NCBI RefSeq assembly: GCF_000332315.1
Contig: NZ_KB235937.1
Location: 445,328 to 480,911 of the forward strand
Source: Prochlorothrix hollandica PCC 9006 = CALU 1027
GTDB taxonomy: Bacteria; Cyanobacteriota; Cyanobacteriia; Prochlorotrichales; Prochlorotrichaceae
Direction: 5' to 3'
Length of the DNA: 35,584 nt
Shown: piece by piece, positions 1 through 35,584 of the stretch
How positions within the stretch are numbered: the first letter of the stretch is position 1
How the letters are laid out: each line of letters opens with the position of its first letter
The notes under the pieces: generated by a model
Told to the model about the DNA's origin: nothing
Seen by the model: the letters and a program-made list of their open reading frames with translations, nothing else
Databases searched by the model: none
Program-made: the position numbers and the translations under genes

Positions 1-27
1 TCGGGGAGCATGTCAAGATAGAACTAC

Positions 28-137
28 CGTAGGGCACCTCGATTAATAATTGTGGCGGGCGGCTTCGCCGCCCGCCACAACCCCTATTCCTGCGTTGGCA
101 CAGGGGCGAGAATTTGGATTTTTCGAGGTGCCCCGTA
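28..137. repeat. MITE-like element with inverted ends and CGTA flanks
   Basis: The ends read GGGCACCTCGA (from 32) and its inverse TCGAGGTGCCC (to 133). Both ends are bordered by CGTA (28-31 and 134-137), which fits a 4-bp target duplication around a 102-bp non-coding element. Inside, 52-63 and 67-78 form a perfect 12-bp GC-rich stem around a TTC loop. There is no transposase ORF, so this is a non-autonomous element whose parent family I cannot name. Confidence 0.55.
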
Positions 138-213
138 GAATTGCAGTGCATTAGAACCGCGCATTAGAACCGCGATCGTTGAGATCCACTGAGGACTACT
201 GAGGGCTTGTGAG

Positions 214-1212
214 ATGAATTTCATTGACCCTAAAACCGACTTTGGCTTTAAGAAAATCTTTGCCTCTGAGGGCCACGAAGGCATCCTGATTAGCTTCCTC
301 AATGCCTTGCTGTACCAGGGCCAACCCACCATTGAATCCCTAGAGATCCTGAACCCTTACCTCAGTCCCGCCATTGCCGGACGCAAGGAAACCTATCTGG
401 ACATCAAGGCCCGTCTGGGGGATGGTTCCCTGGTGATCATTGAAATGCAACTGATGAAGGTCAAAGCCTTTGAAAAACGCATTGTTTATAATGCGGCCAA
501 ATCCTATACCCTACAGTTGGGTAAAGGTCAGGGCTACAATAGCCTCAAACCCGTTATTGCCCTCACCCTCACGGATTTTGTCCTTTTTCCAGACCATGAT
601 GCTGTCGTGTCTTCCTACTCGTTTCGATCGGACGACGATGGCACCCCCTACTATGACCCCATCCTTCGCTTAGTCTTTGTGGAACTGCCCAAGTTCCATA
701 AGTCCTTAGAAAACCTGGACAGTCTGGCGGATAACTGGCTCTATTTCATGACAGCAGCCCCCGATCTCCAGGACATTCCAGATCCCATGGGCCAGATCCC
801 CGCTATGGAAGACGCTATGATTATGGCCAGTCGTGCCAATCTCAATGTGGAAGAGTTGGAGTCGATCGAAGCTGAAGAACGCTTCTGGATGGATCAAGCG
901 GGCATCCTCCAGTTAGCCACCGAGCAAGCCATAGAACGGGGTGTAGCCCAGGGACTCGAACAGGGACTCGAACGGGGACTCGAACAGGGACTCGAACGGG
1001 GACTCGAACAGGGACTCGAACAGGGACTCGAACAGGGACTCGAACAGGGACTCGAACAGGGACTCGAACGGGGACTCGAACAGGGACTGGAGCGGGGGCG
1101 ACAGGCAGAAAAGCTAGAAATTGCGCGACAGTTACTGCGGGTGATGACCGTGGAGGAAGTGGCCCAAATCACCGGCTTAACGGTGACAGACGTGGAAACC
1201 TTAAGGCAGTAG
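214..1212 (+). CDS. Rpn family PD-(D/E)XK nuclease / putative transposase
   Basis: The opening MNFIDPKTDFGFKKIF is typical of the Rpn/PDDEXK-transposase family (TIGR01784-like), whose E. coli members are DNA endonucleases that promote recombination. The catalytic core is visible as D63 in YLDIKARL and E77-x-Q79 in VIIEMQ. After residue 245 comes a run of twelve QGLE/RGLE tetrapeptides, then a short helical tail ending EVAQITGLTVTDVETLRQ, which resembles the DNA-binding-like C-terminus of the family. The 332-residue length is normal. The start is the first ATG after a GAGG-containing leader. The gene stands alone, convergent with the GT41 fusion downstream. Family assignment is firm. Activity in this organism is inferred. 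Confidence 0.88.
   Translation: MNFIDPKTDFGFKKIFASEGHEGILISFLNALLYQGQPTIESLEILNPYLSPAIAGRKETYLDIKARLGDGSLVIIEMQLMKVKAFEKRIVYNAAKSYTLQLGKGQGYNSLKPVIALTLTDFVLFPDHDAVVSSYSFRSDDDGTPYYDPILRLVFVELPKFHKSLENLDSLADNWLYFMTAAPDLQDIPDPMGQIPAMEDAMIMASRANLNVEELESIEAEERFWMDQAGILQLATEQAIERGVAQGLEQGLERGLEQGLERGLEQGLEQGLEQGLEQGLEQGLERGLEQGLERGRQAEKLEIARQLLRVMTVEEVAQITGLTVTDVETLRQ
949..1092 (+). repeat. 12-bp coding tandem repeat in the rpn gene
   Basis: Eleven successive 12-bp units (949-1080) read CAGGGACTCGAA or CGGGGACTCGAA, followed by one degenerate unit (1081-1092). Each encodes Q/R-G-L-E. Units differ only at the second base, so the array is nearly identical at DNA level. This suggests recent slippage and a length-variable linker or helix. 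Unit changes keep the frame because 12 is a multiple of three. Confidence 0.95.
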
Positions 1213-1310
1213 TGTGATGATGGTGGTGGGTCAACCCCATGGACACGACATAGACCGTTAGGGGTGCAAGACTCCTCTCCCAGACGGGGGGGGGTTCTGG
1301 TGGGTGCCCC

Positions 1311-4163
1311 TCAAGGTCTGGAGTCACCCACCTGAGACACATAAAAGTTTTCTAGGGCTTCCACAGTGGCTACGTCATCAAATAATACAGCCGAGGTTTG
1401 GCTAATCTTTTGCCGAAGTGCATTGCGCCGCTGTGGGTCGCAGCCCAACCCAACCGCCAGATCAACATAATGGGCCTCATTGTCGGCGATCGTCTCCGTC
1501 ACATCCAGTCGTTGCAGCATCGCCCAGGATAACCGCCCTCGCATTTGCTCCGTGGGCAAGGTGACCACCGGAAGACCACAGGCTAGGGCATCGAGGGTCA
1601 TGTTGCCGCCGGTGAAGCCGATCGTGTCCAGGTAGACATCCGCCAAGCAATTCAGGGCTAGGTAGTCTAAACGGGGTTGGACGGGCAAAAAGCGGCAATG
1701 GTCGTCGATATTGAGGTTTAAGGCGGAAAAAGTGCGGTTTAGGCGGGGCTTGAGGCCATCGGCGCGGATGAAGATCAATTTAGCCCCTGGGATGGCTTGG
1801 GCGATCGCGGCCAGGAGGTAATCATATTGGGGCAGGTACTTGAAGGGAGCCTGACAGCAGAGGTAGACCACATCGGAGTCGCTCAGGCCAAAGTCGGCGC
1901 GGGACTTGGGCAGGGGGTTGGGGATTTGGGGCGGGGGATAAGCGATGCCCAAATGGGGGAGACGGATTAGGGTTTCGGTGTAGTGGCTCTGGGCTTGGGG
2001 AGAGTCCATCAGTTCGCTGGACAGGTAATAGTCCACCGTGGGCAAGCCGGAGGTGAGGGGGTGACCCCAGGCGGTGCATTGGGTGGGGGCAAGGCGCTGT
2101 GCTGCCAGGGCGATCGTGGGGGGGTGCATCCCCAGTTCGGGATAGACCAGAATCTGGAGATGATCGGTGCGGATTTGCTGGGCGGTGGCTTCGTATTGAT
2201 CCGGGAGATGGTGGAAGTGGTCGCTGTGGTGGCGGAAAAACTCGGTGACGGCATCGGGTTTGTGGCCGGTGTAGTAGCAATGGATCTCGAAGCGCGATCG
2301 ATCGGCATACTTCAACCACCCCGTCAGCCAGAGGGTGCCGCTGTAGCTGTGGAGATAGTGGGAACAGTAGCCAACTCGAATTTTATCGGTGACCGGCGGC
2401 AGGGTTAAGGGCTGGCAAAAGTTGGGGTATTTCGCTGCAACGATGCGCTGCACCAATTGCCCATATTGGCGCTGTTCTGCCACCAGGTTACAGCCCTGGT
2501 AGGTGAGATAAAAGTTGCTAAAGCGGTTAATGCCCTGGTAGGCGGCTTCGATCGCCCCTGGGGTGCTCAGATCTAAGGTGGCCAAGAGGTGTTGGATCCC
2601 CGATCGATAGCGCTGGAGATGGTGCTGCATCTCGGCGGGGGAGTCATAGAGCAGGGGAACCGCCAGGGTTTGGAACAGGCGCAGGGTGAAGCTGTCGGGC
2701 TGGGCTTGGGCCACCTGTTGGATCACGGTCAAGGCATCGGGGGCGGCTCCCTGGAGCAGGCGCGTCACCAGATGAAAGGCCAGTTCTTCCGACTGGGGAT
2801 AACGGCTGAACCCTTCCCGCAACACAGCCACGGGATCCCCACTGACTCCGGGCTGGCTGAGGCAGTGGTAAAGGCGGCTGTAGAGGCTTTCGCTGGGGGT
2901 GTAACGGGTGCCAGCGGTTGGATCAGGGGGGCTGAGGGCAGTCGCCCCATAGGTCAAGGCAATACCGTAGGCTTGGGTCGCTTGGGGGTAGCGTCGATCG
3001 TGGAAGTGCCGATCGCCCTCTTTTTCGTAAAATGGCCCTGGATTGCCTTGAATGGCCTCAGTTAGCCGCAAATTCGCCTGTAAATCCTCGGAGTCCGGGA
3101 AGGGCTGGAGTCCCTGGCGGTACATTGCGATCGCCGCCCCAATCTGCCCCTCCGCCACTAAGCAATTGCCCTCATTTAAATAGAGGCTGGGATGCTCGAT
3201 CCCCTGCATGGCTGCTTGTTGCCAACAGGGCCGCGCCCGATCGATCTCTCCCTGAATCAGATAAAGATTGCCCAAATTCAACCAAGCCTGTCCCTCCTGG
3301 GGCCGCTGCTCTAGGTAGCGCTGGTAAGCCTCGATCGCCCGCTCCCACTCCTGCGCCTTCTGCCAGTGCATCGCCTCAAAATACAGCCCCTTGACCTGCT
3401 CCGCTGCCTGCTCCTGCATTTGCAGGTTATAGAGATCCGTAATCAGGGTTTGCTGGCGCTTTTGTTGGAGCAAACCGGGATCAACAATTTGGGGCTGGTG
3501 CCGGTTCCAGGCCAGGACATGGATGCCGTTCCAAAAGGTGGGATAGCGGGCGATCGGCGTGTGCAACTCCAGCAAACTCTGACATTGGGGATGGCTAGCC
3601 ATAAAATCCCAAGCCGCTTGCTGCACCGACTGCCAGTTGTAATCGTCCAGAATAATCAGGGCTTGGTCAGCCAAAAAGGGCGTGACCAGGAGGAGGCCCA
3701 TCAGGGTCGATCGGTAGTCGTGGGCACCGTCATAGAAATAGACCCCGATTTTGGGGGGATCCTCCAGTTGCCGCAGATCGGCGAAAAATTCTTCAAAGTC
3801 TTGATCAAAAAAGTAAACCTGATCCTCTAACCCAAAGCGCTCTAAATTCGCGGCTAACTGGGCATAATTACTGCCATCGGGGTTATATTCAGCAAAATTA
3901 TCCACTGCATAGGCCATCACCTGGGGATGCTGCCACAGGGCACCGATCAGGGTCGATCCCAAATAAGTCCCTACCTCACAGTAAATCTCATCCTCCCCCA
4001 ACCCCGCCACCGCCCCATTGAGCAGCTGCTGCACATTCGCCGTGGTCATCCCCGGCACCTGGGCCAAAATCTGGGCAAAATCCGGGTTTTTCGGCTGCAA
4101 CTGTTCCGTATCCCAGTGCTGGTATTGCTGGGCCAGATTTTGGAGAAAAGGGGTCGGGTTCAT
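1311..4163 (-). CDS. SAM methyltransferase - TPR - GT41 (SPINDLY-like) O-GlcNAc transferase fusion
   Basis: Three parts can be read. Residues about 40-215 resemble a class I methyltransferase of the Methyltransf_24 type (EVGTYLGSTLIGALW near residue 63, then YDGAHDYRS and LIILDDYNW). Residues about 255-390 are TPR repeats (AIEAYQRYLEQRP, AWLNLGNLYL, AIAMYRQGLQPFPD). The C-terminal half is a GT41 catalytic region with RVGYCSHYLHSYSG (candidate catalytic His near 605), TAWGHPLTSGLPTVDYYLSS, and a conserved Lys near 775 in APFKYLPQ. GT41 enzymes transfer GlcNAc or another sugar from UDP to Ser/Thr. I chose the ATG at 4163; a TTG at 4190 would add nine residues. It diverges from the methyltransferase at 4580. 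The target is unknown; the pilins 2 kb away are candidates. Confidence 0.85.
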   Translation of the reverse strand: MNPTPFLQNLAQQYQHWDTEQLQPKNPDFAQILAQVPGMTTANVQQLLNGAVAGLGEDEIYCEVGTYLGSTLIGALWQHPQVMAYAVDNFAEYNPDGSNYAQLAANLERFGLEDQVYFFDQDFEEFFADLRQLEDPPKIGVYFYDGAHDYRSTLMGLLLVTPFLADQALIILDDYNWQSVQQAAWDFMASHPQCQSLLELHTPIARYPTFWNGIHVLAWNRHQPQIVDPGLLQQKRQQTLITDLYNLQMQEQAAEQVKGLYFEAMHWQKAQEWERAIEAYQRYLEQRPQEGQAWLNLGNLYLIQGEIDRARPCWQQAAMQGIEHPSLYLNEGNCLVAEGQIGAAIAMYRQGLQPFPDSEDLQANLRLTEAIQGNPGPFYEKEGDRHFHDRRYPQATQAYGIALTYGATALSPPDPTAGTRYTPSESLYSRLYHCLSQPGVSGDPVAVLREGFSRYPQSEELAFHLVTRLLQGAAPDALTVIQQVAQAQPDSFTLRLFQTLAVPLLYDSPAEMQHHLQRYRSGIQHLLATLDLSTPGAIEAAYQGINRFSNFYLTYQGCNLVAEQRQYGQLVQRIVAAKYPNFCQPLTLPPVTDKIRVGYCSHYLHSYSGTLWLTGWLKYADRSRFEIHCYYTGHKPDAVTEFFRHHSDHFHHLPDQYEATAQQIRTDHLQILVYPELGMHPPTIALAAQRLAPTQCTAWGHPLTSGLPTVDYYLSSELMDSPQAQSHYTETLIRLPHLGIAYPPPQIPNPLPKSRADFGLSDSDVVYLCCQAPFKYLPQYDYLLAAIAQAIPGAKLIFIRADGLKPRLNRTFSALNLNIDDHCRFLPVQPRLDYLALNCLADVYLDTIGFTGGNMTLDALACGLPVVTLPTEQMRGRLSWAMLQRLDVTETIADNEAHYVDLAVGLGCDPQRRNALRQKISQTSAVLFDDVATVEALENFYVSQVGDSRP

Positions 4164-4211
4164 GGTATGAAGGATGATCTGAAAAAACAATTATTGCTAA
4201 TAAACAACACG

Positions 4212-4450
4212 ATTCCGGTAGGGGCAGTCCCCCCGTGGTTGCCCCGGTTTTGGCTCCCGCGTTACCCCGGTTTTGGCCCCAAGAGGGTCGGCACGGGGGC
4301 ACGACCCCTACCCACCCCCATTCCGGTAGGGGCAATCCCCCCGTGGTTGCCCCGGTTTTGGTCACCGCGTTACCCCGGTTTTGGCCCCCGCGTCACCCCG
4401 GTTTTGGCCCCAAGAGGGTCGGCACGGGGGCACGACCCCTACCCACCCCC
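4212..4450. repeat. GC-rich intergenic repeat, two tandem copies with a 23-bp subunit
   Basis: Copy 1 (4212-4319, 108 bp) and copy 2 (4320-4450, 131 bp) both start ATTCCGGTAGGGGCA and end in CACGACCCCTACCCACCCCC. The 23-bp difference is one extra subunit containing CCCCGGTTTTGG: two in copy 1, three in copy 2. A related piece lies at 12206-12236. The array fills most of the 416-bp gap between two divergent genes. I see no gene in it; it must contain or lie between both promoters. Confidence 0.85.
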
Positions 4451-4579
4451 ATTAACATGGTTGTTGCCGCTGAACCAAATGATTCTGGCGGGGGCAAAAA
4501 CCCTACCAAGGACAGCGTACCCCATCCCTTGGGGTAGTCTATCGTCAGAGTACCCCTAACGATCGCTCCCCAATCCCCT

Positions 4580-5935
4580 ATGAGTTCCAGCCCCTTCGAG
4601 TCCCCGGAAGTCCACAATGCCGCCGTCTATCAGCAGTACGACGCGGATCCCTATCCCCATTTTCCGGTGGAGAAGTTGCCCAACCATCCCCAAACCCTCG
4701 CCGATCGCAACTTCACCACCCCCTACTATCTGCGCTATGGCCAGGTTTTGGATCCCAAGGGTAAAGTCTTTCTGGACATGGGCTGTGGGAGTGGGTTCAA
4801 GACCTTGGCCTTGGCGCTGAACCATCCCGGCGCAAAGGTGGTGGGGGTGGATTTTTCCCCCCGTTCCATTGCCATGGCCCAGGAGCGGGCCAAGTACCAC
4901 AAGCTGGACGATCGGCTCGAATTTCACTGCCTCAACTTGGAAGATCTGCCCAATTTGGGCTATCGGTTTGACTTTATCACCTGTGATGAGGTGCTCTATC
5001 TCGTGGCGGATCCGCTGCCTTTTCTCCAGATGTTTCAGTCGCTGCTCACGCCCCAGGGCATCATTCGCGGCAATTTCCACAGCCGATCGCAGCGCCACAA
5101 TTTCTACCAAGCCCAAACCCTCTTGAAAGACATGGGGATTTTCCATGGGGAAGCCGGGGAATTGGAAGTGGGGATTATTCGTGAGCTTTTTACAGCCCTC
5201 AAAGACACAACCCCGCTCAAGCAGCAGGTATGGTCTGCCCAGGGCAATATACAGCAGCAGTCTCCGGCGGGTGATGAGGCAATACGGATGAATTTGATGC
5301 TCCAGGGCGATCGGGGCTTCACCTTCCCCGAAATTCAGGAGTTTTTAGAACAGACTCACCTGGAGTTTCTGGAAATGGTGGACTGGAGAACCTGGAACCT
5401 CTACACCCTGTTCAATGAGCCGGATAATTTACCGGCTTTCCTGGGTATGGCGCTGCCGGACACCGATCGCCTCACCCGACTCCATCTTTTTGACCATCTC
5501 CAACCCATCCACCGCCTCTTGGACTTTTGGTGTGGTCATCCCCAGGATTTTGCCCCCCCACCTCCCGTGGCGGAGTGGACTCCAGAGCAGTGGCAGACCT
5601 CCAGCGTCCATCTTCACTCCAATCTCTGCACCGATACGATCAAGGCCCAAGCAATCCAGGCCATTCAATCCCTCCAAAACTTTCCCATCAGCCAGTCTCT
5701 CCCCCTCGGCGGCAGCACCCTAGAGGTTCTCCATCCTTTAATGATCTGTCTGATGCCCTTATTCGAGCAGCCCCGCTCTTTCGCCTTTATGGTGGCCCAC
5801 TATCTCCGCCTCAATCCGGTGAACCCAATAACAGATGCACCCACCACGGAAACCGAAGCTTTCCATTTCCTCACCAGTGCCCTCACGGGGCTAGAACAAG
5901 CCACCCATATTCTCTTGTGCCTAACGGAATCTTAA
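4580..5935 (+). CDS. Class I SAM-dependent methyltransferase
   Basis: The Rossmann SAM-binding motif is clear: VFLDMGCGSGFKTLALAL near residues 63-80, followed by VVGVDFSPRSIAMAQERA (acidic residue after strand 2), and FDFITCDEVLYLVADPLPFL, which resembles motif II/post-II of Methyltransf_11/25 enzymes. The 451-residue length leaves about 250 residues after the catalytic domain with no recognised fold. They may bind the substrate. The start is ATG at 4580. It lies between the GT41 fusion (divergent) and the pilins (same strand, 148 bp downstream), so it may modify a glycan or a protein of the same surface system; that link is inference from position only. Confidence 0.85.
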   Translation: MSSSPFESPEVHNAAVYQQYDADPYPHFPVEKLPNHPQTLADRNFTTPYYLRYGQVLDPKGKVFLDMGCGSGFKTLALALNHPGAKVVGVDFSPRSIAMAQERAKYHKLDDRLEFHCLNLEDLPNLGYRFDFITCDEVLYLVADPLPFLQMFQSLLTPQGIIRGNFHSRSQRHNFYQAQTLLKDMGIFHGEAGELEVGIIRELFTALKDTTPLKQQVWSAQGNIQQQSPAGDEAIRMNLMLQGDRGFTFPEIQEFLEQTHLEFLEMVDWRTWNLYTLFNEPDNLPAFLGMALPDTDRLTRLHLFDHLQPIHRLLDFWCGHPQDFAPPPPVAEWTPEQWQTSSVHLHSNLCTDTIKAQAIQAIQSLQNFPISQSLPLGGSTLEVLHPLMICLMPLFEQPRSFAFMVAHYLRLNPVNPITDAPTTETEAFHFLTSALTGLEQATHILLCLTES

Positions 5936-6004
5936 GCTGGGGAGCCTCTCTGCCCTCACTGCTCTTGCCGCCGTGGGGCATAAAAAAATTTTGGGAAGGC
6001 GTGA

Positions 6005-6032
6005 TAGACTATCCAGGATTGCTGGGTACAAT
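6005..6032 (+). promoter_or_regulatory. Candidate sigma70-type promoter for the first pilin gene
   Basis: TAGACT (6005-6010) and TACAAT (6027-6032) are separated by 16 nt and lie about 50 bp before the pilin ATG. Each matches consensus at four to five of six positions. This is a visual match only. Confidence 0.35.
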
Positions 6033-6083
6033 AGCCCCAGCGAAGAAGACCCCCCCATTTCCCTACAGTAAGGAAGTAATCCC

Positions 6084-6716
6084 ATGAAAGCTGAATTTCA
6101 AGCCAAGTTCTTGCAAAATCTCCTCAAAAAGCGCCAAGACGAAGGCTTCACCCTGATTGAACTGTTGGTGGTTATCATCATCATCGGTATTCTCTCCGCC
6201 ATCGCCCTCCCCTCCTTCCTCAACCAAGCCAACAAAGCCCGCGAATCAGAAGCCAAGCAATATACAGGCTCCATGAACCGCGCTCAGCAAACAGTTTTCC
6301 TGGAAAACACTGAGTTTACCACCGACTTTGGTAAACTGGGTCTAGGTATTGCCTCTAACACCACCAACTATGTCTATTCCATGGGTGCACCTCTCGCTGT
6401 AACTGCAACTGGTACATATAGTCTTGGTACAGCCGTAGCCGGTGCAGCCGTCCTAGCTGCCAATGATGCAGCTAACCTAGCTAAAGCAGTTCTCAGTGCC
6501 GGATCGCCCAAACAAACTGATACCCTGCGCTCCTACTTAGGCATTGTAGACGTTGCCACAGAATCTGCTGGTTCGGCTGGAGCTGCCACCACTGTTGGGG
6601 TTCTTTGTCAGAAAAATACTCCTGGGGCCATCGCTACAGGTTTCGCAACCTTTGATGGGACAACCAGTAAAACAACTCCCGCATGTACCACCGCTAACGC
6701 TTCTCCGCTTGAATAA
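6084..6716 (+). CDS. Type IV pilin-like protein, PilA family (copy 1)
   Basis: This is a class III prepilin. The 21-residue leader ends in Gly21 and is followed by F22-T-L-I-E26, the PilD cleavage/methylation site with the required Glu5 of the mature protein. A hydrophobic helix LLVVIIIIGILSAIALPSF and the cyanobacterial ANKARESEAKQY...MNRAQQ segment follow. Mature length is about 189 residues. Cys175 and Cys201 near the C-terminus are placed like a D-region disulfide. AAGGA at 6070-6074, nine nt before the ATG, supports the start. The product should be inner-membrane anchored, then assembled into pili or a pseudopilus for motility, adhesion or DNA uptake. A strong terminator follows, so it is probably transcribed separately from copy 2. 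Confidence 0.93.
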   Translation: MKAEFQAKFLQNLLKKRQDEGFTLIELLVVIIIIGILSAIALPSFLNQANKARESEAKQYTGSMNRAQQTVFLENTEFTTDFGKLGLGIASNTTNYVYSMGAPLAVTATGTYSLGTAVAGAAVLAANDAANLAKAVLSAGSPKQTDTLRSYLGIVDVATESAGSAGAATTVGVLCQKNTPGAIATGFATFDGTTSKTTPACTTANASPLE

Positions 6717-6770
6717 ATCCTAGGTTCATCCATCTTTTGCCTTGTAAGCTCAAAGCTGGATAGCCATCGC

Positions 6771-6796
6771 AAAAGGAGTCAGTCATGGCTCCTTTT
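6771..6796 (+). terminator. Rho-independent terminator after pilin copy 1
   Basis: AAAAGGAGTCA (6771-6781) pairs with TGGCTCCTTTT (6786-6796) across a GTCA loop: 11 pairs including one G-T wobble, with the U-run forming the 3' arm. It sits 55 bp after the pilin stop codon. Confidence 0.75.
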
Positions 6797-6806
6797 CTGC
6801 TGATTC

Positions 6807-6932
6807 CGGAACAGTTCCGTGGACATCAGTATGAAAGAACCATTACTTATAAGAGTACCAATCTACCCCTAAGGTTTTCAGTCTCCTTTGAATAATTGAA
6901 AGAAAACTATGATCAGCTATCACGAATAGCTG
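6807..6932. promoter_or_regulatory. Two dyad symmetries upstream of pilin copy 2
   Basis: CGGAAC-A-GTTCCG (6807-6819) and CAGCTAT-CACGA-ATAGCTG (6914-6932) are perfect dyads in the 268-bp gap before the second pilin gene. They could be operators or RNA hairpins in a leader. I see no convincing promoter or Shine-Dalgarno sequence for copy 2, so its control is unclear. Confidence 0.3.
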
Positions 6933-6984
6933 GGTAAACTAGTGACAGTAAAAGGTATTCCTCTCTCTAGTACGCATAACCATT

Positions 6985-7614
6985 ATGAAATCCGAATTTC
7001 AAGCTAAATTTTTACAAAATCTTCTGACTAACCGCCCAGCAGAAGGCTTTATCTTAATCGAACTGCTAGTGGTTATCATCATCATTGGTATCCTCTCCGC
7101 CATTGCCCTGCCCTCCTTTCTCAACCAAGCAAATAAGGCTCGGGAATCGGAAGCGAAGCAATACGTTGGTTCCATGAATCGGGCACAGCAAGCAGCTTAT
7201 CTAGAAGGTTCTAGATTTACCACAGACTTTGGCACATTAGGATTAGGCATTGCCTCCAATACTACCCATTACGTTTATTCCATGGGTGCTCCAACAGGAG
7301 TAGGTGCAACAGGTTCCTATGATGTCACCGTAGTCGGGAGTGTCACAGTAGTGAGTGCTGGCACTCCAGCCAACCTCACAGCAGCCGTCATTGGTGCAGG
7401 GTCACCGAAAACTACAGAAACCTTGCGATCTTACGTGGGTCTTGTGGATTTGGCCACAGAAGCAGCAGGATCATTGGGGGGTGGAACCACCGTTGCAGTG
7501 CTTTGTCAAAAGACAAAACCGGGGGCAATTACCAATGACTTTGCCACATTTGATGGTACGGCAGGCCGCCAATATCCTTACTGTAATACTGCTACTGCAG
7601 ATCCTCTAGAATAA
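6985..7614 (+). CDS. Type IV pilin-like protein, PilA family (copy 2)
   Basis: This is a tandem paralogue of the gene at 6084. The leader of 21 residues ends AEG21, then F22-I-L-I-E26. The second mature residue is Ile where the usual residue is Thr, but Gly and Glu5 are kept, so PilD processing is expected. The first 70 residues are nearly identical to copy 1. The middle (residues about 105-140) diverges strongly, and Cys174/Cys200 are conserved. Codon choice is more AT-rich than in copy 1, so the duplication is not very recent or one copy was imported. No AGGA-like ribosome site is visible before the ATG. Divergence of the exposed region fits variation of the pilus surface. Confidence 0.92.
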   Translation: MKSEFQAKFLQNLLTNRPAEGFILIELLVVIIIIGILSAIALPSFLNQANKARESEAKQYVGSMNRAQQAAYLEGSRFTTDFGTLGLGIASNTTHYVYSMGAPTGVGATGSYDVTVVGSVTVVSAGTPANLTAAVIGAGSPKTTETLRSYVGLVDLATEAAGSLGGGTTVAVLCQKTKPGAITNDFATFDGTAGRQYPYCNTATADPLE

Positions 7615-7665
7615 AGTTTAAATCAAAAGCTCCTGGCTTAGTAAAATTTCTCAAAATAACCCACA

Positions 7666-7709
7666 TAATCCATCCATTTTTTCATGGAGCCTTGATGGAT
7701 TAAATTTTT
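7666..7709 (+). terminator. Possible terminator after pilin copy 2
   Basis: TAATCCATC (7666-7674) pairs with GATGGATTA (7694-7702), followed by AATTTTT. The 19-nt loop makes it weak. It lies only 30 bp before the ATG of the GT41 gene, so it could also be a leader hairpin that limits read-through. Confidence 0.4.
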
Positions 7710-7738
7710 CTCTCTACACCCTAAAGACTATTGTTAAT

Positions 7739-9949
7739 ATGATTCCATTAGCCCTACAAGTATCTCAAGCGCTTGGATCTTTGAGGGATAAAGACTTTGA
7801 AAATGCCATTGAGCAATACAAAGGTCTCTGGGAATCAGAATCTACTGAACTCTCCTATGCTTGGTACTTAGGGATAGGTTTACTGCTCAGTAACCAAGAA
7901 GCAGAAGCCTATTTGCTGTGGTCAAGCCTTTTGATGGAGTCGGAACCCGATAGTCACCTCTCCCTTTGCGCTTGCTTAGAACAAGAATCTAACTGCTATG
8001 CTTCCCAAGGTGACTATGAAGAAGCGGCCTTACTGCGCCAACACCTCCGGGAAATTGACCCCGAAAATTTTAATAATATTCTCAATTTAATTTTTCTGCT
8101 CTGGAAACTTGATAGGGCTACAGATCAAGACCTCTCAACCTTAGAACTAAATCAGTTATTGTCCTGTTCTGACACCCTAGATCCATGTAATCCTGATCTT
8201 TTGCAAGAGCTTATAGAGAACCTCATCCAGAATCCCCCCGTTGCTTGGTGGCCCATTGAACTGATTCAATTTAGTTTACAGATCATCCCTAATCCGACTA
8301 GTCTTTTTGTGCCCCTCATGTTAGCAGCTATTAATCTAGGCTATGGGAAAGGTCACAGCACATTAGGGGGTCTTTACATTGAAACAGCCCTAAAAATCAA
8401 ACCCAATGATAGCGAAGCTCTCTCCCATCGCAGTAATATGCATTTCCATGGGGGTCGCTTATCAGAAGCTTTAACCACAGCGGAAGAATTTTATCAGCGA
8501 ACCAGTAAATTAGAAGATAGGGTTGATGCGAGTTACTTAGTTTTAAAAGCACTTCTGCGCAGTGGTGGTAAGTGGGACGAAGCGATGACTTTTATGAAAG
8601 GTCATAGTGGGTTACTAGAAGAATTACTGCAATCCATTCAAGGCAATAAGTTTTGGGGTCCGGTAGAAATTGGCCAAGTTGCTAATTCCACGTTCTTTTT
8701 CCCCTATGTTCAAGATCAACCCCCACAGCACCGCCACTTCCAGAACAGGATCCTAGCCCACTGCCAGCAATCTATCCGAGGACAGGCCCAGGAAACAGTT
8801 GGAGCCTATCAAGCCAGTCACCAACAGAGAAAACAGGGTCACACCTCCCAGAAACTAAAAATTGGTTACCTCTCCAACTGCTTTCGAGAACATTCTGTGG
8901 GGTGGCTGGCCCGATCGTTATTTAAACACCACGATCGCCAAAACTATGAAATTTACTGCTATTCCATCCTCAGCGACCCCAACAGTACCGACTCTGTAAG
9001 GCGTTGGTATTTGCAAAATGTTGATTACTTCTATGATTTAGGGATCAACCACGTCATCACCACTGACCAAATCTTCCAGGACGGTATTGATATTTTGGTA
9101 GACCTAGATAGCTTTACCACCGATGCTAATCTACCCGTCCTCGCTAAAAAACCCGCACCCATTCAAGTCACCTGGCTGGGCTGGGATGCTTGGGGATTAA
9201 CGGCTGTGGATTATTACCTAGTCGATCCCTATGCTGTACCCAACTACGCCCAAAGCTACTACACCGAGAAACTGTTTCGACTGCCCCAGCCCTATTTAGC
9301 GATCGATGGCTTTGAAATCGGCACCCCCAGCATCAGACGCAGTGATTTAGAGATTCCTACGGATGCGATCGTTTTCTTCAGCGGCCAATCCGGCTACAAA
9401 CGCCATCCCGACACCGTGCGCCTCCAGCTAGAGATCCTCAAAGCGGTTCCCAATAGCTATTTCATCGTGAAAGATATTGTCAAAGACAACGACAATATCC
9501 GCATTTTCTTTGAAACAATGGCAGAATCCGTCGGGGTTGCTAAAGAACAACTCCGGTTTCTCTCTGTGGTCAACTCCGAACTCACCCACCGGGCGAATTT
9601 GGCGATCGCCGATGTGGTCCTGGATACCTACCCCTACAACGGTGCAACCACCACCCTCGAAACCCTCTGGATGGGCATTCCCCTCGTCACCCGCGTCGGC
9701 CAGCAGTTTTCAGCCCGCAACAGTTACACCTTTATGATGAATGCTGGAATCACTGAGGGCATCGCCTGGACTGATGAAGAATATGTGGCGTGGGGGATTC
9801 GCTTAGGAACCGATGAGCAACTGCGCAAAGAAGTGGCCTGGAAGCTGCGCCAGTCCCGCAAATCTGCGCCCCTGTGGAATGGGCAGCAGTTCACCCGCGA
9901 CATGGAAGCCGCCTATCGCCAAATGTGGGAACGCTACTGTCATGGTTAA
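7739..9949 (+). CDS. TPR-containing O-GlcNAc transferase, SPINDLY type (GT41)
   Basis: The N-terminal 340 residues are helical with TPR-like spacing (NAIEQYKGLWESES, EALSHRSNMHFHGGRLSEALTTAEEFYQ). From about residue 375 the GT41 catalytic region follows. KIGYLSNCFREHSVGWLAR holds the candidate catalytic His385; PIQVTWLGWDAWGLTAVDYY is the usual QVTW..G..TG..DY block; Lys554 in SGYKRHPDT matches the UDP-binding lysine of human OGT; DTYPYNGATTTLETLW is the donor-site loop. Length (736) is normal for bacterial SPINDLY proteins. The enzyme is expected to be cytosolic and to add a UDP-derived sugar to Ser/Thr. It directly follows two pilin genes on the same strand, so pilin is the first substrate to test. 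No Shine-Dalgarno sequence is visible. Confidence 0.9.
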   Translation: MIPLALQVSQALGSLRDKDFENAIEQYKGLWESESTELSYAWYLGIGLLLSNQEAEAYLLWSSLLMESEPDSHLSLCACLEQESNCYASQGDYEEAALLRQHLREIDPENFNNILNLIFLLWKLDRATDQDLSTLELNQLLSCSDTLDPCNPDLLQELIENLIQNPPVAWWPIELIQFSLQIIPNPTSLFVPLMLAAINLGYGKGHSTLGGLYIETALKIKPNDSEALSHRSNMHFHGGRLSEALTTAEEFYQRTSKLEDRVDASYLVLKALLRSGGKWDEAMTFMKGHSGLLEELLQSIQGNKFWGPVEIGQVANSTFFFPYVQDQPPQHRHFQNRILAHCQQSIRGQAQETVGAYQASHQQRKQGHTSQKLKIGYLSNCFREHSVGWLARSLFKHHDRQNYEIYCYSILSDPNSTDSVRRWYLQNVDYFYDLGINHVITTDQIFQDGIDILVDLDSFTTDANLPVLAKKPAPIQVTWLGWDAWGLTAVDYYLVDPYAVPNYAQSYYTEKLFRLPQPYLAIDGFEIGTPSIRRSDLEIPTDAIVFFSGQSGYKRHPDTVRLQLEILKAVPNSYFIVKDIVKDNDNIRIFFETMAESVGVAKEQLRFLSVVNSELTHRANLAIADVVLDTYPYNGATTTLETLWMGIPLVTRVGQQFSARNSYTFMMNAGITEGIAWTDEEYVAWGIRLGTDEQLRKEVAWKLRQSRKSAPLWNGQQFTRDMEAAYRQMWERYCHG

Positions 9950-9974
9950 TTCAGCATAACGTTAATTCAACATA
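9945..9974. repeat. Short direct repeat at the convergent gene ends
   Basis: GTTAATTCAGCATA (9945-9958) and GTTAATTCAACATA (9961-9974) are 14-bp direct repeats covering the stop codons of the GT41 gene (plus) and the EAK-motif gene (minus). Function unknown. Confidence 0.5.
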
Positions 9975-10558
9975 AAAATGAGAATACCGAGGATTTGAGG
10001 GAGGTCTTTGATGAAGTATTCTGTGCGATCGAGGACGATCGATCGCCCCTCCAGCCGCATAAACCGCCACAGCGTCCCGATCGTCACCACCCCATAGATC
10101 ACCCCGATTCCCGTTTCATCCCGCTCATTAAACACCTGCGCCGCCACCATCTCCGCCATACACTGCCCAAATCCTGACTTCAGGTTCTCATTCTTGGCCT
10201 CCACCACCGTCACCACGGGAGCTTTGACAAAAAGCTGCTCCGGCGATCGGCTCAGCAGAAAATCACACACCCCATTCAGCCCCCGCTCGCTCTCCACCGT
10301 AAAATCCACGCCGGAAAACAAGCTCACTTGGTCCTGAAGCCGCTGCTTCACCTCCAGCAAAACGGGGGCAATGATTAGCTCCGATCGAGCTTTCTCCGTA
10401 TTAATGGAGACCGCCAAATTCAAGCTCCGATCCAAGGTTAGCGTGAGGAGTTCGCCCGGTTCTACAACAGGGGTATTCCCAAAATAATTGGTGATTTCCT
10501 GAATGTCTAAGGAAAACTGCTTGACCAGGCTTTCGATCTTGAAATCACTATAGGCCAT
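9962..10558 (-). CDS. Cyanobacterial hypothetical protein with nuclease-like E...D...EAK pattern (copy 1)
   Basis: I know no functional name for this family. The sequence shows E60 in KARSELIIAP, D99 in NGVCDFLLS and E120-A-K122 in VVTVVEAKNEN, followed by Gln132. This order and spacing fit the PD-(D/E)XK nuclease fold (helix Glu, then Asp, then ExK). There is no signal peptide or membrane segment. A clear paralogue lies at 13198-13812 and shares the MAYSDFK opening, INTEKARSELIIAP and VVEAKNEN. AGGAG (complement at 10568-10572) sits nine nt before the ATG. Uma2 genes lie upstream of both copies, suggesting joint gain. Nuclease activity is inference from the motif. Confidence 0.75.
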   Translation of the reverse strand: MAYSDFKIESLVKQFSLDIQEITNYFGNTPVVEPGELLTLTLDRSLNLAVSINTEKARSELIIAPVLLEVKQRLQDQVSLFSGVDFTVESERGLNGVCDFLLSRSPEQLFVKAPVVTVVEAKNENLKSGFGQCMAEMVAAQVFNERDETGIGVIYGVVTIGTLWRFMRLEGRSIVLDRTEYFIKDLPQILGILIFMLN

Positions 10559-10586
10559 GGCTTTTATCTCCTGAAGGAACTTAAAC

Positions 10587-11201
10587 TTAACTCAGTTGCG
10601 ACGGTTCGGCAGCATCAAACATCACATCTTCATAAATCTCAGCGATCGGCAACGCTAACCCCAGCGTCGTCAGGCTCAGGGCAGACTCATCGGGACCGTA
10701 GGGGCGGTAGTTCCAATTGCGATCGTCCAGCTTACTGAACTGCTCTAGGTGGATTTTATACTGATCAATGAGGATATATTCCTGTAGAGACGGAATCGAG
10801 CGGTAGAATAGGAATTTGTCGCCGCGATCGTAGTCTTGGGTCGATTTAGAGAGAACTTCAAGGATTAAGGTGGGGTTGAGAATAGTGTCGGTGCGATCGT
10901 CCAGAAACTGCGGGGAACCTTGGATCACCACTAGATCGGGATAGGTATAGCGATTATGGGCGGGGATTAAGACCCGGAGATCGCTGGTATAGGCTTTGGC
11001 GGGAGTGGATGTGTTCGAGTATTGCTTCAGGGCAGTCTTAAACAAAGCACAAAGATTGATCACAATCTGGTTGTGGTTGAGGGAGCCACCGGTCATGGGG
11101 ATAATTGCTCCGTTGTGGTACTCGCTGCGAAAGTCGGCGGCTTCTTCCTGGGCAAGGTATTCAGCGGGGCTGTAGTGGCGAGGGGGGGCAGTGGTGAGCA
11201 T
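10587..11201 (-). CDS. Uma2 family endonuclease-like protein (DUF820)
   Basis: The opening SPAEYLAQEE and the core YPDLVVIQG (D89), LILEVLSKST (E115) and YDRGDKF (K129) give the complete PD-(D/E)XK pattern of Uma2/DUF820, ending with LQEYILID. Length 204 is typical. Uma2 proteins are greatly multiplied in cyanobacteria. Their biological role is not established, though the fold is that of restriction-like nucleases. The start is ATG at 11201. It is part of a same-strand run with the EAK-motif gene downstream (28 bp) and another Uma2 gene upstream (27 bp). Confidence 0.9.
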   Translation of the reverse strand: MLTTAPPRHYSPAEYLAQEEAADFRSEYHNGAIIPMTGGSLNHNQIVINLCALFKTALKQYSNTSTPAKAYTSDLRVLIPAHNRYTYPDLVVIQGSPQFLDDRTDTILNPTLILEVLSKSTQDYDRGDKFLFYRSIPSLQEYILIDQYKIHLEQFSKLDDRNWNYRPYGPDESALSLTTLGLALPIAEIYEDVMFDAAEPSQLS

Positions 11202-11228
11202 GGTGTAACGGGAAAGGGAGGGGAAGGG

Positions 11229-11861
11229 TTAAGGAGTCAGGGATTGGCGGAGGTGGCGGAGGGCGGTGCCGCTGCCGTCGATCGCGGCGCGGTCTAGGGT
11301 AGCGGCCACGATCGCCCCTAGCTTAACATCCGGGAAAAAGCGGCTGGCGATCGCCGGTTCATAGCCCGACCCCTGAAGCTGATAAATGGCCAAACCACTG
11401 CGGCGGAAAATCCACACTTCCGGGACACCATAGGGCGCATAGTCAACCACATCGGTGTAGGAACTGACATCAATTTCAATCACTAAATCGGGGGGTGGCT
11501 CAGTTTGCCAGTCAATGCGATCTTTGCCCGCAGCAGCCTGCCAGTTGTCGATATAAAAGCAATAGTCTGGTTCAATGCCACCTACCTGGGGATCCCGCAT
11601 CGTAATCGGCGTAAACCCTTCATAGTTGCGGTTTTGGCTTTCAAGCAGTAGCTCAACAATGCGAGCAAGAAGATGGGCCTCACGGCCATGGCGGGGTAGG
11701 GGACTCATAAGGAGAATTTCACCAGATTTATATTTGAGGCGGGGAATAGAGCCGTCACCCCGTCGATCGCAGAGCGTACAATAATCTTGCCAGGTGCCAG
11801 GAAGCCGGACAACACTACCGGGGTCTAGATGCAGTTCAGTGGGGGAAATGATGGTATACAT
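11229..11861 (-). CDS. Uma2 family protein lacking the usual catalytic lysine
   Basis: The Uma2 scaffold is clear: GEILLMSPLPRHGREAHLL, GIEPDYCFYID (D99), PPDLVIEIDV (E129) and YGVPEVWIFR. The position usually filled by Lys just before the Y...G(V/I)PE block reads SSYTDVVDYAPYG, with Val instead, so catalysis may be lost. I place the start at the ATG at 11861, which overlaps the stop of the HepT-like remnant as TAATG (translational coupling). A TTG at 11924 would add 21 residues. The last 40 residues, after LGAIVA, are an unusual tail of short repeats without a known fold. Confidence 0.85.
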   Translation of the reverse strand: MYTIISPTELHLDPGSVVRLPGTWQDYCTLCDRRGDGSIPRLKYKSGEILLMSPLPRHGREAHLLARIVELLLESQNRNYEGFTPITMRDPQVGGIEPDYCFYIDNWQAAAGKDRIDWQTEPPPDLVIEIDVSSYTDVVDYAPYGVPEVWIFRRSGLAIYQLQGSGYEPAIASRFFPDVKLGAIVAATLDRAAIDGSGTALRHLRQSLTP

Positions 11862-12203
11862 TAGCGATCTCTTGATCCTTCTGGGGTGGAATCGACGATC
11901 GGGGTCAACGTCTCTAGGAAGCAAGCCATATCTTGGCTGAACGGGTCTCGAACGGCTAAAGCTAGGGCTAAATTAGCTTGTCGTTGGCTACTCTTGATGT
12001 CGCTGCCGTAGGCATGGCGGACAAAATGGCGAAAGCTGCGCAGGGGGTTGAGAATTTGGAGGGTTGGGGCAGAGAGAAAAGCGGGGCGTATATCTTCGAC
12101 GGCGCTGATCAACTTGCTCAATCAGCATGAACGGAGGGGGCACACCACACGACCCATTGAGGACTGCTGTAGGCCAATTATTTCCTTGACAGATCGATGC
12201 GAT
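11861..12203 (-). pseudogene. HEPN / HepT-like RNase toxin gene, truncated, interrupted and frameshifted
   Basis: Reading leftward, ASICQGNNW (to 12174) fits the VDGS-PQGENW segment before the last helices of HepT-like proteins. A half-MITE (12133-12171) is then inserted. Then MLIEQ resumes in the same frame. Near 12118 the frame shifts into ISAVEDIRPAFLSAP and FRHFVRHAYG. The latter contains R-x4-H-x-Y (R31, H36, Y38 counted from the TTG at 12121), the RNase motif of HEPN toxins. The N-terminal half is absent: a GC-rich repeat takes over beyond about 12205. HepT toxins normally pair with an MNT nucleotidyltransferase, and none is adjacent. The last 86 codons remain open and end TAATG with the next Uma2 gene. 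Confidence 0.65.
12133..12171 (-). mobile_element. Half copy of the 103-bp hairpin MITE
   Basis: On the minus strand this begins TACAGCAGTCCTCAATGGGT and runs through GTGTGGTGTGCCCCCTCC, then stops exactly at the apex of the hairpin seen in the full copies at 13087 and 16182. The other half is missing. It lies in frame within the HepT-like remnant. Confidence 0.8.
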
Positions 12204-12205
12204 GG

Positions 12206-12236
12206 GTAGGGGCAATCCCCCCCTGCTTGCCCCGGT
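12206..12236. repeat. Fragment of the GC-rich intergenic repeat
   Basis: GTAGGGGCAATCCCCCC followed by TGCTTGCCCCGGT closely matches the start of the repeat units at 4212 and 4320. It replaces the 5' part of the HepT-like gene. The remaining DNA to 12364 shows no gene that I can support. Confidence 0.65.
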
Positions 12237-12364
12237 ATCTGGGCTGTTGAGACAACAGGTTATAGAACATATGAACTACTTTTAGGCCAAAAAAAAGCAC
12301 TTTAAGAACAGCGTGAATCCGTCGCGGCAATCTCCGTGCTGGCCTCGGTGCTTGGCCCGCCAAC

Positions 12365-13087
12365 CTAGAGGTCTGGTTCGATGCCCAAAGCCCGAAGCTG
12401 CTCCGTCAGGCGAGCCACCCGCTCCCGTTCCGCCGCGATCGCCCGTAGCGCCTCGTCTGCCCGTTGCTTTTCCTGTTCCGCCCGCTGCTTTTCCTGCTCC
12501 GCCTGTTGCTGCGCTCGCTGGGATTGGGCCTTCAGTTCCACAGTTGTCAAAAATGGTTCGCCATTGGGGTAAAACACTTGCAGCGTTGCTTGGCTCCAAT
12601 CCAATTGAATCCCTAACAGAGGGCTGACCCAAGCGTCTTCTGCATCAATCGTCTGAAGGAGATTTTGCTGGCGTACAAACCCTGTAAAGTCATGGCGATC
12701 GGGGTCGTATAGATAATATTCTTCGACTCCGTAGCGATCGTAAAACTGAAACTTGCGATGCATTTCCCGCAGCGTATTGCCCGGTGAGAGAATCTCAAAT
12801 ACCACCTGCGGCACAATATTAGCCTCTTGCCATTGGCGATAGGAACCCCGATCGCCCTTGGGTCGCCCAAACACCACAAATACATCCGGCGCAACCCGAA
12901 TCTCCGGCTTTCCTTCCACCGGATACCACAGCAAATCCCCCGCCACAAACACCTCTGGATTATCCGCAAACAAACACTCTAGGTTTTCCTTAAGCAGGAC
13001 AATTAGACGAAATTGCTGGGTATTATCAGCCATGGGTTGCCCATCACTGTCGGGATAGTGAATGGGAGGGGCAGAAGCTAAAGTCAT
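12365..13087 (-). CDS. Uma2 family endonuclease-like protein with C-terminal coiled coil
   Basis: Core motifs are complete: VAPDVFVVFG (D68), PQVVFEILSPGN (E98), MHRKFQFY (K112) and GVEEYYLYDPD. After the nuclease-like domain, residues about 185-235 are a charged coiled coil made of EQEKQRAEQEKQRADEALR-type repeats ending LTEQLRALGIEPDL, a tail often seen on cyanobacterial Uma2 proteins. The ATG (complement of CAT at 13085-13087) shares its first base with the terminus of a 103-bp MITE. The only AGGA-like ribosome site lies inside the MITE end, seven nt before the ATG. The native leader has therefore been displaced by the element. Confidence 0.92.
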   Translation of the reverse strand: MTLASAPPIHYPDSDGQPMADNTQQFRLIVLLKENLECLFADNPEVFVAGDLLWYPVEGKPEIRVAPDVFVVFGRPKGDRGSYRQWQEANIVPQVVFEILSPGNTLREMHRKFQFYDRYGVEEYYLYDPDRHDFTGFVRQQNLLQTIDAEDAWVSPLLGIQLDWSQATLQVFYPNGEPFLTTVELKAQSQRAQQQAEQEKQRAEQEKQRADEALRAIAAERERVARLTEQLRALGIEPDL

Positions 13088-13189
13088 ACAGCAGTCCTAA
13101 ATGGGTCGTGTGGTGTGCCCCCGGAGGGGGCACACCACACCAAGGGTTTCAGCCATCGAGATGCCTACAACTGATTTAGGGTTGCTGTA
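13087..13189 (-). mobile_element. 103-bp hairpin MITE, copy A, abutting a start codon
   Basis: The ends are TACAGCAGTCCTAAATGGGT and, inverted, TACAGCAACCCTAAATCAGT: imperfect inverted repeats beginning with TA, as in elements that duplicate a TA target. The centre (13108-13140) is a perfect 15-bp stem with a GGA loop. It has no ORF. Removing it with one TA restores AACTATGACT on the minus strand, so it appears inserted in the TA of T-ATG at the Uma2 start codon. Read toward the gene, its end gives TTTAGGACTGCTGT directly before ATG. Confidence 0.8.
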
Positions 13190-13197
13190 GTTGATAA

Positions 13198-13812
13198 TTA
13201 AGGGGGTGTAAGATTGTGGAATGTATCGATCAAGATCCCCAAAATATGATCGACTTGAGTGATAAAATATTCATCAAAATCAATCGTGGCGATTTGGTTT
13301 TCATAGCGCAGGAATTTCCAGTTGCTTCCTGTGGTGACAATGCCTAAAATCCAAGGAATAGCATGGCCTTGGCGATTGTTGAAAACTTGAGCCGCAACCA
13401 TTTCAGCAATACATTGTCCATAGCCCATTTTAATATTTTCGTTCTTGGCTTCTACCACGCAAACAACCGGTGCCCTAGGAAAAACTTGATCGGGGCTGTT
13501 GCTGAGCAAAAAATCACAAAATCCTGCTAATCCCTGTTGGCTGTCTACGGTAAACTCTACCCCCGAAAAGAATCCAATCTTGTGGCTGAGATGGTGACGG
13601 AGTTCCAATAAAAGAGGGGCAATTATCAACTCCGATCGGGCTTTTTCCGTATTAATGTTGAGGGCTAAGGGAACTAAATCCTGGAGAACTTCCTGGAAGT
13701 TAGGCCGGGGTGCAATCGGGCAAACCGTTGCAAAGAGGGAGTTACCAGAGGTGACCTGAACCCCCAAGCGCTGAACCACATCATCAATCGTTTTGAAGTC
13801 ACTGTAGGCCAT
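13198..13812 (-). CDS. Cyanobacterial hypothetical protein with nuclease-like E...D...EAK pattern (copy 2)
   Basis: This is a paralogue of the gene at 9962. It has the same MAYSDFK opening, E61 in INTEKARSELIIAP, D100 in FCDFLLS and E121-A-K123 in VVEAKNEN, then YGQCIAEMVAAQVFN. The region between residues 10 and 45 differs, while the nuclease-like core is well kept. Its ATG overlaps the end of the upstream Uma2 gene by 14 nt, so the two are probably co-translated. The pattern suggests a PD-(D/E)XK fold, but the function is unknown. MITE copy A starts 9 bp beyond its stop codon. Confidence 0.78.
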   Translation of the reverse strand: MAYSDFKTIDDVVQRLGVQVTSGNSLFATVCPIAPRPNFQEVLQDLVPLALNINTEKARSELIIAPLLLELRHHLSHKIGFFSGVEFTVDSQQGLAGFCDFLLSNSPDQVFPRAPVVCVVEAKNENIKMGYGQCIAEMVAAQVFNNRQGHAIPWILGIVTTGSNWKFLRYENQIATIDFDEYFITQVDHILGILIDTFHNLTPP

Positions 13813-14488
13813 GGTTTGGGGTTGGTGATGGGTATGGGAGTGATGCTAAAACATCGGCCAAATTACCCGCAAGGAGGGCAGGAACATCAAGCACTAAACC
13901 AGGGAAACGATCGCCGCTAAGCCGCCCGCGATCGTCGGGAATTTGCCGCTGATACTCCCCCTCTCGCAAGCAAAACCAATCTATTTCCCCATCCAGCACC
14001 CGCCACACTAGATATTCCTGCACCCCATGGCGACGGTAGAGATTAAATTTTTGGTGCAGGTCATCGGATGCGGTGCTAGCGGCAATTTCGACAATCAGTT
14101 CCGGTGCCCCTTCAATATAGTCATCCTCACTAATGCGCGATCGTCCCCCAGCTTCCTCCTTCACCCGCAAAATAATATCCGGCTGGGGTTCATTGTCTAA
14201 ATCTAGCCGTACTGTTGCGTTATCCGCCACCTCCAATTGCGATCGAGTTGCGGCATAAACTGACAGCCAAGTGAGGAGGAGGGCATGGGGGTGGGCATGG
14301 TGGCGAAAACGCACCGCCGCAGCCATATAAACGGTTCCTTCAATTAGTTCTGCTTTTTTGAGGCGGGGCATGGCGGCATAACGGCGCTCAAATTCCAAGC
14401 GGTTGAGGCGATCTCCCGCTTCTAAGGCAGGAATCATGGGGGGGAAGGCTGCATCACTGGATTCAGGGTCATGGATTCCGATCGTCAC
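13799..14488 (-). CDS. Uma2 family endonuclease-like protein
   Basis: Motifs: PQPDIILRVK (D104), APELIVEIAAST (E134), LHQKFNLY (K147) and GVQEYLVW, a complete Uma2 site. It is a close paralogue of the gene at 34218: both carry ALE/LLESGDRL, RRYxAMPxLKKAELIEG and SRISEDDYIEGAPELIVE. The start at 14488 is GTG with a weak GGAT upstream. An ATG at 14437 is the alternative and would match the paralogue's start better. It overlaps the downstream EAK-motif gene by 14 nt, which suggests these two form one unit. Confidence 0.9.
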   Translation of the reverse strand: MTIGIHDPESSDAAFPPMIPALEAGDRLNRLEFERRYAAMPRLKKAELIEGTVYMAAAVRFRHHAHPHALLLTWLSVYAATRSQLEVADNATVRLDLDNEPQPDIILRVKEEAGGRSRISEDDYIEGAPELIVEIAASTASDDLHQKFNLYRRHGVQEYLVWRVLDGEIDWFCLREGEYQRQIPDDRGRLSGDRFPGLVLDVPALLAGNLADVLASLPYPSPTPNHGLQ

Positions 14489-14522
14489 TTTGATCCGGCT
14501 GAAGAATTACAGGCTTGGGCAT

Positions 14523-15077
14523 TTAAAGGAGGGGCAATAATCGTTGCAGCTCTTTACAGGCTGCTTGAAGCGATGAAGGTGCTGTGGTAGGTAGTATTTT
14601 TTGATGTTTACAGTTTTCAGCAAGCTGTTCAACTTCATCTTTGCAGGAAGATTCATTGTGCTGGGCTTTAGAATAGCTTGCTACTTCATCAACTTTCTCA
14701 TTGCGTAAATACCGAATCCAGGTCTCGATGTTACGTTTGGGAATAAAAATAGTAATTGCTTCATCAAATTGACGATTCTTTTGACCATCATTACTTAAGT
14801 TGACCTCTAATTTTTGTAGTCGTGACTGTAACGTATTTGTATCAGCATCAATAAAAACCACGAGACCGATCTTAACTTGATTCTTTCTTTGACGATAGGC
14901 TCTAACTTCCTTTGGATACTGGTCACAAACATATTGCTCGCCCGATTGGCTTCCTGGAGGACAGATTTGAGCACGAGGTTGACCTGAAAAGCCATACTTT
15001 TTAAGAAAGTATCGAGCAAAAACCTCCTGTTGGCGATCTTCACAGAGGATCACAATTTGCACTCTATTCCGGCCCAC
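14523..15077 (-). CDS. TOPRIM-like protein, partner of the adjacent ATPase
   Basis: I recognise the arrangement rather than a named family. E13 in IVILCEDRQQE and D77-x-D79 in GLVVFIDADTN match the Glu and DxD metal-binding residues of TOPRIM nucleases. FIPKRNIETWIRYL (residues 111-124) resembles the segment after the DxD strand in DUF4276/DUF4435-like proteins. It starts with GTG at 15077, preceded by GAGG eight nt upstream, and overlaps the ATPase gene by 14 nt, so the pair is coupled. Such ATPase plus TOPRIM pairs occur in anti-phage systems (OLD nucleases, PARIS). Compared with OLD proteins, the nuclease here is a separate short polypeptide. AT-rich composition contrasts with the Uma2 neighbours and suggests transfer. 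Defence function is inference. Confidence 0.7.
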   Translation of the reverse strand: MGRNRVQIVILCEDRQQEVFARYFLKKYGFSGQPRAQICPPGSQSGEQYVCDQYPKEVRAYRQRKNQVKIGLVVFIDADTNTLQSRLQKLEVNLSNDGQKNRQFDEAITIFIPKRNIETWIRYLRNEKVDEVASYSKAQHNESSCKDEVEQLAENCKHQKILPTTAPSSLQAACKELQRLLPLL

Positions 15078-16182
15078 TTAACCATCCTCGTGCAATGAGT
15101 TCTGAAATTGGCAGTCCAGAATCTTTTGCTTCTTCATTGCTGATGCGTTTGACTCGAACGGGTGCATTACTCTGGCGTTCAAACCAGTATCCGATTGGAG
15201 ATGCAAGAAGATAGTTAATTAATTCTGGGTGGTGGGAAATGAGCAAAGCTTGAAGCTGTTGACGACTGCATAGATCATATAACTCGACAAGCCAAGGCTG
15301 AATTTCTGGTAAGGCCAAAAAATTCTCCGGTTCATCGATCAAAATTGTGTAGTCTTCAGATTTTATACTATGCAGGAGTGTATAGAGTGCAATCAGAACT
15401 TTTTGTCCATCTGAGAGTTCTTTGAACCGATATTCAACCGAACTAGAGTAGCTAGAATCTGAAGTAAAATGCAGTTTCAAAACTAGAATTTGTTCACTCA
15501 CTCGGTTGAATTTAAAATGACTAAATCCTTCCAAGACCCCTTTCAAAATAGAATTTAATTCAGTAACTTTCCCCTGATCTTCAGAAAGGTGTCGATACCA
15601 AGATACATAATTCTCCATGTGAGGACTTAAGCGAACAGACTCCTGTTGACTTTCATCGCCCATTAAGCAAGGGATAATTTGGACGATAATTAATCGTTCA
15701 ATTCGCTCCTTGAACCACGTAAGCTTAGTATTATCATTTCTTGGGGTTAGTATAGAAAGCATAGATTGGGACCAGTCAAAAGAGTAAGCTGGACCTTCAG
15801 AGTGATTATCTTGATATAGTTGAACTTCACCAAGTTCAAACTTTAGCAAAGGTTGTTGATCGAACCACAGCCGCTCATACTCCACGCGACTTTTGCCTTG
15901 ATGATGACTAACTCCCAGTTCATACTTATAAAGTCCACCATTACCACTTATCTCTAGCTCAAAGCTTTGTGTACCAGAGTTTTGCCAACGTGTGTAGTCT
16001 GAATCTTCAAAGATTTTATTAACTTTTTGATCGCCGCTAATAAAAGATTGGATTTTTCGTAGAACCTCAAATATGGTAGATTTACCGACCCCGTTAGATC
16101 CAAGAAGCAAGTGAATTGAATCAAAGGTAATTTCAAAGTTTACTAAGCACCTAAAATTATTAATATAGAGCCTTTTTAACAT
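15064..16182 (-). CDS. AAA/ABC-type ATPase (AAA_21-like) of a putative two-gene defence module
   Basis: The start MLKRLYINNFRCLVNFEI is typical of SMC/OLD-like ATPases. Walker A is GSNGVGKST (28-36), the ABC signature is LSDGQK (256-261), Walker B is ILIDEPEN (280-287) and the H-loop is LISHHPE. Length 372 matches AAA_21 proteins. The downstream TOPRIM-like gene overlaps it, so they probably form one complex in which ATP sensing controls a nuclease. The ATG at 16182 shares its first base with the end of MITE copy B, which provides AGGA seven nt upstream; the original leader is gone. Composition is AT-rich relative to flanking genes. Confidence 0.85.
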   Translation of the reverse strand: MLKRLYINNFRCLVNFEITFDSIHLLLGSNGVGKSTIFEVLRKIQSFISGDQKVNKIFEDSDYTRWQNSGTQSFELEISGNGGLYKYELGVSHHQGKSRVEYERLWFDQQPLLKFELGEVQLYQDNHSEGPAYSFDWSQSMLSILTPRNDNTKLTWFKERIERLIIVQIIPCLMGDESQQESVRLSPHMENYVSWYRHLSEDQGKVTELNSILKGVLEGFSHFKFNRVSEQILVLKLHFTSDSSYSSSVEYRFKELSDGQKVLIALYTLLHSIKSEDYTILIDEPENFLALPEIQPWLVELYDLCSRQQLQALLISHHPELINYLLASPIGYWFERQSNAPVRVKRISNEEAKDSGLPISELIARGWLSGPE

Positions 16183-16284
16183 ACAGCAGTCCTAAATGGG
16201 TCGTGTGGTGTGCCCCCTCCGGGGGCACACCACACCAAGGGTTTCAGCCATCGAGATCCTTACAACTGATTTAGGGTTGCTGTA
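16182..16284 (-). mobile_element. 103-bp hairpin MITE, copy B, abutting a start codon
   Basis: It has the same length, orientation and ends as copy A (TACAGCAGTCC to GGTTGCTGTA). The 15-bp stem (16203-16235) is identical, but the three-base loop is TCC where copy A has GGA, its reverse complement. Removing it with one TA restores ATACTATGTT on the minus strand: the target was again the TA overlapping a start ATG. The remaining 87 bp to the next gene hold no feature I can support. Confidence 0.8.
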
Positions 16285-16371
16285 GTATAGCTATTTTGTA
16301 GTGATCTAAGGCTTATAATCTATGGGCGGATAACGGGCATTTTGCCCGAGTTCCCGGTTTCAGATTTGATC

Positions 16372-16848
16372 CTAGCGCTGAATCTGGTGGGGAAAATCCG
16401 GTACTAAACCCGATCGGGTTAATGCCCCCGATCGATCGTAGAAGGTCACCCTAGCCTGGTCATCACACACCCACACCTCCAGGGCCCCCGCCGCCAAATA
16501 AAGCTGCCGCTTCCCTAACATTTCTTCCTCCGTATTTCCGGCGGACGTTACCTCAATGCAAATTTCCGGGGCGATCGAAGCCGCCACTTCTGCTTCAATT
16601 TGGGCAAATCGATCGCTCGAACACCACACCACATCCGCCACCTTGACCCCATCCGTTGTTGCGATCGCACATTCCGGCATCACTTCTCCCGTCTTGAGAA
16701 ACGTCTCCAATACCCGCTGGATTCGCCCCTGGAAAAATGAATGCTTAACCTTGACCGGACTCATCACAACTTGTCCCCATCGATTGAGTTCCACCTTAAA
16801 TGGAAGATTCTGTAACTGGGGATGCTCACAAACTTCTTGCCAATTCAT
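16372..16848 (-). CDS. Short Uma2 family endonuclease-like protein
   Basis: At 158 residues this is a short Uma2 variant that begins MNWQEVCEHPQLQNLPFKVEL. Motifs: VKVADVVWCS (D72, with Ala instead of the usual Pro), APEICIEVTSAGNT (E99), MLGKRQLY (K113) and GALEVWVCDD. The fold looks complete despite its length. The start is ATG at 16848. It stands alone between MITE copy B and the nucleotidyltransferase. The 157-bp gap upstream (16849-17005) shows no feature. Confidence 0.88.
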   Translation of the reverse strand: MNWQEVCEHPQLQNLPFKVELNRWGQVVMSPVKVKHSFFQGRIQRVLETFLKTGEVMPECAIATTDGVKVADVVWCSSDRFAQIEAEVAASIAPEICIEVTSAGNTEEEMLGKRQLYLAAGALEVWVCDDQARVTFYDRSGALTRSGLVPDFPHQIQR

Positions 16849-17005
16849 GGGGTCATCTCTGGGAGCTAGGGAAAAGGGTCAGATTCATAGGGTTTTGTGC
16901 AGGATGGGGGTAATGAGTTTTTCAGAAAGGTCATAGGGGTTGGGTTGGGTTTTTCGGCTGGGTTCTATTGCACTTGGGCAGCTTTCCCAATAGGTCGATC
17001 GATTT

Positions 17006-17632
17006 TCAGGACTCTAACATCTCTAGTTTACCTAGCATAATCAGACTATCTAGATCTTCCTGAGCCGTGGGCAAATACCTTGAAATCACGGCTTTCACTG
17101 CCCCTAAATCCGGTTCGGTTGCTAAACCCAGCATCCGACTAATATCCGCAAGATCCTGGGTACGCCCTGCGGATAGTTTCATCAAAACTAAATAGGGTAA
17201 AGCAATGATCGGTAAGCGGTCAGGGCTATAGTTAGGCTGGGCTAGGGCTATCTCTACCCAGTCATCATCTGCTTCTAAAACTTTTAAAAGGGTCTCATCG
17301 GCAAGTTGCCACCGGCTACCGGCAATACTAAGATCACTGATTTTTTTACCATTTGCCTTCTCTAAATCTTGATAGATTAGCGCCCTGTCACTGGTTTTAA
17401 CTAAAATATCAAGATCTAAAGTCATGCGCTCTGGCATATACAGCCGAGTCGCTACGCCACCAATGACGACAAAGGGTGCAGAGTGCAAAATTAACTGCAA
17501 AGAACTCACAGGAAAGCTCCAAGTTCGTTGTTGAAGAAAGGCCAAAGCAGTACCGCTGCCCGGTTTAGCCCGTTTTGTTGCCAGACTTAAAAGTAGCTTG
17601 CGTTTCTGGGCCGATCGGTCTTGAATGAGCAT
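17006..17632 (-). CDS. Nucleotidyltransferase-fold protein (AbiEii/MNT-like)
   Basis: VVIGGVATRLY followed by MTLDLDILVK gives the Gly-Gly (58-59) and D73-x-D75 signature of the DNA polymerase beta-like nucleotidyltransferase fold. ALPYLVLMKLSAGRTQDLADISRML matches the KL..R..D..D segment common in AbiEii-like and minimal nucleotidyltransferases. Such proteins often act in toxin-antitoxin or abortive-infection pairs by modifying tRNA or a partner protein. No partner gene is adjacent; the HEPN remnant is 5 kb away and broken, so the gene may be an orphan. The start is ATG at 17632. Substrate unknown. Confidence 0.8.
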   Translation of the reverse strand: MLIQDRSAQKRKLLLSLATKRAKPGSGTALAFLQQRTWSFPVSSLQLILHSAPFVVIGGVATRLYMPERMTLDLDILVKTSDRALIYQDLEKANGKKISDLSIAGSRWQLADETLLKVLEADDDWVEIALAQPNYSPDRLPIIALPYLVLMKLSAGRTQDLADISRMLGLATEPDLGAVKAVISRYLPTAQEDLDSLIMLGKLEMLES

Positions 17633-17688
17633 AAACTCAAGGTTTTCAAAAAGTTGGGGGCTAAGGTTTTAGGGCTAAGGTTTTAGGG

Positions 17689-20600
17689 CTAGGCTGCTGG
17701 GGTGAGGGTTGGGAGATCGGGGCAGTGGGTTTGGGCGAGATCGATCGCTTCGGGAACCAGGAGAATGCGGGCGGTGAGGCGAGGGCGGAGATGCTGCCAT
17801 TGCAGGGGACTGAGGGACGGGAGCGGTGTCACTTGAATGCCGTCGGGAATTTCCAATTCTTCGTTGAGCATCAGTTCCAGGGCGGCACTGGCCATCAGGG
17901 CATCGAGATCGAGTTCAGGCGCGGGGGCAATGTCGATTAACAGGGTGATTTGGAGGGTTTCGGGGTCAGTTTCCAGGGAATCGGCGTAGTGGACGGCTTG
18001 GCGCAGGGCGGCGGTGAGGCTGGCTTGGAGTTCTGCTTCGGGCTGGGTCCAGTCGGGGAAGGCGATGAGGGTGTGGTCGCAGAGGTTGAGGGGGGCGAGG
18101 GTGGTGGCGATGAGGGTGTCGGCGACGGTGGTGGCCATGGTGGCCCAGGAGAATTGGCGTACCTGCTCCAGTCCGGCGGGGATGAGGCTGTTGCGCACCG
18201 TGGGCTTTTGCACTTCGCAGAGGGCTTCCGCCATGCCGTCGATGTCCTGGTCAAAGATGTAGAGGGCCGCTTCTCCGGCGACTTCGGGGATCGAGGCGTT
18301 GGGGCAAGTAATCACGGGGCACCCGCAGGCCATGGCTTCGGCGATGGGCATCCCAAAGCCTTCGTAGCTGGAGGGGTAGACGAGGGCGATCGCGCCGCCA
18401 TAGGCCAACCGCAACTCTTCATCGCTGAGGTTAAGAGTGTGAATCGTCATGCCCTGGGCGAGGTCGCGGAATTGGGGATCGACCTGGAGATAAACCCCGG
18501 TGGCGATGATGTCAAAGCCGTGGCGGGTGGGGAGTTGGGCGATCGCCTGGTAGAACAACATCAGGTTTTTGTAACCTCCGGCCCCGGAGCCAATGGTCAG
18601 AAAGTAGGGTTTGGTGATGCCGTATTTGTGTTTGAATTGGGCGATTTCTGCGGCGGTGGGGGGGGTGAAAGTGGGGCTGACTCCGCAGGGGGCGACGGTG
18701 ATTTGGGCTGGGGCAATGTCGGGGAAAAACTGTTGCAGGTCTTGGGCGGTGTTCTCGGAGATGGTGATGTAGTGGCTGGCGTGGTTGATGGCGTGGTGTT
18801 TGGCGACCCACATGGGATCGTTGAGGTCAACGGGTGCCCCTAGGCTCTGCATGACTTCGGGGATCATGTCGTAGCCCATGAAGACGGTGGGGGTGGTGAG
18901 GGGGGTGGTGTAGTAGGTGGAAATCAGTAGGTCGGCGTTTTCTTCGTCGCAGATTTGCTGGAGCAGTTGGCGATCGCCTTCTAGGTTCTGATAACTAAAG
19001 GGGGGAATGGTACGGTAGCGCAGTCCGGGGATTTGGGGGGCAGTTTGGCCGCGATCGAGGATGACGATATGCTGACCCAATTCGGTGTTGGCCCATTCGG
19101 TGAGGAGCGATCGCCACACCCGCGCAATCCCCGTCTGATACAGTTGGAAAAAGACCCCATCAACTAAAATTGAAAGCTGATGGTGGTGATGGTAATTTTG
19201 TTGAGACTGATTATTTCTCCCTATTTCTATGAGATCAAGGGTCTGTTTAAGTAGGTTTGTATGGTAATAAGCCTCGATGGTTTTGTAGGCTGATTGTCCA
19301 AGCTTGGCACAGAGATCAGGGTCACACTCAAGGCGAATAATAGCATCTGCAAACTCTTGGGCATCCTGAGCAATCAGTGAGTTATGCTCAGTTTGAAGGG
19401 GCAAAGACTGGGCAATGTTGGATAGGGCTACTACGGGAACTCCCGCAGCCATGGCTTCAAGAATTTTGAGTTGTTGACCCGTAGCTCCTATTAGGGGACA
19501 GATGGCATATTTTGCAGTTTTGTAGATTGCATCAATATCTTCTATAAAGCCACTCTTCAAGATGCCAGGTAGGTCAGCTAGATGTTGACAGGCATCGCCT
19601 AGAACGCGAAGTTGAAAGTGAGGTATTTTTTCAAGGACGAGGGGAAGAACTTTTTGAGTGAAGTAAAGATAGCCTTGGTAGTTAAATTCGTTAGGGCCAA
19701 TTGCTAAAACAGGTAAATCTTTATATACCTTTTGAAGTATTGCTTCAGTTTCAGCTTCATTTAGATCAAAGGTAAAGGGTAAGGAAATGATAGATGTATT
19801 CTTTGACTTGCTTTGAATAAGCTGAGCTTCTATAGGGTTAATAGCAATGGTAAAGGTATAACGATCGTAGAGTTCAATCTCTCGATTGTCATGGCTCAGA
19901 TCAAGCTCTGTAAAGAAGTTTTCCTTCAGTAATTCTGGATGGGTGGTGTTGGGGTGGAAAGGATAAGGGCATTGGTGTAGATATTGCAAGACCTGGGCTT
20001 TCATTTGGGTGTGAAGGCTGAATAGGTCAATTGTATCAATAATTGTTGTGCAATTAGACAATTCTGTGGGAATTAAGTCGGCCCAGATCGCATAGCTCAC
20101 GATCAAAATGTCTGGTTTTTGGGTGTTACATAGATCGGCAAATGCTTGTTTTAAGCATTTGCTAGTTTGTAACCATGGTAATTGACTCTCTTGGGCTGAT
20201 TGGCTGTCTTCTGTAGACCAAGGATAGGTGAAAACGTTAATGCTGTAGGTATCAATCAGAGATTGATTGAAGTCTGGATCACTAGCAGAAAATAGGGTAA
20301 TGGAATATCCTTTATGTTGAAGTCCCTGAATAAGGGATAAGCAACGCTTCTCTGAGGCTGTTCTAGGGGTTGATTGTATTTGAAATGGATAAGCAACGAT
20401 CGCTGTCTTACCGGATTGATCTAAGACTTCTTGAGTGTGATTGGGTACTAGAGAATCTGCGCTAGCTTCTACGATAGTAAATTTAATAAAAACATCAGTT
20501 TGTCTTGCATTGATACAACTTTGTCCTAAAAATGGATGCTCGTTGAGAATAAATTCGAGAATGATAGGATTTTGAAACCCAAGGGTTTTGATAAATATGT

Positions 20601-22263
20601 CTTTAATTTGTTGTTTGGTACTTATGTCGAGTGATTTTCTTTCAATCGTCTTAAGAAGATTTTGATATAGTTCTGTGTAGGGTTTTCTATAGTTATGGTT
20701 GAAGTCTTTGATTTCAGATGAAGATCCCTGGTTAGAATGTAACCGATAGTAAAAGAGTCTCTCATTTACTCGATAAAATCCACCCTTGAAGATAAGGTCT
20801 AAGGATATTAAAACATCAGCCCCAAACTCTCCTTGATGCATGTTAGAGTTTATGAGGGAGAGTACGATGTTTTTGGGCATGAGTCCATAGAAGCTATACC
20901 ACCCGTCTCTAGAAATCAATTCATAGACTGCATCGGTAATGTCTAGACCGTGGGTGTGAAGATTGCGTTTGCTAGTAGATTGAGTCCAGTTAGATAATGT
21001 TTGGCTATGCTCATTGATAAAAATTACATCGGTACAAGCAATGGCTGCTGTTGGATTTTCCTGTAGAGCTTGAACACATTTAGTAACATAACTAGGTGCC
21101 CACATATCATCATGGGCTGCCCACATAAAGTATTGACCGCTAGATAACGAAAAGACTTTTCTAAAGTTATCTGAGGCACCAATATTTTCACTATTACGTT
21201 CATACTTAAGTCTAGAGTCACGACATGTGAAATTACGACAAATATCTTCTGTAGAATCAGATGAAGCATTGTCACAAATAATAATTTCGAGATTAGGATA
21301 ATTTTGGGCTAATAATGACTCTAGGGCATCACTTAAATAGTCTTGACCATTGTATACTGGTAGCCCAATGCTGACAAGAGGGTACGTCTGAAAATAGGGT
21401 ATATCCTGTGGTGCATATGCTAACTGAAATGCAAGTCGATCTAGTTCTCGGTTGGCTTGAATGCTATGAGGATGCTTGAGAGGGAATTGTAGTTCCTCAG
21501 CAGATAGATCGATGATGCGACGTAACCATGGTGATGGATCAGTATATCTAGGGCCGACAAATCCAATATTTTGGATCAAGTTCTTGTGGGGAATAACAGA
21601 CAGACCTAATCGAGACCAGACCGTGTATAACCACTGATAATCCCATGTGGTATTACCTCCGTATACTGCATCAAACTTCCACTTCCAGAAGGCTGCTTGT
21701 TCTGGGTCTTCTAAAACTTGTAATAACCAGTTTGTTTCTCTCTGCTGTGGCCATTGGACTAAATGCTCATCATAATATTGCCATGCTCTTGCCCAAGTTG
21801 CCCAGCCCCAAATACCAACAGAACGCGCAAACGTGTAGCTATGATCGTATTTTTGATACGGTGCTACTCCATTACTGCCTGATATCATCATAATATCAGT
21901 GTTTTCTTGATAACGCTCTAGCATTTCACTTGCAAAGACAAAAAAGCTTTGTGAGGGTAAGCAATCATCTTCTAAGAGAATAGCTTTTTCTACTTGAGAA
22001 AAAACCCAAGAGATACCAGAGATTATACGTCGGCGACATCCAAGATTAACTTCTGAATAGTCGCGATACACATTACAAGGCCAGTCAATTTGACTAAGGA
22101 GTCTACGTACCTCCTCACATTCTGAAGGATTGGATAACATGGGGCCATCATTAATTAAAAATAATGTTTCAGGCTTCCAAGCTCGAATAGCTGATAAAAC
22201 TTGTTTAGTTTGCTCTGGTCGATTAAATGTGAAAAAAGCAATTGGTGTTGATTTTTCTAACAT
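17689..22263 (-). CDS. Giant multidomain glycosyltransferase (sugar-nucleotide transferase, GT2 and two GT4 domains)
   Basis: The 1524 residues read as five parts. Part 1 (about 1-285) is a GT-A-like domain (IAFFTFNRPEQTKQVL, AILLEDDCLPSQSF, GIWGWATWARAW). Part 2 (about 290-560) is GT2 (VSIGLPVYNGQDYLSDALES, IIICDNASSDSTEDIC, YFMWAAHDDMW). Part 3 (about 615-1010) is GT4-like (LKILEAMAAGVPVVAL). Part 4 (about 1025-1395) is a second GT4 (TGIARVWRSLL, YEGFGMPIAEAMACGCPVI). Part 5 is a tail of about 130 residues without a known fold. It probably adds several sugars in series to a surface glycan at the inner membrane face. Parts 1-3 are AT-rich and parts 4-5 GC-rich, with a sharp change near 19200 (residue about 1020). 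No Shine-Dalgarno is visible before the ATG. Confidence 0.88.
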   Translation of the reverse strand: MLEKSTPIAFFTFNRPEQTKQVLSAIRAWKPETLFLINDGPMLSNPSECEEVRRLLSQIDWPCNVYRDYSEVNLGCRRRIISGISWVFSQVEKAILLEDDCLPSQSFFVFASEMLERYQENTDIMMISGSNGVAPYQKYDHSYTFARSVGIWGWATWARAWQYYDEHLVQWPQQRETNWLLQVLEDPEQAAFWKWKFDAVYGGNTTWDYQWLYTVWSRLGLSVIPHKNLIQNIGFVGPRYTDPSPWLRRIIDLSAEELQFPLKHPHSIQANRELDRLAFQLAYAPQDIPYFQTYPLVSIGLPVYNGQDYLSDALESLLAQNYPNLEIIICDNASSDSTEDICRNFTCRDSRLKYERNSENIGASDNFRKVFSLSSGQYFMWAAHDDMWAPSYVTKCVQALQENPTAAIACTDVIFINEHSQTLSNWTQSTSKRNLHTHGLDITDAVYELISRDGWYSFYGLMPKNIVLSLINSNMHQGEFGADVLISLDLIFKGGFYRVNERLFYYRLHSNQGSSSEIKDFNHNYRKPYTELYQNLLKTIERKSLDISTKQQIKDIFIKTLGFQNPIILEFILNEHPFLGQSCINARQTDVFIKFTIVEASADSLVPNHTQEVLDQSGKTAIVAYPFQIQSTPRTASEKRCLSLIQGLQHKGYSITLFSASDPDFNQSLIDTYSINVFTYPWSTEDSQSAQESQLPWLQTSKCLKQAFADLCNTQKPDILIVSYAIWADLIPTELSNCTTIIDTIDLFSLHTQMKAQVLQYLHQCPYPFHPNTTHPELLKENFFTELDLSHDNREIELYDRYTFTIAINPIEAQLIQSKSKNTSIISLPFTFDLNEAETEAILQKVYKDLPVLAIGPNEFNYQGYLYFTQKVLPLVLEKIPHFQLRVLGDACQHLADLPGILKSGFIEDIDAIYKTAKYAICPLIGATGQQLKILEAMAAGVPVVALSNIAQSLPLQTEHNSLIAQDAQEFADAIIRLECDPDLCAKLGQSAYKTIEAYYHTNLLKQTLDLIEIGRNNQSQQNYHHHHQLSILVDGVFFQLYQTGIARVWRSLLTEWANTELGQHIVILDRGQTAPQIPGLRYRTIPPFSYQNLEGDRQLLQQICDEENADLLISTYYTTPLTTPTVFMGYDMIPEVMQSLGAPVDLNDPMWVAKHHAINHASHYITISENTAQDLQQFFPDIAPAQITVAPCGVSPTFTPPTAAEIAQFKHKYGITKPYFLTIGSGAGGYKNLMLFYQAIAQLPTRHGFDIIATGVYLQVDPQFRDLAQGMTIHTLNLSDEELRLAYGGAIALVYPSSYEGFGMPIAEAMACGCPVITCPNASIPEVAGEAALYIFDQDIDGMAEALCEVQKPTVRNSLIPAGLEQVRQFSWATMATTVADTLIATTLAPLNLCDHTLIAFPDWTQPEAELQASLTAALRQAVHYADSLETDPETLQITLLIDIAPAPELDLDALMASAALELMLNEELEIPDGIQVTPLPSLSPLQWQHLRPRLTARILLVPEAIDLAQTHCPDLPTLTPAA

Positions 22264-22345
22264 TGTTTTATGGCGGCAGGGACTTGGGCTTGGAAGGTTA
22301 GTTTTAGAAGGGGGCGGGTTTGTGTTTATGGATGTTGGGAGGATT

Positions 22346-22498
22346 TTAGGCGATGCGTTTGAGATAGCTGTCGGAGGTGACGGTGATGAGGAGTTTGTGT
22401 TCTATGGTTTTGTCGATTTCAAATTCGGGGTGGGTTTGGAGATATTCCCAGACGGCGGTTTTGGGGTTATTGCCTTTGCTCTAGGGTCGATCGGCAAA
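22346..22498 (-). pseudogene. CmcI-like C-terminal tail, fragment 1
   Basis: The minus strand reads FADRP*SKGNNPKTAVWEY, then LQTHPEFEIDKTIEHKLL, ITVTSDSYLKRIA and a stop at 22346. This matches the tail of cephalosporin-hydroxylase-like (CmcI) proteins; the intact gene at 23771 has TDRPWGKGNNPKTAV at this place. The TAG at 22481-22483 replaces the expected Trp codon. No upstream part of the gene remains. A 10-bp tandem repeat TCGGCAAACA lies at its 5' edge (22491-22510). Confidence 0.8.
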
Positions 22499-22542
22499 CA
22501 TCGGCAAACATCGGGAAACTCTCGATCTCTTTTTTGATTAAT

Positions 22543-23124
22543 TCAACTTAATTCATTAACAAACTCTGTCACAGCATCATACTGATCGTGGTAACTCATG
22601 TATTTTGTCAAAACTTCCAGATTCAAATCTGGTAATAAATGACTTCGACTCACTTGAGTATACTGATCTTCCTTCAGGCTATAAACCGTTAATTCTCCCT
22701 CCTCATAAAACCAAACTTCAGGAATGCCAATGCGACGGTATATTTCCAAGGCATTAATGTTGCCACTGGTAACAATCACCTCAATAACCAGATCAGGAAT
22801 CACTTTTTTACTGTAAAAATTGTAGGATTCATCCGGTTCTTTGCGTCCCGTTATACTTTGGCTTCCTAATGTGGCACTTCCACAACTATAAAACCTGATG
22901 TTTTTTGCTCTTAAATAGGCATCTAATAATAAACTAATTGTCCTCTTATAATATTCATGCTTTGCCCCTAGAATCATAATTTCTAATATACCATCAAAAT
23001 AAATAAGTCGAACTCCCTCAATATCAGCAAAGGTGGTTTCAATTTGTCCGAACTTTTCCCAGGTAATGCCAGGTAATGTTAAGCAATTATCTAAGGATTG
23101 AGGTTTTTCTAATGTGACAACCAT
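22543..23124 (-). CDS. Uma2 family protein with substituted catalytic lysine
   Basis: Scaffold motifs are VRLIYFDGILEIM, EPDESYNFYSKKVIPDLVIEV (D98 and E115) and YRRIGIPEVWFYEEG. In related Uma2 proteins the Lys lies in SGGIDKLEIYR. Here the sequence is SGNINALEIYR, with Ala125 in place of Lys, so nuclease activity is doubtful. It is AT-rich like the surrounding DNA. It sits between two CmcI-tail fragments: fragment 2 ends 10 bp before its ATG and fragment 1 begins 45 bp after its stop codon, so it looks inserted as a unit. Confidence 0.85.
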   Translation of the reverse strand: MVVTLEKPQSLDNCLTLPGITWEKFGQIETTFADIEGVRLIYFDGILEIMILGAKHEYYKRTISLLLDAYLRAKNIRFYSCGSATLGSQSITGRKEPDESYNFYSKKVIPDLVIEVIVTSGNINALEIYRRIGIPEVWFYEEGELTVYSLKEDQYTQVSRSHLLPDLNLEVLTKYMSYHDQYDAVTEFVNELS

Positions 23125-23134
23125 ATCTGTATGC

Positions 23135-23248
23135 TTAAGAATGGATACGTTTCAAATACCCGTCAGGGGCAACGGTGATCAAGAGCTTGTGTTAGATGCT
23201 CTCAATCTCAAACTTGGGGTGGGTTCTGAGGTATTCCCACAGCGCTGT
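23135..23248 (-). pseudogene. CmcI-like C-terminal tail, fragment 2
   Basis: The minus strand reads TALWEYLRTHPKFEIESI, a TAA stop (23192-23194) where paralogues have Gln, then HKLLITVAPDGYLKRIHS and stop. It has the same segment as fragments 1 and 3. Its first 41 bases also encode, in another frame, the C-terminus of the DUF2442 protein. Confidence 0.8.
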
Positions 23249-23510
23249 TATAAGTAAGTTGTTTGCTGGACACCTTGTCTTGCTCTACAGAGAGAGCGTA
23301 GAGTGTTTCTGGGGCAATATCGATGTCACCAGGCCAGACCACGGTGCCATAATCAACAAAGGCTAACGAGAAAAAACTTGGATTTTTCAGTGGCTGAAAA
23401 ACAGGTAAGTCCAAATAGGGTCGCATATCGAATCGACGTTTTTCATTGTTATTGAATAATAAAATAAGATGAAAATTTGATTCAGTAACGACGCTAGATA
23501 CCCTGATCAT
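23208..23510 (-). CDS. DUF2442 family protein with an acquired C-terminal tail
   Basis: Residues 1-78 are a DUF2442 domain: FHLILLFNNNEKRRFDMRPYLD, FFSLAFVDYGTVVWPGDIDIAPETLYALS. These small proteins are often next to DUF4160 genes in toxin-antitoxin-like pairs, and no DUF4160 is present here. The domain should end near YALSVEQ. The last 20 or so residues (QLTYNSAVGIPQNPPQV) are not family sequence: they come from reading CmcI-tail fragment 2 out of frame until a chance stop. The start is ATG at 23510. AT-rich composition matches the local island. Confidence 0.8.
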   Translation of the reverse strand: MIRVSSVVTESNFHLILLFNNNEKRRFDMRPYLDLPVFQPLKNPSFFSLAFVDYGTVVWPGDIDIAPETLYALSVEQDKVSSKQLTYNSAVGIPQNPPQV

Positions 23511-23562
23511 ATACGCCGTAAAACATGCTAAGGGTTGGCATTATCCGAGTCCTATCGAAGAC

Positions 23563-23667
23563 TTAAATTTCTTTTACCCGTTTCAAATAGCCATCGGGGG
23601 CGACGGTAATCAGAAGTTTGTGTTGAATGCTTTTATCAATTTCAAATTCGGGATGGGTTTTGAGATA
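23563..23667 (-). pseudogene. CmcI-like C-terminal tail, fragment 3
   Basis: The minus strand reads YLKTHPEFEIDKSIQHKLL, ITVAPDGYLKRVKEI and stop (23563-23565), without internal stops. It begins abruptly at the border of the repeat-like element at 23668. Fragments 1-3 resemble each other more than the tail of the intact neighbouring gene, which reads EYLRELESGLYRGLDNHRLK in this region. Confidence 0.8.
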
Positions 23668-23781
23668 TAACAGTGCCTAAAATGATGGAGTACGGTCTCC
23701 ACCCTAAAGGAGTGCTGTGGCAAGGACTCACTGTACCTCAACTCTCCGGGCACCGCTATGTCTCGGATTGCTACAGCACTT
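23668..23781. mobile_element. Possible small non-autonomous element between CmcI gene and its tail fragment
   Basis: This stretch matches neither CmcI gene nor fragment. Its ends share a short inverted motif: AACAGTGCCTAAA at the left and, inverted from the right, AAAGTGCTGTAG. An inner inverted pair AGTGCTGT (23712-23719) and ACAGCACT (23773-23780) is also present. No ORF. It provides the last codons and stop (CTG TAG) of the CmcI-like gene. The element boundaries are approximate. Confidence 0.45.
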
Positions 23782-24580
23782 TAACTCTTTTTAAAAAACC
23801 ATGAGGAGCAGCAGTAATAATAATTGAGTCTTCTATTTTATGATCAACTACAAACTTGAGCCTGTGATTGTCTAATCCCCTATATAATCCAGACTCTAAT
23901 TCTCTCAAGTACTCAATAACCGCTGTTTTAGGATTGTTACCTTTTCCCCATGGGCGATCTGTGATAAATCCACTTGGCAAGTCCTCTATACCAGTATCCC
24001 AAACAACACAATAACTGTCTATTGATACCAAAGGAGCATATGCTTTTAGTTCCTGAAGTACATGATTATGAGTATGGTTACTATCTAAGAAAACTAGAAT
24101 TTTCTTAGATTTCTTAGCGCGTGATTTAATATGATCAATTATTGATAAATCAGTAGATGATCCTTCAACTAGCTCAATCATCTTAGACAAGGGATGTGTC
24201 TCTATGGAATCACGGTTACTACGACGTATTTCAATATCTACTCCTATTACTAACTTATTAGGACGATATAAGTCTAAAGACTTTTGATTTGAGCTTATCG
24301 CTTCACAATAATCAATCAGGGCAAGCATTGAAGCACTCAAGATCAAAGATCCACCATGCGCTACACCTGTTTCAATAATTAAATCAGGTTTGATTCGCCA
24401 AATAATCTCCTGAATCGCATAAATATCCTGTGGTATTTGTATAATCTTTTGATTTAACCAAGTAAATCCATAGGCATACTTTCTTGAAATTGCCTCACAT
24501 AGCCATTGTTGTGTCAAGTCATAAAATTGATCTTTCATGGACAATAACCCACGGTTAAGTTTTATTTGTTCGTCAATCAA
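23771..24580 (-). CDS. CmcI / cephalosporin-hydroxylase-like methyltransferase-fold protein
   Basis: The core PDLIIETGVAHGGSLILSASML is the SAM-fold motif I of the CmcI family, followed by KLVIGVDIEIR, LVFLDSNHTHNHVLQELKAYAPLV and the family tail GFITDRPWGKGNNPKTAV. In glycan clusters these proteins are thought to O-methylate sugars; the hydroxylase name is historical. The C-terminus departs from the family norm, and its final residues VKVL derive from an adjacent repeat-like element. The 24580 start is TTG, seven nt after the FkbM gene, in keeping with the tight operon. The first ATG is at 24538 (MKDQFYDLTQQW). It follows two FkbM methyltransferases on the same strand. Confidence 0.85.
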   Translation of the reverse strand: MIDEQIKLNRGLLSMKDQFYDLTQQWLCEAISRKYAYGFTWLNQKIIQIPQDIYAIQEIIWRIKPDLIIETGVAHGGSLILSASMLALIDYCEAISSNQKSLDLYRPNKLVIGVDIEIRRSNRDSIETHPLSKMIELVEGSSTDLSIIDHIKSRAKKSKKILVFLDSNHTHNHVLQELKAYAPLVSIDSYCVVWDTGIEDLPSGFITDRPWGKGNNPKTAVIEYLRELESGLYRGLDNHRLKFVVDHKIEDSIIITAAPHGFLKRVKVL

Positions 24581-24587
24581 CAGTAGC

Positions 24588-25307
24588 TCAACCTAGTTTG
24601 GCATGAATATCCCACCATTGAGACTTAGGCGCTATTCTAAAACCATCTAGAGTACGAACAGTTGTAGAGTAATGTGTGATCATAGATGGATAATTCAGCC
24701 ACGAACCTTCCAAATCTTCTCCGAAAGGGCCAGAAGATCCACTCATAAACTGGTGCTGTACGCTTGCATCATAAAGCTGACTCACTTTTGACTGATCAGA
24801 CAGCTTAAAAAGCTTATAACCTATAGATATAAGGGTAGAGATATAATCATAGCCAAATCTACAATCCTCAATGCTTACATATACTGGTAGGTATTTCTGG
24901 TTACATAGCTGGGATATTACAGCAGAGTCTGCACCTTCTACATCAACCTTGAGATATAGAGGGATACCAAATCTCTCAAACAACCAATTAATCGTTATAC
25001 TTTTTACGTGTATATGATAAAATCTAGTTCCATCTCGTGATGCCCAAGACTTATCTAAGCTACTCCAATAAGTATTGTCTATATTAATAAAAAATTGAAT
25101 ACTGTTGCAACACTCTGAAGAAATAGCAGCATGTACGATGACTAACCGTTTTTGATCTATTGCTTCACTAAAACTTAAACTTGCTTCTTGACACAAGTAC
25201 GGATTGGCTTCAACAGCTATAACTTTATAACCTTTTTTCAAGTAATACTCTGTATCTCTACCATCATTCATCCCTAGATCAAAAATCAAATTTGAATTGT
25301 AAATCAT
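24588..25307 (-). CDS. FkbM family methyltransferase (short form)
   Basis: LIFDLGMNDGRDTEYYLKKG is SAM motif I, VIAVEANPYLCQEA is motif II, and LYLKVDVEGADSAVISQL is the K(I/V)D(V/I)EGxE/D signature of FkbM enzymes, which O-methylate hydroxyl groups of sugars or natural products. Length 239 is normal. The ATG at 25307 lies five nt after the stop of the upstream FkbM gene, so both belong to one operon. The C-terminus (from GSSGPFGEDLEGSWL) is not typical and may contact the acceptor. The sugar it methylates is unknown. Confidence 0.87.
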   Translation of the reverse strand: MIYNSNLIFDLGMNDGRDTEYYLKKGYKVIAVEANPYLCQEASLSFSEAIDQKRLVIVHAAISSECCNSIQFFINIDNTYWSSLDKSWASRDGTRFYHIHVKSITINWLFERFGIPLYLKVDVEGADSAVISQLCNQKYLPVYVSIEDCRFGYDYISTLISIGYKLFKLSDQSKVSQLYDASVQHQFMSGSSGPFGEDLEGSWLNYPSMITHYSTTVRTLDGFRIAPKSQWWDIHAKLG

Positions 25308-25312
25308 TTTAG

Positions 25313-26563
25313 TTATGATAAGTAGGTGAATGAAGGTAGATCTGTTCTCTCATGAGGAATACAATAAATTACTGCACCAGTGCCATGCCAACTGTGGAGC
25401 CTCCAGTAGATTTTGTATTCTGGTAAGTTATTTATTAGCCATATTGGCAACTCATAAATTCCATGTTCATTATGGTAGCAGGTTAGAACTATAATAGGCT
25501 TGTATGCACATATAACATACTTCCCGCCTTCTAGAACAGATAATTCACTTCCCTCAACATGAATTTTAAGAAAGCTTGGAACAATATCTAGACTATCTAA
25601 AGTTACCATTGGTAGATATGATGTTCCTAGTTTTGATTGTTGTGATGCATACCCTAAACCCTCGAAAAATAAACATTTTCGGTTGTGATGGCCAAGAATA
25701 ATTTGGTCGATTTTAACCTTATTTCTTTCTTCTAAGTCTAGATTTTCAATTGTTTGGATTAATATTCTAAAATTAATCGTGTCCGGTTCGATTAGATAAG
25801 AACTTTTGAATCTATGATGTGTAATTTCCAGAAAATTCAAAAAAACCTCTCCATAATGAGCACCAATATCAACAAATGATTCTTGATTGGTTAAGTTTTG
25901 CAATATTTCAGGTATAAAAAATCTATTTTTAAGAATTATTAATCCGTCTTGAAAAGACCACTCTAATCTTAATTTATGCGAAATAAAAAACTGGAGATAA
26001 TGTGCTATTGAAGTTTCATCATAAAGGTTCGATATAACGTCAATGATTTTAGAAACACTATACTGGTTTGAGTTATCCTTTAAAGACCATCCATTACTTA
26101 GAGGATGTTTATCACGATAAGCTTCAGTAACATCATAAAATGCTTCAACATCTTGCCAACCGTCCTCTAGTAACTTTTTTACTAAAGGCTTCAATGGGCA
26201 AGTTACAACACAAACAATCAATAAAATTGAAGATTTGACTTGAGCATCAACATCTTCTGGGTTATAAATCAGAACTCCTTCCCAAAATGGATCTGCTTGA
26301 TAAGCTTTAGCATTTCGATCCACAAAAAACTCAATAGGTATCTCCAGAAAATCAAAATACTCTTTTGCCATCTTACCTAAACTTCCAGCACCATAAAGTG
26401 CTATGGGCTTATCTATTTTACGTGGCTTCCAATTACAAGGTTGCTCATTAATAAAAGAAATAACATCATAGGCAGAAATCGGCTCATTAGACTGATGCTG
26501 AAACCCAAGAGAGCCAAGATGCTTCCTTAGATCTAAATCGAACGTGCTGCCTAGACTAAACAT
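25313..26563 (-). CDS. FkbM family methyltransferase with N-terminal Rossmann-like domain
   Basis: Residues about 50-140 read PIALYGAGSLGKMAKEYFD, IEFFVDRNAKAYQ and GVLIYNPEDV, a nucleotide-sugar-binding-like Rossmann module often found before FkbM domains. The C-terminal half holds ESFVDIGAHYGEVFLNFLE (SAM motif I), YLIEPDTINF and FLKIHVEGSELSVLEGG (FkbM signature). I chose the ATG at 26563, which overlaps the GT4 gene by eight nt; a TTG at 26575 would add four residues. It probably O-methylates a glycan residue; the N-terminal domain may position a sugar nucleotide. Confidence 0.85.
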   Translation of the reverse strand: MFSLGSTFDLDLRKHLGSLGFQHQSNEPISAYDVISFINEQPCNWKPRKIDKPIALYGAGSLGKMAKEYFDFLEIPIEFFVDRNAKAYQADPFWEGVLIYNPEDVDAQVKSSILLIVCVVTCPLKPLVKKLLEDGWQDVEAFYDVTEAYRDKHPLSNGWSLKDNSNQYSVSKIIDVISNLYDETSIAHYLQFFISHKLRLEWSFQDGLIILKNRFFIPEILQNLTNQESFVDIGAHYGEVFLNFLEITHHRFKSSYLIEPDTINFRILIQTIENLDLEERNKVKIDQIILGHHNRKCLFFEGLGYASQQSKLGTSYLPMVTLDSLDIVPSFLKIHVEGSELSVLEGGKYVICAYKPIIVLTCYHNEHGIYELPIWLINNLPEYKIYWRLHSWHGTGAVIYCIPHERTDLPSFTYLS

Positions 26564-27875
26564 ACATATCCACAAATTTAGAACGCGATTCTAATAACCT
26601 AGATGACCACTCTCTCAGTCTTAGGTCTCCAGGAAAATAACGAGAAAAATGGAAAACACTTCCCTTGGTTTCTTCCATTAATGTGAAAACTGATTCGTCC
26701 TCAGGCAGATGAACAGATCCATCACCTCCAAAAAGTTCAAAGCCATCAGACGCAGCATTGAAAGATGAAAACCAATCACTAGGTGATTGTCCAAAAAAGT
26801 TGGTAAAATCTATTTCTCTCTTGGCTTGATCCATCAAATTAGAGTAATAACCATACATTAGCTTATAGCTAATTTCAAAACTATATTGACTGCGGATTTG
26901 ATTAATACAGTTTTGTGCGATTGATACCCGGAGACCAAAATCATCTGCAAGATCCCTAAGAGTATAAGCAACCTCTTGAGGAGATTCAACATGAAAACCA
27001 GTTACTTGGTGTTGTACAATACAGCACTCTGCCCGGTTTTTCAAAACTAAAGGTACCAACCCCATAGCCATTGACTCTATCAAAGAGTTCTCGGCAGTAC
27101 CATAGTGCTTTGGATTTAAAAAATAGACAAAAAGATTAAATTCCGATAGAGCTTTTGCTATATTTTGAGAATATCCGTAAAAAGATAACAAGTTAGGTCG
27201 GTTAATTTTCTCACACTGTTGTTGTAAGTATCGTTTATGGTGATTATCTCCAATAAAACTAACTGAGAAGTTAAAGTCTTGAACTACAGAAAGATAGTCA
27301 ACAACCCTAGGATGAAGCTTAGCAAAGTTTAAAGATCCAACATATACTCCTTTCAACTGTCTAAGTTGCATAGCTGCTTGAGAGATAGGTAAATCTTCGA
27401 TGCCACCAGCACTTGAAACAACGTGAATATGACTGCTATAACAAGACGAATCACTATCGAATAATTTACGATTCGTTAAAGAGCAGGGAGAGGTGTAGAT
27501 AAACTTGTCTGCCCCTTGAATGAATGACAGAGGAATTTGTGGGTAAAATAAGCCAGAGATATGACACCAAACTAGCAACCTCATAGAAGGAAGGGGACAC
27601 TGACATAATACTGCGAGTAATGCAGGATGATTCCAAAACTCGATCTGAACAATGTCAGTATTCTTAACTGCTTGACATACTAAATCATAGGATGGAGCAA
27701 AAAGGATAGGAACCCCTAGGCTTATAATTTTATCAGCAAAGTAAGTTTTTTCAGGTTTTTCCAAGCATATGATACTGTGCTGCGATTGTAATGTCTGTTG
27801 TGCCTCTTGAACTAAACCACTAACAGCCTTACCAACTCCTCCTCCTAAATGAGGTGTAATATGTAAAACCTTCAT
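26556..27875 (-). CDS. Glycosyltransferase family 4
   Basis: The start MKVLHITPHLGGGVGKAVSGLV is a GT-B N-terminal domain with the glycine-rich loop. LKGVYVGSLNFAKLHPRVVDYL begins the C-terminal domain. AENSLIESMAMGLVPLVL is the E-x7-E-type donor-binding segment of GT4 retaining enzymes, followed by HQVTGFHVESPQEVAYTL. Residues 350-439 form an extra tail (NFFGQSPSDWFSSFNAASDGF) without a known fold. Start ATG is six nt after the radical SAM gene, and the end overlaps the next gene by eight nt. Donor and acceptor are not predictable from sequence. Confidence 0.87.
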   Translation of the reverse strand: MKVLHITPHLGGGVGKAVSGLVQEAQQTLQSQHSIICLEKPEKTYFADKIISLGVPILFAPSYDLVCQAVKNTDIVQIEFWNHPALLAVLCQCPLPSMRLLVWCHISGLFYPQIPLSFIQGADKFIYTSPCSLTNRKLFDSDSSCYSSHIHVVSSAGGIEDLPISQAAMQLRQLKGVYVGSLNFAKLHPRVVDYLSVVQDFNFSVSFIGDNHHKRYLQQQCEKINRPNLLSFYGYSQNIAKALSEFNLFVYFLNPKHYGTAENSLIESMAMGLVPLVLKNRAECCIVQHQVTGFHVESPQEVAYTLRDLADDFGLRVSIAQNCINQIRSQYSFEISYKLMYGYYSNLMDQAKREIDFTNFFGQSPSDWFSSFNAASDGFELFGGDGSVHLPEDESVFTLMEETKGSVFHFSRYFPGDLRLREWSSRLLESRSKFVDMYV

Positions 27876-27881
27876 ACTTTA

Positions 27882-28928
27882 TTAAGAACCTGGGGGGTTC
27901 ACATGATCAATATTTCCGGCATACTTCATAAAAGGATCTAAGAGGGAATTGCGATACTGATCAATGTTATCAGGTAAACAGTGGGACAGTTGGCCACACT
28001 GACTACACACAGAATTTTGACTGCGGTTCCCCTTAAGGTGCTGCAAGCGTAGTGAATTCATTAAATCAGAGTTCCAAATTGCCTTCAGTGACTGGGATTT
28101 AACATCACCAACAATGAGCTTACGGCCCCAGTCTAAAAAACATGAACTTACAAGACCGTCCGCATTGACAGAAAAAGAATAAAAAATGTAAGGGCAAGTA
28201 TCAGTAGGTTGAATTGGTTGCTGATAAATTCCCTTGGTAATTTTTACACCCGTATGAGATTCAACATCAAATTCTGGCCAACAGGGTGCAAAATTTTCGA
28301 TAAAGATTCGATCGCAATAATCACCAAAGGTTTCAAGAAACTCTTGCTTTTGCTCCTCTGTGATTAGGTCACCTGGAATTTTTACAACAACCTCGCAATT
28401 CCCTTTATTTTCATAAAGCCACTGAATATTGCTAACCAGTTTAGCAAAGTTCATCTTGTACCCTGTAAAATCAGCATACTGCTGATCATTCATTCCATCA
28501 ACAGAAATATTGATTTTGTCTAAGCCCGCCTCTAAAACAGGAGCTAGACGTTCAGGGGTCATAAGAGAAGCATTAGTGGTTGTATCAAGATAACTGACAC
28601 ATGAGCTTTGCTTTGCATAGGCTATCATCTTATCAAGATTTTTATTTAAGAAAGGCTCTCCATCCTTATACATTCGGAGTACCTTGATTGGCTGTTCAAA
28701 CTCAGATAAATCATCGATGATCTTTTTGAAAAGATTCAGATCCATTATCCCTTGATAACGACCCGTTTCGTCAATCATGCTTTGATGACCAGTGGGACAA
28801 AAAGGGCATCGGAAATTACAGGCACTGGATGGGTCAACAAATATTACAAAGGGTGTTGATAAGGGAATGACATTTTGTAAAGGCGTGCGATCTTCAAGAT
28901 TAATTCGAGGTTTTAGCTTAGCTTTCAT
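27882..28928 (-). CDS. Radical SAM protein with SPASM-like C-terminus
   Basis: C37-x3-C41-x2-C44 in SSACNFRCPFCPTG binds the radical SAM [4Fe-4S] cluster. RMYKDGEPFLNKN corresponds to the GEP motif, and INISVDGMNDQQYADF is a later barrel strand. The C-terminal half has Cys residues in PTDTCPYIFYSFSVNADGLVSSC and CSQCGQLSHC, the arrangement of SPASM domains that hold auxiliary clusters. Members act on peptides or small molecules. In a sugar operon it may epimerise, dehydrate or otherwise alter a sugar, but the substrate is not predictable. Its ATG overlaps the upstream stop as ATGA. Confidence 0.85.
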   Translation of the reverse strand: MKAKLKPRINLEDRTPLQNVIPLSTPFVIFVDPSSACNFRCPFCPTGHQSMIDETGRYQGIMDLNLFKKIIDDLSEFEQPIKVLRMYKDGEPFLNKNLDKMIAYAKQSSCVSYLDTTTNASLMTPERLAPVLEAGLDKINISVDGMNDQQYADFTGYKMNFAKLVSNIQWLYENKGNCEVVVKIPGDLITEEQKQEFLETFGDYCDRIFIENFAPCWPEFDVESHTGVKITKGIYQQPIQPTDTCPYIFYSFSVNADGLVSSCFLDWGRKLIVGDVKSQSLKAIWNSDLMNSLRLQHLKGNRSQNSVCSQCGQLSHCLPDNIDQYRNSLLDPFMKYAGNIDHVNPPGS

Positions 28929-29767
28929 TGTGAAAGTATCTCCCGTAGTTTAGAACAATTACCCCAAAAAGCCATTGGCTCGTAAGTTGGGTAGGAATAG
29001 TACCCTAGATCTAAAGTTATACTCGTGCCAGAACTCTCAATCCAAGATTCTACTAGCCTCCGAACTGAGATGGGGTTCCCAGAACAAACATTGACAATAT
29101 CACTAGATTGATTCTGAAGAGCAAGCTGTACTAAATAATTTGCCACTTCAGCCACTGGTAAATAATCACGCAACTGCTCCCCTTGAGACATTTTAAAGGA
29201 AGACTGACCTTCACGGATAGCATTTTGGAACTGGGAGTACAGAGACTTATTCAGTTGACCCTTGCCATACATGTAAAATAATCTTGCCCAGGTTAAAGAA
29301 AAGGGAAACACTTGCTGAAGAAACTTTAGTTGATTGTAGAGAGCAAGTTTAGCGTATGCATAAGGATTATTAGGGTGGCAAACCTGTGTTTCAATTAATT
29401 CTCCTGAGTACAAGCCATATTCTAAACAAGTCCCTGTAACTAGCACAGATGATAGACCGCTAGTAATCAAGTTTTCAAGGAACTTATAATGCTTAGGTAA
29501 ATCCCGTTGAAAGTGTTGTAATGAGTAATAATCTGATAAGTTGTCCCAAGCTAGATGTATCAGTAAATTAGGATAGCCAAGCTGCTCAAATAAATTTTCA
29601 GGAGGTGTGTAAATATCACATTGTACGATTGAAACTTTACCGATAAGAGAATTAAAGTTCAATAAATTACGAGAAATGATAACAATATCAATATTACTAC
29701 ATTTCAAAAGCTGATCTAAAACATAAAGACCGATAAATCCTTGCGATCCGGTAATAGCGATTTTCAA
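28925..29767 (-). CDS. NAD-dependent epimerase/dehydratase (sugar 4-ketoreductase-like)
   Basis: This is an extended SDR: ITGSQGFIGLYVL is the NAD(P)-binding TGxxGxxG, LLIHLAWDN follows strand 4, and the catalytic YxxxK is in NNPYAYAKLALYNQ with the partner Thr/Ser in LVTGTCLEYG. Length 280 is short, like RmlD/4-ketoreductases. With RfbF/RfbG and the C-methyltransferase upstream, a role as the final 4-keto-sugar reductase is a sensible inference. The start is TTG at 29767: an in-frame TAA lies just upstream, AAGG precedes it by about ten nt, and the NAD motif needs this start. Confidence 0.83.
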   Translation of the reverse strand: MKIAITGSQGFIGLYVLDQLLKCSNIDIVIISRNLLNFNSLIGKVSIVQCDIYTPPENLFEQLGYPNLLIHLAWDNLSDYYSLQHFQRDLPKHYKFLENLITSGLSSVLVTGTCLEYGLYSGELIETQVCHPNNPYAYAKLALYNQLKFLQQVFPFSLTWARLFYMYGKGQLNKSLYSQFQNAIREGQSSFKMSQGEQLRDYLPVAEVANYLVQLALQNQSSDIVNVCSGNPISVRRLVESWIESSGTSITLDLGYYSYPTYEPMAFWGNCSKLREILSQ

Positions 29768-29779
29768 GATTCCAGCCTT

Positions 29780-30253
29780 TTAGAATTCAGAGAAAGAGAA
29801 CCAGTCAAAACTTAATAGCTCTTCCAATGTGGAGATCGGCTCCTCTGGCAAAACCTCCAAAGGCAACTCAGCCCGCCGCGCCACAACCCGCCGCGCATCC
29901 CCATAACACTCCCCCATCACCTCCTCCAAATATCGCTGCAAACTAGGACTAACCTTTAACTCCCGCTTAATTTGAACCCGGAAATTAGTAATCTCCCCCT
30001 CCCAATGCCCCCGATTCTGGATCCGTTCCGCCTCCCAATACCGCAACTTCAACAAATGCTCCCAAAGCCGAGTCAAGAGACTTTCCAGCCTTCGTTTATC
30101 CCGACGACCCAACTCCAACACCTCCTCCAACAAATGCTCTATGTCCAAATCATCAAACTGCCGCTCCGATAACTGCCGCGCTGTTGCCATCAACCACAGT
30201 TGATAATCCTGTTCATAAAGGGACAGTCGGCTCTGGGTTATCTCCTGAACCAT
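29780..30253 (-). CDS. DUF29 family protein
   Basis: The pattern LYEQDYQLWLMATARQL...FDDLDIEHLLEEVLELGRRDKRRLESLLTRLWEHLLKLRYW is the DUF29 signature; I see it spread over residues 12-75. The family is common in cyanobacteria and has no established function. It has no membrane segment. AGGAG lies nine nt before the ATG at 30253 (a GTG at 30256 is in frame). It sits at the AT/GC composition border, in GC-rich DNA, between the deoxysugar genes and the AT-rich glycan genes, 12 bp before the reductase gene. Confidence 0.88.
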   Translation of the reverse strand: MVQEITQSRLSLYEQDYQLWLMATARQLSERQFDDLDIEHLLEEVLELGRRDKRRLESLLTRLWEHLLKLRYWEAERIQNRGHWEGEITNFRVQIKRELKVSPSLQRYLEEVMGECYGDARRVVARRAELPLEVLPEEPISTLEELLSFDWFSFSEF

Positions 30254-30328
30254 CACTTTTAACTCCTGACAAAACTTTTGATAAGGGCAAAAACTGCTTG
30301 CGAATTAGGTTCAAACCTGTCGCGAAAT

Positions 30329-31609
30329 CTAAAGAACTTGTAATTGGGGAATAACCGTCACAAACTGAGTTCCCCGGTTAGCTAAAGATTGATAGAGACC
30401 CCGAATTTCGGTTGCCAAATTCCAAGGCAGAACCAGAAGGATATCCGGCGGATTTTGCTCTAAAAAACTCGGTGCCACGATCGGAATATGACTCCCCGGC
30501 AAAAACTTGCCCTGCTTAGAAAGCGCCGCGTCACACACCCACGGCAACAAATCCCGCTTCACCCCCCCATAATTCAACAACGTATTCCCCTTCGCCGCCG
30601 CCCCATACCCGCAGATCGATCGACCCGCCCTCTTTGCCTCCAGTAAAAACCCCACAAACTCATCCTTCAAACGATCGACCCGCCCCTGAAACGCCCCATA
30701 ACACCCCATCTCCTCCAAACCAAACCCCCGCTCCCGCTCCACCAATTCCCCCACCCGTGCCCGCACCCCCTCCGCCCGCGCCTCTGGATGCTGCCCATAG
30801 ACCCGCAACGATCCCCCATGGGTCGGCAACTCCTCCACATCAAACACCTCCAACCCTGCCCGCCCAAAAATCCGCTGCACCACCCCCAAGGAAAAATAGG
30901 AAAAATGCTCATGATAGACCGTATCGAACTGATTCCAACGCAACAACTGCAACAGATGGGGAAACTCCAGAGTTACCACCCCTCCTGGCTTCAGGAGCGC
31001 CTTAATGCCCGCCACAAAATCATTCACATCCGGCACATGGGCCAACACATTATTGCCAATCACCAAATCCGCCTGTTGCCCCGCCGCCGCCAAACGCTGG
31101 GCTTCCCCCAAACCAAAAAACACCTCCTCCACCGGGATGCCCTTCCCCCGTGCTGCCGCCGCCGTAGCCGCCGTTGGCTCAATGCCCAAACAAGGAACAC
31201 CCCGTTGCACCATAAATTGCAGCAGATAGCCATCATTGGCCGCCAACTCCACCACCCAAGACGCTGAACCTAGTCCACACCGCTCCACAATCTGCGCCAC
31301 ATAGCGCCGGGAATGCTCCACCCAACTACTAGAAACCGACGAAAAATAGGCGTAATCCGCCTGAAAAAGGGTTTGGGCACTGGCATAGGCCGGAATTTGG
31401 ACTAACCAACAGTCTGGACACACATACAACCGTAGGGGATAGGACAACTCCGGCTCTTCCAACTGCTCAGCCGTTCGGTAAGCATTGGAGGGCGGCTGAT
31501 GACCCAGATCCAAAAAAGGAGGGGGAAGCCTTGACCCACAGTGACGGCAACAATAGGGAGTCATGGCAGAAGCCAAACTAGAGGAGGACGAAAGCTGCTC
31601 AGTGGCCAT
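30329..31609 (-). CDS. Sugar C-methyltransferase (NovU/TylC3-like three-domain type)
   Basis: The N-terminus carries a zinc-binding domain: CCRHCGSRLPPPFLDLGHQP and YVCPDCWLVQ (Methyltransf_13-like). SAM motif I is VVELAANDGYLLQF; the DTVYHEHFSYFSLG block and PTHGGSLRVYG are diagnostic for deoxysugar C-methyltransferases; ICGYGAAAKGNTLLNY begins the C-terminal Rossmann domain. Known members add a methyl branch at C-3 of a 4-keto-6-deoxysugar nucleotide. Length 426 is normal. The ATG overlaps the epimerase gene by 11 nt; a second ATG at 31564 lies closer to the domain. It forms one unit with the epimerase and RfbFG genes. Confidence 0.88.
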   Translation of the reverse strand: MATEQLSSSSSLASAMTPYCCRHCGSRLPPPFLDLGHQPPSNAYRTAEQLEEPELSYPLRLYVCPDCWLVQIPAYASAQTLFQADYAYFSSVSSSWVEHSRRYVAQIVERCGLGSASWVVELAANDGYLLQFMVQRGVPCLGIEPTAATAAAARGKGIPVEEVFFGLGEAQRLAAAGQQADLVIGNNVLAHVPDVNDFVAGIKALLKPGGVVTLEFPHLLQLLRWNQFDTVYHEHFSYFSLGVVQRIFGRAGLEVFDVEELPTHGGSLRVYGQHPEARAEGVRARVGELVERERGFGLEEMGCYGAFQGRVDRLKDEFVGFLLEAKRAGRSICGYGAAAKGNTLLNYGGVKRDLLPWVCDAALSKQGKFLPGSHIPIVAPSFLEQNPPDILLVLPWNLATEIRGLYQSLANRGTQFVTVIPQLQVL

Positions 31610-32231
31610 GGTCGGAATCCTCCACCGCCATCCCAGGTGTCAGGGCAACCCCAGACCTGAGACTGGCCATGGCTAGGGTACGGGGGTCATGGGGTTCGAG
31701 CCAAGGATGGTTGCGATCGCGATCGGATAAATCCGCGATCGCCAAAGGCCAGGAAATTTGCAACCGGGGATCATCCCACCGCACGCCTCCCTCTAGGGGG
31801 GGAGCATAGGCCGCAGAATGCACATAAAACAGTTCACTGTCTGGCTCCAACACCTGAAAACCATGGGCACAACCCTCAGGAATCAGCACCGCCTGCGCAC
31901 CACCCTGGGGCGCTAGCTCAACCCCCTGCCACTGAAGAAAGGTAGGGGACTGGGGCCGCAGATCCACCGCCACATCCCACACCCGCCCCCGAATACACCG
32001 CACCACCTTAGCCTCCGCCTGGGGAGGGCGCTGAAAATGCAAGCCCCGCACCGCTCCCGCCTGTTGGGTCTGGGAATAATTCATTTGACAAATCGATCGC
32101 GACCCCCACACAGCCTTTAATTCTTCCGGACAAAACCAGCGACTGAAAGCTCCTCGCGGATCCCGGTAACTTTGGGAACGGAGGCTAAAACTACCTGCAA
32201 GCTTGAGGGAAACAACTTCAAACCAAGCCAT
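31599..32231 (-). CDS. dTDP-4-dehydrorhamnose 3,5-epimerase family protein (RmlC-like)
   Basis: This is an RmlC cupin. DPRGAFSRWFCPEEL, QMNYSQTQQAGAVRGLHFQ with catalytic His65, RCIRGRVWDVAVDLR, IPEGCAHGFQVLEPDSELFYV with the general-acid Tyr, and GGVRWDDPRLQISWP are all present. It epimerises C-3 and/or C-5 of 4-keto-6-deoxyhexose nucleotides. Here the neighbours make CDP-sugars, so the substrate is probably CDP-4-keto-6-deoxyglucose rather than the dTDP form. The last 30 residues are a non-conserved extension. It starts 20 bp after the RfbG stop. Confidence 0.88.
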   Translation of the reverse strand: MAWFEVVSLKLAGSFSLRSQSYRDPRGAFSRWFCPEELKAVWGSRSICQMNYSQTQQAGAVRGLHFQRPPQAEAKVVRCIRGRVWDVAVDLRPQSPTFLQWQGVELAPQGGAQAVLIPEGCAHGFQVLEPDSELFYVHSAAYAPPLEGGVRWDDPRLQISWPLAIADLSDRDRNHPWLEPHDPRTLAMASLRSGVALTPGMAVEDSDHGH

Positions 32232-32251
32232 ATTGCTCTAAACCCTCTGGG

Positions 32252-33391
32252 CTAAACCGTTGCTGACTCGGCCAAGCTGAAATCTTCCAAGCTCAGATCT
32301 TTGAACCAGGGCTGACCTGCCCCTGCGCTGCCATAGGCTCGAATTTGTCCTAAACAGAGGGATTGCACATCCGCCCCTTGCTCCACAGCCCGATACCACG
32401 CCACCGTATGCCTGACCGCCTCCTGCAAACTCCAGCAGGGAGACCAGCCCAACTGATGAAAAGCTTTATCGGTAACCAAGCCCAAGCGCCCCGCCTCATG
32501 GGGCTGCTCTCCGGGGGAGCAATCCTGCCAAGTTCCCGGCCATTCTTGCAACATGAACTCCACTAAACCTTGAACCGTTTGATTGCTGGAAAGATCTGGC
32601 CCAAAGTTAAAGGCTTGGGCGTAGGGATTGGAACCTGGGGCGATCGCCCCATAAAGACACTGAGCCAACCACAAATATCCCCCTAGGGGTTCCAAAACAT
32701 GTTGCCAAGGGCGTGTGGCTTGGGGGTTTCGCACCTGGATCGGCTGACCCTGACTGAGGGCCACCATAGCATCGGGCACAATGCGATCGCCGGACCAATC
32801 CCCGCCCCCAATCACATTCCCCGATCGAGCCGTGGCAATGGCAACGGGATAATCCAAGGGGAAAAACGACGATCGCCAACACTGCACCGCCAGTTCCGCC
32901 GCTGCCTTGCTGGCACTGTAGGGATCACGCCCCCCCAAGGGATCCACCTCCCGGTAACCATACAGCCATTCCCGATTGTCATAGACCTTATCACTGGTGA
33001 CCACCACCACCGCACAGGGGCGATCGAGGGTTCGTAGGGCTTCCAAAAGATTCAAGGTGCCCATCACATTGGTTTCCCAAGTCAGGGAGGGGGCTTGGTA
33101 CGATCGCCGCACCAAAGGCTGAGCCGCTAAATGGAAGACCACATCGGGCTGACTGGTTGTAATCAGATGGCAGAGGCGATCGGCATCTCGAATATCCCCC
33201 ACATGGTGAGTTAGGCATTGGGGATCTGGTCCGTTGGGATAGAGTCGATGAAATAGAGCAGGTTCTGTGTCCGGTGGTAAGGCCAAACCCACCACTTGGG
33301 CACCCAAGGCTTGTAGCCACAACGTCAGCCAACTGCCCTTAAACCCACTGTGCCCCGTAACAAAAACAACCTTACCTTGCCAAAACTTCAT
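32252..33391 (-). CDS. rfbG: CDP-glucose 4,6-dehydratase
   Basis: This extended SDR has VVFVTGHSGFKGSWLTLWL (NAD motif typical of RfbG), FHLAAQPLVRRSYQ, VVTSDKVYDNREW with the catalytic Thr, and DPYSASKAAAEL with YxxxK. RSGNVIGGGDWSGDRIVPD and RPWQHVLEPLGGYL are specific to CDP-glucose dehydratases. It converts CDP-glucose to CDP-4-keto-6-deoxyglucose. I start it at the ATG at 33391 (MKFWQGKVVFVTG), 22 bp after rfbF; an upstream start at 33424 would overlap rfbF and add 11 unrelated residues. Confidence 0.93.
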   Translation of the reverse strand: MKFWQGKVVFVTGHSGFKGSWLTLWLQALGAQVVGLALPPDTEPALFHRLYPNGPDPQCLTHHVGDIRDADRLCHLITTSQPDVVFHLAAQPLVRRSYQAPSLTWETNVMGTLNLLEALRTLDRPCAVVVVTSDKVYDNREWLYGYREVDPLGGRDPYSASKAAAELAVQCWRSSFFPLDYPVAIATARSGNVIGGGDWSGDRIVPDAMVALSQGQPIQVRNPQATRPWQHVLEPLGGYLWLAQCLYGAIAPGSNPYAQAFNFGPDLSSNQTVQGLVEFMLQEWPGTWQDCSPGEQPHEAGRLGLVTDKAFHQLGWSPCWSLQEAVRHTVAWYRAVEQGADVQSLCLGQIRAYGSAGAGQPWFKDLSLEDFSLAESATV

Positions 33392-33413
33392 GCCAAAATT
33401 CCAGGGTTTCGCC

Positions 33414-34184
33414 TTACCACACACACCAAGGCGCTTGGCCGCTTTCCCATAAGCTTTCCAGATAGTTTTTATCCCGTAAGGTATCCATCGCCTGCCAGAA
33501 ACCCTGGTGCCGATAAGCAGTCAACTGCTGTTGTAGGGCTAGGGTCTCTAGGGGCTGATTTTCCCAACCCGTGCGATCGCCCTCAATCAAATTAAAAATT
33601 TCCGGCTCTAGGACAAAATATCCCCCATTAATCCATCCCCCATCCCCTTGGGGCTTCTCTAAAAAACCTTGTACCTGTCCATTCTCTTGCAAATTTAACG
33701 ATCCATAACGTCCTGGAGGCTGCACGGCGGTAACTGTAGCCCAGCAACCCCGCTGACGGTGGGTTGCAATCAACGCCGTAATATCGACATCACTCAACCC
33801 ATCCCCATAGGTAAAACAAAACGTCTCATTTTCCACATAGGACTGCACCCGCTTCAGCCGTCCCCCAGTCATGGTATTTTCCCCCGTATCCACCAAGGTC
33901 ACCGTCCAGGGTTCCACATGCTGATAATGGACTTCCATACGATTGGAACTCATGTGAAAGGTCACATCAGACATGTGCAAAAAATAGTTAGCAAAATATT
34001 CCTTAATCACATAACCTTTATAACCACAGCAAATCACAAACTCGTTAATGCCATGGGCGGAATAGGTCTTGAGAATATGCCATAAAATCGGATGTCCGCC
34101 AATTTCCACCATAGGTTTAGGCCGCAAATGGGTTTCCTCACTCAGCCGTGTCCCATAGCCTCCCGCTAAAATTACTGCTTTCAA
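33414..34184 (-). CDS. rfbF: Glucose-1-phosphate cytidylyltransferase
   Basis: KAVILAGGYGTRLSEETHLRPKP is the nucleotide-binding signature of sugar-1-phosphate nucleotidyltransferases. MVEIGGHPILWHILKTYS and FVICCGYKGYVIKEYF, with the later TYGDGLSDVDI and INGGYFVLEPEIF, identify RfbF. It makes CDP-glucose from CTP and glucose-1-phosphate, the entry step for CDP-deoxysugars. The start is TTG at 34184, since no ATG lies near and AAGG stands eight nt upstream. It is the first gene of the sugar operon. Length 256 is normal. Confidence 0.94.
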   Translation of the reverse strand: MKAVILAGGYGTRLSEETHLRPKPMVEIGGHPILWHILKTYSAHGINEFVICCGYKGYVIKEYFANYFLHMSDVTFHMSSNRMEVHYQHVEPWTVTLVDTGENTMTGGRLKRVQSYVENETFCFTYGDGLSDVDITALIATHRQRGCWATVTAVQPPGRYGSLNLQENGQVQGFLEKPQGDGGWINGGYFVLEPEIFNLIEGDRTGWENQPLETLALQQQLTAYRHQGFWQAMDTLRDKNYLESLWESGQAPWCVW

Positions 34185-34217
34185 TTTAAAGACCTTAATT
34201 AAAAATATCTGGATCGG

Positions 34218-34868
34218 TTACGATCGCGCCCCAATACCCCGCTGCACCCCCTGCAAAACCTCAGCCATCCTGCCCGCCAATAACGCCTCCACAGCTAACC
34301 ACAGCCCCGGAAACACCCCACTTTTAATCAATCCCTCTCCATCCGGCTCCTGCTGTCGATATTCGCCCTCCTCCAGCCGATACCACCGCAACGCTTGCTC
34401 CTCCGTCAGCCAGACCAAATACTCCTGCACCCCACTGCGGCAGTAGGCCCGCAGCTTATCATGCAAATCATAGGAAGCCGTACTCGCCGCAACCTCCACA
34501 ATCAACTCCGGTGCCCCCTCGATATAATCATCCTCACTAATGCGCGACTGCCCCCCCGCTTCCCAGCGCAAAATCGCATCGGGCTGGGGTTCATTCTTGG
34601 CATCCAATCGCACAGTTGTATTATCACAAACCATGGTTCCAGGGGTTGCTGCTGCATAGGTTAGCAGCCAGCCAATGATACAACTATGGGGGTAGCCATG
34701 GTGATAGACCCGAACCGGGGAAGCCACGTAAACAATTCCTTCGATTAATTCAGCTTTTTTGAGGTGGGGCATGGCTCCATAGCGGCGTTCAAATTCAGGC
34801 CGACTGAGCCGATCGCCGCTCTCCAAAAGGGGCAGCACCGTCGGGATTGGGGTGGGTAGCATTATCAT
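34218..34868 (-). CDS. Uma2 family endonuclease-like protein
   Basis: Complete Uma2 site: PQPDAILRWE (D97), APELIVEVAAST (E125), LHDKLRAY (K138) and GVQEYLVW. It is a paralogue of the gene at 13799, which shares long stretches such as SRISEDDYIEGAPEL. I start it at the ATG at 34868 because GGAG lies six nt upstream; ATG 34880 and GTG 34940 are in frame but lack a ribosome site. The gene ends 33 bp before rfbF and points the same way, so read-through into the sugar operon is possible. Confidence 0.88.
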   Translation of the reverse strand: MIMLPTPIPTVLPLLESGDRLSRPEFERRYGAMPHLKKAELIEGIVYVASPVRVYHHGYPHSCIIGWLLTYAAATPGTMVCDNTTVRLDAKNEPQPDAILRWEAGGQSRISEDDYIEGAPELIVEVAASTASYDLHDKLRAYCRSGVQEYLVWLTEEQALRWYRLEEGEYRQQEPDGEGLIKSGVFPGLWLAVEALLAGRMAEVLQGVQRGIGARS

Positions 34869-34962
34869 GTTTAGCTCCATTCTTCTTGCCTTTGCCTGCC
34901 TATGGATTGCTAGAAGCCACGATCGACGATCAACAGCCACCCTTTCCTAAAACCTCCAGCCC

Positions 34963-35584
34963 TCAAAGCCCCTGATGGAAAATATCTTGAGCCGTAAGCT
35001 TCAACTCAGGAAAAAGGCGAGACTCGATCGACCGATCACCCGTAAACGTCCGTAAACCATACTCCCCCTCCGACAACTCATAAATCGAAAGCGTGGGTTG
35101 CTTCGGATTGCCAATATAGCGCCGCCCCCCCAGCCCCAAATAATCCACAATCCAATACTCCGGGATTCCCAAGCGCTCATACTGACCCAACTTCAGCAGA
35201 TAGTCATCCTGCCAATGCTGGCTCACCACCTCGATCGCCAAGGGAATCGAAGCACCCTGGGTCAGGGTCGATCGCAGCTTCCACAACGGTTCATGGTGCA
35301 GCCGATCGCCATCCACCACCATCACATCGGGAATATACCCCGATCGATCCGACTCAAATCCCTTTACGATCCCTTGTCGAGGCATAAAAAAAGGCAACCC
35401 CAACCGCCTAATTTCTAACCCTAACTCTAGGGCCAAAAAACCCGCCACCCGTTCATGGGTTCCCGTTGCCTGCATCTCAACAATGACTCCATCCCGCAAC
35501 TCAAAACGTCCCCCTCCATCCGGATACTGATCCAGAAATTCTTCAAGGTTCAAGAATTGGGATTCAGCAGATTCAAAGGTTCTA
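34963..35584 (-). CDS. Uma2 family endonuclease-like protein, 5' end outside the window
   Basis: Motifs: YIPDVMVVDG, IPLAIEVVSQHWQDDYLLKLGQY and LGIPEYWIVDYLGLGGRRYIG, a PD...E...K set. The latter segment is typical of a large cyanobacterial Uma2 subgroup. The frame stays open to the edge (RTFESAESQFLNLEEFL), and no ATG occurs in this part; family members have about ten residues before LEEFL, so the true start is probably just outside. The 94-bp gap to the next Uma2 gene shows no feature. Confidence 0.88.
   Translation of the reverse strand, partial: RTFESAESQFLNLEEFLDQYPDGGGRFELRDGVIVEMQATGTHERVAGFLALELGLEIRRLGLPFFMPRQGIVKGFESDRSGYIPDVMVVDGDRLHHEPLWKLRSTLTQGASIPLAIEVVSQHWQDDYLLKLGQYERLGIPEYWIVDYLGLGGRRYIGNPKQPTLSIYELSEGEYGLRTFTGDRSIESRLFPELKLTAQDIFHQGL

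Follow-up and report, generated by a model that had tools for sequence, protein, structure and literature searches.

An IS630-related MITE of Prochlorothrix hollandica whose insertions at start codons are probably tolerated

High copy number is a property of Nezha and other cyanobacterial MITEs. The target of RUP, an element of Streptococcus pneumoniae, is TA. RUP is described as a MITE of 107 bp that is related to IS630-Spn1 and has a high copy number (PMC3049150). The Correia elements of Neisseria alter the expression of neighboring genes through promoters, IHF sites, and RNase III, and the ERIC elements of enterobacteria do so through RNase E (PMC10969869). A 2024 review of MITE effects covers promoters, IHF sites, RNase processing, gene inactivation, and sRNAs, with the ribosome binding site (RBS) unmentioned (PMC10969869). 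A search of the open-access literature found no report of a MITE that donates a Shine-Dalgarno (SD) sequence, which is weak evidence that such donation would be novel. Here, we describe a MITE that ends on the start codons of two genes in a 35,584-nucleotide stretch at positions 445,328–480,911 of contig NZ_KB235937.1 in the P. hollandica genome (the window).

Copies A and B and the genes that they adjoin

The window contains two full copies and one partial copy of the element. The relevant features are as follows.

12132..12171, minus strand: copy C, incomplete, consisting of 40 nt of the left end
12365..13087, minus strand: Uma2-family gene (PF05685), its ATG beginning with the A of the TA duplicated at copy A
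13087..13189, plus strand: copy A, full MITE, 103 bp from TA to TA, left end towards the Uma2 gene
13095..13098, minus strand: AGGA of copy A, 7 nt 5' of the ATG, overlapping an in-frame TAG
13108..13140, no strand assigned: central hairpin palindrome of copy A, GTGTGGTGTGCCCCC...GGGGGCACACCACAC
15064..16182, minus strand: AAA_21/AAA_15 ATPase gene (Pfam), its ATG beginning with the A of the TA duplicated at copy B
16182..16284, plus strand: copy B, full MITE, left end towards the ATPase gene, with the central palindrome in the opposite orientation to that of copy A
16190..16193, minus strand: AGGA of copy B, 7 nt 5' of the ATG
16203..16235, no strand assigned: central hairpin palindrome of copy B, center inverted

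Copies A and B both carry, on the minus strand, TTTAGGACTGCTGT followed by the ATG of the Uma2 or the ATPase gene. The first-pass annotation had placed a 103-bp MITE at the TA of T-ATG, and the junctions of copies A and B confirm this placement; among the 93 full copies found in a 1.2-Mb sample of the genome, 90 have TA at both ends. Copies A and B are 95% identical over 107 nt, and several copies 100% identical to copy A occur at other genome sites. Among all copies, the center of the palindrome is found in two orientations, CCCCCGGAGGGGG and CCCCCTCCGGGGG, a pattern that inversion of the hairpin tip would produce. The closeness of copies A and B is unremarkable: they are spaced 3.1 kb apart, and when about 15 start-landing copies per genome were simulated, about 11% of the runs contained a pair that close.

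Sequence comparison confirmed that the ATGs assigned to the two genes are their genuine starts. The homologues of the Uma2 protein align from residue 1 (e.g., 66% identity over residues 1–239), and the alignment with the ATPase homologues (58–60% identity) spans residues 1–372, with the same ATG first. An upstream start is excluded for both genes because an in-frame TAG lies inside the element, 12 nt 5' of the ATG (TAG GAC TGC TGT ATG). The element was found at none of the starts of the Uma2 and ATPase homologues that were inspected. Uma2 genes are very numerous in this genome, with 25 genome matches to one window member, and Pfam assigns three of them to the window (12365–13087, 13799–14488, and 16372–16848). 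Elsewhere in the window, a 12-bp tandem repeat, CGAACAGGGACT, runs in frame at positions 945–1100 within an ORF at 214–1212.

Identity and distribution of the element

The element is 103 bp long, has imperfect terminal inverted repeats (TACAGCARYCCTAAAT), and contains no transposase ORF. Its left-end 25-mer has 560 genome matches at ≤3 mismatches, and its 15-nt terminus has 814 intact-end matches genome-wide; the copy number is roughly 400–560 in the 5.65-Mb genome. An IS630 transposase (DDE_3, PF13358) is encoded at four genome loci, which have inverted repeats and subterminal sequence in common with the MITE. The intact IS630 copies are about 1.18 kb long, and their ends, TACAGCAGTCCCAAATGGGTCGTATT and CTTACAACTGACTTGTGACTGCTGTA, match the left and right ends of the MITE in the same order. 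Because the resident IS630 loci share the ends, their order, and the TA target, the element is, as judged from its sequence, an IS630-related non-autonomous MITE. One IS630 copy is fused in frame with an upstream ORF, so that a frame of 584 aa is open across the DDE_3 match (C9, approximately 1,292,500–1,294,000; 442–2052 of the extract); the cause is that the left inverted repeat, which is open upstream, contains the ATG of the transposase.

No known RNA family in Rfam matches the element, and neither an intrinsic terminator nor a sigma-70-like promoter was found within it. A leader mini-ORF (MAETLGVVC...RPI*), which has an SD of its own and whose TAG overlaps the AGGA, was considered as a translational-coupling or bicistronic leader-peptide module. 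This candidate was rejected because its ATG is missing in 107 of 251 copies and its substitutions are spread evenly over the codon positions, with no coding pattern.

The element was not found in 58 other genomes of the same class (none of the same genus or family), one of which has a weak match of 25 nt. A cross-genome 17-mer scan gave 16 matches, about the number expected by chance, of which seven lie in cyanobacteria with related ends. Such related MITE ends, GATTTAGGAYTGCTATA, occur in other cyanobacterial genomes, often with about 90–113 bp between the repeats, and 6/29 are at starts, the same rate as in the host. Some of these related MITEs terminate at the start codons of genes, those for response regulators among them.

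Insertion at start codons

The copies of the element were removed in silico, genes were re-called on the empty sites, and the insertions were compared with all noncoding TA sites. Gene starts were assigned by a simple home-made caller, used in the same way for insertion and background sites. The gene-level statistics cover 1.2–1.6 Mb of contiguous sequence and all 68 TATG ends matching TTTAGGRNTGCTGTATG; the genome-wide test conditional on TATG combined these 68 ends with all further TATG insertions of the sampled sequence.

Insertion occurs at TA with the flanks [A/C]TA[T/G] favored, and the copies survive chiefly in intergenic sequence. In the 1.2-Mb sample, 7 of 83 insertions lie on start codons, compared with 1.5% of noncoding TA sites. 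After weighting for context, the expectation rose to 2.8% (p = 0.009), and omission of the index copies A and B left 5/81 (p = 0.08). When only noncoding TATG insertions are considered, 13/60 (22%) are on called starts versus 16.4% of background TATG sites (p = 0.17), and the genome-wide count, manual reading included, is 14–16 start insertions versus about 12 expected. Neither comparison shows a significant excess over the TATG insertion background, so that the start-codon targeting that looked significant in the 1.2-Mb sample is gone in the genome-wide conditional test. The rate of insertion at start codons is about that expected from their TATG context. A target preference that includes start codons had been proposed in the first-pass annotation; this proposal was not upheld, and about 96% of the copies lie away from start codons. 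A transposase that directs insertion to start codons would account for the raw enrichment (9/111 versus 1.6% of noncoding TA sites), but most of this enrichment is explained by the TAT context, and we regard such direction as very improbable.

The start-landed genes include a dihydroorotase gene, pyrC (TIGR00856, residues 3–341), an NAD-binding 2-hydroxy-3-oxopropionate-reductase-like gene, UPF0227, NurA, an MscS-cNMP channel, ShlB and TPS secretion genes, and a glycosyltransferase; a probable transporter is start-landed at a CGG end. The intact N-termini of start-landed genes, among them pyrC, NurA, UPF0227, and the 2-hydroxy-3-oxopropionate-reductase-like gene, confirm that insertion at the start leaves the protein whole. 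Of 14 start-landed genes, 13 had no SD before insertion, which is not a significant difference from the baseline.

Ribosome binding and comparison with known elements

The AGGA had been described as lying at a good SD position, and the element as a possible portable RBS. The first of these descriptions is borne out: host SD cores peak at 8–9 nt 5' of the ATG and are high at 7–10 nt, and the 7-nt spacer of the AGGA falls within this optimum. The second agrees with the spacing but not with the predicted accessibility of the SD. In the predicted fold of the read-through leader with its flank, the distal inverted repeat is paired with the AGG and almost the entire spacer (probability of being unpaired about 0), and the AGG region is partly freed only when the distal arm is absent. 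The full-length 203-nt leader has a predicted minimum free energy of about −63 to −65 kcal/mol, and pairing of its terminal repeats extends as far as the A of the AUG.

The surviving copies also carry some signals around gene starts. At 0–19 nt upstream of starts, insertions are depleted (4 versus 9.9 expected, nominal p = 0.03, one of several tests made), whereas those on the ATG are not. At 20–29 nt upstream, the genome sample has a slight excess (9 versus 5.2); in 7/9 cases the left end points towards the gene, and several of these insertions sit just 5' of a native SD. Left ends with AGGACTG are on convincing starts, as judged by eye with the data already seen, in 11/34 TATG insertions, compared with 3/34 for the remaining AGG ends and 1/12 for those with CGGACTG (together 4/46). 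The corresponding p-values, again nominal and drawn from several tests, are 0.03 against the other AGG ends and 0.01 against AGG and CGG ends combined; without copies A and B they become 0.06 and 0.03, respectively, and 0.09 with automatic calls. AGGATTG ends, which also contain AGGA, are at starts in just 1/10 cases.

These signals bear on two ways in which the element might act on translation. According to the portable RBS reading, the left end gives an AGGA at the right distance, insertions on the ATG keep or raise translation, and selection retains them. The spacer, the upstream depletion that spares ATG sites, and the bias towards AGGACTG ends are in line with this reading. However, the predicted pairing would hide the AGG and spacer, the end bias weakens when copies A and B are omitted, the AGGATTG ends seldom lie at starts, and most host genes do not use an SD (a core is present in only 28% of host ATG genes); we consider it quite unlikely. 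The opposite effect, a cis-acting off-switch or RNase-processed leader, would arise if pairing of the repeats in the 5' UTR masks the SD and AUG until cleavage of the stem, or transcription from within the element, releases them. It is supported by predicted folding, in which the terminal repeats pair to the A of the AUG and opening of the distal arm partly exposes the region. No sigma-70-like promoter for such internal transcription was found in the element. In addition, pyrC is normally required for pyrimidine synthesis, and the insertion at its start speaks against strong silencing. RNase III is known to cleave Correia transcripts (PMC10969869), and SD-less genes are reported to require an unstructured start region (PMC3121790). 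Such a switch is conceivable, though unlikely. Since SD-less genes reportedly need an open start region and the predicted stem pairs the SD, masking of the SD would be at least as likely as its donation. A combination of the two effects, in which insertion at T-ATG would swap SD-less initiation for an SD hidden in a stem and exposed by RNA cleavage, so that about 15 unrelated genes would come under common post-transcriptional control, is a speculative model that we hold to be improbable.

The explanation that we favor, and consider probable, is that a non-autonomous, TA-targeting MITE of the IS630 (Tc1/mariner-like) group inserts at T-ATG among other sites and that these insertions are tolerated at a near-neutral rate. 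The resident 1.18-kb IS630 element would probably mobilize it in trans. A TA is present wherever a T precedes a start codon, and duplication of this target would rebuild the ATG; the start insertions would be tolerated because the rebuilt ATG leaves the protein unbroken. The 14–16 start insertions of the genome would thus have accumulated at a roughly neutral rate, and the AGGA beside the ATG would come from the terminal sequence itself. Modest help from this SD is possible when the stem is open, but the stem of the read-through RNA should mask the AGGA. The asymmetry between left and right ends at starts and the depletion at 0–19 nt hint that selection on translation also shapes the surviving copies. 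We consequently regard the element as an ordinary high-copy MITE with tolerated start-codon insertions. It illustrates how a TA-targeting MITE can occupy a start codon without breaking the gene, as the duplication restores the ATG. About 15 natural cases in one genome, with similar ones in other cyanobacterial genomes, make the choice between RBS donation and RBS masking directly testable.

Compared with known systems, Correia and ERIC are likewise short palindromic intergenic MITEs, but their sequences are unrelated to that of the present element, and their effects involve promoters, IHF sites, and RNA processing rather than SD donation. Nezha is likened to it by kind, as a high-copy cyanobacterial MITE, and not by sequence comparison. 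Among IS630-family insertion sequences, the resident IS630 element shares its ends and TA target, whereas the MITE lacks a transposase gene. RUP differs in sequence and host, and the accessible part of its description does not mention ends placed at start codons; the two elements are alike in length, in inverted repeats that match a resident IS630, and in high copy number (PMC3049150).
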